From Asaia bogorensis (GTDB lineage: Bacteria; Pseudomonadota; Alphaproteobacteria; Acetobacterales; Acetobacteraceae), in NCBI GenBank assembly GCA_945868845.1, contig CAMBMS010000002.1:124001-188000 (forward strand): a stretch of 64,000 nucleotides of DNA, in the 5' to 3' direction. The translations under genes and the position numbers were made by a program. Under the pieces are notes generated by a model, which saw only the letters and a list, made by a program, of their open reading frames with translations, ran no database searches and had not been told where the DNA came from. Below, one piece after another: positions 1 through 64,000 of this stretch; positions within the stretch are counted from its first letter, which is position 1; each line of letters opens with the position of its first letter.

Positions 1-720
1 CACCATGAACTGGCCCTGCGAGGAGCACCAGATGGTGGACTGGCCATCGGCCGCGACAGAAACGACGCAGGCATGCGGCTCGATATAGGCCTGATGCACC
101 GGCTGCGTGGTGTAGCGGCCTTCGATGATCACATCGGCTTGTTTGAACCCGGCATCGACGTCGCCCTTGGCGAACTGCACGCGCTTAGCAATGTTGGACG
201 GCTTGGACGGCTTCGGATCCACGCCCTGGGTGTAGATGTCGTCATGCAGGATGGGGGCGTTGTCCGCCATCGCGTCTTCTACATCGATGACGTGCGGCAG
301 CACCTCGTAAGTGACTTCAATCAGATCGAGCGCGGCGTCTGCGGCTTCGGCCGTGAGCGCGGCAACGCCGGCGACGGCATGGCCTTCATACAGCACCTTG
401 TGGCGCGCCAGGCAATTCCGCGAAAGATCGCGGAAATTGGTGGGGCCTTCGCCGACGAAGGCTTCTTCCGAGGGGATGTCTGGGAAATCTGCGCTGGTGA
501 CTACGGCCTTTACGCCCGGATGGGCGAGCGCCTTCGTCGTGTCGATCTTGATGATTTTGGCATGCGCGTGCGGGCTGCGCTTGATGCGGCCCACCAGCAT
601 GCCGGGGAGAAAGAAATCGGCGCCGAAATTAGCGCGACCGGTCACCTTGTCCACTCCATCGGGGCGGATCGGGCGCGTGCCGACAACCTTCAGGTCGGCT
701 TTATTGGCAACGACGTTCAT
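1..720 (-). CDS. Xanthine dehydrogenase/CO dehydrogenase family molybdopterin-binding (large) subunit, partial
   Basis: This is the first 240 codons of a large molybdenum-hydroxylase subunit; the rest lies beyond base 1. The reverse strand reads MNVVANKADLKVVGTRPIRP and then a conserved N-terminal hammerhead-domain segment (VDKVTGRANFGADFFLPGML, residues 24-43). Such subunits hold the Mo-pterin cofactor and oxidise a carbon centre with water. It is the third gene of a minus-strand medium-small-large operon, 15 bases downstream of the 2Fe-2S subunit. The active-site loop that separates true CO dehydrogenase (AYxCSFR) from other hydroxylases is outside the window, so the substrate cannot be told. 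The family is certain, a CO dehydrogenase role is not. Confidence 0.9.
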   Translation of the reverse strand, partial: MNVVANKADLKVVGTRPIRPDGVDKVTGRANFGADFFLPGMLVGRIKRSPHAHAKIIKIDTTKALAHPGVKAVVTSADFPDIPSEEAFVGEGPTNFRDLSRNCLARHKVLYEGHAVAGVAALTAEAADAALDLIEVTYEVLPHVIDVEDAMADNAPILHDDIYTQGVDPKPSKPSNIAKRVQFAKGDVDAGFKQADVIIEGRYTTQPVHQAYIEPHACVVSVAADGQSTIWCSSQGQFMV

Positions 721-735
721 GAATGGCTCCTTCGG

Positions 736-1215
736 TTAGCGGGCGGCGCGGAGTTCGGCGGCGGCATCCTGCACGGCGCGGACGATCTTATCGTAGCCGG
801 TGCAGCGGCAGAGATTGCCGGCGAGCCAGTAGCGGATTTCCGTGTCGGTGGGCTCCAACGTGCGGTCGAGCAGCGCCTTAGCGGCGACGATCAGGCCCGG
901 GGTGCAGAATCCGCATTGCAGGGCGGCGTGTTCAAGGAATTTCTGCTGTACCGCGTGCAGCTTTTCGCCATTGGCGATACCTTCCACCGTGACAATGGAC
1001 TTGCCCTGGGCTTCCGGGGCCAGCATCAGGCAGGCGCACATCAGGCGGCCATCGACCATGACGGAGCAGGAGCCGCAATCGCCGGTGCCGCAGCCTTCCT
1101 TCGATCCGGTGAGGCGTAGGTTATCGCGCAGCGCGTCCAGCAAAGACTGGCTGGGTTCGGCGAGGAATTCGGCGGCCTCGCCATTGATGGTGGCAGTTAC
1201 GTGGATCTTGCTCAT
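736..1215 (-). CDS. 2Fe-2S iron-sulfur subunit of a molybdenum hydroxylase (CoxS type)
   Basis: This 159-residue electron-transfer subunit carries two 2Fe-2S clusters that pass electrons from the Mo centre to the FAD subunit. The N-terminal plant-ferredoxin-like site is C42, C47, C50 and C62. The C-terminal four-helix site is C101, C104, C136 and C138 (CGFC and CRC). An upstream in-frame ATG at 1281 would extend it into the preceding gene. I chose the ATG at 1215 because AAGGGG precedes it and the family normally begins at this point (MSKIHVTATING). It starts 4 bases after the stop of the FAD subunit, so the two are almost certainly translated together. Family length is typical. Confidence 0.95.
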   Translation of the reverse strand: MSKIHVTATINGEAAEFLAEPSQSLLDALRDNLRLTGSKEGCGTGDCGSCSVMVDGRLMCACLMLAPEAQGKSIVTVEGIANGEKLHAVQQKFLEHAALQCGFCTPGLIVAAKALLDRTLEPTDTEIRYWLAGNLCRCTGYDKIVRAVQDAAAELRAAR

Positions 1216-1219
1216 GTGC

Positions 1220-2089
1220 TTAGCGCCCCTTCGCGCGTTCGAAAGCGATTGCGGCGGTGCGTCGGGCGAGCACGCCGGCAATTTTGATACGGAAATCTAT
1301 GGTGCCGCGCTTGTCGGTGATTGGATTGCAGGCGGCGCGGGCGGCGGCGTCCAACTTGGCCAGGGTGGCGTCATCGAGCTTTTTGCCGATCAGCGCTTTC
1401 GCCGCGTCGTCGGCGACAACCTGCGTCGGTGCGACAGCGCCCAGCGCCACTCGGGCATCAGTGCAGACCCCATTGGCATCTAGCACCACACAAATGCCGA
1501 CACCGACCACGGCGATATCCATTTCCGTGCGCGGTATGAAGCGCAGATACGCATCTCCCGTGCGCGGAGCCTGCTTCGGCAAATGGAATTCGGTAATGAA
1601 CTCGCCTTTCGTCAGCGAGGTGCGGCCGGGACCGGTGACGATGGCTTCGACGGGCGCGGTGCGCGTGCCGTTCGGCCCGGCGATCGTGACGGTGGCGCGC
1701 GCGGCGATCAGTGCGGGGACTGAATCGGCGGCGGGGGACGCGTTGCAGAGATTGCCGGCCAGTGAGGCGCGGCCTTGGATCTGCGTGGAGCCGATCAGGT
1801 TAGCGGCTTCCACCACGCCCGGCCAGGCCTTGCACAAGGCGGCGTGTTCGCCGAGCAGCGCGCCCGAGGTGGCGGCGCCGATGACGAAGCCGCCCTGAAC
1901 CTGGCGGACCCCGGACATGCTAGGCAGCGCCTTCAGATCGACGATCAGATCGGGCTTTAGGCGGCCGATACGATACTGAACGAGAAGGTCCGTGCCACCG
2001 GACAAAACCTTGGCGAGGCCGGTGGCCCCGGACAACAGTCTGACGGCTTCAGCGACCGTCGTTGGTGCGGCGTAGTTCAGGCTGGGCAT
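1220..2089 (-). CDS. FAD-binding subunit of a molybdenum hydroxylase (CoxM type)
   Basis: The 289-residue medium subunit binds FAD and hands electrons to the final acceptor. Visible family marks are the N-terminal FAD segment AKVLSGGTDLLVQYR (about residues 26-40) and the second FAD segment with GRASLAGNLCNASPAADS (about 107-124). It is the first gene of the operon and reads into the 2Fe-2S and Mo subunits. The ATG at 2089 was preferred over 2104 because GGGAG lies just upstream and the mature family begins MPSLNYAAP. The medium-small-large order is the one used by form I CO dehydrogenase, but many other Mo hydroxylases share it. Confidence 0.93.
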   Translation of the reverse strand: MPSLNYAAPTTVAEAVRLLSGATGLAKVLSGGTDLLVQYRIGRLKPDLIVDLKALPSMSGVRQVQGGFVIGAATSGALLGEHAALCKAWPGVVEAANLIGSTQIQGRASLAGNLCNASPAADSVPALIAARATVTIAGPNGTRTAPVEAIVTGPGRTSLTKGEFITEFHLPKQAPRTGDAYLRFIPRTEMDIAVVGVGICVVLDANGVCTDARVALGAVAPTQVVADDAAKALIGKKLDDATLAKLDAAARAACNPITDKRGTIDFRIKIAGVLARRTAAIAFERAKGR

Positions 2090-2298
2090 GTTCGCTCCCG
2101 ACAAATTCTGTGCTCACAACGCCCAGCATGAGGCCATCCCCGAGCGGGCGGAGGCATACTAGAACACTGAGCGCTTGCGGTCGAGGGTGGGGGAGTTTCT
2201 TTCCACGCGCAAGACCGTTTCGGGTGTGATATCGGGGCAGCGTAACAGGATCAGGAGGTTTCCCCATATCTCGCGTTCCCCTGGTGACCGAGGCCGAC

Positions 2299-2819
2299 AT
2301 GACCCCGGAACGGAGGCGGGTCTATGACGCGATGCTGTCGGAGCCACGGAGATCGCCGCCGGTGGGGCTGTTGGCGGTGGCGATGCACCGGCCGGAGCTG
2401 GCCGAGACGATGTCCGCGCTGGGGTTGGCATTGCGGTTCAATCCCCGCTTTGAGCCGCGGCCGCGGAAATTTGCGATTATGGGTCGCATTGGGATTGCCA
2501 GTTCGAATGGACGTCCCACGAGGGGGAGGCGTGCAAGGCGAGCCTTTCCGAGGCCTCCATTGCGACGCTGAAGGCTGAGGGGTCTGCCTTCGCGCAGGAC
2601 GATGAACAGGCGATTTACGACTATGCAATGGAGCTGCTGAGCCGAAAATTCGCGCCGGAGGCCGTGTACCTGCAGGTTGCGACGCTATTCGACGTGGCGG
2701 GCGCAGTCGAGCTGACGGGGTTGGTCGGCTATTACGCGATGGTGGCGCTGATGCTGAACGCGGCGGAGATCGCGGTGCCGACGGGAATGCCGGGCCTGCC
2801 GGCGCGCGTGAGTGCGTGA
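2299..2819 (+). pseudogene. Carboxymuconolactone decarboxylase family gene, frameshifted
   Basis: Two reading frames together make one protein of this family. The first frame gives MTPERRRVYDAMLSEPRR through RPRKFAIM (to about 2481). The continuation is one base out of register and reads HWDCQFEWTSHEGEACKASL onward to VSA at 2819. The family signature (helix ending in HW-x-x-x-x-EW-x-x-H) is therefore split by a single missing base near 2481. Otherwise the sequence looks well preserved, so the break is recent, or is a sequencing error. A GTG at 2284 is an alternative start. AGGAGG at about 2253 is too far away to decide. Members are AhpD-fold proteins, often in aromatic degradation loci. Confidence 0.75.
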
Positions 2820-2892
2820 GGGTGGCGGCCATTGTAAGTTTGCATCTCACCCCATAAGCTGGTCGCACGCATAAGTACAAGAGGAGACTGCG

Positions 2893-3681
2893 ATGTCCGG
2901 CGCGCCCGCGTTCAAACTGATCGGCTGCACGATGGCCGGTCACGTCGCCGAGGTGGAATTGCGGACGGGGCCGAATAATTTCGTCAGCAACGATCTGGTG
3001 GGTGAGATCGGCGATGCGTTCGAGTGGCTCGATACGCAGGATGAATGCCGGTCGATTGTGCTGTGCGCGGAAGGAAAACATTTCTGTGCCGGGGCGGATT
3101 TTTCGCGTCGTGGCTCGGATGGTGTGGCGACGGACGGGCGCAACGGCAAGCATCTCTACAAACATGCGCAGCGGTTGTGGAAAACGAAGAAACCGATTGT
3201 CTGCGCAGTGCAGGGGGCGGCCATCGGAGCGGGCTTCGGTCTGGCGCTGATGGGCGATTTTCGGGTGACCTGCGACGAGGCGCGCTGGGCCGCCAATTTC
3301 ACGCGGATGAATTACCATCCGGGCTTCGGCCTGACGGCGACATTGCCACGCCTAATCGGGCCAACCAAGGCGGCTTTACTATTCTACACCGGGCGACGGC
3401 TGACTGGCACGCAGGCCTATGAGATGGGCATGGCAGAAATGCTGGTGAAATTGGCGGATGTGCGCGCCGCCGCGCATGAACTGGCGCTGGAAATCGCGCA
3501 ATCCGGCCCGCTCGCCGTGCAGGCCGCGCGCGAGACCATGCGTCGGGGTTTGCTCGATGCGGTGTCCGCCGCGACGGAACGCGAATACGAGGAACAGGAC
3601 TGGCTGCGACATACGGAGGATTTCCGCGAAGGCATCAAGGCGATGGGCGACCGTCGACTACCCAATTTTAACATGCGCTAA
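2893..3681 (+). CDS. Crotonase-fold (enoyl-CoA hydratase/isomerase family) protein
   Basis: This 262-residue protein has the crotonase CoA-binding fold. The two oxyanion-hole segments are FCAGADF (64-70) and GAAIGAGFGLAL (108-119). Neither glutamate of true enoyl-CoA hydratase is present. The first would lie in the GAGFGLAL segment, where Gly is found. The second is replaced within TRMNYHPGFG. A plain hydratase activity is therefore doubtful, and it may be an isomerase, hydrolase or decarboxylase of the superfamily. AGAGGAGA sits 6 bases before the ATG. The gene is followed 9 bases later by a luciferase-like oxidoreductase, and the two probably form an operon for breakdown of a CoA-linked compound. 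Confidence 0.9.
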   Translation: MSGAPAFKLIGCTMAGHVAEVELRTGPNNFVSNDLVGEIGDAFEWLDTQDECRSIVLCAEGKHFCAGADFSRRGSDGVATDGRNGKHLYKHAQRLWKTKKPIVCAVQGAAIGAGFGLALMGDFRVTCDEARWAANFTRMNYHPGFGLTATLPRLIGPTKAALLFYTGRRLTGTQAYEMGMAEMLVKLADVRAAAHELALEIAQSGPLAVQAARETMRRGLLDAVSAATEREYEEQDWLRHTEDFREGIKAMGDRRLPNFNMR

Positions 3682-3690
3682 GGTGACTCC

Positions 3691-4680
3691 ATGAAAGTTG
3701 GATTCTTTCTCAACACGCAATTCCAGGACGGCGTCTCTATCCACGCGCAACTTCCGAACATGGTGGAGCAGGTGCGCGCCGCGCGCGATACCGGCTATGC
3801 GTCCGTGTGGTTTCCCGATCACTACATCATCGGCCCGGTGCGCATGCCGCAACCGGTGCCGATGATGGCCTATTTACTGCACGAAACCGGCAACATGACG
3901 GTCGGCCCGAATATCCGCATCCTCGCCGTACTCAACCCCGTGCAGGCGGCTGAGGAAGCAGCAACGATGGATATTATGTCCGGCGGTAAATACGTGTTCG
4001 GCGTCGGCCTCGGTTATCGTGAACCGGAATTTTCTGCCTTCAACGTGCCGATCAATGAACGTGGCGCGCGGTTTTCCGAATGCATCGCCGTCATGCGGCG
4101 GCTGTGGACGGGCGAGAGGGTGGATCATCACGGAAAATACTATACCGTGGACAACGCGCAGATCAGCGCCGTGCCGTTCACGCCGGGTGGTCCGCCCGTC
4201 TATGTCGCGGCGCTGGCGGAGCCGGCGATCAAGCGCGCTGCGCGCATCGGCGATGCTTGGCTCGCGGTGAACACCACGAATCTGCAAACCACGCAAAAAC
4301 ACATGGCGACCTATCGCGCCGCGCTGGCCGAGTATGGCCGCGTACCGAAGGAGTTCCTGCTGACCCGCGAATGCTATGTCGGATCAAGTTATAAAACTGC
4401 GTTCGAGGAATGCCGTGCCGCCTTGCACTATAAATACACCGCCTACGCTGCCTGGGGCGCGTCCCGTCCCGTCACCGACCAGGATGCGTTCGGCATGTCG
4501 TTTGAGGATTTCTGCAGGGATCGCTTCATCATCGGCGACAAGGTGTCTGTCAAAGAAGAAGTGGCAAAATACGCCGAACTGCTCGGCGTCGATCACTTCA
4601 TCATGCGTCAGCAATGGCCCGGCCTGTCGCAGGAACGCGTGTTGCATTCAGTCCGGTCGCTGGGGGAGATGTTCGCCTAA
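3691..4680 (+). CDS. LLM-class (luciferase-like) F420/flavin-dependent oxidoreductase
   Basis: The 329-residue protein matches the bacterial-luciferase-like barrel family, which uses reduced FMN or F420 to oxidise or reduce varied substrates. Characteristic stretches are the N-terminal MKVGFFLNTQFQDGV, the SVWFPDHY segment near residue 35, and GGKYVFGVGLGYREPEF around 95-110. It lies 9 bases after the crotonase-fold gene and is probably co-transcribed with it. Its stop codon abuts the last codon of the convergent OmpA-domain gene. Its substrate cannot be told from sequence. The neighbours suggest a small catabolic operon. Confidence 0.9.
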   Translation: MKVGFFLNTQFQDGVSIHAQLPNMVEQVRAARDTGYASVWFPDHYIIGPVRMPQPVPMMAYLLHETGNMTVGPNIRILAVLNPVQAAEEAATMDIMSGGKYVFGVGLGYREPEFSAFNVPINERGARFSECIAVMRRLWTGERVDHHGKYYTVDNAQISAVPFTPGGPPVYVAALAEPAIKRAARIGDAWLAVNTTNLQTTQKHMATYRAALAEYGRVPKEFLLTRECYVGSSYKTAFEECRAALHYKYTAYAAWGASRPVTDQDAFGMSFEDFCRDRFIIGDKVSVKEEVAKYAELLGVDHFIMRQQWPGLSQERVLHSVRSLGEMFA

Positions 4681-6036
4681 CTATCGGTCCGTCAGCCGCA
4701 ACTCGATCCGCCGGTTCCGCGCATAGGCCGCCGGCGTATCCGCCGGGTCAATCGGCTGGTGTTCGCCGAATCCCGCGGCTGCCAAGTGTGCCGGGTCCAC
4801 GCCCTCGACGATCAATTGCTTCACCACGGTGATAGCGCGCGCGGCGGAAAGCTCCCAGTTTGTCGCATAGCCGCGGTGCCCAGTCAGCCGCGTGCGGTCG
4901 GCGTGCCCGTCTACCCTCAGCACCCAGCCCAGGTTGGCGGGGATCTGCTCGCCGATCGTGCGGATGGTTTGCGCCAGCGCCGCCACCTGTTCCTGCCCCG
5001 CCGGACTCAGCAGCGCGCTACCCACGGGAAACAGCACTTCGCTTTGAAACATGAATCGGTCTCCCACCACCTGCACGCCGGGGCGTCCGGCCATCACATC
5101 GCGCAGGCGGCCGAAAAACTCGCTACGGTAGCGCTGCAACTCTTCCACTTTCGCCGCCAGCGCCGCGTTCAGCCGCGCGCCGAGATTGGCGATTTGCGTA
5201 TCCTTGTCGCGCGCTGATTGTTCGGTCAGTTCCAGCACCCGCGCCAGGCCTGCCAATTGTGCTCGCATCGCCTCCACCTCGCGCGTCAGCAGGGCGATTC
5301 TGGCGCGCGTACTGTCGGCAAGGTTACGTTCCTCGGCCAGTTGCGCGGCGATGGTGGTGCGGCGTTCGGCCTCGGTCATCGCGCGCGCTGCGGCGTCCTG
5401 AATTTTCTGTTCTAACTCTGCGCGTAAAGCCTGCAGGGCGAGCAGTTCTTCCCGCAGCCGCGCCATTTCCGCCAGTCGCACCAGCAGCTGTTCGCGCTCG
5501 CGCGCGGTCTGCGTCTGCGTCTCCTGCAGCAGGCCGAGTTGGCGTCCAGTTGCGTCGCGTTCTGCGCTGGCCGTCTGCACATCCTCCCGTAGCCGCGCCA
5601 CGGTAAGCTGTAAGTCCCGCGCCTGGCCGCGTTCCAGCGCCAGCATGTCGGTCATTTCTGCCAGCCGCGCCTGCAGCTGGTCGCGTTCGCGCACGGTCTG
5701 TGCCTGCGTCTCCTGCAGCAGGCCGAGTTGGCGTCCTAGTGCGTCGCGTTCCGCGCTGGCCGCCTGCACATCCTCCCGCAGCCGCGCCACGGTAAGCTGT
5801 AAGTCCCGCGCCTGGCCGCGTTCCAGCGCCAGCATGTCGGTCATTTCCGCCAATTGGCGCGACACTTTTTCTAATGCCTCATCGCGGCTGGTTAAGGCGG
5901 CGGACAGAAAGGCCTGCACCAGCACGAAGACCATCAGCACGAAGATGACCACCATCAGCAGGGTGGATAGCGCATCTACATAGCCGGGCCAGACATTCAA
6001 TGCGCTTTCCGCGTTGCGCCTGCGCGAGTGCGCCAT
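4681..6036 (-). CDS. MotB/OmpA-type inner-membrane stator protein with long coiled coil
   Basis: This 451-residue protein has one N-terminal membrane helix (about residues 22-46), a long heptad-rich coiled coil (about 50-310) and a C-terminal OmpA-like peptidoglycan-binding domain (about 320-451, with VDGHADRTRL and NWELSAARA). Asp21, just before the helix (GYVDALSTLLMVV), matches the position of the proton-carrying Asp of MotB-type stators. Two near-identical 63-residue units (62-124 and 125-187) lie in the coiled coil. It follows the MotA/TolQ-like gene by 26 bases, and the pair should form a proton-driven complex that reaches the cell wall. Neighbouring genes are not flagellar, so this is not the standard flagellar stator. 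Confidence 0.88.
   Translation of the reverse strand: MAHSRRRNAESALNVWPGYVDALSTLLMVVIFVLMVFVLVQAFLSAALTSRDEALEKVSRQLAEMTDMLALERGQARDLQLTVARLREDVQAASAERDALGRQLGLLQETQAQTVRERDQLQARLAEMTDMLALERGQARDLQLTVARLREDVQTASAERDATGRQLGLLQETQTQTAREREQLLVRLAEMARLREELLALQALRAELEQKIQDAAARAMTEAERRTTIAAQLAEERNLADSTRARIALLTREVEAMRAQLAGLARVLELTEQSARDKDTQIANLGARLNAALAAKVEELQRYRSEFFGRLRDVMAGRPGVQVVGDRFMFQSEVLFPVGSALLSPAGQEQVAALAQTIRTIGEQIPANLGWVLRVDGHADRTRLTGHRGYATNWELSAARAITVVKQLIVEGVDPAHLAAAGFGEHQPIDPADTPAAYARNRRIELRLTDR
5476..5853 (-). repeat. 189-bp tandem duplication inside the OmpA/coiled-coil gene
   Basis: Two consecutive 189-base units encode 63 residues each, starting LAEMTDMLALERGQARD. They differ at only a few codons (for example QAASAERDALG versus QTASAERDATG). 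A third LAEM start follows at once. The period keeps the reading frame and is nine heptads long (63 = 9 x 7), so the duplication lengthens the coiled coil without breaking its register. The high DNA identity points to a recent duplication or ongoing gene conversion. Confidence 0.92.
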
Positions 6037-6062
6037 GGATTAAGTTTTCAGTCGGAAAAATA

Positions 6063-7205
6063 TCATCGCGGCTGTTCTTCGGCCAGTGCGGCGATGGTGC
6101 GGGTCAGCACGCGAATGTCATTGCGCAATTCGTTGGTGCTTTGCACCCGGCCTTGTTCGGATTCGCTCAGCAGCCGCTGCACCGCACGTTCGATACCGCG
6201 CAGCAAGCCGATCACTGCCTCGTTGGCGGAGGTTTCGGAAATCTGGAGCATCGCCGGTACCAGCTGCGTCTGCGTCTCGGCGATACGCTGCATCAGAAGC
6301 TGGTTGGTGCGCATGGTGTCCGCCAGAGCGCTCAAATGCTCCGTCAGGCTGAGTAGCGCTTGGTTGGCCTGCGCGCGGCCATCTTCGCCGCGCGTCAGGA
6401 TGTGTTGCAAATTCTCCATGTTCTCGGCGGTTTGTTCCAGCAATGCCTGGACATAAGCTGGTACCGATCCCTCGCCCTCGCCCAGCGCCCCTGAGGACAG
6501 CCGCGTCAGCCCCGCCAGCCAGTCTTCCAGTTCGTTGAGGAAGCGGTTTTGCGCCTGCCCCGCCGTCAGATCGAGAAACCCCAGCACAAGCGCGCCCGCC
6601 AGGCCGAACATGGAGGCGGAAAACGCCGTACCCATGCCGCGCAACGGCTTGGCGAGGCCGACCTTTAACTGCTCGAACAATGCGTTCAGGTCATTGGTGC
6701 CCACCAGCATTCCGTTGATCACATCGGCGATGGATCCGATCGTCAGTAGCAGGCCCCAGAACGTGCCTAGCAGACCGAGGAAGATTAGCAGCCCGGTCAT
6801 ATAGCGCGACAGCTCCCGGCTCTCATCGAGGCGCGAGGAGATTCCATCTAGAAGGGATCGCATCGCGGGGCCGGACAAGGTGAAGCGCCGCTCGCCGTCG
6901 CGCCCGTGCCGTTCGTGGCGAGCCAGCATGGCCGCCATGGGCGCGAGTAGACGTGGCGTCGGCATGCTGGCGGGATGGGCGCCGGCATGCTGCCAGGACT
7001 GCAACCAGCGGACCTCCGGCGCTAGGACCAGCACCTGGCGCAGATTGCGCAGAATACCCACCAGTAGCATCAGCAGAATGAAACTGTTCAGGATCGGATT
7101 GGAGACGAAGGCCTGTATCAGGCTGTCGGACACGAGCCCCGCCGCCCCGCCGGCCAGCGTCAAAAATAATAACATGCGGACCAGATAGGGGCGGGGATCG
7201 GTCAT
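6063..7205 (-). CDS. MotA/TolQ/ExbB proton-channel family protein
   Basis: The 380-residue protein has hydrophobic segments at about 10-30, 38-55, 135-162 and 195-215, the last two matching the conserved channel helices (LGLLGTFWGLLLTIGSI and GMGTAFSASMFGLAGALVLG). The roughly 160-residue C-terminal tail is helical, probably cytoplasmic, and predicted to be coiled. Proteins of this family form pentameric channels around a dimer of a MotB/ExbD-like partner. That partner is encoded directly downstream, and a second OmpA-domain protein directly upstream. Sequence and layout resemble an alphaproteobacterial MotA-like/OmpA-like pair of unknown role, and more distantly the ZorA/ZorB motor of Zorya defence, but no ZorC/ZorD-type effector is adjacent. 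Confidence 0.88.
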   Translation of the reverse strand: MTDPRPYLVRMLLFLTLAGGAAGLVSDSLIQAFVSNPILNSFILLMLLVGILRNLRQVLVLAPEVRWLQSWQHAGAHPASMPTPRLLAPMAAMLARHERHGRDGERRFTLSGPAMRSLLDGISSRLDESRELSRYMTGLLIFLGLLGTFWGLLLTIGSIADVINGMLVGTNDLNALFEQLKVGLAKPLRGMGTAFSASMFGLAGALVLGFLDLTAGQAQNRFLNELEDWLAGLTRLSSGALGEGEGSVPAYVQALLEQTAENMENLQHILTRGEDGRAQANQALLSLTEHLSALADTMRTNQLLMQRIAETQTQLVPAMLQISETSANEAVIGLLRGIERAVQRLLSESEQGRVQSTNELRNDIRVLTRTIAALAEEQPR

Positions 7206-7212
7206 GCGATAC

Positions 7213-8082
7213 TCATGGCCGGGCAGGGGGGCGCGCGCTCAATTGCCCGCGTGCCGTGGACCCCAGAACGGCGATATCCACCCTATCCACCGGGTCCATC
7301 CCGGGGTCCGTCGGCGTTCCCATGGCACGCACATAGATGCGGGTGGAGGCAATTCCGTCCGCCATCAGCGCCGTACGGATGGCCAGCGCGCGCGCCAGCG
7401 AAAGACGCCGCGCGGCGGACGAGTCTTCCGCTAGCCCGGCGGCATAGGCCTGGACATTGAAGCTGGTAGTCTCCCCGCTCGGCGCGGCCTTGGCGAAGAC
7501 GGCCAGACTGGCGGCGGTATCCGGTGTTAGGTCGCTTTTGCCGGTGGCGAAAACTACCCGCAGACCATCGGTCAGGCGTGCAGTGCTGCTGCCAGCATCG
7601 GCCGAGGTCGCGAGACGCGCCGGCGGTGGGGCGGTGGCAATGACGGGGCTGGGTATGGTTAGCACGGGCGGCTCCGGTGCGCGTTCCGGCAGAATGAGCG
7701 CGGCAGTTCCAGTTATGGCAACCCCCGCGGCAACGACGCCAGCGGCAACGGCCCCAGCAGTCGGGGCGGGCGGCGCGCCGGTCGCCGGGGCAGGGGTCGC
7801 AGTGGGGGCGTGTGTCGCCGGGGGCGTGGCGGTTGTTCGCTGCATGGGCGCCGGTGTTACTGGTTTCGCTGCAGCCGTCGGTAGCGGTCGCACCGCGCGC
7901 TGTGCTGGCGCCGGTTGGGTCGCCGGTCGTGCGGCCGGGCGACGGGCTGGTGGGGTCTGCCCCGCATCTTGTGGGTTTAGCGCATCCAGATTGAGAAGGA
8001 CCTGTCCCAGCGTTGGTCCTGACACTGCCAGCCCAAGGCCAAGACCCAGCGATATCACGAAATGAAACGGTCGGATGCGCAT
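7213..8082 (-). CDS. Exported OmpA-domain protein with proline/alanine-rich linker
   Basis: The 289-residue product begins with a likely signal peptide (MRIRPFHFVISLGLGLGLAV), followed by a Pro/Ala-rich stretch of about 110 residues. A hydrophobic glycine/alanine/valine segment (AVAAGVVAAGVAITGTAALI) and a C-terminal OmpA-like domain (from about residue 165, FATGKSDLTPDTAASLAVFA) come next. ATG at 8109 is an alternative start, but 8082 gives a cleaner signal peptide. It stops 8 bases before the MotA/TolQ-like gene, so all three genes are probably one operon. The OmpA domain should bind peptidoglycan, which would give the channel complex a second cell-wall contact. The function of the complex is unknown. 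Confidence 0.82.
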   Translation of the reverse strand: MRIRPFHFVISLGLGLGLAVSGPTLGQVLLNLDALNPQDAGQTPPARRPAARPATQPAPAQRAVRPLPTAAAKPVTPAPMQRTTATPPATHAPTATPAPATGAPPAPTAGAVAAGVVAAGVAITGTAALILPERAPEPPVLTIPSPVIATAPPPARLATSADAGSSTARLTDGLRVVFATGKSDLTPDTAASLAVFAKAAPSGETTSFNVQAYAAGLAEDSSAARRLSLARALAIRTALMADGIASTRIYVRAMGTPTDPGMDPVDRVDIAVLGSTARGQLSARPPARP

Positions 8083-8151
8083 AGGCAATGACCCTAATGG
8101 ATGCGACACGCCGGCTCAATCGCGTATACGCAGTCTTGGATTAAGTTCCTG

Positions 8152-8985
8152 TCACACACCGCGCGCGGCGGCCTGCCCGTCCAATACCGCCGCGCGCAGA
8201 GCCGCATGCAGATGCGGATTGGCCGCGACGATGGCCCGCGTCTCACGCGGATCGCCATCCCCCGCATCGGTTGCAAACCCTCCAGCCTCGCGAACGAGAA
8301 GCATTCCGGCGGCCATGTCCCACGGGTGCAGCCCGAGCTCCCAAAATCCGTCAAACCGCCCCGCCGCCACCCAGGCGAGGTCGAGCGCTGCCGCCCCGAA
8401 CCGGCGAATGCCCGCCGTCAGTGGCATCAGCGCACCCAAGGTGCGGGCAAATGCCAGCCGCCGCGCCGGCGCCACGGCGGCAAATGGAATGCCGGTGGCG
8501 AACACCGCCTCGGTCATTTCCCGCCGTCCCGAAACCCGCAGCCGGCGTTCATTTACGAACGCCCCGGCCCCCTTTTCCGCCCAGAACAACTCGTCCACGC
8601 ACGGCGCATAGATCAGCCCGGCCACGACCTCCGACCCGCCATCCGCCATCCGTTTTTCCAGCGCGATAGAGATGCACCAATGCGGAATCCCGTGCAGGAA
8701 ATTCGTCGTCCCATCCAGCGGATCCACCACCCAGCGCCAGGCCCAGTTCTCGGATCCGGAGGCGCCGGACTCCTCCATCAGGAACGCATAACCCGGACGG
8801 GCCTTTTCCAACTCCTGGCGCAAGGTCCGCTCTGCGCGCAGATCGGCTTGCGACACGAAATCGCCCGGTGCTTTAACGCTGGCCTGCAGCTGCTCGACCT
8901 CATTGAAATCATGCAGCAACCGCTTCGCCGCGCGCTGCGCCGCGTTCGCCATCACGGTCATATGAGGGGAAAGACGCAAGGCCAT
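8152..8985 (-). CDS. suhB: Inositol-monophosphatase family phosphatase
   Basis: This 277-residue Mg/Li-sensitive phosphatase family protein shows all the metal-binding motifs: the glutamate pair E71-E72 in FLMEESG, the DPLDGTTN loop (D88, D91, T93), and WDMAAGMLLVREAGG near residue 220. The family hydrolyses inositol monophosphate, fructose bisphosphate or histidinol phosphate, so the exact substrate is open. In many proteobacteria the SuhB member also helps rRNA antitermination. AGGAG lies 6 bases before the chosen ATG. The gene is downstream of efp on the same strand, with a long inverted-repeat element in the 126-base gap. Confidence 0.88.
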   Translation of the reverse strand: MALRLSPHMTVMANAAQRAAKRLLHDFNEVEQLQASVKAPGDFVSQADLRAERTLRQELEKARPGYAFLMEESGASGSENWAWRWVVDPLDGTTNFLHGIPHWCISIALEKRMADGGSEVVAGLIYAPCVDELFWAEKGAGAFVNERRLRVSGRREMTEAVFATGIPFAAVAPARRLAFARTLGALMPLTAGIRRFGAAALDLAWVAAGRFDGFWELGLHPWDMAAGMLLVREAGGFATDAGDGDPRETRAIVAANPHLHAALRAAVLDGQAAARGV

Positions 8986-8996
8986 CTTGCACTCCT

Positions 8997-9103
8997 CAGT
9001 TCGGCACCGGCCCGCTGCTCCGCACCATCTCCCCTTGGGCCACCCAACGAGTACGCACTGTTGTGGATGGCCGGGTGGGGGAGCAGGCCGGTGCCGGACT
9101 GAA
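8997..9103. repeat. Dispersed rod-forming palindromic repeat, copy 1
   Basis: This roughly 105-base intergenic element folds almost end to end. Outer arms AGTTCGGCACCGGCC (8998-9012) and GGCCGGTGCCGGACT (9086-9100) are complementary except for one wobble position. CTGCTCC pairs with GGAGCAG inside, and an inner stem joins 9038-9048 to 9060-9072 around an 11-base loop. The minus strand of the loop region, CAGTGCGTACTCGTT, recurs as CAGTGTATACTCGTT in a second copy at 41687-41781, with matching flanks. It sits between efp and suhB. The two copies lie in opposite orientations relative to their host genes, which fits a mobile REP- or MITE-like repeat better than a gene-specific leader. Confidence 0.8.
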
Positions 9104-9111
9104 CAAACGCA

Positions 9112-9678
9112 TTATCCCTTCGCTCGCTCCACGTAGCTGGCATCCTCGGTCCGCACGACAATCCGCTCCCCGGCCTCGATGAAAGGCGGCACCATGGTCT
9201 TCACGCCATTAGCAAGTTTCGCCGGCTTGTAGGATGACGACGCCGTCTGCCCCTTCACCACCGGATCGGCCTCGACGATTTCCAGTGTCACCTGCGCGGG
9301 CAGGATGATGGCGACCGGATCGCCCTCCACCATGTCTACGGTGACTTTCATATTGTCTTGCAGGAATGCCACCGCATCGCCCAGCAGCGCCACCGGGACA
9401 TGCGCCTCCTCATAGGTCTCCTGGTCCATTAGCACGAGGTTGGTGCCGTCGGTGTAGGAATATGTATATTCCTTCTGCTCCGTCATCAGCCGCTCGACGG
9501 TATCGGCGGTGCGCCAGCGCTCATTCGTCTTGTTGCCGGTCTTCAGGTTGCGCATTTCCACCTGGATGAACGCGCCGCCCTTGCCGGGGGTGATGATTTG
9601 CTGCTTCAGTACGGTCCAGCGATTGCCATCATGCTCGATGACCTGGCCAGCGCGGATCAGGTTCGCCTGCTGCTTCAT
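9112..9678 (-). CDS. efp: Elongation factor P
   Basis: EF-P (188 residues) binds stalled ribosomes between the P and E sites and speeds formation of proline-proline bonds. The three domains are present: an N-terminal KOW-like domain with the tip loop TPGKGG (Lys33 at the usual modified position), then two OB folds ending in a SYVERAKG tail. Length and residues are standard. A lysine at the tip fits an EpmA/EpmB-type modification, but those genes are not in the window. A sigma-70-like promoter lies 40-70 bases upstream. It is the first gene of a possible efp-suhB unit. Confidence 0.97.
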   Translation of the reverse strand: MKQQANLIRAGQVIEHDGNRWTVLKQQIITPGKGGAFIQVEMRNLKTGNKTNERWRTADTVERLMTEQKEYTYSYTDGTNLVLMDQETYEEAHVPVALLGDAVAFLQDNMKVTVDMVEGDPVAIILPAQVTLEIVEADPVVKGQTASSSYKPAKLANGVKTMVPPFIEAGERIVVRTEDASYVERAKG

Positions 9679-9717
9679 AGCGGGATTTCTTCTACTGGTC
9701 GGGTGGAGGAATGGGGG

Positions 9718-9746
9718 CTTCTAGACGGTTGACCGCAGGGGGGCAA
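9718..9746 (-). promoter_or_regulatory. Candidate sigma-70 promoter for efp
   Basis: On the minus strand TTGCCC (9746-9741) and TAGAAG (9723-9718) are separated by 17 bases. Each matches four of six consensus bases. Transcription would begin near 9711, giving a leader of about 33 bases before the efp start codon. This is sequence pattern only. Confidence 0.45.
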
Positions 9747-9883
9747 GTTGCACATTGCGTCGTTGCAGCGTTCATGCAGGGAGTGCCGCAACGTCGACTG
9801 GGGGGTATTCTCCGCAGTATGTGACCAGTCAGAAGAGAAAGCGCGTCTTGGCGAAAGGTCCGCCCTATGGCGCCGGGCTAACG

Positions 9884-10140
9884 CAAGGGTAAGCCATCCC
9901 GGCGTTGTGCCATCGTTTGACGTAGCGGCCGATGCGGCGGATGGTGCCATTCATATTTTCGATGATGTTGGTGTAGGCGAGCGACCGGCGCTCCTAGGCG
10001 GATAGGCCGAGAAAGGTGGCGGTGAGAGTTTCATCGACGCCCTCCATGCGTCCGCCTAATACCGCTAACGTGATGCGATCGGGGGAGATGTTGCCGGACA
10101 GTTCCACCCCGGCCTTCTCAAACAAAATTCGTGCGCCGCG
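9884..10140 (-). pseudogene. IS256-family transposase C-terminal remnant
   Basis: The minus strand reads EGVDETLTATFLGLSA, then an in-frame TAG, then ERRSLAYTNIIENMNGTIRR and GRYVKRWHNAGMA. This is the conserved end of IS256/Mutator transposases (RRSLACTNIIEN..., NVKRWR). The stop interrupts the motif, and homology ends abruptly after WHNAGMA at about 9890, so both ends are missing. No terminal inverted repeats were found. The 460-base gap between efp and the M20 peptidase gene holds only this scrap and the efp promoter. Confidence 0.8.
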
Positions 10141-10142
10141 CT

Positions 10143-11582
10143 TTATATCGGCACTCCCGCCTCTCCCAAATCCCACCAGAGGCCGGCAAAGGCGGACATA
10201 CCCTCGCGTACCACGCCGGCCAGGAGATGTTCATCCGGACCATGCTGTTTACAGCCATTGTAGCTATGCGGCACCCAGATCAGCGGCAAGCCTAGGTGAT
10301 CGACAAATACATCCCCCGGTAGCCCGCCGGACGCGTTCGGGATTACCTGCACATGCCGGCCCAGCGTACTTTCCATACTGGCTACCGCCCAGCGCACCCA
10401 GGGATGATGCGGATCGGTGCGGCTGGCGGGCATACGGATCGCCGCATTCTCGATCGCTACGTCACGAAAACCGGCCTCATCCAGATGCGCGCGTAAGGCC
10501 GGCATGAAAATTGCCGGATCAGTATCCACCGTATAGCGGATCTGGCAATGCGCCCGCGCATTCGGCGCCACCGCATTCACTGGATTGTCCGGCTGCCCGG
10601 AAAGCATTGCTAGCACGATGAAACTGTTCCAGCCGTAGATTTTTTCCGCGTCCGTTAGGCCCGGCTCGCCCCAGCCCGCGTCGATCGTAGCCGAGTCACC
10701 GCCGCCACCCACCACACAGCCCGCTAGGACCTGGCGCACCGAGGCCGGCACGCCATTGCGAGGCAGCCAGTCCCGGACCAAAATTTTCCCCTGCGCATCC
10801 ATGATCGTGCCAATTGCATGCGCGAGCAGCACGGCGGGATCCCGCGTAAGGCCACCCCAATGGCCTGAATGAACCCCGCCAGGGCGAAAATTGAGTGATA
10901 AATCAAAATGAAACGTTCCGCGCGTGCCGGTTGCGATGGTTGGTACCTCCGGCATCACCCGGGGCCCATCGGAGGCGATCAGCACGTGCGCCGCCAGCGC
11001 ATTGCGATGCGCAGCGACGAAATCGCGCAGCCCTGTCGAGCCGCGCTCCTCCGCCGTTTCCAGAACGATTTTTAGGTTAAAGCCCAACCTGCCACCGCGC
11101 TCTGCCAGGACCGCCTCCAGGGCAGAAAAATTCATCGCATGTTGGCCCTTGTTGTCGGCGCTGCCCCGGCCGTACCAGTGATCGCCCTCAACAGTCACCG
11201 TCCAGGGATCGAGCCCGGCGCGCCACTGCTCCTCCAACCCGCGCACCGTATCACCATGGCCATAGGTAAGTACGGTGGGTTTGGCTGGATCCTCGATCCG
11301 TTCGGCGGTCAGGATCGGGCCGAAGCTACGGTGCGGATTGTCATGTATGGCCACTGTGCAGCCCAGCTGTTCCAGCCAGGGGCGGATATGGGCCTCCAGA
11401 TAGAGCCGTAAATCGGCAGCATGCGCCGGTTCCTGCGACGTGGAGCGTACGGCGAGCAGTAAGGTAAGGCGATCACGGAACACGCCGTCATCGAATGCGG
11501 CACGGACCCGCCTGATCGCGCCGTCCCGGCTGGGTGGTTCGTTTGTGGGTTTTTCAACCTCGGATTTTTCGACTGGCGACAT
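10143..11582 (-). CDS. M20-family metallopeptidase (dipeptidase-like)
   Basis: The 479-residue protein belongs to the dinuclear zinc M20 peptidases, which cleave dipeptides or N-acyl amino acids. Metal and catalytic motifs are all visible: YGHGDTV (His-x-Asp), WYGRGSADNKGQ (bridging Asp), and LETAEERGSTG (catalytic Glu and metal Glu). A dimerisation domain with FNFRPGGVHSGHWGG follows, and the C-terminal half contains the metal His (WVPHSYNGCKQHGPDEH). AGGAGG stands 9 bases before the ATG at 11582. Some members are annotated as carnosinase- or DapE-like. The substrate cannot be told here. Confidence 0.9.
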   Translation of the reverse strand: MSPVEKSEVEKPTNEPPSRDGAIRRVRAAFDDGVFRDRLTLLLAVRSTSQEPAHAADLRLYLEAHIRPWLEQLGCTVAIHDNPHRSFGPILTAERIEDPAKPTVLTYGHGDTVRGLEEQWRAGLDPWTVTVEGDHWYGRGSADNKGQHAMNFSALEAVLAERGGRLGFNLKIVLETAEERGSTGLRDFVAAHRNALAAHVLIASDGPRVMPEVPTIATGTRGTFHFDLSLNFRPGGVHSGHWGGLTRDPAVLLAHAIGTIMDAQGKILVRDWLPRNGVPASVRQVLAGCVVGGGGDSATIDAGWGEPGLTDAEKIYGWNSFIVLAMLSGQPDNPVNAVAPNARAHCQIRYTVDTDPAIFMPALRAHLDEAGFRDVAIENAAIRMPASRTDPHHPWVRWAVASMESTLGRHVQVIPNASGGLPGDVFVDHLGLPLIWVPHSYNGCKQHGPDEHLLAGVVREGMSAFAGLWWDLGEAGVPI

Positions 11583-11848
11583 AGTCGGCGGCCTCCTGCC
11601 TCGCTTCGGCTGGCAGTATCGCCGCGTGTGAGGCTGGAAACCAGCGCTCGTGTGATCCCGCCGCCTGTCTCTTATCCGGAGAAAGGCCGACGATTGTCCG
11701 CTTGCCGAGCGCCGCCGTGCTAACGACTTTGTTGCTGGCCGCCGTGCCGCTCGTCACGACACCGCCTGCCGTGGCTCCGTTCATCGCGAACGACTCTGCC
11801 ACCCCGACACCGCGCACTAGCACGACCCCGCCGACCCGGTGGCTAGGT

Positions 11849-13735
11849 CTAAAACCCGAACATATGGTCGAGCGAAAACCCTCCTACCGGATCCTCTAGT
11901 CCGTGATAGCCGAACAGCCGGCAGGTCATGTCGCGCACCAGCACGTAGCCATTCGGCCCGGCCCGGCGCAGCGCTACGGCGCCGAACAGCGCGTCCGGAT
12001 AGACAAGGGCGGAGCCTGAGCAGGCGATGGCGAGCGTTTCCTCCGCCACCACCGCGCCCGCGCCATCATGCAGCAACAGATGCGTGGACGATGTTGCGCG
12101 CCAGGGCGCGGAAGCCGGATAGATCAGCACCGTAAAACCGCGCCGCCGCGCATCGCCCAGCTTCAGGAACAGCCGGGTGGAAAGCCCTGGTGGTGGGCCG
12201 TTATAGGATTGCGGCTCGTCATGCCAGGTCATCGCGGTGTTGAAGATATGCGCGCCAAAGCTGGTTTCCGCTGCGTGGCCGGAATGCCGATCCTCGAACC
12301 GGACCAAAGCGTGCATCCAACCATCGGCGCTGCCGCCATCGCGGAAGTCGTAGACGAGCTCCGCGTGGCCGCGCCCGGTGCCGGGCAGGTCATCGAAGTC
12401 CAGTATTGTCGCGTGATCGCGTGGCAGGCAGCCTAGGAACTGCTCCGCGATTTTCGTGCCATCAGCAGCGAATACATCTACGCGCAGCGGCAGGCTGGCT
12501 TGCGATTCCGCCATCGGCGTCGGCTGTACGATGGTACGGAAACGCGTGCGGTCCAGTACGGGGAACGGCAGCAGGAAGCCGCGCCCCATCGCCGCCGGCA
12601 ATGCTTCGATGGCGGCATCTGGCTTCAGGTCTGAGCGTTCCACATTCACATGCGCGATGCGGGTGCGCCCTTTATGCAGCACCTCGTAACGTGGACGTAC
12701 CATGTGCCGACCGCAGCGGAGTTCGATCTGCGCCGGCCATTGCACACCCGGCAGCAGTTCCGCGACATCCAGCGTCACGGTGCCAAACCCCGGCACCGCA
12801 TGCGGATAGGCAACCGGTCGCCCCGCGCCCATCCGGTCCAGCGAGATGGTACCGGTTGGGATGGGCGATGCGTGGCTGTTCTGCACCCACAGCACCACGC
12901 GCTCATCCGCGCGCGGCGCCGGCAGGCCGGCATAGCGGTCGGATGGCCAGGCATTCGCGTCATGCGTGCAAGAAAGGCTTGTCCCGTTACCAGTGGCATA
13001 GGTGTCCAGCACGTATTTCACTACATCATGCCCGGCCACGCCGATCGCATGCAGCATCAACTGGCCGGTGAACTCCCCCAATCCGAAGCGCGCGCGTACC
13101 TCCTGGCTGTCGATCGCATAACCGCCGGCGCCTTGTGGCAATTCCTGCTCCCACTCCGCTATAACGCAGCCCGCGCCGTCGTACAAGCGCAGCCAGAGTC
13201 GCACCCGTGCCGCGCCATAATTCGCCCAGTAATTGGCCGAGACCAGTCGCGTGGACAGTCCGCCGCCATCGCGGAAGAAGACGCAGTTGGTGGCGAAGTT
13301 AAGTTTGTCCAAATAACGTGCCGGAGTGCTGAGCATGTTTTCCGGCAGCCGTGCCGCGTCTAGGCTCGCCAGCAGCGCGCCGGGTGGGAGCAGATGCGCA
13401 AGGCGGGCATAGATTTTCGCCGCGTCGAACGCCGCTACCAGCACCGCGCCGGCGCCGCTTTCCAGCAATTCCGTGACAGGCCGCGCTACCTGCCCGGCGC
13501 GGAGGCACCCCACCAGCGCTGCGTCATGTACGAACAAAGCCGCGATGGGCGGATACTTGGGATAGAGGGAGAATAGCGCCTCTGCGATGCCTTCTGGGTC
13601 GTACACCACAACTGGCCCCGCCGCCGCCAGCCGCGCGTAGAGGCAGACAATCTCTTCCGCCGCCAGCGGATGGGCAAGCGCCTTGTAGAGCACATTGCCG
13701 CCCTGGCGTTGGTCGAAGGTTTGGATATGCAGCAT
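11849..13735 (-). CDS. Large uncharacterised protein linked to an ELM1-family gene
   Basis: I do not recognise a named family in this 628-residue protein. There is no signal peptide and no membrane helix. The N-terminal 150 residues look alpha/beta with hydrophobic strands (GPVVVYDPEGIAEALFSL, AGAVLVAAFDAAKIYARL). The remainder is rich in short beta-strand patterns and paired WxxH/NxH-type turns, as in repeated beta-sandwich domains (VVLWVQNSHASPIPTGTISL; RRRGFTVLIYPASAPWR). The ATG at 13735 was chosen over 13789 because it starts 4 bases after the stop of the ELM1-like gene. That tight coupling suggests a shared function, perhaps with a nucleotide-sugar or glycan, but this is inference. Confidence 0.85.
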   Translation of the reverse strand: MLHIQTFDQRQGGNVLYKALAHPLAAEEIVCLYARLAAAGPVVVYDPEGIAEALFSLYPKYPPIAALFVHDAALVGCLRAGQVARPVTELLESGAGAVLVAAFDAAKIYARLAHLLPPGALLASLDAARLPENMLSTPARYLDKLNFATNCVFFRDGGGLSTRLVSANYWANYGAARVRLWLRLYDGAGCVIAEWEQELPQGAGGYAIDSQEVRARFGLGEFTGQLMLHAIGVAGHDVVKYVLDTYATGNGTSLSCTHDANAWPSDRYAGLPAPRADERVVLWVQNSHASPIPTGTISLDRMGAGRPVAYPHAVPGFGTVTLDVAELLPGVQWPAQIELRCGRHMVRPRYEVLHKGRTRIAHVNVERSDLKPDAAIEALPAAMGRGFLLPFPVLDRTRFRTIVQPTPMAESQASLPLRVDVFAADGTKIAEQFLGCLPRDHATILDFDDLPGTGRGHAELVYDFRDGGSADGWMHALVRFEDRHSGHAAETSFGAHIFNTAMTWHDEPQSYNGPPPGLSTRLFLKLGDARRRGFTVLIYPASAPWRATSSTHLLLHDGAGAVVAEETLAIACSGSALVYPDALFGAVALRRAGPNGYVLVRDMTCRLFGYHGLEDPVGGFSLDHMFGF

Positions 13736-13739
13736 CGTC

Positions 13740-14681
13740 TTAGTACCCCAATCGCCGGCGCATCTCCTCCCCGGCCTGCAGAGTGTCATTCATCGGGCTG
13801 ACCGGCCAGGGGTCATATCGCCCCGCGAAATCACGTACGCGGCCGCTGGTAAGCATATCATCAATGAAAAGGCCGATATGGCGTGAACGTCCGGGCAGGC
13901 GCGCAAGCATCACCGGCGCCGTGGTGGCCACGGCTTCGGAGACCATGGAAACGCTGTCCTGGGTTGCGATGATCATGTCCGCCAGCGCCAGCATGCCGAA
14001 ATAGGGGTTTTCGCCCAAGCCATCCCATACAAGAGCGCCAAGCGGGGCGAGCGTGTCGCGCAACACCGCTGTCGCCGCCGGATCCGTCCGGCGCGATGGG
14101 GTCAACGCCAGTCCGACGCGATCCGTTTGCATCATGCCGGCCAGTTTGTCCGCTAGCTCTGCCGCCACGGCGGCATCCAGCCGGAAGCGGCCGTTCGAGC
14201 CGCCGACCAGCACGCTCACTAGCGGGCGTGGTAGATGCGCGAGGCGCGCCGCCCATCGGGCCCGCGCCTCAGCCAGCCGCGCCTCGGTCACGCGATGCAG
14301 GGCGGTGCGCGTGACCAGCACGTTCGGGCCGGTCAGCCCATCATGGCGGTTCACCAACACTAGGCGGAACCGGCGCGGGTCCATATGCGGGTGCTGCACC
14401 GCCACCACATCCACGCCGCGCCGCGCCAGCGCCGCGCCCACCACCGTGCCGGCCCGCCCGCAGCCAATCACCAATCCGGGGTAAGGCGGATCGACGATGC
14501 CGGGTGCGACCGCCACAAGCGGCCAGGGCCACAGCTTCGCCGTCAGGTGTTTCCACGGCCAGCGCGCGGTCAGGATACGCAATTCGGGATCAAGCCCCAT
14601 CGCTTCCGCTAGCCCCAGCCCTTGCGCGCGCAAGCCGGCATAATCTTCCATCAGCAGCCAGGAAACGGGTGGGGCGGACAT
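13740..14681 (-). CDS. ELM1 family protein (mitochondrial-fission-ELM1-like, GT-B-type fold)
   Basis: This 313-residue protein matches the family named after plant ELM1, found widely in Alphaproteobacteria. Visible marks are MEDYAGLRAQGLGLAEAMGL near the N terminus, a glycine-rich GLVIGCGRAGTVVGAALARR (about 76-95), VSVLVGGSNGRFRLD mid-protein, and IIATQDSVSMVSEAVATTAPV near residue 245. The arrangement is like GT-B glycosyltransferases of nucleotide-sugar pathways, but no bacterial function is established. A longer upstream frame is an overlap with the DedA-like gene and was rejected: homology begins only at MSAPPVSWLL. It lies between a DedA-like membrane protein gene and the unknown 628-residue protein gene, all within a few bases of one another. 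Confidence 0.87.
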   Translation of the reverse strand: MSAPPVSWLLMEDYAGLRAQGLGLAEAMGLDPELRILTARWPWKHLTAKLWPWPLVAVAPGIVDPPYPGLVIGCGRAGTVVGAALARRGVDVVAVQHPHMDPRRFRLVLVNRHDGLTGPNVLVTRTALHRVTEARLAEARARWAARLAHLPRPLVSVLVGGSNGRFRLDAAVAAELADKLAGMMQTDRVGLALTPSRRTDPAATAVLRDTLAPLGALVWDGLGENPYFGMLALADMIIATQDSVSMVSEAVATTAPVMLARLPGRSRHIGLFIDDMLTSGRVRDFAGRYDPWPVSPMNDTLQAGEEMRRRLGY

Positions 14682-14698
14682 GGAAGATGCCGTTGCCG

Positions 14699-15280
14699 TC
14701 AATTTAAGTAACGCAGCACGACAAAGCCGCCGACCACGCCCACCACCACCGCCGTCGTCACTAGGGTCAGCCGCTTTTGGATGAAATCGCGGATCGGCGC
14801 GCCAAAGAAATGCAGCAGCACCGCCACTAGGAAAAACCGTCCGCCGCGTGTGGCGACCGACGCCAACATGAACGTCGTGAAATCGAACTGCGCCGCGCCC
14901 GACGCAATGGTAACGATCTTGTAAGGAATCGGTGTCAGTCCCTTGATCAGGATGATCCATAGTCCCCATTCCTGATACGAATGCTGGAAGGCGGCGAATT
15001 TCGTGCCGTAGCCGTAGGCGGCTAGGATCGGCTGCGCCAACTGGTCGAACAGTGCGAAGCCGATCAGCCAGCCAAACGCGCCGCCGATGACGGAGGCGAT
15101 GGTGCAGATCAGCGCCAGCCACCAGGCTTTGTCCGGCCGCACCAGGATCATCGGGATCAGCAGCACGTCGGGTGGGATGGGAAAGAAGCTGCTTTCTGCG
15201 AAAGACACCGCCGCCAGCCACCACATCGCATGCGGCGCCGCCGCCAAGGTCAAGGTGCGGGTGTAGAGCGATTGCAGCAT
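14699..15280 (-). CDS. DedA/YqaA-family membrane protein (VTT domain)
   Basis: The 193-residue integral membrane protein has the re-entrant-loop signature of VTT/DedA-type transporters: SFAESSFFPIPPDVLLIPMI (about 30-49) and the second half-site IILIKGLTPIPYKIVTIASG (about 108-127). Four or five hydrophobic segments follow the family pattern. Related proteins are thought to flip lipid carriers such as undecaprenyl phosphate or phospholipids, using ion gradients. The ATG at 15280 (MLQSLYTRTL) was preferred to 15337 as it matches the family start. It is the first of three tightly spaced minus-strand genes. Confidence 0.9.
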   Translation of the reverse strand: MLQSLYTRTLTLAAAPHAMWWLAAVSFAESSFFPIPPDVLLIPMILVRPDKAWWLALICTIASVIGGAFGWLIGFALFDQLAQPILAAYGYGTKFAAFQHSYQEWGLWIILIKGLTPIPYKIVTIASGAAQFDFTTFMLASVATRGGRFFLVAVLLHFFGAPIRDFIQKRLTLVTTAVVVGVVGGFVVLRYLN

Positions 15281-15398
15281 GCGGTTCGGTTTCCCTCCGG
15301 GCCGCGCCCGCATGCCATGGCGCCACCCCCTACGCAAGGTGACGCGCGCGGCCCGCGCCGGTTATGCTGCGCACCTACCCCGATCCGAAGGAGCCCGC

Positions 15399-16049
15399 AT
15401 GCGCATCGGCCTGATCCACGCCCTCGGCCATTCCGTCGTGCCGATCAACGCGGCGTTTGCCCGGCTGTGGCCGGAAGCTCGGTTGGCCAATATACTAGAC
15501 GATGCCCTCAGCGCTGACCTTGCGCGCCAGGGCCAGCTGGACGACGCGATGACGGAGCGTTTCCTCGCCCTCGCCCGCTACGCGCGCAAGAGCGGCGCGG
15601 ATGGGATTTTGTTCACCTGCTCCGCTTTCGGCCCCTGCATCGAGGCCTGCGCGCGCGATCTGGCGCCGATCCCGGTTCTGAAGCCGAATGAGGCGATGAT
15701 CGAGGAGGCCCTGGAGGCCGCCGGGCCGAATGGGCGCGTCGGGTTGATGGCGACGTTCGCGCCGACATTGGATTCCATGCCGCCGGAATTTTCTTCTGTT
15801 GCGCCGGGGATGACGCTGGTGCCTTGCCTTGCGGAAGGCGCGCTCGCGGCGCTGGATCGGGGCGATGGGGCCGCGCATGATCGGCACGCGGCGGAGACCG
15901 CCAAGCGCCTACGGGATTGCGACGTTATCGCGCTGGCACAATTTAGCCTCGCCCGCGCCGCTGCGGACGTGGCGCGGGCGAGCGGCAAAAAAGTGCTCAC
16001 CACACCCGATAGCGCTGTGCGTAAATTACGGCGTTTGCTGGAGGGATAA
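15399..16049 (+). CDS. Aspartate/glutamate/hydantoin racemase-family protein
   Basis: The 216-residue protein has the two-lobed racemase fold. The first catalytic-type cysteine is C74 in FTCSAFGPC. A second candidate is the cysteine in TLVPCLAEGAL (about 148). The C-terminal CDVIALAQFSLARAA segment resembles the substrate loop of this family. The family includes Asp/Glu racemases, hydantoin racemases and maleate isomerases, and the exact substrate is unclear. AAGGAG lies 5 bases before the ATG at 15399; the longer frame from 15279 lacks homology. A short conserved gene follows 2 bases after the stop. Confidence 0.85.
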   Translation: MRIGLIHALGHSVVPINAAFARLWPEARLANILDDALSADLARQGQLDDAMTERFLALARYARKSGADGILFTCSAFGPCIEACARDLAPIPVLKPNEAMIEEALEAAGPNGRVGLMATFAPTLDSMPPEFSSVAPGMTLVPCLAEGALAALDRGDGAAHDRHAAETAKRLRDCDVIALAQFSLARAAADVARASGKKVLTTPDSAVRKLRRLLEG

Positions 16050-16051
16050 AG

Positions 16052-16339
16052 ATGGACATCGCCGCATTCCGCGCCAGCCTTTCCGCCGGCGCGCCACCGC
16101 CTGGCCTTAGCCACGCGCTGGCAGCGCTCTGGTGGGACGCTCGGCATGACTGGGGCAAGGCGCACGAAGCCGCGCAAAAAGACGATGGTCCGCAAGGCTG
16201 CGCCGTGCATGCCTATCTGCACCGGGTGGAGGGTGATCTTTCTAACGCCCGCTACTGGTACAATCGCGCCAGCCGCGCCCCGGCGGCGGACGCGCTGAAG
16301 GACGAATGGGAACGGCTGGCGGTGGAACTCACCACTTAA
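16052..16339 (+). CDS. Small conserved protein of unknown function
   Basis: This 95-residue acidic-to-neutral protein has no signal peptide or membrane segment. It is probably all-helical, with a TPR/Sel1-like feel: LAALWWDARHDWGKAHEAAQ and LHRVEGDLSNARYWYNRAS form two helix-turn-helix pairs. It starts 2 bases after the racemase stop, so the two are co-transcribed. Its last 4 bases overlap the end of the convergent tartrate dehydrogenase gene. I recognise it only as a hypothetical protein seen in related alphaproteobacteria. Confidence 0.75.
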   Translation: MDIAAFRASLSAGAPPPGLSHALAALWWDARHDWGKAHEAAQKDDGPQGCAVHAYLHRVEGDLSNARYWYNRASRAPAADALKDEWERLAVELTT

Positions 16340-17406
16340 CCCGCCGCCACGATCTCCGCGATCGCCTTGCCCACTTCTTGCGTGCTGGCCTTTCCGCCCA
16401 TGTCGCGGGTGCGTGGGCCATTGTCGCGCAGTACCGTCTCGATCGCCGCCAGCACCGCATCGGCGGCCTGTTTCTCGCCAAGATGTTCCAGCATCATCGC
16501 GCCGGACCACACTTGGCCGATCGGGTTGGCGATGAAGCGCCCCGCGATGTCCGGCGCTGAGCCGTGCACCGGCTCGAACATCGATGGATAAATTTTTTCC
16601 GGATTGATGTTCGCCGAGGCGGCGATGCCGATGGAGCCGGCCACGGCCGGGCCGAGGTCGGACAGAATATCGCCGAACAGGTTCGACCCCACCACCACAT
16701 CGAACCAGTCCGGGTGCTGCACGAAATGCGCGCACAGAATATCGATATGGAACTGGTCGGTCTTCACCTCAGGATAGTTCTTCGCCATCAAGGCGAAGCG
16801 TTCGTCCCAGTACGGCATAGTGATGGTGATGCCGTTGGATTTGGTGGCGCTGGTGACTTTCTTGCGCGGTCGCGTCATGGCGAGGTCAAAAGCATATTTC
16901 ATGATCCGGTCAGTGCCACGGCGGCTGAAGGTGGCTTGTTGGGCGACGAACTCGCGCTCCGTGCCCTCGAACATGCGCCCGCCAATGGCGGAATATTCAC
17001 CCTCGGTATTTTCCCGCACTACGTAGAAATCGATGTCCTTCTCTGTCCGATCGGCCAGCGGCGTGCGTGAATTGGGCAGCAGTTTGCAGGGCCGCACATT
17101 GGCGTATTGGTCGAAGCCACGCCGGATCGGTATTAGCAGGCCCCAGAGCGAGATATGGTCCGGAACCCCCGGCCAGCCGACGGCGCCCAAAAACACCGAA
17201 TCGAATTCCTTCAACTGGTCCAGCCCATCCGCCGGCATCATTGCGCCGGTCTTGTGATAGACCTCGCAGGACCAGTCATATTCCGTCAGTTTCAGCTTGA
17301 ACCCGTATTTGCGCTCCGCGGCGTCCAGCACGCGCAGCCCTTCCGGTGTGGTTTCCTTGCCGATACCGTCCCCGGCGATCACCGCGATCTTGTAGCTTCT
17401 GCTCAT
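16336..17406 (-). CDS. Tartrate dehydrogenase/decarboxylase (isopropylmalate-dehydrogenase superfamily)
   Basis: The 356-residue beta-decarboxylating dehydrogenase has the family features: IAVIAGDGIGKETTPEGLRV at the N terminus, YVVRENTEGEYS (about 128-139), and the NAD/metal region GSNLFGDILSDLGPAVAGSIG with EPVHGSAPDIAG. Residues such as LFLGAVGWPGVPDHISLWGL fit tartrate dehydrogenase rather than isopropylmalate or isocitrate dehydrogenase. Such enzymes oxidise tartrate or D-malate using NAD and Mn2+. The gene is monocistronic and converges on the small gene before it. D-malate dehydrogenase (DmlA) is the main alternative. Confidence 0.88.
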   Translation of the reverse strand: MSRSYKIAVIAGDGIGKETTPEGLRVLDAAERKYGFKLKLTEYDWSCEVYHKTGAMMPADGLDQLKEFDSVFLGAVGWPGVPDHISLWGLLIPIRRGFDQYANVRPCKLLPNSRTPLADRTEKDIDFYVVRENTEGEYSAIGGRMFEGTEREFVAQQATFSRRGTDRIMKYAFDLAMTRPRKKVTSATKSNGITITMPYWDERFALMAKNYPEVKTDQFHIDILCAHFVQHPDWFDVVVGSNLFGDILSDLGPAVAGSIGIAASANINPEKIYPSMFEPVHGSAPDIAGRFIANPIGQVWSGAMMLEHLGEKQAADAVLAAIETVLRDNGPRTRDMGGKASTQEVGKAIAEIVAAG

Positions 17407-17482
17407 TCTCGACCCCTCTCCAATGGACGTTAGGACTAGAGGAAGCTAGGAAGCCGTCAAGAGACTGCAGGAGACCCCGATC

Positions 17483-18220
17483 ATGGCCAAGCCCGCCACC
17501 CACCAAACCACCGACTGGGATCGCGATGCCGCGCTGACGACCGCGAAGTTGCTGCTGGAGATCAAGGCGGTGAATTTTCGCCCCGATGAGCCCTACACCC
17601 TCACCTCCGGCTGGAAATCCCCGGTCTATATCGACTGCCGTCGCATCATCTACTTCCCCCGCGCGCGGGCCAAAATCTGCGAACTGGCGGTGGAGAAGAT
17701 CGGCCGCCATGTTGGCTATGAATCGATCGAGGTGGTGGCGGGCGGCGAGACCGCCGGCATCCCCTTCGCCGCCTGGATCGCCGACCGCATGGCTACGCCG
17801 ATGGCCTATGTGCGCAAGAAGCCCAAGGGATTTGGGCGCGCCGCCCTGATCGAGGGCGACGTGCCGGAGGGAAAACGCACCCTGCTGGTGGAAGATCTTA
17901 CCACCGATGGCGGCTCGAAAATCCAGTTCTGCCAGGCGCTGCGCGACGCCGGGGCGATCGTGAACCACACGTTTGTCGTGTTCTTCTACGGTGTCTTCCC
18001 CGGCAGTTTTGAGACCCTGGCGAAGATGGATATCAGTCTGCACCATCTCTGCACCTGGTGGGACGTGCTGGAAGCCTGCCGTGAAAAACCCTATTTTTCC
18101 GACAGCGCGCTTTCCGGTGTCCGAAAGTTTCTGGAGGATCCGGTCGCCTGGTCGGCGACGCATGGCGGCGTGGCGTCGCAGGAAGAAGCCGCGGCGCGCA
18201 AGGCTGCTTCGGCAGCCTGA
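17483..18220 (+). CDS. pyrE: Orotate phosphoribosyltransferase
   Basis: The enzyme joins orotate to PRPP to make orotidine monophosphate in pyrimidine synthesis. The 245-residue sequence has FTLTSGW-type orotate loop (YTLTSGWKSPVYIDCR, about 35-50), the lysine pair YVRKKPKGFGR, and the PRPP motif LLVEDLTTDGGSK (about 134-146). The C-terminal 25 residues, rich in Ala and Glu, are an extension. GGAGA lies 8 bases before the ATG. It is divergent from the tartrate dehydrogenase gene with a 76-base gap. Confidence 0.95.
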   Translation: MAKPATHQTTDWDRDAALTTAKLLLEIKAVNFRPDEPYTLTSGWKSPVYIDCRRIIYFPRARAKICELAVEKIGRHVGYESIEVVAGGETAGIPFAAWIADRMATPMAYVRKKPKGFGRAALIEGDVPEGKRTLLVEDLTTDGGSKIQFCQALRDAGAIVNHTFVVFFYGVFPGSFETLAKMDISLHHLCTWWDVLEACREKPYFSDSALSGVRKFLEDPVAWSATHGGVASQEEAAARKAASAA

Positions 18221-18319
18221 ACGCTCCTGTAAGTAAAGTGGCGACAACCCACGGCTTAAGATGGTGTAACGAAACCACGTAGCCGCGTGTCACCCGGGCA
18301 GTCCATTTACGGGGCGTGG

Positions 18320-19640
18320 CAGATGTTTGCGTGGGAACCCTGCTGGTGGCCGAGCTTGCCGTCTCCACGGGGCTCGGCGCGGTCTCTCGGTGCGACACGC
18401 GCTAAACGCAGCGCACCTTGTTGCGTCATTGCCCCATCGACGGCCGCTTCCACTATTTTACAGAAACCTGGAGCGAATATATACGCCAGTATCATTCTCT
18501 GCCGAGCTGGGCGGAATGGCCGTTCAACCGGCAGGAATAATCCTATGTCTATCGCTCCGCCAAGGAGGTTTCCAACCCGGCCTCCTTCAGTTCGGAAACC
18601 ATCCCGCATCTCGTCTTTTACAACGCCGCCTTGGCCGTTCTGGATGAAGAGAAGCGCCCATTTCCCGATAAGTAGATCGGTATTTCATCCGGCTCTGGCG
18701 CGTGTGAAAAATTCTATCTGGCAAGCAGCTTTTAAATATTTCTGACATGAGACATGGCGGGCTTTCGCGCACCGCTGTCACCGCGTTGTCGCACGGCGAG
18801 CAACAGAGTGGCATCTGGATGGCGACCGGTGATGGCGGCTTGGCGCTGGTGCATCTCGCGGGCGGCTGCGATATCGTCATGTAGATGGGCACGGCGAAAT
18901 ACGGAGTACGCGATAAAAATGACCATCTCTGCGAAACCCGCTTATCGGAAATCGCAGCACATCCGCAAGTTAAAATATTCAAGATTAAACTCATCCAGGC
19001 ACCAACCCGGAAAAGGCGGTATTTTATCCGGCGCCAAGGTTACCGCGGAAATCGCCACCATCCGCGGCATTCCGTAAGGCCGGGACAGCATCAACCCGAA
19101 CTGGCACAAGGATATCGGCAATGTGCGGGAGCTTGGGCAATGCATCGATCGTGTGCGCCGCGTCACCGGCAAGCCCGTCGGAGTGAAATTCGTCGTCGGG
19201 GATAAAAATTTTCGCGCTGACTGATTTTCGCGCATCCGTACCTATCCCGATTGCTGCCCGAACTATATCCAGATTGATGCCGGCGAAGGCGGTACTGGCG
19301 TCGCACCGGCGCCACTGGCGGAATATGGTAGGCCTGCCGATCACCTAGACACTGGCGATCGTCGTGAAAACGCGTGGCGGGCACGGCCTGGGCCAGCGCA
19401 TCCGCGTTCTCGCCTCGGGAAAACAGATCGCCGCGGACGAGGTGGTCTGAGCGTGTTGCATGGGAACAGATTTTGCTTCCTACACGCGCGGCTTCATGTT
19501 CTCGCTGGGCGGTATCCAGGCCTTGAAATACGGTTCTGGTCAATGCCCCACCGGGGTCATCGCCTCCGATGCCCGGCTCCAATGGCCTGGTTCCCACGGT
19601 CAAAGCCGCCCCCGTTACGTCACCCAGATCCAGGGCGGCG
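18320..19640 (+). pseudogene. FMN-binding glutamate-synthase-family gene, heavily decayed
   Basis: Pieces of one protein occur in order in shifting frames: FTETWSEYIRQYHSLPSWAE, VYRSAKEVSNPASF, AAHPQVKIFKIKLIQ, KVTAEIATIRGIP, RVRRVTGKPVGVKF, and TRGFMFSLGGIQALKYGSGQ with CPTGVIASDARLQ near 19480-19580. These match single-gene GltB-domain (FMN-binding, FeS) proteins. At least five in-frame stops and several frameshifts are visible, for example TAG in DIVM*MGTAKYG. No part is likely to be translated usefully. The 1.5-kb interval between pyrE and the aminotransferase gene contains nothing else. Confidence 0.85.
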
Positions 19641-19737
19641 TGGCGGGATTCAGCAGTGCCGATGGGGGTATAAAAAAATACCCCGCGCGCCGGTTTTGTC
19701 CTATGCTGGTCCCACGGAACGCACCCAGAGAGGCTCC

Positions 19738-21147
19738 ATGACCCCCCCTCCCACCTTCGGCGCCAATTCCAACGCCGCGCGCGACATCGCTACCGTTCTG
19801 CACCCCTATACCGACCTGGTCACACACCAAGAGGTCGGCCCGCAGGTCATCACCAAGGGTAAGGGCGTGCGCGTGTGGGACGATACCGGCAAGGACTACA
19901 TCGAAAGTGTTGCCGGCCTGTGGTGCGCGTCGCTCGGCTTCGATAATGAACGCCTGGTGCAGGCGGCAGCGAACCAGATGCGCAAGCTGCCCTTCTACCA
20001 CGCCTTCAACGCCAAATCGCACGAACCGATGATCGAGCTGGCGGAAATGCTGCTTGCCCGCGCGCCGGTGCCGATGAGCAAGGCGTTCTTTGCCAATTCG
20101 GGCTCGGAAGCCAATGACAGCATCGTCAAGATGGTCTGGTATTTCAACAATGCCATAGGTCGGCCGAAAAAAAAGAAGATCATCGGCCGGTTGAAGGGCT
20201 ATCACGGCATCACCCTCGCCGCTGCTTCCATCACTGGCCTGCCGGCCAATCATCGCGCCTTCGACGTGCCGCTGCCGGGCTTCGTTCACACACTGACCCC
20301 GCATCACTATCACGGCGCTAATTCCGGCGAGAGCGAGGAAGGTTTCGCAACGCGTCTCGCCGATGAACTGGAAAAACTTATTCTCGCCGAAGACCCGGAC
20401 ACGGTGGCCGCGATGTGGGCGGAGCCTGTAATGGGCGCTGGTGGGGTGATCGTGCCGCCGCGTACTTACTTCGAGAAAATCCAGGCCGTGCTGCGTAAAT
20501 ACGATGTGCTGTTCGTCGCCGATGAGGTGATCTGCGGCTTCTGGCGCACCGGAAATTACTGGGGTAGTCAGACCCTGAACATGCAGCCCGACATCATCGC
20601 CTGTGCTAAGGCGCTTTCTTCCTCGTACCTGCCCATTTCCGCGGTCATGGTGAATGATCGTGTGTTCCAGGGGATGGCCCAGCAGAGCCATGAGATTGGC
20701 ACCTTTGGCCATGGCTTTACTTACTCCGGTCATCCGGTTGCCGCCGCTGTCGCCATCGAGACCTTGAAAATCTACGACGAGATCGATATCGGCGGGCATG
20801 TTCGCGACGTTGGACCTTACTTCCAGGCAAAGTTGCGGAAGCTTTTCAATGACCATCCGCTGGTTGGCGAAGTGCGCGGCGTCGGCATGATGGCGGCGGT
20901 CGAACTGGTGGCTGACAAGGCTAAGCACGAAAATTTTTCTCCCACCGCAAAAATCGGCCCGCGTGCCGTGGGGCAGATGCAGGAACATGGCGTGATCGGC
21001 CGCTCGGTGCTAAATGATAGCCTTACCTTCTCGCCCCCGCTAATTATCACCCGCGCGGAGATCGACGAATTGCTGGACCGTGTCGGCAAGGCATTGGACG
21101 CCTTAGTAGTGCAGGTTAGGCGTGAGCAGATCGGCGTCGTGCGGTAA
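19738..21147 (+). CDS. Class III PLP-dependent aminotransferase
   Basis: The 469-residue enzyme belongs to the omega-amino-acid:pyruvate transaminase group. FFANSGSEANDSIVK (117-131) is the PLP phosphate site. VADEVICGFWRTGNYW (260-275) holds Asp262, which contacts the pyridine nitrogen. The Schiff-base lysine is K291 in CAKALSSSYLPISAV. Trp in CGFWRTG is seen where most relatives have Gly. Substrates of close relatives include putrescine, beta-alanine, taurine and 4-aminobutyrate, so the amine donor is open. AGAGAGG precedes the ATG at 19738; an upstream frame to 19453 is only the pseudogene tail. Confidence 0.93.
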   Translation: MTPPPTFGANSNAARDIATVLHPYTDLVTHQEVGPQVITKGKGVRVWDDTGKDYIESVAGLWCASLGFDNERLVQAAANQMRKLPFYHAFNAKSHEPMIELAEMLLARAPVPMSKAFFANSGSEANDSIVKMVWYFNNAIGRPKKKKIIGRLKGYHGITLAAASITGLPANHRAFDVPLPGFVHTLTPHHYHGANSGESEEGFATRLADELEKLILAEDPDTVAAMWAEPVMGAGGVIVPPRTYFEKIQAVLRKYDVLFVADEVICGFWRTGNYWGSQTLNMQPDIIACAKALSSSYLPISAVMVNDRVFQGMAQQSHEIGTFGHGFTYSGHPVAAAVAIETLKIYDEIDIGGHVRDVGPYFQAKLRKLFNDHPLVGEVRGVGMMAAVELVADKAKHENFSPTAKIGPRAVGQMQEHGVIGRSVLNDSLTFSPPLIITRAEIDELLDRVGKALDALVVQVRREQIGVVR

Positions 21148-21248
21148 CGGCGCACACCGCGGCCATGCGAAGGCATTTACCCACAAGAGTACCGGATTGA
21201 CGTATAAATCTGGTGCGGGGTTGCGGTGATGCCGCGACGGCCTGAAGT

Positions 21249-21401
21249 ATGATCGTCACCGCCGGGTTGGCGATCGGCTCCGCGCCACTGCTGCTCGGGC
21301 TGATCGTGGTGATGCCGGTTCTAGGTTACGCGACCTAGCATCTCTATCGCAAGCTGATCGTTTGGGACGACCAACCGATGGGTGACCCCCAAAGCTGATT
21401 G
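21249..21401 (+). pseudogene. DUF2189-family membrane protein, C-terminal remnant
   Basis: The frame reads AGLAIGSAPLLLGLIVVMPV, then LGYAT, TAG, HLYRKLIVWDD before TGA. This is the last membrane helix of DUF2189 proteins, which normally ends in GHATWHLYR. The conserved Trp codon has become TAG, and the upstream part of the gene is gone. It lies between the aminotransferase and MFS genes. Confidence 0.7.
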
Positions 21402-21425
21402 ACAGCGCGGCCGTCTCCTCGCCCC

Positions 21426-22670
21426 ATGGGGACGGGAAAGAGGAGGGGTCGCGGGGTCATGTTCGTCGCCTGGGTGGTGGGGGCGCAGGTTCTGGCGCAG
21501 CTGGGGGCGCAGGCGCTACCGGCCCTGTTGCCGGGTGTGATCGATGCTTGGCAGCTATCCAAGACCGAGGCCGGCTGGCTGGTCGGGGTGTTCTTCGTTG
21601 GCTATGTCGCCGCCGTGCCGGTGCTGGTTTCTCTTACGGACCGGCTGCCGGCGCGCAATGTGTATGTGTTCGGTGCGGCCTGCGCGACGATCGGGCAGCT
21701 GGGCTTTGCCTTCGTCGCCGACGGCTTTTGGTCCGGCATGGTGTTTCGTGTCTTCAGCGGCATCGGCTGGGCCGGCAACTACATGCCAGGGCTGAAGGCG
21801 ATCGCCGACACGCTGGAGGGCGGCGCGCAATCACGCGCCGTCTCCTGGCACGCCGCGGGATCGGGGATCGCCGGGGCGTTGTCCTTCGCCATCGCCGGAT
21901 TGCTGGATGCTCTGGCTGGGCCGCCAGCGGCGTTCATGTTCGGTGGTCTCGCGGCAATCGGCTCCGGCATCATCGCGTTTTGCGTCATGGCGCGCACCAG
22001 CCCCCTCCATGCGCGCACCGAGGCTCCCGTTGGCGTATCACGCGCCTTGCTGGATTTCCGTCCCATTTTGCGCAATCGCCTCGCCATGGCCTGGATCGCC
22101 GGCTACACCGTGCACACCTGGGAACTCGCGGCCCTGCGCGCCTGGAGCGTCACCTTTCTCACTGCCACCGCCGTGCGCACGGGCGCGCCCGACTGGCTGC
22201 CGGCGCCGACCGTGCTGGTCACGGTGATCGGCCTGATCTGTATAGGCATCTCCGTCACCGGCAACGAAACCGCGCAGCGCTTCGGCCGGCTGCGCGTGGT
22301 CACCTTGGCGATGTCCAGCGCCGCAGTGTTTGCGGTGATCACAGGCTGGGCCACTGCGCTGCCGCTGCTACTCGCCACCATGCTGGTGCTGGTCTGGAAT
22401 GCCTGCATCTATATCGACAGTTCTGCTCTTACCGCCGGCACCGTGCAGGTAGCGGACAAAAATCTGCGCGGCGCCACGATGGGGTTGCATTCGATGTGCG
22501 GTTATACGGGTGGTTTTCTTGGCCCGCTGGGGGTTGGGGTTTTTCTGGACCTTGCGGGGGATTCGCCCCTCGGCTGGGGCCTCGCCTTCGGTCATCTGGC
22601 GATAATCACCCTGATCGGCCTCACTATTCTACGTCGCCTCGGTCAACGCGGGATGAGCGCATCCTTGTAG
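21426..22670 (+). CDS. MFS transporter (12-helix)
   Basis: The roughly 414-residue carrier shows twelve hydrophobic segments in two sets of six. The loop between helices 2 and 3 has VSLTDRLPARNVYVFG, a form of the MFS motif, and helix 4-5 has FRVFSGIGWAGNYMPGLKAI. Starts at 21399 (TTG), 21426 and 21459 are all possible. GAGGAGG stands 12 bases before 21459, so translation could begin there, directly before the first helix. The substrate is unknown. Its last 28 bases overlap the 3' end of the convergent pdxJ gene. Confidence 0.88.
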   Translation: MGTGKRRGRGVMFVAWVVGAQVLAQLGAQALPALLPGVIDAWQLSKTEAGWLVGVFFVGYVAAVPVLVSLTDRLPARNVYVFGAACATIGQLGFAFVADGFWSGMVFRVFSGIGWAGNYMPGLKAIADTLEGGAQSRAVSWHAAGSGIAGALSFAIAGLLDALAGPPAAFMFGGLAAIGSGIIAFCVMARTSPLHARTEAPVGVSRALLDFRPILRNRLAMAWIAGYTVHTWELAALRAWSVTFLTATAVRTGAPDWLPAPTVLVTVIGLICIGISVTGNETAQRFGRLRVVTLAMSSAAVFAVITGWATALPLLLATMLVLVWNACIYIDSSALTAGTVQVADKNLRGATMGLHSMCGYTGGFLGPLGVGVFLDLAGDSPLGWGLAFGHLAIITLIGLTILRRLGQRGMSASL

Positions 22671-23383
22671 GCGCCGATGGCCACTGCCATGCCGGTCTCC
22701 AGCGCGTCCGCCGTCAGCTCATGGCCGATGGAAACCTCATGCAGCCAGGGCACGCGATGCACAAGCGCCGGCAAATTGCGCGTGTTCAGGTCGTGCCCAG
22801 CATTCACCACCAGCCCACGCGCCCGCCCCGCTTCCGCTGCCGCCGCGCAAGCGGCCAGTGTCTCCACCGGCCGGCCGATGCGGTGGGCATGCGCATAATC
22901 GCCGGTGTAGATCTCCAGCCCCTGCGCGCCGGTATCGGCGATGCGAGTGGCGGCGTCCGCGTCCGGATCGCAGAATAGAATCACCCGCGCGCTCAGCGGA
23001 GGAACCGCGGCTAGGAACCACGCCACCACCGCCCGCTCCGCTGCATCCAGCTTCCAGCCGGCATCGGAGGTAAACGCATTTGGCTTGTCGGGCACCAGGG
23101 TAATCTGCTCCGGCCGCGCCGCGCGGACGATGGCGAGGAAGCGCTCGTCCGGGTAGCCTTCCAGATTAAGCTCGAACGCCGGCCGCCAGGCCGCGATGGC
23201 GGCGGCGATGGCATCGATATCGTTACACCGGACATGTCGCTCATCGGGGCGCGGATGCAGAGTGATTCCCGCCGCGCCAGCCGCATGCACGATCCCGGCG
23301 AAGCGCACCGGATCGGGCACGCCGGTATGGCGGGAATTGCGCAGCAGTGCGATTTTGTTGAGATTGACCGAAAGTCGGGTCAT
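22643..23383 (-). CDS. pdxJ: Pyridoxine 5'-phosphate synthase
   Basis: PdxJ condenses 1-deoxyxylulose 5-phosphate with aminoacetone phosphate to form pyridoxine 5'-phosphate, the last ring-forming step of vitamin B6 synthesis. The 246-residue barrel has the family blocks MTRLSVNLNKIALLRNSR, AGITLHPRPDERHVR (His and Arg near the phosphate), CDPDADA, GLEIYTGDYA and LVVNAGHDLN. The start overlaps the polyprenyl synthase stop by ATGA, so the two are translationally coupled. The 3' end overlaps the MFS gene. Confidence 0.95.
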   Translation of the reverse strand: MTRLSVNLNKIALLRNSRHTGVPDPVRFAGIVHAAGAAGITLHPRPDERHVRCNDIDAIAAAIAAWRPAFELNLEGYPDERFLAIVRAARPEQITLVPDKPNAFTSDAGWKLDAAERAVVAWFLAAVPPLSARVILFCDPDADAATRIADTGAQGLEIYTGDYAHAHRIGRPVETLAACAAAAEAGRARGLVVNAGHDLNTRNLPALVHRVPWLHEVSIGHELTADALETGMAVAIGAYKDALIPR

Positions 23384-24429
23384 CGTACCCGGCTGACCGT
23401 GTAATCCGCCACCGCCAGCAGACCCTGGCGCAGCGTGCTATCGGGAAAAATCGCCAGCGCGTCCTTTGCCTCGGCGACGAAACCAGCGGCGCGGCGCAAG
23501 GTTGTCTGGATCGCACCATGCGCGGCGACCAGTTGTAGCGCGCGTTGCAAATCCGCCTCGGTCTGCTCCGATGCTTCGATGGTGCGTTGCCAGAAAGCGC
23601 GTTCTTCCGTATCGCCCGCGTGATAGGCCGCTAGTACAGGCAAAGTCACCTTGCCCTCGCGGAAATCATCACCGACGGTTTTCCCTAGCACGGCTTCGTC
23701 GGCTGCATAGTCCAGCGCGTCATCCACCAACTGGAACGCGATCCCCAGCGCCATGCCATAGGCCGCCAGCGCCGCGCCTTCCGCCGCTGGCCGATCGGCG
23801 ATGATCGCACCTACCTGGCAGGCGGCGGCGAACAAGGCCGCAGTCTTGCCGCGGATCACTTCGAGATACCGGCCCTCATCGGTGGAAAGATCGTTCTGCG
23901 TAGCGAGTTGCAGCACCTCTCCCTCAGCGATCGTCGCCGCCGCGCGCGAGAGGATCGCCAGTACCGGTAATGATCCATCCGCCACCATCAGCTGAAAGGC
24001 GCGCGCGAACAGGAAATCGCCGACGAGGACGGACGCCTGATTGCCGAATACCGCATTGGCGCTGGCAAGGCCCCGGCGCAGCTGGCTTCCATCCACTACA
24101 TCGTCATGCAGCAGGGTCGCAGTATGAATGAACTCCACGCAGGCGGCGAGATGCACGTGACGATCGTCCCCCGCATAGCCGCACATTCGCGCGGTGGCTA
24201 GAGTGAGCAACGGGCGCAGGCGCTTGCCACCGGCGGCGACGATATGCGCGGCCAGTTGCGGGATCAGCGCCACGGGGCTGTCCATGCGCGCGATGATGGC
24301 GCGGTTGCAGGCCTGCATATCGGCATCGAGCATACCGGCCAGCACGCTGAGCGCATCGCCCGGATGAGTCGCCTTGCCGGCCCGTTCGGGCGTCCCCTTG
24401 GACGGGGACAGGCTGGCGAGAGCGGTCAA
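23380..24429 (-). CDS. ispB: Trans-polyprenyl (octaprenyl-type) diphosphate synthase
   Basis: This 349-residue prenyltransferase builds the long isoprenoid tail of ubiquinone. The first aspartate-rich motif is HDDVVD (108-113) and the second VDDALD (235-240), with GGKRLRP (68-74) before them. In place of a DDxxD first motif it has DDVVD, which is normal for the octa/decaprenyl group. Chain length cannot be read reliably; Alphaproteobacteria often make Q10. The gene precedes pdxJ with a 4-base overlap. A good promoter lies upstream at 24482-24509. Confidence 0.92.
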   Translation of the reverse strand: MTALASLSPSKGTPERAGKATHPGDALSVLAGMLDADMQACNRAIIARMDSPVALIPQLAAHIVAAGGKRLRPLLTLATARMCGYAGDDRHVHLAACVEFIHTATLLHDDVVDGSQLRRGLASANAVFGNQASVLVGDFLFARAFQLMVADGSLPVLAILSRAAATIAEGEVLQLATQNDLSTDEGRYLEVIRGKTAALFAAACQVGAIIADRPAAEGAALAAYGMALGIAFQLVDDALDYAADEAVLGKTVGDDFREGKVTLPVLAAYHAGDTEERAFWQRTIEASEQTEADLQRALQLVAAHGAIQTTLRRAAGFVAEAKDALAIFPDSTLRQGLLAVADYTVSRVR

Positions 24430-24481
24430 ACAGAACTCCTAGCTTGCGAAGCTTGGCGGGTGGGGGTTGGATGGGTGACAC

Positions 24482-24509
24482 CATATCGGTGGGGTTCAAA
24501 CAGGGTCAA
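24482..24509 (-). promoter_or_regulatory. Candidate sigma-70 promoter for ispB-pdxJ
   Basis: Minus-strand TTGACC (24509-24504) and GATATG (24487-24482) are 16 bases apart. The -35 element matches five of six consensus bases. The start point would fall about 45 bases before the ispB ATG. The same 100-base gap must also hold the divergent promoter of the DUF2007 gene. Confidence 0.5.
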
Positions 24510-24515
24510 GCCGGG

Positions 24516-24722
24516 ATGCAGGTGATCGCGATGACGAACAACCCGGTGCGGCTGAGTTTCCTTACCGCCCTGCTGGCCGATGCCGGGATCATGGCCATCG
24601 TTCTGGACATGCACGCCTCGGTGATGGACGGTTCCATTGGCGCCCTGCCGTGCCGATTGATGGTGGCCGATGTGGACGCAACCCTGGCCAGACGCATCCT
24701 GGCCGATGCCAACGAGATCTGA
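24516..24722 (+). CDS. DUF2007-domain protein
   Basis: The 68-residue product has the short ferredoxin-like DUF2007 pattern: an initial strand with TTNPVRLSF-type sequence (TNNPVRLSFLTALLADAGI), then a VLDMHASVMDGSIGALPCRL strand-turn-strand and a C-terminal helix. Family members may sense PII-linked signals, but the role is not established. The start at 24516 fits the family; 24444 and 24471 are in-frame alternatives. It ends 8 bases before the methyltransferase gene, a linkage common in Alphaproteobacteria. Confidence 0.8.
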   Translation: MQVIAMTNNPVRLSFLTALLADAGIMAIVLDMHASVMDGSIGALPCRLMVADVDATLARRILADANEI

Positions 24723-24730
24723 TCATCCGG

Positions 24731-25462
24731 ATGGATATCACCGAGGGAACTTTGCTGGATGGACGCCTGCGCTATATGCAGCCGCGTGAGGGGTTTCGCA
24801 GCGGTATCGAGCCCGTTTTCCTCGCCGCCGCCATCCCGGTGCGGGCCGACCAACGCATATTGGAAGCGGGCAGCGGCTCCGGCGCCACCCTGCTCTGCCT
24901 CGCTGCGCGTGTGCCGGGGATCGCGGCCACGGGGGTGGAGATCGATCCCGTGCTGGTATCGCTCGCGGCCGAAAACGCGGTGGCGAACGGGTTGAATGGT
25001 CTGCGGTTTGTCGTTGGCGATATCACCGGTACCTTGGAGATTGGCCTGTTCGACCATGCCTGCGCTAACCCGCCCTATCACGCACCAGGCGGCACTCCTT
25101 CCCCGCTGGCAAGCCGGGCACGGGCAAAAATTGCGCCGGCCGGCTTGTTCGTGGCCTGGATTGCGGCCCTGGCTCGATATCTGCGCCCGAACGGCACGCT
25201 TAGCCTGATCCTGCCGGCCCCGGCCCTACCGGCCTGTTTAGAGGCACTCAGCGCCGCGCGCTGCGGTTCGGTGATGCTTTTGCCGTTATGGCCGCGGGCC
25301 GGACAGAGGGCCAAACTGGTTCTGCTGCGCGCGGTGCGCGATGGGCGCGGGGCATTTCAGCTGCTACCTGGGCTGATCCTGCATGACGCGAACGGATTCA
25401 CCGCGGATGCTCAGGATATCCTGCGTGGTGCCGCGGCGCTGCGATGGGCGAAGTGCGCCTGA
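24731..25462 (+). CDS. TrmN6-like tRNA1(Val) adenine-N6 methyltransferase family protein
   Basis: This 243-residue SAM-dependent methylase has the cofactor motif LEAGSGSGAT (45-54), the acidic GVEIDP (68-73) and the catalytic NPPY (113-116), the mark of enzymes that methylate exocyclic nitrogen atoms. MQPREGFRSGIEPVFLAAAI near the N terminus is the typical TrmN6/YfiC substrate region. In E. coli the relative modifies A37 of tRNA-Val. The longer upstream frame (24650) overlaps the DUF2007 gene and was rejected. Codon use resembles its neighbours. Confidence 0.85.
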   Translation: MDITEGTLLDGRLRYMQPREGFRSGIEPVFLAAAIPVRADQRILEAGSGSGATLLCLAARVPGIAATGVEIDPVLVSLAAENAVANGLNGLRFVVGDITGTLEIGLFDHACANPPYHAPGGTPSPLASRARAKIAPAGLFVAWIAALARYLRPNGTLSLILPAPALPACLEALSAARCGSVMLLPLWPRAGQRAKLVLLRAVRDGRGAFQLLPGLILHDANGFTADAQDILRGAAALRWAKCA

Positions 25463-25722
25463 AATCGATCAATACACGATATTAAGGCCCCAAAAGGTCA
25501 CGGAACCAATTAAGGCTCAGGAAAATCCGATCAAACCCGCCCTACCAGCAAAAAACAACGCGATCGCTGGTTGATCAGAGCTTCCATAGAGTGAGATATA
25601 AAAACTGATCATAGGTATCAATTTTCAATAACAACCGTGTAATTGATCGCATCTTCGGAGTAGGTAAATTCGAAACCGAATAGAATTTCCAGGAACGGCA
25701 ACCTATACGCGATAGTCCGACA
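25463..25722. other. AT-rich intergenic gap between convergent genes
   Basis: This 260-base gap separates the convergent methylase and nrdB genes and is clearly richer in A and T than its surroundings. An imperfect palindrome ATCAATT (25617-25623) / AATTGAT (25641-25647) is present. No T-run, ORF or RNA family was recognised. It may hold transcription terminators for both genes, or be decayed sequence. Confidence 0.4.
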
Positions 25723-26775
25723 TTACTCTCCCGCTGGCGCGGCGCCTGGTGCGGATACGGCGGTTCGCGGTATGTCGGCGAATGCCTCCTCCCACGAGCC
25801 AGTGGTCGAGGCCTTGCTGTATTCGGTGGCACGGTTTTCGAAGAAATTTGCGTGTTCCACCGCGTTCAGCATCTCATCCAGCCAGGGCAGCGGGTTCTTC
25901 GCCACATGATAGAGCGGGTTTAGGCCGAGCTGCACCAGCCGGCGATCGGCGATGTAGCGGATATACTGCTTCACCTCCGGCGCCGCCAAACCCTGCACTG
26001 CGCCCTGCTCGAACGCTAGGTCGATGAAAGCGTCCTCGTGATCCACGATGGTGGCGCAGGTAATGTAGAGCTCGCGCTTCAGGTCCTCGGTCCAGATTTC
26101 CGGGTTTTCCTGCACGAAGGTGCGGAACAGCTTGATGATGCTCTCACAATGCAGGCTTTCGTCGCGCACCGACCATGTGATGATCTGGCCCATCCCCTTC
26201 ATTTTTCCGAAGCGCGGAAAGTTCAGCAGAATGGCGAAGGAGGCGAACAATTGCAGCCCTTCGGTAAAGGCGCCGAACGCTGCCAGCGTCTTGGCGGTCT
26301 CGTGTTTATTGCCAATCTGGAACGTATGCATGTAGTCGTATTTGGCTTTCATTTCCTTGTATTTTAGAAACGCCTGGTACTCGATCTCAGGCATGCCGAT
26401 GGTATCGAGTAGATGGCTGTACGCGGCCACATGCACGGTTTCGATATTGGAGAACGCCGACAGCATCATCAGCACTTCGGTGGGTTTGAACACCTGGCTG
26501 TACTGTTTCATGTAGCAGTTGTTCACTTCCACATCGGCCTGGGTGAAGAAGCGGAAGATCTGCGTCAGCAGGTTCCGCTCTCCATCGGACAAATTCCGAT
26601 GCCAGTCCTTCACGTCATCGGCCAGCGGCACCTCCTCGGGCAGCCAGTGCACGCGCTGCTGCATCAGCCAGGCTTCATAGGCCCAAGGGTAGCGGAACGG
26701 CTTGTAAACCGGGTTTTCTGTCAGCAAGTCGAAGCGAACCGGGTGTTCGTCGGCCGGGCGCGTGGTGCCATCCAT
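25723..26775 (-). CDS. nrdB: Class I ribonucleotide reductase small subunit
   Basis: The subunit carries the di-iron tyrosyl radical needed for deoxyribonucleotide synthesis. In 350 residues the ligands and radical are visible: Asp81 (FTQADVEVNN), Glu112 and His115, and Tyr119, in ETVHVAAYSHL. A second set lies in GAFTEGLQLFASF and SVRDESLHCES. The presence of Tyr at 119 indicates a normal class Ia-type radical rather than the Mn/Fe type. The C-terminal tail for binding the large subunit ends SAPGAAPAGE. The large subunit is not in the window. A possible NrdR site lies 80-130 bases upstream. Confidence 0.95.
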   Translation of the reverse strand: MDGTTRPADEHPVRFDLLTENPVYKPFRYPWAYEAWLMQQRVHWLPEEVPLADDVKDWHRNLSDGERNLLTQIFRFFTQADVEVNNCYMKQYSQVFKPTEVLMMLSAFSNIETVHVAAYSHLLDTIGMPEIEYQAFLKYKEMKAKYDYMHTFQIGNKHETAKTLAAFGAFTEGLQLFASFAILLNFPRFGKMKGMGQIITWSVRDESLHCESIIKLFRTFVQENPEIWTEDLKRELYITCATIVDHEDAFIDLAFEQGAVQGLAAPEVKQYIRYIADRRLVQLGLNPLYHVAKNPLPWLDEMLNAVEHANFFENRATEYSKASTTGSWEEAFADIPRTAVSAPGAAPAGE

Positions 26776-26853
26776 GGGTCGTTCTGCCGCTGCTTCAGGG
26801 TGAGGTCATATTAGGAACAGTATCATAGCCCGGCCCGGCGCGATTCCTAGCCC

Positions 26854-26902
26854 CCACAAAATATAGTTTGCGCTATTGGTGGATGGACCCCAGATTTGGT
26901 GG
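26854..26902. promoter_or_regulatory. Candidate pair of NrdR boxes upstream of nrdB
   Basis: CCACAAAATATAGTTT (26854-26869) matches the NrdR consensus ACACTATATATAGTGT at 12 of 16 positions. ACCCCAGATTTGGTGG (26887-26902) matches at 10 of 16, with 33 bases start to start, about three helical turns. NrdR normally represses ribonucleotide reductase genes from paired sites near the promoter. The sites lie between nrdB and the divergent thiolase gene. The first is convincing, the second weak. Confidence 0.5.
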
Positions 26903-26977
26903 AAACCAGAAACCCTTGCGTCAAGCCCTGCCACGTGTGACAGGGCTTGTCAAAGATGCTGGCAATAGGAGATTCCC

Positions 26978-28162
26978 ATGATGCAGCGCGATGTGGTTGT
27001 GGTTTCCGGCGTGCGCACCGCCATTGGCGATTTCGGCGGCAGCCTGAAGGATATTGCCCCCACTGAACTGGGTTCGCAGGTGATGCGCGAAGCGCTTTCC
27101 CGCGCCGGCGTTGATGGCGCGGAGGTGGGCCATGTGGTGTTGGGCAATGTCATCCATACAGAAGCTAAGGACATGTACCTTTCCCGAGTTGCTGCCATGG
27201 GCGCCGGGGTGGGCGAGCATGTCCCTGCCCTTACCCTGAACCGGCTGTGCGGTTCGGGCCTGCAGGCGGTGATCTCGGCGGCGCAGACCATCATGCTGGG
27301 TGATGCCGACATTGCCGTCGGCGGCGGGGCCGAGAGCATGAGCCGCGCTGCTTACTTGGCATCCGGCATGCGCTGGGGTGCCCGCATGGGCGACAGCCAG
27401 ATGGTGGATATGATGGTCGCCGCCCTGCACGACCCGTTCCACAAGATCCATATGGGCGAAACGGCGGAGAACCTCGCCGAATCCCACCAGATCACCCGCG
27501 CCCAGCAGGACGCGACCGCAGTGGAGTCGCATCGCCGCGCCTCCCGCGCGATCAGTGAGGGCCGATTCAAGGACCAGATCCTGCCGGTGGTGCTGAAGAC
27601 CCGTAAAGGGGAAACCGTGTTTGACACCGACGAGCATGTCCGCGCCGATGCCTCGGAAGCCGACATGGCGAAGCTGCGGGCCGTGTTCCGCAAGGATGGC
27701 ACTGTCACCGCCGGCAATGCGTCGGGCATCAACGATGGCGCGGCGGCCGTGGTGCTGATGGAAGCCGGCGTGGCCGCGAAACGCGGCGCCAAGGCGATGG
27801 GAAGGCTGGTGGCCTATGCCCATGCCGGTGTCGATCCGAAGATCATGGGTATTGGCCCGGTGCCGGCCACCCGCATGGCGCTCGCTCGCGCCGGGCTGAG
27901 CGTGGCGGACATGGATGTGATCGAATCCAACGAAGCCTTCGCTGCACAGGCCTGCGCGGTGGCGAAGGATCTTGGCTTTGATCCTGGAAAAACCAACCCG
28001 AACGGCTCCGGCATCTCGCTCGGCCATCCGGTGGGGGCCACGGGGACCATCCTGGTGGTGAAGGCGCTGAATGAGTTGGCGCGAATCGGCGGTCGCTATG
28101 CGTTGGTGACGATGTGCATCGGCGGTGGCCAGGGCATCGCGGCGATCTTCGAGCGGACCTGA
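26978..28162 (+). CDS. Acetyl-CoA C-acyltransferase (thiolase)
   Basis: The 394-residue thiolase joins or splits acyl-CoA units. The acyl-carrying cysteine is C91 in NRLCGSGLQAV. The GHPVGATG block holds the catalytic histidine and CIGGGQG holds the second catalytic cysteine near the C terminus. SNEAFAAQ is the NEAF motif. A biosynthetic PhaA/AtoB-type role (two acetyl-CoA to acetoacetyl-CoA) is likely by similarity, but a beta-oxidation role is possible. AGGAGA lies 6 bases before the ATG. It appears monocistronic. Confidence 0.93.
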   Translation: MMQRDVVVVSGVRTAIGDFGGSLKDIAPTELGSQVMREALSRAGVDGAEVGHVVLGNVIHTEAKDMYLSRVAAMGAGVGEHVPALTLNRLCGSGLQAVISAAQTIMLGDADIAVGGGAESMSRAAYLASGMRWGARMGDSQMVDMMVAALHDPFHKIHMGETAENLAESHQITRAQQDATAVESHRRASRAISEGRFKDQILPVVLKTRKGETVFDTDEHVRADASEADMAKLRAVFRKDGTVTAGNASGINDGAAAVVLMEAGVAAKRGAKAMGRLVAYAHAGVDPKIMGIGPVPATRMALARAGLSVADMDVIESNEAFAAQACAVAKDLGFDPGKTNPNGSGISLGHPVGATGTILVVKALNELARIGGRYALVTMCIGGGQGIAAIFERT

Positions 28163-28311
28163 GGACCTGCAACCGCTCATCGGCCGGCCCTGCGTGCGGG
28201 AAGTGTGCCAATAAAATTCACTAGAGGCGGAGAACGGCGACAGCTACCTCCTGAAGCAGAGCAATCTTCGCCAGCGTGGTGCCCGTGCCACCAATATCCC
28301 CGACAGCCCTC

Positions 28312-28992
28312 CTACAGCCGGTCGGACTGAAGTGCGCGGCCTGGCTGGGCATCGCATTCGTGGTCCTTCTTCGGGATCAAATCATACGGCAACGCAAAAC
28401 CCGGCATGGCTTTCAGTCGGTCCGACCATACGACGATGTGCGGCCAGTTGGCGATTTCGAACCCGCCCTCTGCCATGAACACCATCCGGCCCCAGCAGCT
28501 GAGATCGGCAATGGTACAATTGTCTCCGACCAGCCATGCACGGTTGGCTAGGGTCGCGTTCACGAAATCCAGTGCCGCGACGGCTTGCGGACGAAAGTAA
28601 TCGATGATCATCGGGTTCACTGCGCGAAACCGCGCGAAATGCCTTATTTTCGCGATGTTTGTGATCTGATCGGCTTCCCAGGACAACCATTCGCGCGCCT
28701 GCCAGCGCTCTTGCTCTGTCCGACCTTCGAAATGTTTGGTGACGCGCGCCAGATAATCCAGGATTGGATTGGAATGCACGATCGTCAGCCCGCGATGGCG
28801 CAAGGCTGGCACGGTGCCGTAGCGATTGACCGCCAGATATTCCGCCTCACGCTGCACGCCGTTTTTCAGATTGACTGTGCGGAACGAAAATGCTTCGCCG
28901 CACAGCGCCAGGAATAGCATCGGCTTGTAGCTGGAACTGGACGTAAAACTTCCATAGAGTGTTAACCGCTCCGGTGACGGCAGCTCGAACAC
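28312..28992 (-). CDS. Glutathione S-transferase family protein
   Basis: The protein has the two GST domains: a thioredoxin-like part with LTLYGSFTSSSSYKPMLFL and the NRYGTVPALRHRGLTIVHS glutathione-binding segment, then a helical domain with LVGDNCTIADLSCWGRM (the N-capping box near the C terminus). The GTG at 28992 (VFELPSPERL) gives a normal 226-residue length, with GGAG 8 bases upstream. The in-frame ATG at 29124 would add 44 residues read from the decayed TPR gene behind it, so I prefer the shorter form. The substrate is unknown. Confidence 0.82.
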   Translation of the reverse strand: MFELPSPERLTLYGSFTSSSSYKPMLFLALCGEAFSFRTVNLKNGVQREAEYLAVNRYGTVPALRHRGLTIVHSNPILDYLARVTKHFEGRTEQERWQAREWLSWEADQITNIAKIRHFARFRAVNPMIIDYFRPQAVAALDFVNATLANRAWLVGDNCTIADLSCWGRMVFMAEGGFEIANWPHIVVWSDRLKAMPGFALPYDLIPKKDHECDAQPGRALQSDRL

Positions 28993-29124
28993 GGCGGTGG
29001 CTCCGGTGATTTCCGGTTCAGTGTAGGGCGGAAACCCCCGCCACCGGAACCCTGTGTGGCTCTGGGCGGCGTTGGCCCAGAATGCGCCGCGCGGCATCCA
29101 GCCGCCCGGCGCTGATGCGTTCAT

Positions 29125-30192
29125 GTTGGACTATGACCGGTTCGATCGCGGCGATGGTGGCGACAAGGTCACCGCGCAGAAACGTGGCAAACCCGCGTAA
29201 CGAGGCCGGCACCACGGGGCCGGAGGTGGGCCGTCCCTCGGCCGCCATCGTTGCCATCTCATGCAGCCGTGCCGTCAGCACGGCATCGTCGGCGGCAACG
29301 GCATCGTCGAGCGCGATATGGGTATTGGCAAAACCGTTTATGGCATGCGGAAACATTCGGTGCTCATAGTCATGCACCCCGCGCCAGAGAAGGGCTACCG
29401 CGTACGTTATCGCATCCAGCGGTAGCCCCATGTGGCGCCTGGTGCAATGGCATCAGCATAGATGCGTGATGCCTCCGCCATATTGCGGGCCTCCAGTTCG
29501 CAGAACGCCAGATGCCAGCTGATATGGTAATACAACTTCCCGTCACGGGGATAATCGGAAGTCTAGAATTTTAAGTAAGTACGCGCAGATTTCTGCTCGT
29601 TTTTCTCATAATAAACATGCGGGCGGATATGCGCGCCGTGTTCACGTTGGCCGGTTTCATCCTTGGCGAAGGCATGCTAAAAATTGAACTACAAATCGTC
29701 GCCGTATTGCGTCGCCAGTCCGTCCAGCAGCGTCACATACTCCTACTCGCGCCCGGCGCTGCCGGAGAGACCGATCAGGCCGAAGGGCGAGGTGCAGGGA
29801 CTAAATATCATTGCATCGCACGGCTAGGTTTTCAGATGTTCCTTGGCTGCCGTCACCGCCACATCGCCCTGACCGGTGAGGACGAGGTTGTAGCAAGCCA
29901 GATAATCGGCCTCGCACGCCGGCAGTTTTTTGGCCGTGGTATTGGCGTCCGCCATGGCGGCGCTGGCGGGGCCGGCCTCGCCGTGCAGCGGATGGGCACG
30001 GGCCTTTCCGGCATAGTCAAGCGCGAAACGTGGGTCGGCCGCGATAGCGTGCGTAAAGGCGTCGGTCGGACTGGGGTTGCCCGAAAACTGCAGATCGCAA
30101 CCTTCGACATAGGCATCGCGCGTGGCGGGTGAGGAGGTGGAAATGGCAAGCCTATACCGATCCGTCAGTATGACTTCTCTCCGGTGGTCCAA
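29125..30192 (-). pseudogene. TTC38-like tetratricopeptide repeat gene, decayed
   Basis: Fragments of one TPR protein lie in order on the minus strand: LTDRYRLAISTSSPATRDAY, DYAGKARAHPLHGEAGPASA, SPFGLIGLSGSAGRE, TLLDGLATQYGDD, YYHISWHLAFCELEARNMAE, GLPLDAITYAVALLWRGVHD. They match TTC38-type repeat proteins. An in-frame TAG follows EHLKT at 29824, another falls after GSAGRE, and a one-base shift occurs near 29430 within the WGLPLD motif. The 1.1-kb interval holds no intact gene. Confidence 0.82.
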
Positions 30193-30234
30193 TCGGGAGA
30201 GATTATTTACGATGATCGGTTAACGGCAAGCCGC

Positions 30235-30873
30235 TCAGGACGCCGCGTCGATTGCCTTGTTGATTGCCCGAACGCCGCCAGCCGGGCCATCGGGATGGTT
30301 CCAGACACCACCGATGATCGCCAGAAAATCGGCGCCAGCCTGCACCAGCGGTGCCAGATTCTCTGCCGTGATGCCACCGATGGCGCAGCAGGGAATTTCC
30401 ATCATCTCCGACCACCAGCGCAAAATTTCCGGATTGGCGAGGTTTGTTACTTCCTTGGAATTGGACGGGTAGAACGCACCGAACGCGGCATAGTCCGCGC
30501 CATCCTGACCCGCTTGCATCGCCAGGTCGCGCGAGGATTTGCAGGTGACGCCGAGCATCAGGTCCGGGCCCATGATTTCCCGGGCTTTCTGCGCTGCCAT
30601 ATCTTCCTGGCCGACATGCGCGCCGTCGCAGCCCGTGGACACCACTAGATCGGCGCGATCGTTTAGCAGGAATGCCACATCGCGCGCCTGCGTGACCGGA
30701 CGCAGCGCGTCGATGGTGCGCTTCCACGCGTCATCGGTCTCGTTTTTGATGCGCAGCTGAACGGCGGCGCAATCGCCTGCATCCAGCGCTTGCGCCAGTA
30801 GGTCCGGGAAAATTTGGAGATCAAATTTTTCCGGGGTGATGATGTACAGGCGGCATGTATCTGGACCGGTCAT
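30235..30873 (-). CDS. thiE: Thiamine phosphate synthase
   Basis: ThiE couples the thiazole and pyrimidine halves of thiamine. The 212-residue barrel shows RLYIITPEKF at the start, AAVQLRIKN (strand 2), FLLNDRADLV, GAHVGQEDM (the HLGQxD motif) and CCAIGGITAENL, with GADFLAIIGGVW at the end. Arg and Lys residues for pyrophosphate binding are in place. It stands alone, with no other thi gene and no recognisable TPP riboswitch in the 160 bases upstream. The family also contains TenI-type aminases, but length and motifs favour ThiE. Confidence 0.9.
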   Translation of the reverse strand: MTGPDTCRLYIITPEKFDLQIFPDLLAQALDAGDCAAVQLRIKNETDDAWKRTIDALRPVTQARDVAFLLNDRADLVVSTGCDGAHVGQEDMAAQKAREIMGPDLMLGVTCKSSRDLAMQAGQDGADYAAFGAFYPSNSKEVTNLANPEILRWWSEMMEIPCCAIGGITAENLAPLVQAGADFLAIIGGVWNHPDGPAGGVRAINKAIDAAS

Positions 30874-31040
30874 CGTGCAAGCTGTTCCCGTGTTGCGTTA
30901 TGGCGATTGGATCAGGATGGTGATTAGGTCAGGTAGGCGGATATTATTCCCGGGATGGGGACGTTCTTGATATCTTGGAATGGCTGCCATTAGAAATCAG
31001 CTGCAGCCTTCCATACCATAGCATTTGGAGACGATCATGA

Positions 31041-31514
31041 GTGCCCCACGCTGCGGCGCCGTTATCGTCGCACCCTTTCCCTGGCGGCGATCTGGGCAGT
31101 ACAGGTCATGGCGCGCAGACCGGCGACTATATTGCCGCCGCCAGCGACGCCAACCAGGCCTTCTATGCTGCGGGTTCCGCGCGCCATAACGGGCCGGAGG
31201 AGCGGGCTTGGGCTTATGAAAGTTGCGTCTCCTGGGTCGGTCCAAGCCAAGCGGCACCCGTCATGGAATGGGTTGCGGTACGACCCCCGGCTGTCGGGCT
31301 CATTGATCGCTGGGCACAGATTTCCGTCAGGGCAGTCGGGACGACAATCCATGTGAACGGCGACCTGGCCTGGGCGATCGGCCAGGAAATCAACAAGGGA
31401 AAACTGAAGAATGGTAATGCCTTTAGCTTTACGACCGTGGTGACCAGCATATTCGAAAAGCGGGACGGGCGCTGGTTAATGGTCTTGCATCACGCCAATG
31501 CGCCGCTGCGATAG
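31041..31514 (+). pseudogene. SnoaL/NTF2-like domain gene, probably frameshifted at the 5' end
   Basis: From about residue 28 the frame reads DYIAAASDANQAFYAAGSAR and DRWAQISVRAVGTTIHVNGD, ending FTTVVTSIFEKRDGRWLMVL. This is the NTF2/SnoaL-like (DUF4440) pattern of small cone-shaped proteins. The first 25 codons show no homology. A neighbouring frame instead encodes RRRYRRTLSLAAIWAVQVMA (about 31049-31110), like a signal peptide, implying that one or two frameshifts separated it from the domain. If translated, it would begin at the GTG at 31041. The domain itself is intact, so a cytoplasmic product remains possible. Confidence 0.6.
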
Positions 31515-31648
31515 ACCGGTCCTAGGGGCACGCTCGAGCAAGATAAATCGTTAATGGTCCGCCGGAGCTTGTCCTCGGGTTGGACTACGGCAAAACCCGG
31601 GGGGCGCGAACCCGAGGGGTGGATCATGACACGTGATACGGGGGAAAG

Positions 31649-32569
31649 TCAGAACTTGCCGAGATAGATGTCGATGATCTTGCCAAGCATCTCTAGCGCC
31701 TCTTTCTTCGGCCGCTGGAAGGTGTTCCGGCCAATGATGGACCCGTTTGCCCCACCGTCGCGCAACCCGCGAATTTCTTCGTACAACCCATCCAACCCCT
31801 TCGCCTCGCCGCCCGAGAACACGACGATGCGCTTGCCGTTGAAGGACGCCTGCATCACATGCCCGACCCGCTTGGCAAGGGTGGAGCCATCGATCTTGTT
31901 ATCCGCGTAGGTCTTTTTCGCGGCGTCCAGCGAGACATTATCGGTGGGTGGCTTCACCTTGATGATATGCGCGCCCATCAGCGCCGCCATCTGCGCGGCA
32001 TAGGCGCAGATATCCATCGCGGTCTCCGCCACCTTGTCCAAATTCGGCCCGCGCGGATAGCTCCACACCACCACGACGAGGCCGGCCGCCTTCGCCTCTT
32101 CTGCCATCTCGCGCAGTTCCTCCATCTGGTCGAAGGCATACTCGCTGCCCGGATAGATGGTGAACCCGATCGCCGAACAACCCAGGCGCAGCGCGTCCGA
32201 AACCGACGCCGTCACAGCCTGATCCTTCGACGTGGCCAGCGAATTGGAGGAATTAACTTTTAAGATCGTCGGGATGGCCCCCGCATAGGTGTTGGCACCT
32301 AGCTCGATCATGCCCAGCGGCGCGGCATAGGCATTCAGCCCGGCCTCGATGGCGATCTGGTAGAGATAATGCGGGTCATAGGCGGCAGGATTAGGCGCGA
32401 AGCTGCGCGCTGGTCCATGCTCGAACCCCTGGTCCACGGGCAGGATGACCACTTTGCCGGTGCCGCCGAGTTTGCCCTCCATCAGGATGCGCGCGAGGTT
32501 GCCTTTGGTGCCGGGATTGTCGCTCTCGTAATTGTCGAGAATTTTTTTCACTTTTTGGGTGATACGCAT
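31649..32569 (-). CDS. Class I fructose-bisphosphate aldolase (DhnA/FbaB type)
   Basis: The 306-residue Schiff-base aldolase interconverts fructose 1,6-bisphosphate and triose phosphates. Family blocks are KVVILPVDQGFEHGPARSF, SAIGFTIYPGSEYAFDQM, VVVWSYPRGPNL, GAHIIKVKPPTDN (candidate Schiff-base Lys) and RIVVFSGGEAKGLDGLYEEI. The ATG at 32569 has GGAG 10 bases upstream; the longer frame to 32638 has no support. A small gene precedes it by 43 bases on the same strand. Confidence 0.93.
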   Translation of the reverse strand: MRITQKVKKILDNYESDNPGTKGNLARILMEGKLGGTGKVVILPVDQGFEHGPARSFAPNPAAYDPHYLYQIAIEAGLNAYAAPLGMIELGANTYAGAIPTILKVNSSNSLATSKDQAVTASVSDALRLGCSAIGFTIYPGSEYAFDQMEELREMAEEAKAAGLVVVVWSYPRGPNLDKVAETAMDICAYAAQMAALMGAHIIKVKPPTDNVSLDAAKKTYADNKIDGSTLAKRVGHVMQASFNGKRIVVFSGGEAKGLDGLYEEIRGLRDGGANGSIIGRNTFQRPKKEALEMLGKIIDIYLGKF

Positions 32570-32612
32570 CGAGACATTCTCCTGCAGGCCAAGCTTTGCG
32601 GCTGCGCGGGTA

Positions 32613-33041
32613 CTAGCGCAGCGGCGGCGGTCTGTCACGATACGACAACCAGTCCCGCACGCGCCGTTCTGCCCCGCGCTCGGCTAGATCCAGGGCTTGC
32701 GGGCGCAGCGGGCACACGCGGGCTCCAAGCGCTGCCGCCGTCGCCGCAACCGCCGCGAAGGCTGGGCACGCTGGATCGAGAATGAGTGTGCGCTGCCCCA
32801 GCCGCAAGGCCGCTAGCGCCAGCCCCGCGGCGTCGGCGCAATCCAGCCAATCCGCCGTCACCACCCCCGGAAACTGTGCCCGCGCCAGGCGCATCAACGC
32901 CAGCCACCAGCCTGGCCCGGCGAACACGGCTGCTCCCGGCGCGGACAGCAGGGTTACGGCCAGGCCCGGCGCGCAGGCCAGCGCTACGTCCGCCATGCCA
33001 TGCACCACCACCGTCGGTTCCTGCGTTGCCCTCTCCAACAT
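32613..33041 (-). CDS. Hypothetical protein upstream of aldolase
   Basis: The 142-residue protein is rich in Ala, Leu and Arg. It has no clear membrane helix and no motif I recognise. The pattern of short hydrophobic strands with helices (TVVVHGMADVALACAPGLAV, RTLILDPACPAFAAVAATAA) suggests a small alpha/beta Rossmann-like fold. It precedes the aldolase gene by 43 bases and is divergent from the zapA operon. It may be a member of a conserved alphaproteobacterial group, but I cannot name it. Confidence 0.65.
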   Translation of the reverse strand: MLERATQEPTVVVHGMADVALACAPGLAVTLLSAPGAAVFAGPGWWLALMRLARAQFPGVVTADWLDCADAAGLALAALRLGQRTLILDPACPAFAAVAATAAALGARVCPLRPQALDLAERGAERRVRDWLSYRDRPPPLR

Positions 33042-33139
33042 GCTTGACCTTCAAGCCGTTACGGGGCTTCAGTGCAAGCGAATCACGCATCCGCCGCGAA
33101 TCGCGCCGGCCCCCCAAGGAGGTTCTCCGCAGGAGTTCG

Positions 33140-33346
33140 ATGAGTAGCGCCACCGAAAACCCGACTGAAGCCGTGCAGCGCCTGGAGCAAGCTTTGGAAC
33201 GAATCGCCCTGGCGATGGCCAGCGCCAGGGCCCCGAAAGCTGCGCCCGCGCAGCAGGCCACGCAGCAAACCGCCGAGGCGAAGGCTCGTCTGGATGCGCT
33301 GATCGGTAAACTGCGCGTCGGCCTTGCCGAACGCCCGCGCGGCTGA
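33140..33346 (+). CDS. Small coiled-coil protein upstream of ZapA
   Basis: This 68-residue protein is mainly one long helix (EAVQRLEQALERIALAMASA and AEAKARLDALIGKLRVGLAE) with heptad spacing. AGGAG precedes the ATG by 4 bases. It lies 12 bases before zapA, a place where Alphaproteobacteria often encode a small helical protein (for example DUF4164), suggesting a role beside ZapA at the division ring. That role is inference from position. There is no membrane segment. Confidence 0.75.
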   Translation: MSSATENPTEAVQRLEQALERIALAMASARAPKAAPAQQATQQTAEAKARLDALIGKLRVGLAERPRG

Positions 33347-33358
33347 GGGAGAACACGC

Positions 33359-33694
33359 ATGGCCCTCGTCACCGTCACCATCAACGGTTACCCGTACAGC
33401 GCCGGTTGCGAGGGTGGCCAGGAAGAGCATCTGCGCCAAATGGCTGTCGAAGTGGACCGGCGCGTGCAATATCTGAAGACCCTGGTCGGCCAGGGCGGCC
33501 AGGGTGGCGAAGCCGAGGTACTGGTACTCGCCGCGCTGTTGCTGGCCGATGAGGTGCATGATCTCCGCCAGGAAGCCGACCAGGCGCTGATGAGCACCAG
33601 TTCCGTCCGCGGCGGCGAGGCCCAGCTCAGCCGGCGGCTGAATAAGATCGCGGCTCGTGCGGAAGAGATTGCGAAGAATCTCGAGCACCCGTAA
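33359..33694 (+). CDS. zapA: Cell division protein ZapA
   Basis: ZapA cross-links FtsZ filaments at midcell. The 111-residue protein has the N-terminal beta-hairpin VTVTINGYPYSAGCEGGQEE, the HLRQMAVEVDRRVQYLK helix, and a C-terminal coiled coil (LAALLLADEVHDLRQEADQA). Length is typical. It follows the small helical gene by 12 bases and is followed by the 6S RNA locus and fthC, the conserved proteobacterial arrangement. Confidence 0.93.
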   Translation: MALVTVTINGYPYSAGCEGGQEEHLRQMAVEVDRRVQYLKTLVGQGGQGGEAEVLVLAALLLADEVHDLRQEADQALMSTSSVRGGEAQLSRRLNKIAARAEEIAKNLEHP

Positions 33695-33696
33695 GC

Positions 33697-33828
33697 TGTA
33701 TGGGCGGAGCTGCTGGGTGCGTCAGGCTATACATCCCCAGGGCCAGTAAGCATCTCCCTCGGGAGCTGGCTCTGTTGTGATCTTGGTCATGATATCTGGC
33801 GCCCACCTGCACAAGCAGGCTCTGGGAG
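33697..33828 (+). ncRNA. ssrS: 6S RNA
   Basis: 6S RNA mimics an open promoter and binds housekeeping RNA polymerase in stationary phase. The gap between zapA and fthC is its conserved site. A closing stem pairs GCTGGGTGCGTCAGG (33712-33726) with TCTGGCGCCCACCTGC (33795-33810). A large internal bubble follows. The terminal arm pairs CAGGGCCAG (33738-33746) with CTGGCTCTG (33766-33774), capped by CTCC/CTCG/GGAG. Ends are approximate to about 10 bases. Confidence 0.8.
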
Positions 33829-33846
33829 GATGACACGCCAACGGCC

Positions 33847-34425
33847 ATGGTGGCTCCGCACTTTCTCCCCTTACTCAGCGCACGCAAGCGCGCGGCACGG
33901 GCAACGGCGAAAGCCGCGCGGGTGGGCTCCGATCCGGCGCTGGGCGGCGAGCTTGCGCGCCATGTGCTGGATGGCTTTCCGCCACCTGCCGGCGCCATCG
34001 TCGCCGGCTATTGGCCGATGGGCACGGAGATCGATATTTCTTCCCTTCTGATTGCCCTACATGCGCGTGGCCATCGCATCGTGTTGCCAGTCACGCCAAA
34101 GCGTGGCGCGGCATTGACCTTCCGTCAATGGCATCCAGGTGCCGCGATGATGCCAGAGGCTTTTGGCACGCACCACCCGACCGGGGTGGAACTGGTGCCA
34201 GACTACTTGCTGGTGCCGCTGCTGGCCTTCGACCGGGCGGGACGCCGGCTGGGCTATGGCGGCGGGTATTACGATCGCACCCTGGCCGCCTTGCCGTGCG
34301 CCATCGCGCTGGGCTGTGCCTTCGCCGCGCAGGAGATGGACGAAGTCCCCGCCGGCCCCTACGACATCGCCCTGCCCGCCATCGCTACGGAACGCGGGGT
34401 GATACGCTTTGAAGGTGCTGGATGA
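33847..34425 (+). CDS. fthC: 5-formyltetrahydrofolate cyclo-ligase
   Basis: The enzyme uses ATP to turn 5-formyl-THF into 5,10-methenyl-THF, returning a stored folate to one-carbon metabolism. In 192 residues the typical elements are KRAARATAKAARV near the N terminus, AGYWPMGTEIDISSLL, DYLLVPLLAFDRAGRRLGYG and GGGYYDRTLA, the ATP/folate site. The name ygfA is also used. It follows the 6S RNA gene and overlaps the next gene by ATGA, so the two are coupled. Confidence 0.93.
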   Translation: MVAPHFLPLLSARKRAARATAKAARVGSDPALGGELARHVLDGFPPPAGAIVAGYWPMGTEIDISSLLIALHARGHRIVLPVTPKRGAALTFRQWHPGAAMMPEAFGTHHPTGVELVPDYLLVPLLAFDRAGRRLGYGGGYYDRTLAALPCAIALGCAFAAQEMDEVPAGPYDIALPAIATERGVIRFEGAG

Positions 34426-35237
34426 ACATTCTTTTCCTGGGCGATATTGTCGGGCGCAGCGGACGTGACGCCGTGATCGCCGCCCTGCCAGGACTGCGCG
34501 GGCGGCTTGAGATCGACCTGGCCGTGGTGAACGCGGAAAACGCCTCGCATGGTTTTGGCCTTGCGCCCGACATGGCGAAGGCACTGTTCGCGGCAGGGGC
34601 GGACGTGATCACCTTGGGCAACCACGCCTGGGACAGGCGTGAGATCATTCCGATGATCGCCGAAACCCCGCGCCTGATCCGGCCGCTGAATTTTCCGCCA
34701 GGCACGCCGGGTGCGGGCGCCGTGGTGGTGGACGTGCCGGGCAATCGCCGCGCACTGGTGATCAACGCCATGGGGCGGCTGTTCATGGACGCGCTGGATT
34801 GTCCGTTTCGAGCCACCGCTGTCGAACTCACGAAACATCGGCTAGGCGGCGATGTGCAGGCCGTGCTGCTGGATTTCCATGCCGAGGCCACCAGCGAGAA
34901 AATGGCCTATGCCCATTCCTTCGATGGCCAGGTTTCTGTTGTCGTTGGCACACATACGCATTGCCCATCCGCCGATCACCAGATTCTGCCCGCCGGCACG
35001 GCGTTCCAGTCGGATGCTGGCATGTGCGGCGATTACGACAGCGTGATCGGCATGGCCAAGGAAGGCGCGGCCGCCCGGTTTTGGCGCAAGCTACCCGGTG
35101 AGCGCCTGGCGCCGGCCGAGGGCGAGGCGACGATCTGTGGCGTTTTTGTCGTGACTGATGAGATGACCGGCCTCGCGACGCGCATCGATGCCGTGCGCCT
35201 GGGGGGACGTCTGTCGCAGACCATGCCGGAGGTGTAA
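34422..35237 (+). CDS. TIGR00282/YmdB-family metallophosphoesterase
   Basis: This 271-residue phosphoesterase has two metals. Motifs are MNILFLGDIVGRSGRDAV (metal Asp), VVNAENASHGFGL, ITLGNHAWDRREI (GNHxWD), VLLDFHAEATSEKMAYAHSF (His and Glu ligands) and VVGTHTHCPSADHQIL. Relatives (YmdB) cleave cyclic nucleotides such as 2',3'-cAMP and affect biofilm choices in Bacillus. The role in Alphaproteobacteria is not settled. It is translationally coupled to fthC by a 4-base overlap. Confidence 0.92.
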   Translation: MNILFLGDIVGRSGRDAVIAALPGLRGRLEIDLAVVNAENASHGFGLAPDMAKALFAAGADVITLGNHAWDRREIIPMIAETPRLIRPLNFPPGTPGAGAVVVDVPGNRRALVINAMGRLFMDALDCPFRATAVELTKHRLGGDVQAVLLDFHAEATSEKMAYAHSFDGQVSVVVGTHTHCPSADHQILPAGTAFQSDAGMCGDYDSVIGMAKEGAAARFWRKLPGERLAPAEGEATICGVFVVTDEMTGLATRIDAVRLGGRLSQTMPEV

Positions 35238-35240
35238 GTC

Positions 35241-36029
35241 ATGCCCGCAATTGATCTTGGCCGTATTGCCTTGCATTACACCGATACCGGCGTTGCTCAT
35301 AACGGTGTTGGCGGCCCGCCGATCCTGCTGATCCATGAACTCGGCGGTTCCGGCGACAGTTTTGCGGCGCTGGCCGCCCAGCTTAGCCCGTATCGCCGCG
35401 TGATCGCGCCCGATCTGCGTAGCGCCGGGCGCTCCGAAAAACCTCCGGTCCCATTCAGTATGGATGATTGCGCGCAAGATTTGATCGCGCTGCTTGCCGA
35501 GATGAACGTCGCGCAATGCGATGTACTGGGCGCGGCGCTAGGCAGTTTCATTGCCTTTCGTATGGCGTTGCGACAGCCTGCCTTGGTGCGCCGCATGACG
35601 TTGTGCGCCGCCGCTATCGGAATTTCCGAAGGCACGGCAACTTATATTGGCGAACGCGCGGCCCGCGTGCGGGCCCAGGGCATGCGCGTCGCCGTCGATA
35701 CCAGCCTGGAAAACGCTTTTCCCACCCCGCATGAGGCCATCCGCGCCGTCTATCGCCCACTCTGGATCGCCAATGACCCCGCTGGCTATGCGGAGCTTTC
35801 CCTGGCATTGGGGCGCGAACGCACCAGCGTCGCGGACTGGGGAAAGTTAACGTGCCCCGTGCTGGTGACCAACGGCGCCGCCGATTTCATCTGGCCACCT
35901 AAAGCGGGCCAGGAAGTCGCCGCCGCCATCCCGGGCGCACGTTATGAAACCCTGCATCGCGCTGGGCATTTCCCCCATTTGCAGGCTCCCGCAGACCTGG
36001 CCGCGCTAGTATTGGAGTTTTTTAGTTGA
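35241..36029 (+). CDS. Alpha/beta hydrolase-fold protein lacking the nucleophile serine (RutD-like)
   Basis: The 262-residue protein has the standard fold: HELGGSGDSFAALAAQL (oxyanion loop), RVIAPDLRSAGRSEKP, the nucleophile elbow at VLGAALGSFIAF, the acid at NGAADFIWPP and the base His in HRAGHFPHLQAP. The elbow reads G-A-A-L-G, with Ala where nearly all hydrolases have Ser. The E. coli protein RutD (carbamate/aminoacrylate hydrolase of uracil use) also has GHALG, so this may be a related non-serine member. It starts 3 bases after the phosphodiesterase gene and converges on the amidase operon. Confidence 0.87.
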   Translation: MPAIDLGRIALHYTDTGVAHNGVGGPPILLIHELGGSGDSFAALAAQLSPYRRVIAPDLRSAGRSEKPPVPFSMDDCAQDLIALLAEMNVAQCDVLGAALGSFIAFRMALRQPALVRRMTLCAAAIGISEGTATYIGERAARVRAQGMRVAVDTSLENAFPTPHEAIRAVYRPLWIANDPAGYAELSLALGRERTSVADWGKLTCPVLVTNGAADFIWPPKAGQEVAAAIPGARYETLHRAGHFPHLQAPADLAALVLEFFS

Positions 36030-36045
36030 ACACCGCGCCGTGCTC

Positions 36046-37440
36046 TTAACTTAGAGCCGGTCGCCGCTGCCGCCACGTTGTTGCCTGTTCATAGGCATGA
36101 CCAGCCCGCAGCACGGTCGATTCATCGAACAACCGGCCAGTGATTTGCAGGGAGAAGGGCAGGCCGGATTCGGTAAATCCGTTGCAGATTGAGAGGGCTG
36201 GGTTCCCGCTGACATTGAATGCCGTCATGAAGCTCATATGGGTAAATAGGCTTTCCGGTGGTACCGGCTGCAGCAGGCTTGCGGGTTCCGATGTCGGTAG
36301 CATCAGCACGTCCATCGTTGCCATGACCTGTTGCATGGCGCGCGCCAGATCGGTTCGCATGCGCATCGCCCGCACGTAATCCTCGGCCCGGATCAGCCCC
36401 CCGGCGATGATGCGATAGCGCAGGCTGGCGCCGAACAAGTCCGGGTGGGTGCGTAAATCGGCGCCATGGATCGCGAACAGTTCCGAGATGGCGATGATTT
36501 TCTTGCAGTCCTCATACTGACGCAACGGCGGCAAGGTTACCGGGCGAATTTCGGCACCGAGGTCACGAAACACTGCCAGCGCCGCATCGAAAGCGGCGCG
36601 GGTCGGCGCGCTGAGCGGCAATTCATCGTCCAGCCATGCCCCGGGCACCCCGATAACGAGGCCCTTGACGCCCCCCGTCAACGCGGCCCTGTAATCCGGC
36701 ACCGGTATGTCGACGGAGCCAGGATCACCCGGATCGTGCCCGGCGATCACACCCATCAATAATGCCACATCCTCGGAGGTCCAGGCGAGCGGCCCTACGT
36801 GGTCATGGGAAAAACAATTAGGAATCACGCCACGCCGGCTGACCCGGCCATAGGTCGGCTTCAACCCGGCCAGGCCGCATAAAGCCGCCGGGCCGCGAAT
36901 GGAGCCGCCAGTGTCGCTGCCTAATGTCGCAGGCGCGAAGCCGGCCGCCACCGCCGCGCCGGAGCCCGATGACGATCCGCCGGGCGAATAATCGGGGTTC
37001 CACGGATTGCGCGCAGGCGGAAACAGCACATCCCAGGATGGCCCGCCATGGGCGAATTCCCACGTTGCGGTCTTTCCCAGTAGGACGCCACCGGCATTGG
37101 CCAGCCGTGCCTGACAGAAACCATCCTCGTCAGGCACGTTATCGGCCAGTAACTTCGATTGCGCGGTGGTACGAATGCCCCTGGTTTCAAAAATATCCTT
37201 TAGGCAATAGGGAATGCCATGCAGCGTGCTGCGCGGTCCGCCGCGCATGATGTCCGCCTCCGCGGCGCGGGCCTCGGCGCGCGCGCGCTCCGCGGTAAGG
37301 GTGACGAAACTGTCCAGGCGATGATCCAGCGCCGCGATGCGCTTGAGATAAGCCTCCGTCAGTTCCACTGGAGAAATCTGGCGCGCCGCGATCAGTGCGG
37401 ATGCCTGGGCGATGGTCAGGAAATGCAGATCGTCCCCCAT
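36046..37440 (-). CDS. Amidase (amidase-signature family)
   Basis: The 464-residue serine amidase has the complete Ser-cisSer-Lys triad: K81 in YCLKDIFET, S156 in SPGGSSSGSG and nucleophile S180 in GSDTGGSIRGPA. LTIAQASALIAARQISPVEL at the N terminus is typical. The family includes GatA, AtzE, allophanate-type and aryl amidases, so the substrate is open. The ATG at 37440 was chosen; the ORF to 37575 overlaps the GatC-like gene and lacks homology. A 4-base gap separates it from that gene. It is the last gene of the ABC-importer operon. Confidence 0.93.
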   Translation of the reverse strand: MGDDLHFLTIAQASALIAARQISPVELTEAYLKRIAALDHRLDSFVTLTAERARAEARAAEADIMRGGPRSTLHGIPYCLKDIFETRGIRTTAQSKLLADNVPDEDGFCQARLANAGGVLLGKTATWEFAHGGPSWDVLFPPARNPWNPDYSPGGSSSGSGAAVAAGFAPATLGSDTGGSIRGPAALCGLAGLKPTYGRVSRRGVIPNCFSHDHVGPLAWTSEDVALLMGVIAGHDPGDPGSVDIPVPDYRAALTGGVKGLVIGVPGAWLDDELPLSAPTRAAFDAALAVFRDLGAEIRPVTLPPLRQYEDCKKIIAISELFAIHGADLRTHPDLFGASLRYRIIAGGLIRAEDYVRAMRMRTDLARAMQQVMATMDVLMLPTSEPASLLQPVPPESLFTHMSFMTAFNVSGNPALSICNGFTESGLPFSLQITGRLFDESTVLRAGHAYEQATTWRQRRPALS

Positions 37441-37444
37441 CGTC

Positions 37445-37651
37445 CTATTCCTGTGCCGGTAGGAAGGCCAGCGGATTGAAAATATGGCCCGGCTCGTCCC
37501 CGCGCGCGCGTTCGCGTTGTATGCGCGCCACCATGGCCTGCACATGGCCATGGGCATCGACCAATTCGTCGGCATAGGCGGCCGGCAATACCAGCCCGAT
37601 CTGGCGCGCCATCGCCAAGATTTCGTCGCGGGTCCAAGGCGGTGTGCTCAT
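37445..37651 (-). CDS. Small GatC/AtzG-like amidase partner (DUF4089 type)
   Basis: The 68-residue protein reads RDEILAMARQIGLVLPAAYA and then LVDAHGHVQAMVARIQRERA, ending in HIFNPLAFLP. This is the helix-loop-helix of AtzG/GatC-type subunits that bind amidase-signature enzymes such as AtzE and are needed for their stability. It directly precedes the amidase gene (4-base gap), which supports this pairing. An upstream start at 37804 overlaps the CoA transferase and was rejected. The assignment to the AtzG-like group is by sequence pattern and position. Confidence 0.78.
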   Translation of the reverse strand: MSTPPWTRDEILAMARQIGLVLPAAYADELVDAHGHVQAMVARIQRERARGDEPGHIFNPLAFLPAQE

Positions 37652-37661
37652 GCTGCGCTCC

Positions 37662-38879
37662 CTAAATAATCTTTCGCGCCCGCAAATCCGCGATCTGTGC
37701 GGCGTTGTAGCCGATACCGCCCAGCACGGCATCGTTATCAGCGCCCAACTCCGGTGCCACGCCGATACGTGCCGGCGTTTCCGAAAAATGCCACGGCGAG
37801 CCATGCACTTTCAATGTTTTGCCATGGTTCGGGTATTCGATTTCCGTGACATAGCCGTTGGCCAGCACATCGGGGTCGTTCGACGCTTCCAGCAAGGTGT
37901 TGATCGGCGCGGCGACGATATCCGCCGCGCGCAGCCGCGCCACCCAGTCATCGCGCACGCCGGTAGCGAACAGCCCGTCCAGCATCCGCAGCAGCGCGTG
38001 GCGTTTTTCATCGGATGCCATCGCCACGCCCAGATGTTCATAACCGGCCCGCGACAGGCTTTCGTAAAATCCCAACGCCGTCATCGCCTGCGACCATTGC
38101 CGCGCGCCATTCAGTTGGAACACCAGCGGCTTGCCGTCACGGTCGTCGAAACTGGCGGACAGGCCCGGCCGGTCTGGCGTACCCGTGACCCGCGCCTGGC
38201 CCGTGACCGGGTTGCGGGCGCGCCACATCGCCGTGGTCAAGGTCCAGCCCATCAGTCTGATCTGTCCACCCAGTAAGGAGCAATCCACCTTCTGCCCGAT
38301 ACCGGTGGCTCGCGCGTAAGTCAGCGCCGCCAGGGCGCCGCCGAACGCCAGGATCGCACAGGTTTCATCGGCGACGGAGACAACCCCCGTATACATCGGC
38401 TGCCCCGGCGTGGAATAGGCTTCCGCGATTCCGCCCAGTGCCTGTGCCATGGAATCCGTTCCCGGCAAATCAGCATGCGGCCCTTTCGGGCCGTAGCCGG
38501 AAATGGAGACATAGACGAGTTTCGGGTTAACTTTCCTCAGTGCCTCATAGCCGAAGCCATTTTTTTCCGCCGCCCCCGGGCGAAAATTCTGCCCGAACAT
38601 ATCGGCCTGCGCGACCATCCTGCGCAAGATTTCCTGCCCTTCCGCGGCTTTCAGATTCAAGGTTACACTGCGCACGCCACGATTATTGGTTTCAAAATAA
38701 GTGCTGGGATAGCCTGGCAACACGCCGGTACCGCGCGAATTATCGCCGACTTCCGGAACTTCGATCTTGATGACCTCCGCACCCAAATCAGCCATCAGCA
38801 TATAAGGTACCGTGCCAGCTTGCGCGGTGGAACATGCAACGATTTTTACGCCTTGCAACGGTCCGTTCGGTGCAGTCAT
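37662..38879 (-). CDS. CaiB/BaiF (class III) CoA-transferase
   Basis: The 405-residue CoA transferase moves CoA between carboxylic acids. LQGVKIVACSTAQAGTVPYM and MLMADLGAEVIKIEVPEVGD are the CoA-binding N-terminal blocks, and Asp142 in LPGTDSMAQALGG occupies the catalytic position of the family. The C-terminal VAAPINTLLEASNDP is the typical arch region. It lies between the importer ATPase genes and the amidase pair, all on the minus strand, so it probably activates the acid released by the amidase. The upstream frame to 39134 was discarded as overlap. Confidence 0.92.
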   Translation of the reverse strand: MTAPNGPLQGVKIVACSTAQAGTVPYMLMADLGAEVIKIEVPEVGDNSRGTGVLPGYPSTYFETNNRGVRSVTLNLKAAEGQEILRRMVAQADMFGQNFRPGAAEKNGFGYEALRKVNPKLVYVSISGYGPKGPHADLPGTDSMAQALGGIAEAYSTPGQPMYTGVVSVADETCAILAFGGALAALTYARATGIGQKVDCSLLGGQIRLMGWTLTTAMWRARNPVTGQARVTGTPDRPGLSASFDDRDGKPLVFQLNGARQWSQAMTALGFYESLSRAGYEHLGVAMASDEKRHALLRMLDGLFATGVRDDWVARLRAADIVAAPINTLLEASNDPDVLANGYVTEIEYPNHGKTLKVHGSPWHFSETPARIGVAPELGADNDAVLGGIGYNAAQIADLRARKII

Positions 38880-38895
38880 GTCGGAAACCCCTCTG

Positions 38896-39876
38896 CTAAT
38901 GCGCGTCGTAAAGATGGCAGGCCACGCGATGCGCGGGCACAGCCTCCCGTAGAACCGGTTCCTCCACTGCACAGCGTGGCATCGCGAACGGGCAGCGCGT
39001 GTGGAACCGACATCCCGCGGGCGGATTAAGCGGTGATGGCACTTCGCCGTTGAGCAGGATTTCGTCCTCTTGCTGGCCTGGGTACGGCGGCAGGACAGCG
39101 GAGAACAGCGCCTTCGTATAAGGATGGCGCACATCCGCGAAAAGCTGCGCGGTGGGCGCGTATTCGACGATCCGGCCCAGATACATTACCACCGTCTGGT
39201 GTGCCATGTGGCGCACCGTGGCCAAGTCGTGCGCCACCAGCAGATAGGCGACGTTATCGCGCGCTTGGATATCCTTTAGCAAATTCATCATCTGCGCGCG
39301 GATGGAAACATCCAGCGCGGAAACCGGTTCGTCCAGCACGATCAACGCAGGTGACGATGCCAGGGCGGCGGCCAGGGCGATGCGCTGGCGTTGCCCGCCG
39401 CTGAATTCATGCGGGTATTGCGATGCCTGTTCCACTTGCAGGCCTACTTGGTGCAGTAATTCGCCCACGCGCGCCCGGATTTTTCCCCCGCTGCCCCAGC
39501 CATTGACGATCAGCGATTCCGCGATGGTTCGCCCGGCCGTCATGCGCGGATTGAGCGAGGACCAGGGGTCCTGGAACACCGCCTGCACGCGGGCGCGATA
39601 GGATCGCAGCGCTTCGCCGCGCAGCCCGTGGACAGGCTCGCCCTGCAGCAAAACTTGCCCGTCGCTGGGTTCCTCCAGGTTCAATATCAGGCGCGAGGTA
39701 GTGGTCTTGCCGCAACCTGATTCTCCGACCAGGCCCAATGTTTCCCCCGCCGCGATGGTGAACGAAACATCGTCCACAGCTTTGACATGCCCAAGGGTCT
39801 TCGCGAACAAAACCCCCTTGGTGACAGGGTAATACTTACGCAAGTTGTCCACGCGCAGCAGGGGCTCCCCGTTCAT
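38896..39876 (-). CDS. Peptide/nickel-type ABC transporter ATP-binding protein (DppF/OppF)
   Basis: The 326-residue ATPase has Walker A GLVGESGCGKTTTS (about 50-63), signature FSGGQRQR, Walker B LIVLDEP and switch His in LLVAHDLATVRH. The C-terminal oligopeptide extension holds the cysteine-rich CRFHTRCPFAMPRC, typical of DppF/OppF. It pairs with the DppD-type ATPase upstream (ATGA overlap). It supplies energy for the two permeases in the same operon. The ATG at 39876 was chosen, as the longer frame overlaps the DppD gene. Confidence 0.94.
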   Translation of the reverse strand: MNGEPLLRVDNLRKYYPVTKGVLFAKTLGHVKAVDDVSFTIAAGETLGLVGESGCGKTTTSRLILNLEEPSDGQVLLQGEPVHGLRGEALRSYRARVQAVFQDPWSSLNPRMTAGRTIAESLIVNGWGSGGKIRARVGELLHQVGLQVEQASQYPHEFSGGQRQRIALAAALASSPALIVLDEPVSALDVSIRAQMMNLLKDIQARDNVAYLLVAHDLATVRHMAHQTVVMYLGRIVEYAPTAQLFADVRHPYTKALFSAVLPPYPGQQEDEILLNGEVPSPLNPPAGCRFHTRCPFAMPRCAVEEPVLREAVPAHRVACHLYDAH

Positions 39877-40850
39877 GGTGGGGCCAGTCTCCAGCAATCG
39901 GCAGTGTGGGCCGCACCAACCGAGAACGACGCGGGATAGGCATCGCGGCAGCGCGGTTCCACGTGCGGGCAGCGCGATGCGAAGCGGCAGCCGGCGGGTA
40001 AATCCATCAAGGATGGCGGCTGGCCCTCGATGGTAGTGAGCCGCCCTGTGCTGCCGCGCATTTTCGGCACGGAGGCGATCAACGCCTGCGTGTAGGGATG
40101 TGATGGGCGATCGAACACGGCGCGCACCGGCCCGCACTCCACGATGCGCCCGGCATACATCACCGCTACCCGGTCGCACATGTGCGCCACCACACCGAAA
40201 TCGTGCGTGATGAACAGGATGGCCATATTGGTTTTTTGCTGCAGCCGCTTTAGCAGCTTTAGATATTGCAACTGGATGGTCACATCTAGCGCCGTGGTAG
40301 GTTCATCAGCGATCAGCACGCTTGGTTGGCCACTCATCGCGATGGCACCGACCACGCGCTGCTTCATGCCGCCGCTCATCTGGTGCGGGAACTGCCCAAT
40401 GCGCTGTTCCGGCGCGTTAATATCGACCTGGCGCAGCGCTTCCACCGCGACGCGCAGCAAGGCGTCCTTGCCCGCGCGCAGTCGTCGCGCCAGGGCCTCG
40501 CGCAATTGCGCGCCCACGGCGAAGACTGGATTCAACGAAGTCTGGGGATCCTGCAGGATCATGGAGATTTTCCGGCCGCGAATTGCGCGCATGTCGCGCG
40601 GGGAACGACGCAGGATATCCTCGCCGTCCAGAAAAACCTGTCCCTGGATAGTGCGCGCACTGCCACGCGGCAGCAGGCGCATGATGGACAGCGCGGTGAG
40701 ACTTTTGCCGCAGCCGGATTCGCCGACCAGACCCAGCACCTCACCGCGTGCGAGAGAGAAACTGACGCCATCCACCGCCTTCACCACGCCGCGGCGTAGA
40801 AAGAAATGCGTTTGCAGATCGCGCACTTCCAGAACTGGCGCGTCGTTCAT
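39873..40850 (-). CDS. Peptide/nickel-type ABC transporter ATP-binding protein (DppD/OppD)
   Basis: The 325-residue ATPase has Walker A GLVGESGCGKSLTALS, Q-loop MILQDPQTSLNP, signature MSGGMKQR, Walker B VLIADEP and FITHDFGVVAHM. The C-terminal SVPKMRGSTGRLTTIEGQPP and CRFASRCPHVEPRC are DppD/OppD marks. It overlaps the permease gene upstream and the DppF-type gene downstream by 4 bases each. The ATG at 40850 was chosen over an upstream frame because of homology and the ATGA junction. Confidence 0.94.
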   Translation of the reverse strand: MNDAPVLEVRDLQTHFFLRRGVVKAVDGVSFSLARGEVLGLVGESGCGKSLTALSIMRLLPRGSARTIQGQVFLDGEDILRRSPRDMRAIRGRKISMILQDPQTSLNPVFAVGAQLREALARRLRAGKDALLRVAVEALRQVDINAPEQRIGQFPHQMSGGMKQRVVGAIAMSGQPSVLIADEPTTALDVTIQLQYLKLLKRLQQKTNMAILFITHDFGVVAHMCDRVAVMYAGRIVECGPVRAVFDRPSHPYTQALIASVPKMRGSTGRLTTIEGQPPSLMDLPAGCRFASRCPHVEPRCRDAYPASFSVGAAHTADCWRLAPP

Positions 40851-41671
40851 AGCTGACGTAACCTGGGATCTAGCCGGTCCCGTAGCCAGTCGCCGAACAG
40901 ATTGACCGACAGCACCAGCAAGGTGATAGCGATGCCCGGGATCAGCGACACCCACCAGGCATCGGCGATGCGCCCGCGCCCGTCGGAGATCATCATACCC
41001 CAGGTCGGTGTCGGCGGAGGCACGCCGGCACCGAGGAAACTTAACGAGGCTTCGGCGATAATGACGACGCCGATATTCAGGGTCACTAGAACCATGAACG
41101 TGTTCAGCACATTGGGCAGAATATGCGTCGCCATGATGCGCGCCGGCGAACAGCCGCGCACTCGCGCAAGAGCCACGAAATCGCGTTGCTTTAAGGCTAG
41201 CACCTCACCCCGGATGATGCGCGCGAAACTCGCCCAAAGCAGCAGGCTGATGGCGAGCACCAGGGTGCTAAGGCCCTGTCCCATGGTAACGGCCAGCAGC
41301 AGGGCGAACAGGATGGCCGGAAAAGTAAATGCTGCGTCCACCAGGCGCATCAGCACCGTATCCACCGCACCCCCGATATAGCCGGCGACGATGCCAATAA
41401 CCAATCCCACGCCGCCACCCGCCGTCAACGCCAAGGCCGCGACGATTAGGCTGACACGGGCACCAAAAATCAACCGGCTGAGAATGTCGCGTCCGAATGT
41501 ATCGGTGCCGAGAATGTATTTCATGTTGCCGCCATCCACCCAGGCGGGCGGCAGTAACTTGTCGCGCAGGGTCTGGTCGATCGGCGAATAGGGCGCCAGA
41601 TGCGGCGCGAAGACTGCCATCACGACGATGATGGCGATGATGATAATGGGGAGCCAGGGCGCGCGTCGCAT
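40847..41671 (-). CDS. Peptide-type ABC transporter permease (DppC)
   Basis: The 274-residue inner-membrane permease has about six hydrophobic segments. The DppC N-terminal helix and periplasmic segment (FAPHLAPYSPIDQTLRDKLL, HxLGTDTFGRDILSRLIFGAR) are present, as is the EAA-type cytoplasmic loop (VRGCSPARIMATHILPNVLN). It is followed with a 4-base overlap by DppD. Between this gene and the dppB-type gene lies a 118-base gap containing repeat copy 2. Confidence 0.93.
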   Translation of the reverse strand: MRRAPWLPIIIIAIIVVMAVFAPHLAPYSPIDQTLRDKLLPPAWVDGGNMKYILGTDTFGRDILSRLIFGARVSLIVAALALTAGGGVGLVIGIVAGYIGGAVDTVLMRLVDAAFTFPAILFALLLAVTMGQGLSTLVLAISLLLWASFARIIRGEVLALKQRDFVALARVRGCSPARIMATHILPNVLNTFMVLVTLNIGVVIIAEASLSFLGAGVPPPTPTWGMMISDGRGRIADAWWVSLIPGIAITLLVLSVNLFGDWLRDRLDPRLRQL

Positions 41672-41686
41672 TATGATTCTCTCTGA

Positions 41687-41781
41687 AGTCCAGCACCCGA
41701 TCGCACCCCGACCCAGCCACCCACAGCAGTGTATACTCGTTTAGTGGTTGGGTAGGAGTGCGGGCCGGTAACCGGGTTCAG
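41687..41781. repeat. Dispersed rod-forming palindromic repeat, copy 2
   Basis: This roughly 95-base element lies in the only sizeable gap of the importer operon. Its plus strand aligns with the minus strand of copy 1 (8997-9103): AGTCC-AGCACC at the left, CAGTGTATACTCGTT (41727-41741) in the loop, and CGGGCCGGTAACCGG at the right. ACCCAGCCAC pairs with GTGGTTGGGT around the loop, and GCACCCC with GGAGTGC outside. Sequence divergence between the copies is moderate, mostly in stem positions that still pair. Confidence 0.75.
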
Positions 41782-41789
41782 AGCCATGA

Positions 41790-42707
41790 TCAGCTTAAGC
41801 GGATGCGCGGGTCGACATAGGCGTAGAGAATGTCCACTAGCAGATTGATAGAAAGAATAAGTATCGATTTTAAAATGATTACCGCCTGCAAAAGTGGAAA
41901 ATCGCGGAAGATGACGGCCTCATATGTCAAGCGCCCCACACCGGGCCAGGCGAAGACGGTTTCGGTGACAATGGCACCGGTGGTCAGGTTACCGAGAAAC
42001 ACACCCCATAAAGTTAATACTGGGATCAGGGCGTTGCGTAGGCAATGTTTCCAGATCACCACGCTTTCGCTTAGCCCTTTGATGCGCGCAAGCTTGACGT
42101 ATTCGCTGTCCATTACTTCCAGCATGGACGATCGCACCAGCCGCATAAATCCGGCGATCAGGAAGGAGCCCAGGGTAATGACCGGCAGCACGTAATGGGC
42201 GGGCCCGCCCATGCGCCCCGATGGTAGCCAGCCCAGTTCCACGCTGAAGACGAAGATCAGCAGCACACCCAGCCAGAAACTCGGCATAGCCACGCCGAGA
42301 ACCGCGATTGCGCCGGCCGCGCGATCGATCCAGCCACCGCGATGCAGCGCCGCGATCACGCCCAATGGGATACCCACCGCCATGGCCAGCAGGATGGCCC
42401 AGGGAATGATCGCCAGCGTGTTCGGCAGGCGTGAGAAAAATGCCTCCACTGCCGGTTGGCGCATGCGGATGGACATGCCGAGATCACCTTGCACCGCATT
42501 GCTGACGAAAATGGCGAATTGTTCGTGCAATGGGCCATCCAGGCCGAGCACCTGGATCAGTGCGGCGCGATCTTCCTCGGTGGCGTCTTCCGGCAGCATG
42601 AGATCCACCGGATTGCCGGTCAGCCGACCGAGGAAGAACACGATGCTCGCGACCATGCATAGCAGCACCACGCCTTGCAACAAGCGGCGGGCGATATAAC
42701 GTTTCAT
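41790..42707 (-). CDS. Peptide-type ABC transporter permease (DppB)
   Basis: The 305-residue permease has the DppB layout: MKRYIARRLLQGVVLLCMVA at the N terminus, a large periplasmic loop with NPVDLMLPEDATEEDR, QGDLGMSIRMRQPAVEA, then five more membrane segments with the EAA-like loop (SEYVKLARIKGLSESVVIWK). The ATG at 42707 (MKRYIARR) replaces the longer frame to 42797, which runs into the substrate-binding protein. It forms the transport channel with the DppC-type protein. Confidence 0.93.
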   Translation of the reverse strand: MKRYIARRLLQGVVLLCMVASIVFFLGRLTGNPVDLMLPEDATEEDRAALIQVLGLDGPLHEQFAIFVSNAVQGDLGMSIRMRQPAVEAFFSRLPNTLAIIPWAILLAMAVGIPLGVIAALHRGGWIDRAAGAIAVLGVAMPSFWLGVLLIFVFSVELGWLPSGRMGGPAHYVLPVITLGSFLIAGFMRLVRSSMLEVMDSEYVKLARIKGLSESVVIWKHCLRNALIPVLTLWGVFLGNLTTGAIVTETVFAWPGVGRLTYEAVIFRDFPLLQAVIILKSILILSINLLVDILYAYVDPRIRLS

Positions 42708-42735
42708 TACGCGTGATGTCGGGTCGGCATGTTCT

Positions 42736-44382
42736 TTACTTCTTCCAGGGCGCCTGCTCTGGGCGGGGGATGCGTTCGAATACGTCGCCCAGTTCATGCC
42801 GGCCAGGAATGGCGGCGAACCGCCCCACCTTTTTCGAGTTGATCGCGTAATAGCCCATGCCCTCGATGATCGGGATCACAGTCCAGCTCTCCGCCACGAT
42901 TTCCACCATGCGATCGTTCAGCGCCGTGCGCCTGGCTGGATCGCGTTCATCCAGCAGGGCGCGATAGACATCCACGAAGGCTTGGCAGGCGGTCTGGCAA
43001 TTATCCTTGTCACCCAGCAAACGTTGCGTGCTGTCGGGCGAGTAGGAGGAGTTATAGCGCCACGGCGCATCCGGCCGCCCAGCGGTGCGATACATCGAGG
43101 CCCATCCCGCCAGGGCGGTTTGGCTGCTGGCTAGAGGTTGGAAGGACCCCCACTCATAGTGCTTCAAGTTTACACGCACGCCGATCTTGGTCCACATATC
43201 GGCGACGGAGGTGCCGATATCGACCATGAACTGCGTACCGGGTAGCGCCGTGTTGGCGAATTTTAACTCGAACCCGTTGGGATAACCTTCTTCGGCCAGG
43301 ATTTTCTTGGCCAGCGTCGGGTCATAGCGATAGGCCTCCCGCGCCCATTTTTCCCAGCGTTCGGTACTTAGGCTTTCGGTGTAACCGAAAGTGGCAAAAG
43401 GATATGGCAAGGAGGCTTTGCCGTTCATTACATGTTCGATTATTTGCTGGCGATCAATGGCGAGCGACAAAGCGTAGCGCACGCGCGACTTGGCGATCGG
43501 ATTGTCCTTCTGATCCGGTCGGTACGCGCCCCAGAACTGGAAAATCGCTTGCATGGTGCCAGGCACCGACATTACTTCGAGCCCGGCGCGCGCCGCGCCC
43601 AGCATGGTTTCCGGGCCGATGGAGGCGATTGCCACCTCGCCGGTGCGCACCATGGCGACGCGCGTGCTTTCTTCCGGCACCAGCACGATATGCAGGTTCT
43701 TGAAATGCGGCATACCGCGCCAGTGCGGCGCGGTGGTGGCCTCAAACTCAATCCGATCGCCAGGGACATTGCGCGCGAAGCGCCATGGCCCGCTGCCGAT
43801 CGGTTTGCGGCGGAATTCCTCTTCTCCCACGCGCTCGATATAGGTCTTGGGCATCACTGCGCCCTCGGGCGCCACGGCGCGTGACAGTGATGCCGGCAGG
43901 CCGATCTGCGGGCTGGTGGTGTTTACGCGCAAGGTCAGTGCGTCGACCACGTCGAAGCTCTTGATCGTCCGGCGCATGGTAGCCGCGGTCGCGGCGGTGG
44001 AATTCGGCGCCATCTGGCGTTGCAGGCTGAATTTTACGTCTTCGGCGGTAAGTTTATCGCCGTTATGGAATGTCAGTCCGGGGCGCAGGGTAAAAACCCA
44101 ACTCAGCCCATCCTCGGCGAGTTGCCAGCGTTCCGCCACGCCGGGGCCGACGCCGCCTTTTTCAAAATTGAAACCAACCAGGGAATCATACATCGCCGCC
44201 TGATAGACGGCGTTGCCCGGGCGTTGTTCCAGGATCGGGTCCAATGTCTGCGCGGCGAGGGATTCGACCGCGAAGACAAGGGTACCAGATTGCGCCTGCG
44301 CCTGCGCCCACGCCGCGTGCCAGGGTGCCAGCGCGATCGATGCTGCCAACAACCATGCCGAAACGCCACGAAGATGCTTCAC
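42736..44382 (-). CDS. Peptide/nickel-type ABC transporter substrate-binding protein (family 5)
   Basis: The 548-residue periplasmic protein begins with a signal peptide ([20 protein letters not shown], cleavage near AWA-QAQAQ). Family-5 marks are the N-terminal [40 protein letters not shown], the [16 protein letters not shown] segment and the C-terminal region with [20 protein letters not shown]. It is the first gene of the minus-strand operon, so it selects the compound that the amidase and CoA transferase then process. The ligand cannot be read from sequence; dipeptides, opines and amide conjugates are possible. Confidence 0.93.
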
Positions 44383-44584
44383 GATCCACCCCCCATTGTT
44401 TTTTTATGTAACGCGCGTCGTGCCTTGCTGCGCGTGCGCCGACTATCTGCAGCGGGCCAAGATGTTGTCAAGTACCACGCCGGTAGTGTCCAAGCTTGAA
44501 GTCCGGTATCGGCCTGCACCCCGGATTGACAGGGTGCGGCGTGGCCGCTTTGGTCACGCATCCCATTTTTCGTGCGAGCATACT

Positions 44585-45034
44585 ATGAGCAAGCCTATCC
44601 TGATCCTCAACGGCCCCAACCTGAACCTGCTGGGCACTCGGGAGCCGGAAATCTATGGTGCCACCACATTGGCTGGAGTGGAGGCGATGTGCCGGGCCCG
44701 CGCGGTAGCCTTGGGGTTGGAGATTTCCTTCCGCCAATCCAACCATGAGGGGCAACTGGTGGATTGGATCCATGAGGCGATCCATGACGCGGCGGGCATC
44801 ATCATCAATCCGGCGGCCTATACCCATACCTCCGTTGCCATTCTGGATGCGCTGAAGAACGTAAAAGCGCCGATTATCGAGCTGCACATTTCCAACACGC
44901 ATCAGCGGGAAGAATTTCGCCATCGCTCGTTCGTCTCGCCGGTCGCCACCGCGACCATCATGGGCTTGGGCGTAGATGGTTACCCGATCGCGGTGGAAGC
45001 AATGGCGCGGCTGATCGCGGCGCGCGCAAAGTAA
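44585..45034 (+). CDS. aroQ: Type II 3-dehydroquinate dehydratase
   Basis: The dodecameric enzyme removes water from 3-dehydroquinate in the shikimate pathway. The 149-residue sequence has all key residues: [17 protein letters not shown] with Tyr24, N75 and H81 in [11 protein letters not shown]101 in [17 protein letters not shown], and Arg112. TTGACA at 44526-44531 may be its -35 element, though the -10 is poor. ATG at 44585 was chosen because the conserved [12 protein letters not shown] start lies here; the frame from 44213 is unrelated. Confidence 0.96.
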
Positions 45035-45073
45035 GCAGAGACACGGGTGGGTGACCGCCCGCTCCGCCGGCGT

Positions 45074-45775
45074 CTACATCTGAGACCGGTCGAAAATTTG
45101 CGTGATTCGGCCCGCCGCTTTCTCTGCCGCCTGCTCCGAGGGCACGCCGGAATAGCCTGGATGGTAGCTCATCCACCATGGTACACGCGGCTTGTTCACC
45201 GTCATATCCACCGCGGCGGGCCGGTGCGGATCGGCCTTGTCGGTCCACCACGGATCGTTCTTGATGATGCTGGGCATGACGGGCAGGTAGCGCGCGCGAG
45301 TTTTCGTGAGATATTTTTTCATATTTTGTCAGGCGGACTGAAATCGCGCAGCAGCGCCTTGGCCGGATCGACGTTCTTCGCCCCTTTCGGGGTCGGGTTG
45401 GGGGTGACAAAGAGCAGGTTGGGTATTTCCTTGCCATCGTTGCCGTGCGGCAGACCCTGGGTAATGATTTCCTTATAGTAATGGTTCGGTTTCTCCATCT
45501 GCGCCACGGAGATGAAGATGGTGGCGTCCGGCGTTATCGCGATCTGCATGGCGAAGAACGCGTTGTTGTTGTCTACGTCTAGCTAATTTACCGCGCCAGG
45601 CGGCATGTAGCCTTTCTTAAATGGCGTGGTCAGCCGTTTCAGCGCCGCCACGGCCGCCTTTCGCACAGCGGGATCGTCAATGTTCAGCTTGCCGTCGGGC
45701 TTGACGATGTCGACGCCGCTATGGCTGATCAGGAACTGGTGGAACAGCGTGTTGGCATTGGCCTCTCGGCACAAG
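45074..45775 (-). pseudogene. Extracellular (family 1) ABC solute-binding protein, truncated and broken
   Basis: The minus strand encodes the C-terminal half of a solute-binding protein: LFHQFLISHSGVDIVKPDGK, AALKRLTTPFKKGYMPPGAV, then N, TAG, LDVDNNNAFFAMQI, PNLLFVTPNPTPKGAKN, and in a new frame KKYLTKTRARYLPVMPS, VPWWMSYHPGYSGVPSEQAA. The TAG at about 45585 replaces Trp of the VNWxDxDNNNAF motif, and a frameshift falls near 45320. The N-terminal part is missing. Bases 45776-45928 hold nothing recognisable. Confidence 0.8.
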
Positions 45776-45928
45776 GATAGCGGCGCCGTCCGGGGCGTTT
45801 CGGTTGTTGTTTTTAGGGCCAGGCAAGGGTAGCCGACAGATGGTCTATGAGCTGGGATTCTCGCTGAGCCGACTGGTTGCGCGCCTGGGACCCTGCCGGT
45901 AACGTCCGCCAACAAGGAGAACCGACTG

Positions 45929-46567
45929 ATGGACATGCGTGGTGAGCGGCGGATCCAGGCGCCGCGCCAAGAGGTGTGGGATGCGCTGAACGATTCTGAA
46001 ACCTTACAAGCCTGTATTCCCGGCTGCGAGAGCATGGAACGGGTGGGGGACCACGAATTGAAGGCGATCGCCGCGGTGAAGCTCGGTCCGATCTCCGCCC
46101 GCTTTGCTGGCAAGGTGACGTTGAGCGAGATCGACCCGCCTAATGGCTATGTGATTTCGGGCGAGGGCCAGGGCGGCGTGGCGGGTTTCGCCAAGGGTGA
46201 CGCCAGCGTTCGGCTGAGCGATGAAAATGGCGGTACCTTGCTGACCTATGCGGTGAAGGCGCAGGTCGGCGGCAAGATCGCGCAATTGGGCGCGAGATTG
46301 ATCGATGCGTCGGCCAAGCAGATGGCGGAGATTTTTTTCGATCGGTTCTCGGCACGCCTCGCCCCAGCGATTGCCGCTTCGGCGATGGCAGTGCCGCTCG
46401 CCGCTGACCCGCATATCGTGGATACCTTGGTGGCGCCGGTGCCGCGCAGCGTGGGGATTTTCGATCTGATCCCGCCGAAGCCCTATGGCGTGCCTATCGT
46501 CGGCTGGGTGGGCATGGGTGCCGGCATCGTTATTCTGTTGATCCTGGTTGGAAGCTTTTTGCGGTGA
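45929..46567 (+). CDS. coxG: CoxG-family SRPBCC protein (membrane-anchored)
   Basis: The 212-residue protein has the CoxG (CO dehydrogenase subunit G) SRPBCC fold: MDMRGERRIQAPRQEVWDAL and ALNDSETLQACIPGCESMER, then LGPISARFAGKVTLSEIDPP and a long helix. Residues 188-212 form a C-terminal membrane helix (VGWVGMGAGIVILLILVG). In Oligotropha CoxG is thought to tether CO dehydrogenase to the inner membrane. It begins a six-gene plus-strand operon, with GGAG before the ATG. The GTG of the next gene overlaps its TGA. Confidence 0.92.
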   Translation: MDMRGERRIQAPRQEVWDALNDSETLQACIPGCESMERVGDHELKAIAAVKLGPISARFAGKVTLSEIDPPNGYVISGEGQGGVAGFAKGDASVRLSDENGGTLLTYAVKAQVGGKIAQLGARLIDASAKQMAEIFFDRFSARLAPAIAASAMAVPLAADPHIVDTLVAPVPRSVGIFDLIPPKPYGVPIVGWVGMGAGIVILLILVGSFLR

Positions 46568-47469
46568 GCCTGCCCGCAACCGTGACCGACACCGCCGCCC
46601 TGCTCGCCGGGCAGGGCTATATCGCCGATCGGGAACTGGCGACCACCGTGCATCTGGCGCTCGCCATGGGCCGGCCGCTGCTGCTGGAGGGCGAGCCGGG
46701 CACTGGCAAGACGGAGATCGCCAAGGTGCTGGCTGCCGGGTCGGGGCGGCGGCTGGTGCGGTTGCAATGCTATGACGGCATGGATCTCTCCGCCGCCGCC
46801 TATGAATGGGATCATGCGCGGCAGTTGATGGCCATTCGCATGGCAGAGGCTGTTGGGGATACCAATCGGGCAGCCTTATCCTCCGATATTTATACGCGCG
46901 GTTTTTTGCAGGCGCGGCCGCTGCTGTCTGCCATCGACCCCGATCTGCCGCCCGCCGTACTGTTGATCGACGAGTTGGACCGCGCCGATGAACCGTTTGA
47001 GGCGTTTCTGCTCGAACTACTTGCCGATTATCAGATTTCGGTGCCGGAACTGGGCACGATCCGCGCGGGTATCAAGCCGATCGTGGTGCTGACATCCAAC
47101 CGCACGCGCGAGGTGCATGACGCGATCAGGCGGCGTTGCTTGTATCATTGGGTCGATTATCCCGATGCCGCGCGCGAACGTGCCATCCTGGCGATCAAGG
47201 CGCCGGAAGTCGGGGAAACTCTATCCGCGCTGGTCGTCGCTTTCGTGCAGCGGCTGCGTACGACGGAATTATTCAAACAGCCGGGGGTGGCGGAGACGAT
47301 CGACTGGGCGCAGGCGCTGACCTATCTGAACCAGAAAGACTTGCTGCCGGAGGCAGTGGATGAAACCCTGGGGGTGCTGCTGAAATACCAGGATGACATT
47401 GCCAGGGTTCGCGGCGCGGAAGCCGCCCGGCTGATCACCGGGGCGCGCGAAGCGGTGGACGCGGCATGA
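46564..47469 (+). CDS. coxD: MoxR-family AAA+ ATPase (CoxD-like)
   Basis: The 301-residue ATPase has Walker A LLEGEPGTGKTEIAK (about 40-54) and Walker B AVLLIDELDRADEPF (about 124-138), followed by LTSNRTREVHDAIRRR with sensor and arginine-finger residues. CoxD in Oligotropha remodels the Cu/S/Mo active site together with the VWA protein CoxE. The start is GTG at 46564, overlapping the CoxG stop (GTGA). The next gene encodes the VWA partner, again with a 4-base overlap. Confidence 0.92.
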   Translation: MSLPATVTDTAALLAGQGYIADRELATTVHLALAMGRPLLLEGEPGTGKTEIAKVLAAGSGRRLVRLQCYDGMDLSAAAYEWDHARQLMAIRMAEAVGDTNRAALSSDIYTRGFLQARPLLSAIDPDLPPAVLLIDELDRADEPFEAFLLELLADYQISVPELGTIRAGIKPIVVLTSNRTREVHDAIRRRCLYHWVDYPDAARERAILAIKAPEVGETLSALVVAFVQRLRTTELFKQPGVAETIDWAQALTYLNQKDLLPEAVDETLGVLLKYQDDIARVRGAEAARLITGAREAVDAA

Positions 47470-48698
47470 ATAATTCGGGGTACGCGTTGGATGAATCCCC
47501 GGGGCACCTTGCCGCCAATGTGCTGAATTTTATCCGCCTGCTGCGCCGGGCCGGATTGCCGGTGGGGCCGGCGGAGAGCCTGGCGGCTGTGAATGCGCTG
47601 CTCAGTATCGATCTCGGCGATAAAATCCAGGTGCGTACCGCCTTGCGCGCGGTAGTGATTCACCGGCGCGAGCATCAGGAGGTGTTCGACCAGGCGTTTT
47701 CCCTGTTCTGGCGTGATCCCACTGCCGCCGAGCAGGCGGTGGCGATGGCGTTGCTGGAGGCGCAGAAGGACAAGAAACAGGATCGCGCGCCACCGGCTTC
47801 ACGCCGGGTGGCGGAGGCGTTTGCCTCTCCGCGCGATCCGAAGCCGCGCGTCGAGGAATCGCCGCCGGTGGTCGATGCGGTGCTGACGATGAGCGATCGT
47901 GAGCGGTTGCAACGGATGGATTTCGAGGCGATGAGCGCGGATGAGATTAACCGTGCTAAGGCGGAAATCCGGCGTTTGCATTTGCCGCTAGATTTGCATA
48001 GGACCCGCCGGCTGCGCCCCGATCCGTTGGGGCCGGCCATCGATCTTCGCCGGACCATACGCGCCAGCCTGCGACAGGGTGGGGAGATTCTGGACATTGC
48101 CAAAAGTCGGCAGGTGACGCGGCCGCCACCTTTGGTGTTGCTGTGCGATATTTCCGGGTCGATGTCGCGCTATGCGCAGATACTACTGCACTTTCTGCAC
48201 GCGGTGACAAATGACCGCGACCGGGTAAATGTGTTCCTATTCGGCACACGGCTGACCAATATCACTCGGCAATTGCGTCATCGCGACCCGGAAGTGGCGT
48301 TTCAAATGGTGTCGCATATTGTCCCCGACTGGTCTGGCGGCACGCGGATCGGGGAATCACTGGAGGGCTTCAACCGGGATTGGGCGCGGCGAGTGCTGGG
48401 GCAGGGCGCGGTGGTGCTGCTGATCACCGATGGGCTGGATCGGCCGCGTGACCAGCACGGGTTACGGGTGCTGACGGATAATATGGACCGGCTGCATCGC
48501 AGCTGCCGGCGGCTGATCTGGCTCAATCCGCTGTTGCGCTGGGATGGGTTCGAGCCAAAGTCACAGGGGATACGCGCCATGCTTCCGCATGTGGATGATT
48601 TCTGTCCTGTGCATAATCTAACCAGTCTGCGCGCCTTGATCGATCTATTATCGCGTCCCGCGCCGGCGCGGCAAACAACCTGGAGGTCCGCAGCATGA
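47466..48698 (+). CDS. coxE: VWA-domain protein (CoxE-like)
   Basis: The 410-residue protein carries a C-terminal von Willebrand A domain with MIDAS motif VLLCDISGSMSRYA (D228, S230, S232). N-terminal residues 1-200 are helical and match the CoxE family (LRRAGLPVGPAESLAAVNAL). Paired with the MoxR ATPase, it forms a chaperone for metal-centre assembly. The Ile-rich VFLFGTRLTNITRQL and DWSGGTRIGESLEGF segments are also CoxE-like. It is coupled by 4-base overlaps on both sides. Confidence 0.92.
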   Translation: MNNSGYALDESPGHLAANVLNFIRLLRRAGLPVGPAESLAAVNALLSIDLGDKIQVRTALRAVVIHRREHQEVFDQAFSLFWRDPTAAEQAVAMALLEAQKDKKQDRAPPASRRVAEAFASPRDPKPRVEESPPVVDAVLTMSDRERLQRMDFEAMSADEINRAKAEIRRLHLPLDLHRTRRLRPDPLGPAIDLRRTIRASLRQGGEILDIAKSRQVTRPPPLVLLCDISGSMSRYAQILLHFLHAVTNDRDRVNVFLFGTRLTNITRQLRHRDPEVAFQMVSHIVPDWSGGTRIGESLEGFNRDWARRVLGQGAVVLLITDGLDRPRDQHGLRVLTDNMDRLHRSCRRLIWLNPLLRWDGFEPKSQGIRAMLPHVDDFCPVHNLTSLRALIDLLSRPAPARQTTWRSAA

Positions 48699-49021
48699 GC
48701 CTACAAGAACATGACGATATTCTGGCCATCGCCGCCGCCTGGCGCGCCGCCGGGGAGGACGTGGCGGTCGCGACGGTAACGGAGACATGGGGTAGCTCGC
48801 CGCGCCCACCAGGCAGCCAGATGGCGGTGACGAAAACCGGCAAGATGGCGGGGTCTGTTTCCGGTGGTTGCATCGAGGGCGCGGTTGCCGACATTGCCCT
48901 GCAAACGATGGAAACCGGCGTGCCGCAATTGATGGATTTCGGCATTACCAATGAACGTGCCTGGGAGGTCGGCCTTGCCTGTGGTGGAAAGCTGAAGGTG
49001 TTCGTGGAGAAACTTTGGTGA
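48695..49021 (+). CDS. XdhC/CoxI family protein, N-terminal domain only
   Basis: The 108-residue protein contains just the first XdhC domain: IAAAWRAAGEDVAVATVTET, WGSSPRPPGSQMAVTKTGKM, and SGGCIEGAVADIALQTMETG with the conserved cysteine. XdhC-type proteins bind the molybdenum cofactor and sulfurate it before insertion. The Rossmann half normally fused to this domain is encoded by the next gene, so the family protein is split in two here, as in cox clusters (CoxF and CoxI). Overlaps of 4 bases join it to both neighbours. Confidence 0.88.
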   Translation: MSLQEHDDILAIAAAWRAAGEDVAVATVTETWGSSPRPPGSQMAVTKTGKMAGSVSGGCIEGAVADIALQTMETGVPQLMDFGITNERAWEVGLACGGKLKVFVEKLW

Positions 49022-49728
49022 CCCCGGAACTGATCGCGGCGCTGGAAGCCGCGAAGCGTGCCGGCCGCCCGGTTGTGGCCTCCACCAAATTGCCGACAGG
49101 CGAGCAGTTTCTGCTGCCCGATCCGGCCGCGCCGGCGGATGTGAACGAAGCCGCACGGATGGCGTTGCGCGCCGATGAAAGCGGCACGCATAAACTGGAA
49201 TCTGGTGAATGGTTTTTGCATGTGCATAACCCGAAGCCACGTATCGTCGTCGTCGGCGCCGTGCATATCGCGCAGGCGTTAGTGCCAGTGGCATCGCAGG
49301 TGGGTTGGGCGGTGACGGTGGTCGATCCGCGTCGGTCGTTTGCCACCGACGAGCGGTTTCCCCACGTGACCGTTTCCACCGATTGGCCGGATGAGGCGCT
49401 GGATAAATTGCGACCGGATGTGCGCACCGCCGTGGTGACCTTGACGCATGATCCGAAGCTGGACGATCCGGCGTTGGACCGGGCGTTGAAATCGCCAGCC
49501 TTTTATATCGGCGCGCTGGGGTCTCGGCGCACGCACGCGGCGCGGCTCGGGCGGTTGCGGGAATTGGGCCATACGGATGAGGCGATGGCGCGGATCCATG
49601 GTCCCGTTGGGCTGAATATCGAGGCGGTGACGGCGCCAGAGATCGCGCTCTCGATTATGGCGGAAATCGTTGCCGCGCATCGTGGTGCGCCGCTTGGACA
49701 GGCGCAGAAAGGTAAACCAACGACGTGA
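49018..49728 (+). CDS. XdhC/CoxI family protein, C-terminal Rossmann part
   Basis: The roughly 236-residue protein ends in the XdhC Rossmann domain: RIVVVGAVHIAQALVPVASQ (about 79-98), AVTVVDPRRSFATDERFPHV, VVTLTHDPKLDDPALDRAL and FYIGALGSRRTHAARLGRLR. Position 84 of the dinucleotide loop is Ala where most relatives have Gly, then His. It is the partner half of the gene before, to mature a Mo hydroxylase. Start GTG at 49018 overlaps the previous stop; TTG at 49015 is an alternative. The next gene overlaps by GTGA. Confidence 0.88.
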   Translation: MTPELIAALEAAKRAGRPVVASTKLPTGEQFLLPDPAAPADVNEAARMALRADESGTHKLESGEWFLHVHNPKPRIVVVGAVHIAQALVPVASQVGWAVTVVDPRRSFATDERFPHVTVSTDWPDEALDKLRPDVRTAVVTLTHDPKLDDPALDRALKSPAFYIGALGSRRTHAARLGRLRELGHTDEAMARIHGPVGLNIEAVTAPEIALSIMAEIVAAHRGAPLGQAQKGKPTT

Positions 49729-51389
49729 TCTTTGGCACCATCCCGATGGAAGAAGCAAAGGGCTGCATACTGGCGCATTCGCACCGCCTAGGCGGCAAGG
49801 TGCTGCGCAAGGGATCGGTGATTGATGACATGGTGTTGGCGGACTTGCGCGCGGATGGGCGGACGGAGATCACCGCCGTGCGTTTGCAGCCGGGCGATGT
49901 CCCGGAAGATATTGCCGCGGATCGTCTGGCGGAGGCGCTGCTATCGCCGTTGATCGCCCGCTCGCGTGCTGCCACAGGCCGCGTTAACCTGGCGGCGGAG
50001 GTGCCGGGGTTGCTGCGCGTCAACACGGCAAAGATCGATCAGTTGAACGCCATTGATGAAAGCATCACGGTGGGCACCCTACTCGATTACGCCGTGATCG
50101 CGCCGCGCGAATTGCTAGCGACCATCAAGATCATTCCCTTCGCGGTGGCCGGCCATGTGCTGGCGGTGGCGGAAGCCCTGGCACGCCAGGGCAGCCCGGC
50201 GTTCAGCCTGCACCCGTTCCAGGCGTTGAAGGTGGGGCTAATTCTCACGGAATTGCCGGGGATGAAGGACAGCGTCGCTGACAAGGCGATCGAGGTGACG
50301 ACGACGCGGGTGGCGGCATTGACGGGAACCGTGCTGCCGGTGCTGCGCTGCGCGCATGAGGAAGGCGCGATAGTCAGGGCGCTTGTAATATTGGAAAAAC
50401 AGGGTGCGGATTTATTTTTGATTGTCGGTGCGTCTGCCGTGGTGGATCGGGAAGATGTTTGCCCGGCGGCCATCGTGCGGGCGGGCGGGGAGATTTTGCA
50501 TTTTGGCATGCCGGTGGATCCGGGCAACCAGATTTGTCTTGGCCGCATCGGTGAGAAGCCGGCCTTGGTGCTTCCGGGTTGCGCGCGCAGCCCGAAACTC
50601 AATGGCATCGATTTTGTCCTAGGCCGGCTGTTCGCGGGATTGAAAGTAACACCGGCCGACGTGATGCGCATGGGCGTCGGGGGGTTGCTGAAGGAGATGG
50701 ATAACCGGCCGATGCCGCGCGAGAAAGCCACGGCGACGCCGGCCACCGGGTTGTCGCCGCGCGCCGCGCCGACGATCGCCGCATTGGTGCTGGCGGCCGG
50801 ACGGTCGCGGCGGATGGCGCCGCATAACAAGCTTCTGGTAGCTGACCGGTCTGGCAAAACCATGATCGCGCGCGTCGTGGATAATGTACTGTCATCCGGC
50901 GCGCGTCCCGTGCTGGTAGTGCTGGGGCATCAATCCGAGCAGATCGAGGCGGCGCTAGTGGGTAAGCCGGTGCGTTTTGTTTACGCCGCCGATTACGCGG
51001 AAGGCCTGTCCGCTAGCCTGAAAGCCGGCATCGCCGCTGTGCCGGCCGAGAGCGCTGCTGCCATTGTTTGTCTGGGTGACATGCCGCTGGTGACCGGGCG
51101 AATGATCGACCGGTTGCTCGGCGCCTACGATGTCGAGGGGGGACGGCAGATTGTTCTGCCCACCTTCCGTGGCAAGCAGGGCAATCCGATGCTGTGGGAC
51201 CGGCGGTTCTTCTCGGAGATCCTGCAAATTAGCGGTGATTCGGGTGCGCGGTTCCTGACCGGGAAATATGCCGAGGTGCTGGCCGAGATCGAAATGGGCG
51301 ACGATGCTGTGCTACGCGATTTTGATACGACCGATGCCCTGGCGACCTTGCCCGCGCGCATGCGCCCGGCGAACATGGGCGGCCCTTAG
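49725..51389 (+). CDS. Molybdopterin-binding / MobA-like nucleotidyltransferase fusion
   Basis: The 554-residue protein fuses two domains. Residues 1-340 resemble a MoeA/CinA-type molybdopterin-binding protein (GCILAHSHRLGGKVLRKGSV, LPVLRCAHEEGAIVRAL, LVLPGCARSPKLNGIDFVLG). Residues about 347-545 are a MobA/MocA-like NTP transferase (AALVLAAGRSRRMAPHNKLL; CLGDMPLVTGRMIDRLL; GKQGNPMLWDRRFFSEI). The second part should attach CMP or GMP to molybdopterin, making the cytosine dinucleotide form used by cox-type hydroxylases. It ends the operon. Start GTG at 49725 overlaps the XdhC stop. Confidence 0.9.
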   Translation: MIFGTIPMEEAKGCILAHSHRLGGKVLRKGSVIDDMVLADLRADGRTEITAVRLQPGDVPEDIAADRLAEALLSPLIARSRAATGRVNLAAEVPGLLRVNTAKIDQLNAIDESITVGTLLDYAVIAPRELLATIKIIPFAVAGHVLAVAEALARQGSPAFSLHPFQALKVGLILTELPGMKDSVADKAIEVTTTRVAALTGTVLPVLRCAHEEGAIVRALVILEKQGADLFLIVGASAVVDREDVCPAAIVRAGGEILHFGMPVDPGNQICLGRIGEKPALVLPGCARSPKLNGIDFVLGRLFAGLKVTPADVMRMGVGGLLKEMDNRPMPREKATATPATGLSPRAAPTIAALVLAAGRSRRMAPHNKLLVADRSGKTMIARVVDNVLSSGARPVLVVLGHQSEQIEAALVGKPVRFVYAADYAEGLSASLKAGIAAVPAESAAAIVCLGDMPLVTGRMIDRLLGAYDVEGGRQIVLPTFRGKQGNPMLWDRRFFSEILQISGDSGARFLTGKYAEVLAEIEMGDDAVLRDFDTTDALATLPARMRPANMGGP

Positions 51390-51411
51390 CGCCCATTAGA
51401 GGAAGAGTTCC

Positions 51412-52476
51412 GTGAAATTCGGCTTGATGACGCAGATCCAGATGCCGCGCCCATGGGGACAGAATGCGGAAGTGATGGCGTATCGTCACGCCATCGACCA
51501 GGTGGTGGCGGCCGAAGCCGCGGGCTTTCAGTATTTCTGGGTGACGGAACAGCATTTCTTTCGGGAAATCGGCCATAGTCCATGCCCGGACATGATTCTG
51601 TCGGCTGTTAGCCAGCGTACCACGACCATACGCCTGGGTTTCGCGGTGATCGTGATGACGGTGCATAATCCGTATCACGTGGCTGAACGGGTCGCGACCT
51701 TGGATGTGCTGAGTCAAGGGCGGGTAGATTTCGGCATGGGGCGGGGTTCCACGCATTATATGGTGGAACCGTTTCATGTGGACCGCGTGACAGAGCGCGA
51801 TGTCGCCACTGAGGCGATCGAAGCGGTAATGAAGATGTTCGCCCATGAATATTTTCCAGGTTACAAAGGTAAGCATTTCGACTTGGTGGAACGCTATATC
51901 ACGCCGCGCCCGGTGCAGACGCCGCACCCGCCGTTATGGTCGGCGGCATCCAATCTGACCAGTTATGAACGGATCGGCCAGCAGGGACTGGGCGTGATTG
52001 GGGTGACGCGCAACAGTATTGCGGAAACGCGCGACGCTATCCGGTCCTATCGTACGGCGATCCGCTCGGCCGACCGGTCGCGGTTCGTTGGTCAATATGC
52101 GAATGAGCAGGTGGGCGGTTTTGCGCTGGCCTGCTGCCATGAGGATGATCGCACCGGGCGTGACATCGCCTGTGCCGCCGCGCGCTGGTACAATGGCGAT
52201 AATCAGGCGGAGATCAATCCGAAGCGATTTGCCACTGCCGGTGGCGTGGAAGCGGTGGTGAGAAAATTCCGCAGCCGTAGCAATGACGAGTTGATCGAGG
52301 ATGGCATGGCCATTGGCGGCAATTCGGATACGATTTCGCGCATCGTGGAAAAATGGGCGGAGGCTGGTCTGGATCAGATGATTTTTATTTTGCAGGCTGG
52401 GTACACGACGCAGGATCAGATCATGCGATCGATCGACCTGATAGGCGAAAAAGTTATTCCGCGTTTTGACGGTTAA
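51412..52476 (+). CDS. LLM-class flavin-dependent oxidoreductase
   Basis: The 354-residue luciferase-like protein has MKFGLMTQIQMPRPWGQNA at the start, FQYFWVTEQHFFREIG near 40 and GRVDFGMGRGSTHYMVEPFH around 103-122. This is the FMN-dependent monooxygenase group with His in EQHF. It begins 22 bases after the molybdopterin fusion gene (AGAGGAAGAG precedes the GTG) and may share its transcript. The next gene follows by 12 bases. A monooxygenase for an organosulfur or aromatic compound is possible, but the substrate is unknown. Confidence 0.9.
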   Translation: MKFGLMTQIQMPRPWGQNAEVMAYRHAIDQVVAAEAAGFQYFWVTEQHFFREIGHSPCPDMILSAVSQRTTTIRLGFAVIVMTVHNPYHVAERVATLDVLSQGRVDFGMGRGSTHYMVEPFHVDRVTERDVATEAIEAVMKMFAHEYFPGYKGKHFDLVERYITPRPVQTPHPPLWSAASNLTSYERIGQQGLGVIGVTRNSIAETRDAIRSYRTAIRSADRSRFVGQYANEQVGGFALACCHEDDRTGRDIACAAARWYNGDNQAEINPKRFATAGGVEAVVRKFRSRSNDELIEDGMAIGGNSDTISRIVEKWAEAGLDQMIFILQAGYTTQDQIMRSIDLIGEKVIPRFDG

Positions 52477-52488
52477 CAAGTATACCGC

Positions 52489-53649
52489 ATGTCCAAGCAT
52501 GATTTTACCAAAGAAGAATTTACCGCGCGTGCTGCACGGGCACACGCGACCATTGGCGCAGCGGGGTTGGATTGGCTGCTAGTGATTCATCCGGTGTCGA
52601 TACGCTGGCTGATCGGGCAGGACACGAAAAGTTATACGATCTTTCAATGTCTGGCCGTTTCAGCCAAGCCTGGGCCACTGGTGTTGTTTACGCGGGGGAC
52701 GGATCGCGCGGAGCTGGTGGAGAATTCATGCGCCGATGAGATCGTGACCTATGGCGGTGGCGAGCCAGCCGATCCGATGGAGTATTTTGAGAAATTTGTT
52801 CGCCAACGTGGATTGCTCCATGGGCGGGTGGGGATGGAGGTGCCAGGGTTTTACCTCAGCGTGCCGCATTACTTGCGGGTGAAGGAGATTTTGGGCGCGT
52901 CGTTGGTGGCGGAGTCGAACGGGTTGATCGGTGCATTGCGCGCGATTAAATCGTTGCGGGAGATCGCCTATACGCGCAAGGCCGCGGCTTTATCGGCGCA
53001 GGCCCTGCAGGCATTAATCGCCGAAGTGGCGCCGGGGCGGACCGAACTGGAACTGGCAGCCGCGGCTTATAATACGCTGCTGCGCAATGGCTCCGGCCTG
53101 CCGCACAGCACGATGAATCTGGTGACCGGGCCGCGCAGTGCCTTCGCGCTGGGAGGGCCGACCGACCGACGGCAGGTGGCAGGTGACACGGGGCTGGTGG
53201 AGATCGGTGGCAATTACCGGCGTTATACTTCGACGCTCGGTCGGCAATGGAGTTTGGGAAAACCATCGTCGCGGCTGGTAGAGCTTTACGGTGTCGTGCG
53301 CCGTGCATCCGATGCCTGCATTGCGGCGATGGGGCAGGGGGTGAAGGCGGTTGTGGCTCATGAAGCCGCGAAAAAAATTATCGCCGATGCCGGGCTGGAC
53401 CAGTATCGGATGCACACCACGGGATATGGTATGGCGCCGGGATTTCCGCCCTCCTGGGGCGAGGGCGTCAATATGTTCGGTGGCAGCTTGGATGTGCTGG
53501 CGGAGAACATGGTGGTGTCGGTGGAGCCGAATATCTTTATTGCGGAAGAAGATATCGGCGTGCGCATCATCGATAATGTGCTGATTACCCCGACCGGTGT
53601 GGAATTGCTCTCCACCACGCCACGCGATCTGATTGTTATTGATCGATAA
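52489..53649 (+). CDS. M24-fold (creatinase/prolidase-like) protein, metal ligands not conserved
   Basis: The 386-residue protein has the pita-bread fold with an N-terminal creatinase domain (LDWLLVIHPVSIRWLIGQDT) and catalytic half. The five metal ligands of prolidase are mostly lost: GLVEIGGNYRRYTSTLGRQW has Glu and Thr where Asp is expected, and GVRIIDNVLI lacks the Glu of RxED. His in HTTGYGMAPG and Glu in VSVEPNIFI remain. This pattern is seen in creatinase and ectoine hydrolase (DoeA), which are metal-free. A role as C-N hydrolase of a small amidine or ring compound fits. It lies in the LLM gene unit. Confidence 0.85.
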   Translation: MSKHDFTKEEFTARAARAHATIGAAGLDWLLVIHPVSIRWLIGQDTKSYTIFQCLAVSAKPGPLVLFTRGTDRAELVENSCADEIVTYGGGEPADPMEYFEKFVRQRGLLHGRVGMEVPGFYLSVPHYLRVKEILGASLVAESNGLIGALRAIKSLREIAYTRKAAALSAQALQALIAEVAPGRTELELAAAAYNTLLRNGSGLPHSTMNLVTGPRSAFALGGPTDRRQVAGDTGLVEIGGNYRRYTSTLGRQWSLGKPSSRLVELYGVVRRASDACIAAMGQGVKAVVAHEAAKKIIADAGLDQYRMHTTGYGMAPGFPPSWGEGVNMFGGSLDVLAENMVVSVEPNIFIAEEDIGVRIIDNVLITPTGVELLSTTPRDLIVIDR

Positions 53650-53699
53650 GGTATTGCCGCGGGGTCTCGGTTGCCACCAATAACGGCGGCAGGCGGTGG

Positions 53700-53975
53700 A
53701 AATCTCCGGCGCGCGGGGTATTCGGGCCTCAGGTGAGGCCGAGCGTTCGCCAACCGGCGCGCAGGCCAGAAGTTTTTGCCCTAGTGGCGTGAGGACGACG
53801 CGCTTGCCCGCCGAGTGGTCCAGAATGGCGGTGACCAATTGGCGTTCCGGGGTCAGAATACCGGTTGAAAGCGTGGATTGCGTGACAGCGCGGTCGCGCG
53901 CGGCACGGCTGAAATGTGGCGGTGCGGCGAGGCTAAAAGGTATTGCAGTTGCTATAGGAATGGGAGGGCAGTCAT
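53700..53975 (-). pseudogene. LysR (OxyR-type) regulator, N-terminal remnant
   Basis: The minus strand reads MTALPFL, TAG, QLQYLLAS, then one base out HFSRAARDRAVTQSTLSTGI and LDHSAGKRVVLTPLGQKLL. This is the DNA-binding domain of an OxyR-type LysR activator, with a stop after residue 7 and a frameshift in the first helix. The effector domain is missing. The 440-base gap between the M24 and SDR genes holds only this remnant. No binding site can be assigned. Confidence 0.78.
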
Positions 53976-54091
53976 CGATCCAGGCGAGTGTTATTAGGTG
54001 TTTTGATCATAATCGCCGCACCCGGCCGCGTCGGCATGACAAATGGCGGGGCGCTTGCCATGATCGGTCCCAACCATGAACGGAGGAAACT

Positions 54092-54838
54092 ATGCAACTC
54101 GACCTGAGCGGCAAGCGTGCGATCATCTGCGGCGGCAGTCGGGGGATCGGCCGGGCCATTGCGTTGGCATTCGCGCAAGCCGGTGCCGGCGTGTCCATCT
54201 GCGCGCGCGGGGCGGAGGCGCTGGAGGCCACGCGTAAGGACATCGCTGCGTATGGTCATACGGCCCATGCCGCATCCTGCGATCTGTCGCAGGCCGATGC
54301 CATCAAAGCCTATATCGCCGACGCGGCCGCGGTATTGGGTCGGGTGGATATCCTGGTCAACAACGCCTCCGGATTCGGGCAGTCGGACGATCAGAAAGGC
54401 TGGGATCTTAGTTATGCGGTGGATGTGATGGCCACCGTGCATGCGTCCCACGCGGCGATCGATCATCTGAAAGCAGCAAAGGGCTGCATCATCAATATTT
54501 CCTCTATTTCCGCGCTGCGTGCCTCGGCGCGATCCGCGCCTTATGGCGCGGCGAAGGCGGCGGTGATCCATTACACCCTGAGCCAGGCGCAGATGTATGC
54601 GCGCGATGGGGTGCGGGCGAACGCCATTTCCCCCGGCTCCATTGAATTTCCGGGCGGCGTGTGGGATCAGCGTAAGACATCGAATCCGGGGCTTTACAAC
54701 GCAGTACTGAAATCTATTCCGTTCGGCCGGCTGGGCCACCCGGAGGAGATCGCCAATGTGGCGTTGTTCCTTGCTTCGCCCCTGGCGGCCTGGGTCACGG
54801 GGCAGGCCATCTCCGTCGATGGCGGGCAGTTGTTGTAG
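54092..54838 (+). CDS. SDR-family oxidoreductase
   Basis: The 248-residue NAD(P)-dependent dehydrogenase has the cofactor motif CGGSRGIGRAIA (13-24, with Gly14, Gly18, Gly20), VDILVNNAS (85-93), and catalytic Ser137/Ser138, Tyr151 and Lys155 (SAPYGAAKAAV). The C-terminal GQAISVDGGQLL is typical. GGAGG is 6 bases before the ATG. Arg38 after the second strand (ICARG) suggests NADP. It lies between the M24 gene and a Bug binding protein, perhaps in the same catabolic group. Substrate unknown. Confidence 0.92.
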   Translation: MQLDLSGKRAIICGGSRGIGRAIALAFAQAGAGVSICARGAEALEATRKDIAAYGHTAHAASCDLSQADAIKAYIADAAAVLGRVDILVNNASGFGQSDDQKGWDLSYAVDVMATVHASHAAIDHLKAAKGCIINISSISALRASARSAPYGAAKAAVIHYTLSQAQMYARDGVRANAISPGSIEFPGGVWDQRKTSNPGLYNAVLKSIPFGRLGHPEEIANVALFLASPLAAWVTGQAISVDGGQLL

Positions 54839-54943
54839 GGGGTGCTATCGGGGAGAGGGTTAAGGAAGGCCTCAAACTTTCCGGTCTGGGCCGGTTGCTG
54901 GAAACCATGCCCGCGCGGGCATCATAGTTAGGAACGAACTCGC

Positions 54944-55918
54944 ATGAGATATCTTGCACGACGCGCTGCCTTGCTGCTGGCTGGCGCTGCTTTTTTCACT
55001 GGCCCCAATGCCATGGCGCAAGGTGCCGCGAACTGGCCCAGTAAGCCGGTGAAGGTGGTGGTGAATTTCGGTCCGGCCGGGAGTGCGGATAATTCCATGC
55101 GCCCCTTCGCCGAACGGCTTTCACGGGCGCTGGGCCAGCAGTTCGTGATCGATAATCGCGGTGGCGCTTCCGGCGCCATAGGCCTGGAAGCGGTGATGAA
55201 ATCCGCACCAGATGGCTATACCTTCGCCGTCACGCCGGGGCTTTCCATGACCATCCTGCCGCATCTGCGTAAGGTGTCCTACGACCCGCTGAAGGATTTT
55301 GCCCCGGTTTCGCAGTTCACGAACGGCACCTTGCTGTTCGCCGTCCACCCCTCCGTCGCCGCCAATTCGATCCAGGAAGTGGTCGCCTACGCCAAAGCCA
55401 ACCCCGGCAAGCTGTCCTGGGGCACGGCCGGCGTCGGCTCGCAGGGCCATATCACGGCTGAAACCTTCAAACTCTTCGCTGGCATCGACATCCTGCACGT
55501 GCCCTATCGCGGCGGCGGCGAATCGCTGGCCGATTTCCTCGCCGGCGTGGTGCAGATCCACGCCGACCCCAACACCATGCCCCATGTCGCCGGCGGCAAG
55601 GCCAAGCTGCTCGCCGTGCTGGACCGCCAGCGCCACCCGGACTACCCGAATGTGCCGATCCTGAAGGAAATCTATCCGGAGCTCGATTTCCTCTCCTGGT
55701 TCGCGATGTATGCCCCCGCCGGCACGCCGCAGCCGATCATCGACAAGCTCTCTGCCGAGATGAACAAGATCGCGCGCGATCAGGAGTTGAATGCCTATTT
55801 CCAGAAATTCGCCCTGCGCGGCAACCCCGGCACCCCGGCGGAACTCGGGGAACTCACCCGCCAGGATCATGCCCTCTATGGCGCCCTGATCAAGCGCCTC
55901 AACATCCGTGCCGAGTAA
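54944..55918 (+). CDS. Tripartite tricarboxylate transporter (Bug) substrate-binding protein
   Basis: The 324-residue periplasmic protein has a signal peptide (MRYLARRAALLLAGAAFFTG, cleavage after AMA) and the Bug-family core: WPSKPVKVVVNFGPAGSADN, FVIDNRGGASGAIGLEAVMK, APDGYTF and ILHVPYRGGGESLADFLAG. Such proteins bind carboxylates or amides for TctAB-type or other permeases; no TctA/TctB is adjacent, which is common. It is followed 13 bases later by a broken TauD gene, and the pair would have acted in uptake and oxidation of the same compound. Confidence 0.93.
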   Translation: MRYLARRAALLLAGAAFFTGPNAMAQGAANWPSKPVKVVVNFGPAGSADNSMRPFAERLSRALGQQFVIDNRGGASGAIGLEAVMKSAPDGYTFAVTPGLSMTILPHLRKVSYDPLKDFAPVSQFTNGTLLFAVHPSVAANSIQEVVAYAKANPGKLSWGTAGVGSQGHITAETFKLFAGIDILHVPYRGGGESLADFLAGVVQIHADPNTMPHVAGGKAKLLAVLDRQRHPDYPNVPILKEIYPELDFLSWFAMYAPAGTPQPIIDKLSAEMNKIARDQELNAYFQKFALRGNPGTPAELGELTRQDHALYGALIKRLNIRAE

Positions 55919-55931
55919 CCCGAGGAGACCC

Positions 55932-56081
55932 ATGATGCCGCTCACCATCCGCCCGATCGGTCCGGTCAATAACAGTTTCGGTGCCGAGGTGAGTGGCATC
56001 GACCTCTCCCGCCCGCTCGGCAATGAAGGCGTGGCGGCGATTTGGGATGCGATCGGCGTACAGCCCTGTCACAGTTTGTGA
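55932..56081 (+). pseudogene. TauD/TfdA-family dioxygenase, 5' fragment
   Basis: The frame MMPLTIRPIGPVNNSFGAEV, then SGIDLSRPLGNEGVAAIWDA, is the N terminus of 2-oxoglutarate-dependent TauD/TfdA oxygenases. Homology stops at about 56060, and a TGA follows at 56079. The rest of the gene (about 800 bases) is absent. AGGAG is intact upstream, so the 49-residue product may still be made. The break leads into the fragment cluster at 56172-56601, suggesting an insertion or deletion event removed the 3' part. Confidence 0.78.
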
Positions 56082-56171
56082 GCTTAATTGTGGGCTAATG
56101 AATGATCTGGATATTTATTATCGATTATACATAAGGCGCCACCGGCTGTTCACACAAGCCGAGCAACCTCC

Positions 56172-56285
56172 ATGGACGTGTCGATGGCAAAGCTTTCCGT
56201 AGAACAGGCATTACTTCGCGCAGCCGCACACATGCGCAAGGGCGAAGCCTAAAGCGCCAAGGCACTCTACGATTCTTCAGCCAAA
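56172..56285 (+). pseudogene. TPR-protein N-terminal fragment
   Basis: From ATG 56184 the frame reads MAKLSVEQALLRAAAHMRKG, EA, then TAA, then SAKALYDSS. This matches the first TPR unit of glycosyltransferase or sulfotransferase-type repeat proteins (KLSVEQALLxAxxHxKKGE). The conserved continuation is cut by the stop, then runs into the minus-strand IS3 remnant at about 56285. About 35 codons survive. Confidence 0.6.
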
Positions 56286-56290
56286 AAAAG

Positions 56291-56456
56291 ACGCCGCGTT
56301 GCTCGGCGGATGTCCTTTACCACCTGCTCTGCAGGCTTTTTTGGGATAGAGGATTTGGGTCTCGTCGTAGTTACGAAGAAAGAAGATGAGAGGCAACTCC
56401 ACAGGCGCCAAGAAGCCTGCAGAGCAGGTGGTGAAGGATATCCGTCGGGCGACCCG
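56291..56456. mobile_element. Two head-to-head 5' ends of an IS3-family orfA
   Basis: The sequence 56344-56291 (minus) encodes PKKPAEQVVKDIRRATRR, and 56408-56456 (plus) encodes AKKPAEQVVKDIRRATR. The two arms form an imperfect inverted repeat of about 47 bases separated by about 63 bases. The protein string is the N terminus of IS3-family OrfA (KKPAEQVVKDIRRATRKHxSAEEKIRIVL). Neither copy continues into the helix-turn-helix part. They are remnants of two insertions, or one IS rearranged with its mirror image. Confidence 0.7.
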
Positions 56457-56601
56457 TATGCCCGTGGGGGACGGCGCCGTGAGGCGTCCTCCCTATCCCG
56501 ATCAATCTTACCTTTCTGGTGAAATGCGCACGCAGCTCTTAGACTGCTGGCGCCGGACTTACAAAGCGGGTATCCGGCGCACCCTGGACTTTAGGGATTG
56601 A
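56386..56601 (+). pseudogene. IS3 orfA-derived short ORF
   Basis: This 71-codon frame begins MRGNSTGAKKPAEQVVKD and keeps IS3 OrfA homology only to DIRRATR. After that it reads unrelated sequence (PVGDGAVRRPPYPDQSYLSG) until TGA, slightly overlapping the end of the next gene. It is a truncated transposase start, not a functional gene. The preceding GAAGAAAGAAG could still act as a weak ribosome site. Confidence 0.55.
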
Positions 56602-57241
56602 CCCGGACGTACACCCCGGGAGAACCCGGTGCGTGCGTCATGGCCTGCCGCATGCGCGGCGAATTGGGCGAGGAATGTTGCTGCTCCTCCTTCCACTCCG
56701 AGCTTTCGGGCACGGCCGTACTGGCAAATTCGTAGACCGTGCTGTATCCGCTGGTACCCTGGAGAACCCGATAGCGGCGGGCGTAGAGCACTCCCGGCAC
56801 CTTGCGGTAGCCTGGCACATATTCCCCACTGTACCAGCCGTTCCACTCCGCATCGACCTCCGCGGGGACAGACATGCGGCCAATCTGCAACACCGGCGCC
56901 ATGCCACGCTCTGGCATTTCCATGCCGTCCGGGTAAATCTGTTCCCCGACAATGCGTGTCAAATTCTTCCCAATCACGGTGGGCGAGACTTTTTGTCCCC
57001 ACGGCGTCCGCGGCCGGTTGGTAAACGCCGGCGTCTGCAGCACCGCCACGCTTTCCAGTTCATAGCATGCCAGGTATCGCGGGCCACCCTTGACCGCCTC
57101 GTAGCGGGCCGCTGAGAGAATGCCTGGTACCGCAAGCAATTCTGGTAGATGTTCTTCACTATACCACTTGTTGAAGTCCTGCACGTGCTGGGCGTCGATA
57201 TCAACATACACGAGGAAAATTCCGCGACCTTTTTGTGCCAT
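56591..57241 (-). CDS. Duplicated ferredoxin-like (dimeric alpha/beta-barrel) protein
   Basis: The 216-residue protein contains two copies of one domain: FNKWYSEEHLPELLAVPGIL, SAARYEAVKGGPRYLACYEL (first) and WNGWYSGEYVPGYRKVPGVL, YARRYRVLQGTSGYSTVYEF (second). This is the dimeric alpha/beta-barrel (EthD/DUF4286-like) fold fused in tandem, so one chain would form the barrel. Strand GIFLVYVDID opens the protein. GGAGGAGG lies before the ATG at 57241. It stands alone in the fragment-rich zone. Relatives act on aromatic or heme-like compounds, but no function can be assigned. Confidence 0.78.
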   Translation of the reverse strand: MAQKGRGIFLVYVDIDAQHVQDFNKWYSEEHLPELLAVPGILSAARYEAVKGGPRYLACYELESVAVLQTPAFTNRPRTPWGQKVSPTVIGKNLTRIVGEQIYPDGMEMPERGMAPVLQIGRMSVPAEVDAEWNGWYSGEYVPGYRKVPGVLYARRYRVLQGTSGYSTVYEFASTAVPESSEWKEEQQHSSPNSPRMRQAMTHAPGSPGVYVRVNP

Positions 57242-57429
57242 GTTTCCGCCTCCTCCTCGAAGTGTAGCCGCTATTATTTTGTCTCGTCTCGTTGGCACCC
57301 GGTCCTCACGCCTGGAGCTCAGGAGAGACCAACTGGGGTGCCATCGTAGCCTAAACCTTGATCAGCAACGACCGTGCAGCTTTCCTGGCCTGATATCCAA
57401 GATCGACATTTGGCGGGCGTGCAGGCGGC

Positions 57430-58071
57430 TCAAACCGAAAAGGTGCGGACTTCGTCCTGAACGAACCCGGTCGCCATCTTGATGAACGCTTCCGCCGTCA
57501 GGGCGGCGTCAAGCAGGGCACCGTGCTTCTGGTCGCGGTCCTCGGGATAGATCCATAAACGGTTGCACAGCGCGTCGAGCGAATCCGACGCGCCCGGGAA
57601 GAAATTGCGCGCGATGATCTGGGTGTCGAAGAAGCGATCCGGATGATAGGGATCGGCGTCGTCCCAACCGACAAGCTTTGCCCGCCGGATCTCGTAGTTC
57701 AAAAATCCGATTTCGTTTTCGGCGGCGTGCGCCAGCAGCAGCGAACCGCCGACGAACTCCTCGAATTCCTTGTGGACTTCAGGGTAGCGCGGTGCGTTCT
57801 TCAGCTTGAACCCCTGGATCCCATGCACTTTGAAGGCCTGCGGATGGATTGGAGCGTCCGGGTTCACCAAGGTCTCCCACTTGCGTCCGATAATCCATCC
57901 ATCACCTTCTCGAAGGATTTCAACACAGCCGATCTGGATAATGACGCCAGGCAGCCGCATGCCCTTGGGCATCCGCAGCACCTCGTTCGCAGTCTTGACC
58001 GCGTTACCGGTGGTCTCCATGTCGACCGATACAATGCGCCGAACGTCGGCTAGGTCTGCGTGCGTCAGCAT
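57430..58071 (-). CDS. DnaQ-like (RNase T fold) 3'-5' exonuclease family protein
   Basis: The 213-residue protein has Exo I SVDMETTG (Asp17, Glu19), a FFDTQIIARNFFPGASDSLD segment like the DNA polymerase III epsilon chain, and Exo III DQKHGALLDAALTAE (His183, Asp188). In Exo II, LLAHAAENEIGFLNYE has Glu120 where epsilon has Asp103, and Asn119 replaces Phe. The nuclease may therefore have altered metal use. It does not lie near rnhA or dnaE. Alternatives are an RNase T or a stray epsilon paralogue. A second, canonical dnaQ would be expected elsewhere. Confidence 0.82.
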   Translation of the reverse strand: MLTHADLADVRRIVSVDMETTGNAVKTANEVLRMPKGMRLPGVIIQIGCVEILREGDGWIIGRKWETLVNPDAPIHPQAFKVHGIQGFKLKNAPRYPEVHKEFEEFVGGSLLLAHAAENEIGFLNYEIRRAKLVGWDDADPYHPDRFFDTQIIARNFFPGASDSLDALCNRLWIYPEDRDQKHGALLDAALTAEAFIKMATGFVQDEVRTFSV

Positions 58072-58329
58072 CGCGGGAAACTCCCAATGACCGGTGTGCG
58101 AGGATTTGCGCTGACGGTCACACTATCGTTACCAGTCCATGAACCGTGACACTTCCGGCCTCAAAAGGCCAGGCATCTGTTGGGTTTCGTCGCGAATTGC
58201 TGTGATTAGCCCATCTTATTCATCGCATGCCAGGGATTTGCTGGCGGGCGTAGCATAATCATCTGATTTGACGCAGAAATTTGGGTATCGAGACTAACAT
58301 CTGCCGAATTGGAGGGTGCCACACCCGCC

Positions 58330-58437
58330 ATGGTCGAAAATACGCCGCTGCCATTCTCGTTGCCATCCGTGCGCCGCAAGAAAGTAACCGCCGCCTTCGA
58401 TGGTGGTCGTATCACCTCCGACGGCGCAGTCCCCCCC
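58330..58437 (+). pseudogene. IS1380-family transposase N-terminal remnant
   Basis: The frame MVENTPLPFSLPSVRRKK, VTAAFDGGRITSDGAV is the start of IS1380-family transposases (LPFSxPxVxRKKxTAAFDGGRxTSDGG). Homology ends abruptly at about 58430, where the RuvC-like fragment begins in the same stretch. The rest of the transposase and its terminal repeats are missing. The junction may be the point where an IS landed and later was lost. Confidence 0.75.
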
Positions 58438-58582
58438 AGGCGCGCCGCCACCGCAAAGCATTCTCGCCCTTAATCTCGGCGCCACCATTGGCTTCGCCCT
58501 GAAGTCGGCGAACGGAGCGATCGCCAGAGATACGGTCTCGTTCCACCCCAGCCTGGTCGGCGAGGGTGCTGTATCCCGCTGA
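58438..58582 (+). pseudogene. Phage-type RuvC-like resolvase N-terminal remnant
   Basis: The segment PPPQSILALNLGATIGFALK, SANGAIARDTVSFHP matches the first strands of phage-type RuvC-like Holliday-junction resolvases (ILALDLGTTTGFAL...DGxITSGTVSF). The first catalytic Asp is Asn here (LALNLG). Homology ends after SFHPSLVGEG and a TGA follows. It lies directly after the IS1380 remnant and hints at former phage DNA. Bases 58072-58329 hold nothing recognisable. Confidence 0.65.
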
Positions 58583-58699
58583 AAACCTGACCCACGGGCT
58601 ATTTGTAAAAATATTAACGCCCCAAGGGAATAAATCCCGCCCTCAGCCGTCTCCTGAATAGAGCAACAACGCTCTCAATCCTAAACAGGGGATTAAATC

Positions 58700-58885
58700 A
58701 TGAAAACGACACTTATCGCCGCCGTGATCGCTCTGATGTCCGCCACCACCTCCGTATCGGCCAACCCCTTATCCGTGAACGCCGGATGGACCGGAAGCCA
58801 TGTTGGGAATTTCAGTTACTGGAATAATTCTGGCACAGGACAGTCGATTACCTGCCAACGTATTGGTGGCTTTACCTATTGCTGA
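58700..58885 (+). CDS. Small secreted protein with two cysteines
   Basis: The 61-residue product has a convincing signal peptide (MKTTLIAAVIALMSATTSVS, cleavage after VSA). A short mature part (NPLSVNAGWTGSHVGNFSYW) ends in TCQRIGGFTYC. The two cysteines, nine residues apart with the second at the C terminus, could form a disulfide. AACAGGGGATTAAATC precedes the ATG, with a weak ribosome site. I know no family. A true small secreted protein seems more likely than chance, given the signal peptide, but it could also be the 5' part of a truncated gene. Confidence 0.6.
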   Translation: MKTTLIAAVIALMSATTSVSANPLSVNAGWTGSHVGNFSYWNNSGTGQSITCQRIGGFTYC

Positions 58886-59165
58886 CCTCTCAGATCTTGG
58901 TGGCTGACAACGGTGGCTATGGCCCCGGCTATCCCGGCGGCGGCTATTACGGGGGCGACTACGGCGTGTCCGGTGTCCCCCCGCCCGCCCGCCGGCACCG
59001 GAAGTGGTCGGCGAGTTCGTCGCCATTCTCAAAGCCGCCGGTCGGGGCTCTGCCCAGCAGAGAAATCAAGCGCAAAACACCAATGTTCTCCGCTCGTTCG
59101 TAATTACCGTAAAATAGGGTTCAGGGGGCAAAGCCCTCTGAGGTTCCTTAGCTTCCCCCCAGACA
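58886..59165. other. Decayed Gly/Tyr-rich and Pro-rich sequence
   Basis: This gap shows a Gly/Tyr-rich frame (VADNGGYGPGYPGGGYYGGD) and, in another frame, PEVVGEFVAILKAAGRGSAQ up to a TAA at about 59114. Together they look like a broken low-complexity protein gene, perhaps phage-derived, but no family can be named. No RNA gene was seen. Confidence 0.4.
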
Positions 59166-60848
59166 TCATTGCCCCAACGCGACGCCTTCGCCGCGCGGGT
59201 CGGAGGCGCCGATTAGGCCGTTTGGGGTTATGGCGATGACTTGCAGGCCCGAGAGCAAGGGGAGGATCTGTGTGTTCTGGCCGCGTGCCTCCAGGGCGGG
59301 AGCGAGGTTGGCGGCCGGGGTGGCGGCTTCTAGGTCGATTGTTGCACCGAGGCTGAGGATACGCGGGGTGGCGAGCGCGGCCTGGGGGCTGGCCTGCCAA
59401 TCGAGCAGATGCAGAACGGTTTGCGCGACAAAGCCGATGATATGGGCGCCGCCGGGGGAGCCGAGGACATACGCGAGCTTGCCGTCCGGTGCGTAGATCA
59501 GGGTGGGGGACATGGAGCTACGCGGGCGCTTGCCGGGCTCGACGCGGTTGGCGACGGGGCGGCCTTCGATGTCCGGGTTGAAGGAAAAATCGGTGAGTTG
59601 GTTGTTGAGGATGAAGCCACGCACCATGAGGCGGGCGCCGAAGCGGGCCTCCACCGAGGTGGTCATGGCGACGGCGTTGCCGGCTTCATCGACGATGGAG
59701 AGATGCGAGGTGCCATTTTCGGGTTGGGCGGGTGCGGGGGCAAGGTCCTGGTGCCAGTGCCAGCGCGGATTGCCGGCGCGCGGGGTGGAATTGGCGCGGG
59801 CCGGATCGATCAGCTGGGCACGGGCTGCGAGGTAATCGGGGGCCAGTAAACCGGTGATGGGGGCGGGCACGAAATCGGTGTCGGCCAGATAGTGGGCGCG
59901 GTCGGCATAGGCGAGCCGCTCGGCCTCGCCAATCAGCATCGCCACATCGGTCCCGTTCGGGTCCATGCGGGGAAGATCAAAATGCTCCAGCAGGCCGAGG
60001 ATTTGCAGCACGGTGACGCCGCCGGAGGAGGGCGGGCCCATGCCGCAGATCCGATATGCGCGATAGGTACCGCAGATAGGCGCGCGTTCCCTCGGCTGGT
60101 AGGCGGCGAGGTCGTCGGTGGTCATCAGGCCGGGATTGGCATCGGCGCGGACGATGGTGGCGATCTCGGCGGCGATGGGACCACTGTGTAGGGCATTGGC
60201 ACCGTCGGCCGCGATGGCGCGCAAGGTCTCGGCCAAGGCTGGGTTGGTCAGCATGGTGCCAGCCGGCATCGGCGTGCCGTCTGGGCGGAGGAAATAGACC
60301 CGGGTGGAGGGGTGGCGTTTCAGCTGCTCTACGTCGCCGGCGATGGCGGCAGCGAGGCGGTGAGAGATAGAAAAGCCCTTGCTGGCTAGGGCGATGGCGG
60401 GGGCAAACAGATCCGCCCAGGGTAATTTTCCATTCGCCCTATGGGTCGCTTCCAACATGCGGACGGCTCCGGGGACGCCGACGGCGCGCCCGCCCAGCAC
60501 GGCTTCCAGAAATGGAATCGGCTTGCCATTCGGGGAGAGGAACAGGGCTGGGGTTGCGCCAACGGGGGCGGTTTCGCGGCCGTCCCAGGTCGTCACCCGG
60601 CTGGTGGCCGCGTCGTGCAGAACCAGGAAGGCGCCGCCGCCAATGCCGGAGGATTGCGGTTCCACCACTGTGAGTACCATCTTTACGGCGATGGCCGCGT
60701 CCACCGCGTTGCCACCGGCTTGCAGCATGGCGATGCCGGCCGCCGCCGCGGCGGGATGGGCGGCAACGACCATGTGGCGCTTTGCCGCCTCCGCCGCAGA
60801 AACCGGGGCGGCAAGCAAAAGAAAGGCGAGGAGAAAACCACAATGCAT
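59166..60848 (-). CDS. ggt: Gamma-glutamyltransferase
   Basis: The 560-residue periplasmic N-terminal nucleophile hydrolase removes or moves the gamma-glutamyl group of glutathione. It has a signal peptide (MHCGFLLAFLLLAAPVSAAE). ILxAGGNAVDAAIAV-type sequence (LQAGGNAVDAAIAVKMVLTV) and SSGIGGGAFLVL follow. The self-cleavage site and nucleophile is Thr380 in ENGTSHLSIVD. The C-terminal glycine-rich GSPGGAHIIGFVAQ is also present. The ATG at 60848 was chosen for the signal peptide; the frame to 60959 has no homology. It is monocistronic. Confidence 0.94.
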   Translation of the reverse strand: MHCGFLLAFLLLAAPVSAAEAAKRHMVVAAHPAAAAAGIAMLQAGGNAVDAAIAVKMVLTVVEPQSSGIGGGAFLVLHDAATSRVTTWDGRETAPVGATPALFLSPNGKPIPFLEAVLGGRAVGVPGAVRMLEATHRANGKLPWADLFAPAIALASKGFSISHRLAAAIAGDVEQLKRHPSTRVYFLRPDGTPMPAGTMLTNPALAETLRAIAADGANALHSGPIAAEIATIVRADANPGLMTTDDLAAYQPRERAPICGTYRAYRICGMGPPSSGGVTVLQILGLLEHFDLPRMDPNGTDVAMLIGEAERLAYADRAHYLADTDFVPAPITGLLAPDYLAARAQLIDPARANSTPRAGNPRWHWHQDLAPAPAQPENGTSHLSIVDEAGNAVAMTTSVEARFGARLMVRGFILNNQLTDFSFNPDIEGRPVANRVEPGKRPRSSMSPTLIYAPDGKLAYVLGSPGGAHIIGFVAQTVLHLLDWQASPQAALATPRILSLGATIDLEAATPAANLAPALEARGQNTQILPLLSGLQVIAITPNGLIGASDPRGEGVALGQ

Positions 60849-60900
60849 AGATGGTCCCCGGGTTGGGATCGGGCCAGGCTGCATCTGGAGGAGATGAAAC

Positions 60901-61035
60901 GTGGACGCGACGGGAGAAAGGCCAGGGAGCCTATGCTCTGGGGATCGATACCTAGGCAACCACCTGCGCGGCGCGGTGGCGTTCCCGCTCGTTGCGGTCG
61001 CTCTGCTGGGTCTGGGTATCTGGCTGGGGCGCTAA
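60901..61035 (+). CDS. Very small membrane protein (44 residues)
   Basis: This ORF starts with GTG and is preceded by GGAGGAGATGAAAC, a strong ribosome site at normal spacing. It encodes a hydrophilic head (VDATGERPGSLCSGDRYLGN) and one membrane helix (GAVAFPLVAVALLGLGIWLG) ending in R. It lies in the gap between the ggt and typA genes, transcribed oppositely to both. It may be real, but a chance frame of this length in GC-rich DNA cannot be excluded. No family is known to me. Confidence 0.4.
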   Translation: MDATGERPGSLCSGDRYLGNHLRGAVAFPLVAVALLGLGIWLGR

Positions 61036-61082
61036 AGCACCCAGCACTGAGCACCCAGATTGGTCTGTCCGATCGGGCCGTG

Positions 61083-62912
61083 TTAGGCCGCTTCGGAATC
61101 GGCCCTGCGGTCGGCGCGCTTGCGGGCGTGCGGGTCGAGATGGCGCTTGCGCAGGCGAATGGCGGTGGGGGTCACCTCGACCAGTTCATCGTCTTCGACA
61201 TAGGCGATGGCTTGTTCCAGGCTCATGCGGCGCGGCGGGATCAGCAGCATGGCATCGTCCTTGCCGGCGGCGCGGACGTTGGTGAGTTTCTTTTCCTTGA
61301 TCGGGTTCACGTCCAGATCGTTATCGCGGGAATGCTCGCCGAGGATCAGGCCGACATAGACCTTGTCGCCGGGGTTCACGAACAAGGTGCCGCGTTCCTG
61401 GATGTAGAACAGGGCGTAATGTACTGCTTCGCCGGGTTCGGTTGAGATCAGGGAGCCGTTGCGCCGGCCTTCCAGCGCGCCTTTCCACGGGCCATAGCCA
61501 GCAAACAGGCGGTTCATGATGCCGGTGCCGCGCGTATCGGTGAGGAACTCGCCATGATAGCCGATCAGGCCGCGGCTGGGCATGTTGAAGGTTAGGCGGA
61601 CCTTGCCGCCGCCGGAGGGACGCATATCGGCAAGCTCGCCCTTGCGGCGGCTCATTTTCTCCACGACGGTGCCGGTGAAGGGTTCGTCGACATCGACCAG
61701 CACTTCCTCCATCGGTTCTTCGCGCGCGCCGGTTTCGGGGTTTTGCCGGGTGAGGACGCGGGGGCGGCCGATGGTGAGCTCGAAGCCTTCGCGGCGCATC
61801 TGTTCGATCAGCACGCCTAGTTGCAGTTCGCCGCGGCCGGCGACCTCGAAGGCTTCGGTCTCATTGCTTTCCGTCACCTTGATGGCGACATTGCCCTCGG
61901 CCTCGCGGAACAGGCGTTCGCGGATCTGCCGCGAGGTCACCTTCTTGCCCTCGCGCCCGGCCAGCGGGCCATCGTTGATGCGGAAGGTCATGGCCAGGGT
62001 GGGCGGATCGACCGGGATGGCGGCGATAGGGGCGGCGAGGTCGGGGGCGCCGATCGTGTCGGGGATGGTGGAATCGCTCAGCCCGGCAACGGCGATAATG
62101 TCGCCGGCCTCCACCTCGTCCACGGTGACACGGTCCAGGCCGCGAAACGTCATTAGCTTTGTCAGACGACCGGTTTCGACCACGCTGCCATCCTGGCGTA
62201 GCACTTTCACCGGCATGTTCACTCGCGCGCGGCCTTGCTCGACGCGGCCGGTGAGGACGCGGCCAAGGAAATTATCGTATTCCAGGATCGAGGCGATCAT
62301 GGCGAAGGGGGCATTGTTATCGACCTTGGGTTGCGGCACATGCGCTAGCACCAGATCGAACATCGCCGAGAGATCCTTCCGCGGGCCATCGAGGGTCGTG
62401 TCCGCCCAGCCCTGCCGGCCGGAGGCGAACAACATGGGGAAATCCAGTTGGTCGTCATTGGCGCCGAGGGCGGCGAATAGGTCGAAAATTTCCTCATGCA
62501 CCTCATCGGCACGGCTGTCGGAGCGGTCCACCTTGTTGACCACCACGATCGGCTTGATGCCTCGGGCAAGCGCCTTGCCGACGACGAATTTGGTTTGCGG
62601 CAGCACACCCTCGGCGGCGTCCACGAGTACGATGGTGCCATCCACCATATTCAGGATGCGCTCGACCTCACCGCCGAAATCGGCATGGCCGGGGGTGTCG
62701 ACGATGTTGATTTTCGTCTCCTTCCACGCCACGGCGGTGCATTTCGCCAGGATGGTGATACCGCGTTCGCGTTCCAGGTCGTTCCGATCCAGCGCGCGTT
62801 CGGCCACGACCTGGTGCTCCCGAAAGGCACCGGACTGCTTCAGCAGCTGATCCACGAGCGTGGTCTTGCCGTGGTCGACATGGGCGATGATGGCGATATT
62901 GCGGATTTGCAT
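61083..62912 (-). CDS. typA: Translational GTPase TypA/BipA
   Basis: TypA binds the ribosome and helps assembly and growth under stress and cold. The 609-residue protein has G1 AHVDHGKTTLVDQL, G3 DTPGHADFGGEVERIL, G4 NKVDRSDSRADE, and the EF-G-like domains through PSGGGKVRLTFNMPSRGLIG and YFLTDTRGTG-like GEFLTDTRGTGIMNRLF, ending in a Lys/Arg-rich tail. The ATG at 62912 (MQIRNIAIIAHVDHGK) was chosen; an upstream frame to 63224 has no homology. It is divergent from cspA, and both relate to cold response. Confidence 0.96.
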   Translation of the reverse strand: MQIRNIAIIAHVDHGKTTLVDQLLKQSGAFREHQVVAERALDRNDLERERGITILAKCTAVAWKETKINIVDTPGHADFGGEVERILNMVDGTIVLVDAAEGVLPQTKFVVGKALARGIKPIVVVNKVDRSDSRADEVHEEIFDLFAALGANDDQLDFPMLFASGRQGWADTTLDGPRKDLSAMFDLVLAHVPQPKVDNNAPFAMIASILEYDNFLGRVLTGRVEQGRARVNMPVKVLRQDGSVVETGRLTKLMTFRGLDRVTVDEVEAGDIIAVAGLSDSTIPDTIGAPDLAAPIAAIPVDPPTLAMTFRINDGPLAGREGKKVTSRQIRERLFREAEGNVAIKVTESNETEAFEVAGRGELQLGVLIEQMRREGFELTIGRPRVLTRQNPETGAREEPMEEVLVDVDEPFTGTVVEKMSRRKGELADMRPSGGGKVRLTFNMPSRGLIGYHGEFLTDTRGTGIMNRLFAGYGPWKGALEGRRNGSLISTEPGEAVHYALFYIQERGTLFVNPGDKVYVGLILGEHSRDNDLDVNPIKEKKLTNVRAAGKDDAMLLIPPRRMSLEQAIAYVEDDELVEVTPTAIRLRKRHLDPHARKRADRRADSEAA

Positions 62913-62962
62913 GGGATGGGGTGCGCCGGAGGGTAATGTTGCGGCGCACACATAGAGGGTTG

Positions 62963-63003
62963 GCCGCGCCCTGGCGAGCCTAAAATAATTGCGCCAGGGC
63001 GGC
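62963..63003. promoter_or_regulatory. Strong inverted repeat between typA and cspA
   Basis: GCCGCGCCCTGGCG (62963-62976) and GCGCCAGGGCGGC (62991-63003) are complementary except one bulged base, with a 14-base AT-rich loop. ATTTTG follows on the plus strand. It lies in the divergent region, 50 bases upstream of typA, and before the cspA promoter. It may be an operator, or a terminator that blocks transcription entering from outside. Confidence 0.5.
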
Positions 63004-63028
63004 ATTTTGCGGGGGCGTGACTTAATCC

Positions 63029-63057
63029 TTGTAATTTTGTCGCTTAGGTCGCATATA
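63029..63057 (+). promoter_or_regulatory. Candidate sigma-70 promoter for cspA
   Basis: TTGTAA (63029-63034) and CATATA (63052-63057) are separated by 17 bases. Transcription from about 63065 would give a leader of about 130 bases. Long 5' leaders are typical of cold-shock genes, where they act as RNA thermosensors. This is inferred from pattern and spacing. Confidence 0.5.
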
Positions 63058-63195
63058 GGGAGATCGGCGCTTTTCCATCCGGGCTGTTTGTGCCTTCTCG
63101 CGACTGTAGTTGCTACCGTTGTCGCTCCCGTCCCCGCAGAAGAGTAATCCGGCCCGCGTTTTGTGGGTCGCCGGTGATTTTGGAGAGTAGCGGTT

Positions 63196-63402
63196 ATGGC
63201 TAAAGGCACAGTCAAGTGGTTCAATTCGCAAAAGGGCTATGGGTTCATCCAGCCGGAAGACGGCACGTCTGACGTGTTCGTGCATATCTCCGCGGTGGAG
63301 CGTTCCGGCATTGGCACGTTGAACGAGGGCCAGAAGGTCACGTTCGACGCGATGAAGGACCAGAAGGGCAAGACGTCGGCGGAAAACCTAAAATCTGCCT
63401 GA
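63196..63402 (+). CDS. cspA: Cold-shock domain protein (CspA family)
   Basis: This 68-residue single cold-shock domain binds single-stranded RNA or DNA and melts secondary structure. RNP1 KGYGFI (13-18) and RNP2 VFVHIS (27-32) are intact in [24 protein letters not shown] lies 9 bases before the ATG. The gene has a long leader with a candidate promoter, and a two-hairpin region just after the stop. Bacteria usually have several paralogues; which one this is cannot be told. Confidence 0.95.
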
Positions 63403-63410
63403 AGCCGGTT

Positions 63411-63460
63411 CCGGCGCTGTCTTCGGGCAGCGTCGGTTGAGGGCAGCGCCGGTTTGGTTG
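63411..63460 (+). terminator. Competing-hairpin terminator region after cspA
   Basis: CCGGCGCTG (63411-63419) can pair with CAGCGTCGG (63428-63436) or with CAGCGCCGG (63444-63452). The second pairing is perfect and is followed by TTTGGTT. The arrangement gives two exclusive hairpins, which could serve as terminator or partial read-through into the next gene. The T-tract is weak. Confidence 0.5.
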
Positions 63461-63470
63461 GAGTTCGTCG

Positions 63471-63686
63471 ATGACGCATAAATTCCACGTGGGCCAGGCG
63501 GTGCATCTGATGCCTGGACGCCAGGACGGCAATGCGCCGGCCGGCGCCTATACCATCCAGCGCCAATTGCCGATCGAAGGACGCAATGTGCAATATCGCG
63601 TGAAAAACACGCGCGATGGGCATGAGCGCGTGGTGCCTGAGGGACAGCTTTCGGCGCAGGCCGGTTCGGGCTGGCCCGGCGGCTGA
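63471..63686 (+). CDS. Small conserved basic protein of unknown function
   Basis: The 71-residue protein reads KFHVGQAVHLMPGRQDGNAP, AGAYTIQRQLPIEGRNVQYR, VKNTRDGHERVVPEGQL, a compact all-beta pattern like small SH3-type barrels. Similar short proteins with the FxVGQxVxL...YxVxRxLP...QYRVK pattern occur widely in Alphaproteobacteria, of no known function. TTGGAG lies 9 bases before the ATG. It may be reached by read-through from cspA. Confidence 0.75.
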   Translation: MTHKFHVGQAVHLMPGRQDGNAPAGAYTIQRQLPIEGRNVQYRVKNTRDGHERVVPEGQLSAQAGSGWPGG

Positions 63687-63729
63687 GGGATCTGTTACGT
63701 CAGCCGGCGGCTTTATCGTCTATCGTGTC

Positions 63730-64000
63730 ATATCAACGAACTTTTGTCTGACGAGCTGCGCGAGGGCCCGCTGGCCCTCGCCATCATCGGCATCGGGCTG
63801 ATGGGGTCGTAAGGGCATCTGCCCTATGAAGTCGGCGGGTTAACGATCGGCATCTGGTTCGCCCTGCTGATCCTGATGGTGCTGACGACCGAGCGCGGCA
63901 ACACGATCCCGTAATTCCTCGGCAAGATATCGTTCACCCTTTATCTTGCGCATGCCCCTATGCTGCATGGGCTATTTTATTGCCGGTATGGTCGCGTGCC
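63730..64000 (+). pseudogene. Acyltransferase-3 family membrane protein, decayed and cut by the window edge
   Basis: One frame reads LPYEVGGLTIGIWFALLILM, then VLTTERGNTIP, TAA, FLGKISFTLYLAHAPMLHGL, up to the window edge. This is the C-terminal membrane part of OafA/acyltransferase-3 proteins (FLGKxSYxLYLxHxPxL). An earlier TAA falls after IGIGLMGS at about 63808. Both stops are single-codon changes in one frame. The upstream part is not recognisable. Confidence 0.65.

Follow-up and report, generated by a model that had tools for sequence, protein, structure and literature searches.

The 64,000-nucleotide stretch of Asaia bogorensis DNA analysed here (the window) carries three minus-strand genes in close succession, coding for a DedA protein, an ELM1-family protein and a protein of 628 residues (P628). 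The original prediction regarded them as one gene set, possibly handling a lipid-linked or nucleotide-linked sugar, which raises the question whether such a set exists and what it does. The open frames, their coordinates and the tight intergenic gaps of 17 and 4 bases were reproduced, and the features considered are as follows.

Positions 14699 to 15280, minus strand: DedA/VTT membrane protein (Pfam VTT_dom, E=8e-10), a neighbour in this genome only, outside the module.
Positions 13740 to 14681, minus strand: ELM1-family (PF06258) GT-B protein of 313 aa with its ATG at 14681, predicted KdoT-like CMP-Kdo transferase (Pfam Mito_fiss_Elm1, E=5e-88).
Positions 14085 to 14096, minus strand: SRRT motif of ELM1, residues 196-199, conserved and with mutants in the literature (accessible part of PMC12856342).
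Positions 11849 to 13735, minus strand: P628, 628 aa, an unnamed alphaproteobacterial family (homologs, no family match, AF2 model).
Positions 13346 to 13699, minus strand: P628 residues 13-130, predicted Rossmann-like alpha/beta domain (AF2 secondary structure and weak PDB matches).
Positions 11852 to 13339, minus strand: P628 residues 133-628, predicted serial beta-sandwich domains (AF2) with most of the invariant residues.

Co-transcription of the three genes in this genome is possible. A promoter scan at the locus found none, and four terminators were predicted compared with 2.8 in shuffles. A plasmid search for further copies gave zero matches. A reading as a defence system was rejected, as PADLOC returned no match to any of the three window proteins.

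ELM1, a predicted Kdo transferase

ELM1 matches PF06258 over the full profile (positions 1-304 of 304) with 295.5 bits at a curated cut-off of 27. Its AF2 model (pLDDT 95) aligns with the UDP-GlcNAc 2-epimerase 5enz (VIA-align Z 19.2, rmsd 3.7, 281 aligned) and with MurG 1nlm (Z 17.0, rmsd 4.4, 282 aligned), so that nearly the whole chain is modelled as a GT-B fold, as the GT-B-like glycine-rich segments had suggested. The accompanying statement that the family has no bacterial function is outdated: in 2025 the ELM1 member of Acinetobacter baumannii, A1S_2903, was shown to act in the LPS inner core as a CMP-Kdo transferase, KdoT, and a Rickettsia homolog complements it (PMC12856342, as far as its accessible text goes); earlier genetics on A1S_2903 are described in the available part of PMC10936431. 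Plant ELM1, a mitochondrial fission protein acting in dynamin localisation (cited in the same part of PMC10936431), has the Pfam family name in common with the window protein, and nothing here bears on fission.

The window ELM1 and A. baumannii KdoT have the family, the predicted GT-B fold, the SRRT motif and an H-D pair in common, a likeness of family, fold and motif and not of a full-sequence comparison; unlike KdoT, the window protein is paired with P628. In the window the motif reads S196 R197 R198 T199. By motif only, R198 corresponds to R180 of KdoT, whose loss lowers activity, and, likewise by motif alone, H113-D114 corresponds to H109-D110, which is dispensable in KdoT (both according to the accessible text of PMC12856342). 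SRRT is invariant across the 67 rows of ELM1 alignment A3 and present in 59 of 60 ELM1 loci, the window's included and all six outside the class among them, although these 60 are the best-scoring loci and the count may flatter the conservation of the motif. The sole exception among them (L144) has SQRT instead. In the neighbourhood set the motif is absent from 4 of 50 ELM1 sequences, one of these four being a fragment.

The distribution of ELM1 also points to LPS. The gene was found in 194 of 240 sampled alphaproteobacteria, and it accompanies WaaA, occurring in 174 of 200 WaaA-bearing genomes vs 20 of 40 without WaaA (p=9e-7). Outside the class ELM1 keeps company with LPS genes, which is a further likeness to KdoT: its neighbourhood holds waaA in two loci (L281, together with a lipid A acyltransferase gene, and L285), a GT4 glycosyltransferase and an ABC exporter in L284, and an O-antigen-ligase-like gene in L282. 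The host genome (G000) codes for LpxC (E=5e-102) and WaaA (E=1e-56, at G000:C10), thus the lipid A/Kdo pathway is present. WaaA/KdtA is, like KdoT, a CMP-Kdo-using inner-core transferase (PMC12856342, accessible part), but it belongs to a different Pfam family (PF04413) and is encoded by this genome in its own right. By analogy with A. baumannii, the window ELM1 probably adds Kdo to the outer-membrane lipopolysaccharide.

P628 and its pairing with ELM1

The original prediction had left the large protein unassigned, and so it stays: P628 gave zero matches in Pfam at E<=1 and in NCBIfam, and no significant match in PADLOC or the PDB sequences. Across 16 members of the family the best Pfam value was E=0.006 and the best PDB profile value E=0.93. 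P628 is nevertheless a real gene rather than a chance frame, because it is 43-70% identical to 15 aligned relatives (eight families counting its own) and the matches are nearly free of stops, with none in the relatives' set and a single internal TGA in one class-wide match (G198). The alignment of these 16 sequences holds 101 invariant columns, with His, Asp, Asn, Trp and Arg frequent among them, and over 25 loci the mean identity of P628 (53%) exceeds that of ELM1 (42%). In a phylum-wide sample of 398 genomes, four had P628, all of the same class and the window's own included. Two weak matches (G022 and G027, 31% over ~71 residues) were judged to be chance; their frames look like GT-B glycosyltransferases by eye.

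The AF2 model of P628 has a pLDDT of 91, and hydropathy indicates no transmembrane segment. The N-terminal domain aligns best with the Rex repressor 5zz6 (VIA-align Z 7.4, rmsd 3.4, 97 aligned) and with 3nkl (Z 7.2, rmsd 3.7, 99 aligned), values below 8 that may reflect a mere common arrangement; this Z of 7.4 was the best structural match. Beyond this domain the best PDB structural match is weak (Z 6.2), and hhalign detected no internal repeats among five domain slices. Foldseek matches of the whole chain (PorU, A2ML1, complement C3, GH2 and others) were set aside, the displayed rows having TM-scores of 0.07-0.14.

ELM1 and P628 form a conserved pair in alphaproteobacteria. They are adjacent in 78 of 80 loci, mostly from Acetobacteraceae, and neighbours in 39 of the 49 P628-bearing genomes of a class-wide sample, counted by hand from coordinates with ELM1 no more than 3.1 kb upstream on the same contig and strand, other genes lying in between in some of these 39; the adjacency proposed in the original prediction thus extends beyond close relatives for these two genes. 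Among the ten remaining genomes (G045, G046, G049, G080, G163, G182, G186, G240, G261 and G265), P628 lies at a contig end in G186, G261 is 70% complete and gave no ELM1 match, and in G265 a break may hide the adjacency, P628 being at the end of one contig while the oxygenase after ELM1 (see below) runs off another. In G045, P628 comes after lptF, lptG and lptD, all four in one orientation, and ELM1 is on another contig; this is the one LPS context among the orphan P628 regions read. Furthermore, 48 of 49 P628 genomes have ELM1, compared with 146 of 191 genomes without P628 (p=2e-4); for WaaA the counts are 47 of 49 and 153 of 191 (p=0.005).

The usual flanks in other alphaproteobacteria are carA, carB, greA, lrp, trxB and lysR (carA, carB, greA, the lptF/G order and other neighbours lacking a Pfam or NCBIfam match were named by eye). 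None of these flanks is an LPS gene, and the adjacency may therefore in part reflect frozen synteny, in which the carAB-greA-ELM1-trxB region is conserved in the class and ELM1 and P628 have unrelated jobs. The same flanks indeed occur with and without P628: of the 20 regions read that lack P628, 10 have ELM1 running straight into trxB, as does G163, where P628 is 3.7 kb off on the opposite strand, while P628 runs into trxB in 13 regions. Distances of P628 over 13 loci track those of CarB (r=0.70) as well as those of ELM1 (r=0.67), and a special co-evolution of ELM1 and P628 was rejected since the correlation is not above the CarB control. However, all eight long Acetobacteraceae loci keep ELM1-P628 although their surroundings have lost trxB, greA and carB, and both the retention of the pair in nearly all loci and the presence of ELM1 in all but one P628 genome speak against unrelated jobs, which we regard as unlikely. 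P628 probably works in the same step as ELM1, a role read from its gene neighbourhood because it has no homolog of known function.

A linked 2OG-Fe(II) oxygenase

Between ELM1 and P628, many other alphaproteobacteria carry a gene for a 2OG-Fe(II) oxygenase. A search of this genome gave no match to it, and this frequent third gene could therefore not be seen from the window. With presence set at E<1e-40 (12 of 52 genomes with only weaker matches being scored as lacking it), and with all co-occurrence lists for P628, ELM1, WaaA and the oxygenase compiled by hand from search results, it occurs in 33 of 49 P628 genomes vs 7 of 191 others (p=9e-22). Three of these seven (G039, G175 and G274) also lack ELM1, and co-occurrence with ELM1 alone is not significant (36 of 40 vs 158 of 200, p=0.13).

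Pfam assigns the oxygenase to PF13640/PF13661, with PF13640 over the cut-off in four of four members scanned. H105, D107, H164 and R173 of an HxD...H...R set are invariant in 12 sequences; we take the HxD...H residues to be the iron ligands and the arginine to bind 2OG. A match to the generic PADLOC '2OG' CRISPR-associated model (E=1.6e-10) is taken as superfamily likeness. The Kdo hydroxylase KdoO (PF11004) is a 2OG-Fe(II) oxygenase acting on the inner core. The linked enzyme resembles it in cofactor class and in a suggested inner-core action, but an identity with KdoO was rejected as there is no PF11004 match and no profile similarity (hhalign probability 0.8%). Among solved structures, the closest relatives bear the names of a putative hydroxylase and of prolyl 4-hydroxylase, and NCBIfam adds a weak match to a peptide-maturing oxygenase, which favours a peptide or protein substrate over a sugar.

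The oxygenase nevertheless allows P628 to be read as a glycan-tailoring enzyme in its own right, more than a binding or transfer protein, which would work with the oxygenase to produce Ko or another hydroxylated Kdo by a pathway independent of KdoO. The many invariant columns of P628, its conservation above that of ELM1 and the co-occurring oxygenase with its invariant HxD...H...R set agree with this, and in some Acetobacteraceae Ko replaces Kdo (PMC8036547, accessible part). Yet the oxygenase is missing from 16 of 49 P628 genomes, this one included, there is no sign that the LPS of this organism has Ko, and the enzyme is not recognisably KdoO-like. We hold the Ko route to be improbable, also because the nearest named relatives of the oxygenase act on peptides or proteins. 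Those prolyl-hydroxylase-like relatives, and the gene position between ELM1 and P628, would instead fit a hydroxylation of P628 (or ELM1) itself that tunes the module, but with the same 16 genomes lacking the oxygenase and seven having it without P628, such a protein modification is very doubtful. That DedA, ELM1 and P628 form one lipid-flipping system is scarcely credible, for the tight spacing in this genome is set against DedA adjoining ELM1 in none of the 67 loci long enough to reveal it and, in relatives with matches to both, lying on another contig or 640-880 kb away on the same one (G023, G026, G044).

A proposed inner-core assembly step

With these 67 loci DedA was rejected as a partner of ELM1 and P628; it looks like a local neighbour, and the proposed triplet is not kept. 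DedA has the VTT domain in common with the undecaprenyl-phosphate transporters (UptA), but its match to the UptA model has E=0.12 only. The shared role in sugar handling thus falls for DedA and is likely for ELM1 and P628, with CMP-Kdo and Kdo-lipid A as the candidate compounds, because ELM1 is GT-B-like, P628 is unnamed and the pair is adjacent far beyond close relatives.

We consider it fairly probable that two cytosolic proteins, ELM1 as a KdoT and P628 as a new family that modifies Kdo-lipid A or passes it on, serve a single step of LPS inner-core assembly. ELM1 would use CMP-Kdo and the SRRT arginines to attach a further Kdo to Kdo-lipid A, in addition to the general transferase WaaA, whose gene lies at another place in the genome; this step was shown for the family in A. 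baumannii and is carried over here by analogy. For P628 we infer that the beta-sandwiches and the Rossmann-like N-domain may bind Kdo-lipid A or the sugar donor, and that the protein would modify the bound compound or hand it on before export. In lineages with the oxygenase, not in this genome, the latter might then hydroxylate the new inner-core sugar or a partner protein. DedA would have no conserved part.

More tentatively, P628 could be the first member of a novel class of LPS enzymes for the inner core, a cytosolic protein of a Rossmann domain and several beta-sandwiches that acts on the KdoT-added Kdo, in many lineages with a 2OG oxygenase unrelated to KdoO, and would then define an undescribed alphaproteobacterial inner-core modification. 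The peptide- and protein-directed relatives of the oxygenase lower the chances of this reading as well.

The ELM1 family takes its name from plant mitochondrial fission, and its enzyme activity has been known only since late 2025, in Acinetobacter. A conserved partner such as P628 offers a handle on the KdoT role in a class some of whose members have unusual inner cores, with Ko for Kdo (PMC8036547, accessible part), and the pair brings an unnamed family, predicted to be well folded, within reach of direct tests.

Conservation and spread of the ELM1-P628 pair

The three minus-strand genes of the original prediction are real open frames, separated by 17 bases (DedA/VTT-ELM1) and 4 bases (ELM1-P628, the latter encoding the 628-residue protein). 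A divergent Asp/Glu-racemase-like gene lies upstream of this row and an M20 peptidase gene 266 bases downstream.

Genes of the locus in the window
14699-15280, minus strand, DedA/VTT gene, open frame (Pfam VTT, E=8e-10)
13740-14681, minus strand, ELM1 gene, open frame (Pfam Mito_fiss_Elm1, E=5e-88)
11849-13735, minus strand, P628 gene, open frame, 628 residues
9112-9678, EF-P, past the M20 peptidase gene that follows P628
8152-8985, inositol-monophosphatase-family gene, likewise beyond the M20 peptidase gene

P628 relatives were found in 339 stretches of named genomes, the best 80 of which were kept for neighbourhood counts; their record titles mostly name Acetobacteraceae, genera thereof, Rhodospirillales or just "Proteobacteria" or "bacterium". 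ELM1 immediately precedes P628 on its strand in 78 of these 80 loci, with a median gap of 17 bases measured between alignment ends, and the two exceptions are a locus starting within P628 (L106) and one without a visible ELM1 (L064). DedA, however, was found in none of the 67 loci that extend upstream beyond ELM1 by more than 800 bases, and in relatives matching both DedA and P628 it resides on a different contig or 640-880 kb off on the same one. Consequently, the conserved unit is ELM1-P628 without DedA, and of the compact three-gene set originally proposed only this adjacency stood. No EF-P match was found in loci L001-L110. One P628-ELM1 locus (L034) stems from a metagenome bin with the betaproteobacterial name Nitrosovibrio; given the 70% identity, we regard this bin as probably mislabelled or contaminated.

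Of 240 evenly sampled alphaproteobacterial genomes, 49 carry P628 and 194 ELM1. For these two genes the neighbour count that had been suggested as a check shows ELM1 at most 3.1 kb upstream of P628, in the same orientation, in 39 of the 49 genomes with P628. Across a phylum-wide sample P628 was found in 4 of 398 genomes, all alphaproteobacterial and including the window genome, whereas ELM1 is spread more widely (42 of 249 genomes, 15 of those 42 outside the class). The fullest gene order (L184, L179, L177) runs carA, carB, greA, reversed lrp (missing from L177), ELM1, a gene of ~210 codons, P628, trxB and lysR; the first three genes of this order were identified by eye, and trxB, lysR and lrp by profile search. 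ELM1 directly abuts trxB in 10 of 20 P628-free regions, and in eight long Acetobacteraceae loci ELM1 and P628 are still together, though away from carB, greA and trxB.

ELM1 as a probable KdoT-type transferase

The predicted structure of the window ELM1 (pLDDT 95) is a GT-B protein matching non-hydrolysing UDP-GlcNAc 2-epimerases (Z 19) and MurG (Z 17) over nearly the full chain, as the GT-B-like segments had suggested. The accompanying statement that ELM1 has no bacterial function is superseded: the Acinetobacter baumannii ELM1 protein A1S_2903 was linked to the inner core in a 2024 study (PMC10936431) and shown in a 2025 study to be KdoT, which transfers the third Kdo from CMP-Kdo (PMC12856342). 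According to the 2025 study, a homolog from Rickettsia brings back the core fully but the membrane barrier only partly, and the second arginine (R180) of the SRRT motif is the most important (PMC12856342).

Like KdoT, the window ELM1 carries SRRT (residues 196-199), as do 59 of the 60 best-scoring ELM1 loci, itself included, among them all six from outside the class. Within the neighbourhood set SRRT was present in 45 of 50 ELM1 sequences and SRRS in one further. Three ELM1 genes beside P628 or the oxygenase described below lack SRRT, with GRRS in two related genomes and no RR[ST] at all in the third; a changed donor or mechanism is possible for them.

ELM1 genes without SRRT
L225:7324-8304
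L230:7970-8938
L184:6370-7374

Outside the class, ELM1 has waaA nearby in L281, together with a lipid A acyltransferase gene, and in L285; in L282 and L284 it lies close to an O-antigen-ligase-like gene and an ABC exporter, respectively. The last region (L284:6653-11371) holds two ELM1-like frames in an LPS-like cluster with the exporter and a GT4 glycosyltransferase. LpxC and WaaA are both encoded in the window genome. Altogether, we consider it likely that the window ELM1 is a KdoT-type transferase.

A linked 2OG-Fe(II) oxygenase

The ~210-codon gene between ELM1 and P628 encodes a 2OG-Fe(II) oxygenase (PF13640) with invariant HxD...H...R residues in the alignment. No match to it, strong or weak, was found in the window genome. 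Strong matches occur in 40 of the 240 class genomes and co-occur with P628 (33 of 49 P628 genomes vs 7 of 191 others, p=9e-22); with ELM1 alone no significant co-occurrence was observed in this sample (p=0.13). Among the 33 genomes having both, the oxygenase lies within 1.4 kb of P628 in 25, adjoins ELM1 in three more (G049, G182, G265) and is located elsewhere in five (G054, G080, G091, G095, G163). Furthermore, P628 and oxygenase form a pair in genomes whose ELM1 is elsewhere or not found (G046, G240, G261), ELM1 and oxygenase form one without P628 in G078, and the oxygenase is present without either in G039, G175 and G274.

In sequence the oxygenase does not resemble KdoO. Among solved structures it is closest to a putative hydroxylase (E=1e-15) and a protein resembling prolyl-4-hydroxylase, and it matches the peptide-maturing oxygenase YhhC below threshold, so that a protein substrate should be kept in mind. 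In the lineages having it, the oxygenase probably modifies the inner-core product or a partner. Its lack of significant co-occurrence with ELM1 alone and its presence in three genomes devoid of both partners count against this reading.

In G039 and G274 (L220, L223) an oxygenase relative lies near EF-P with neighbours resembling EF-P modification enzymes: a radical SAM gene whose product matches lysine-2,3-aminomutase at the C-terminus and a gene resembling class II tRNA synthetases, which we take to be EpmB and EpmA. This could hint at EF-P hydroxylation or reflect chance. In G198 (L241) P628 and oxygenase are each in two pieces, with one TGA within one P628 piece, a state that gene decay or faulty assembly may explain.

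P628 and its probable role in the LPS inner core

That the large protein could not be assigned was confirmed: P628 has no match in Pfam or NCBIfam. Its model (pLDDT 91, pTM 0.90) comprises a Rossmann-like domain (residues 13-130) followed by serial beta-sandwich domains, with weak PDB matches (N-domain Z 7.4 to Rex repressors, remainder at most 6.2), and hydropathy revealed no membrane segment. An alignment of 16 sequences contains 101 invariant columns, with clusters GH...KY, HD.N.WP, VRPR, H.NV.R.DL, GW.H and a C-terminal DHMFG, and P628 is more conserved than ELM1 (mean identity 53% vs 42%, 25 loci). Literature searches on bacterial ELM1/DUF1022, A1S_2903 and alphaproteobacterial KdoT turned up the two Acinetobacter studies and nothing on P628; since a family without a searchable name cannot be looked up, its absence from print is not established.

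WaaA is present in 47 of the 49 P628 genomes. A separate pointer to LPS comes from G045 (L182:7705-16168), where lptF, lptG, lptD and a membrane protein gene (PF10131) form a row on the strand of P628, ending 240 bases ahead of it, with ELM1 on a separate contig. The orphan P628 regions of G049, G080, G182 and G265, read by eye, gave no LPS pointer, and distance matrices over 13 loci correlate no better for P628-ELM1 (r=0.67) than for P628-CarB (r=0.70). On balance we lean towards P628 acting in the same inner-core step as ELM1, possibly as an enzyme, carrier or adaptor. As one report describes Ko in place of Kdo in some Acetobacteraceae (PMC8036547), the inner core of this family is a worthwhile place to look.
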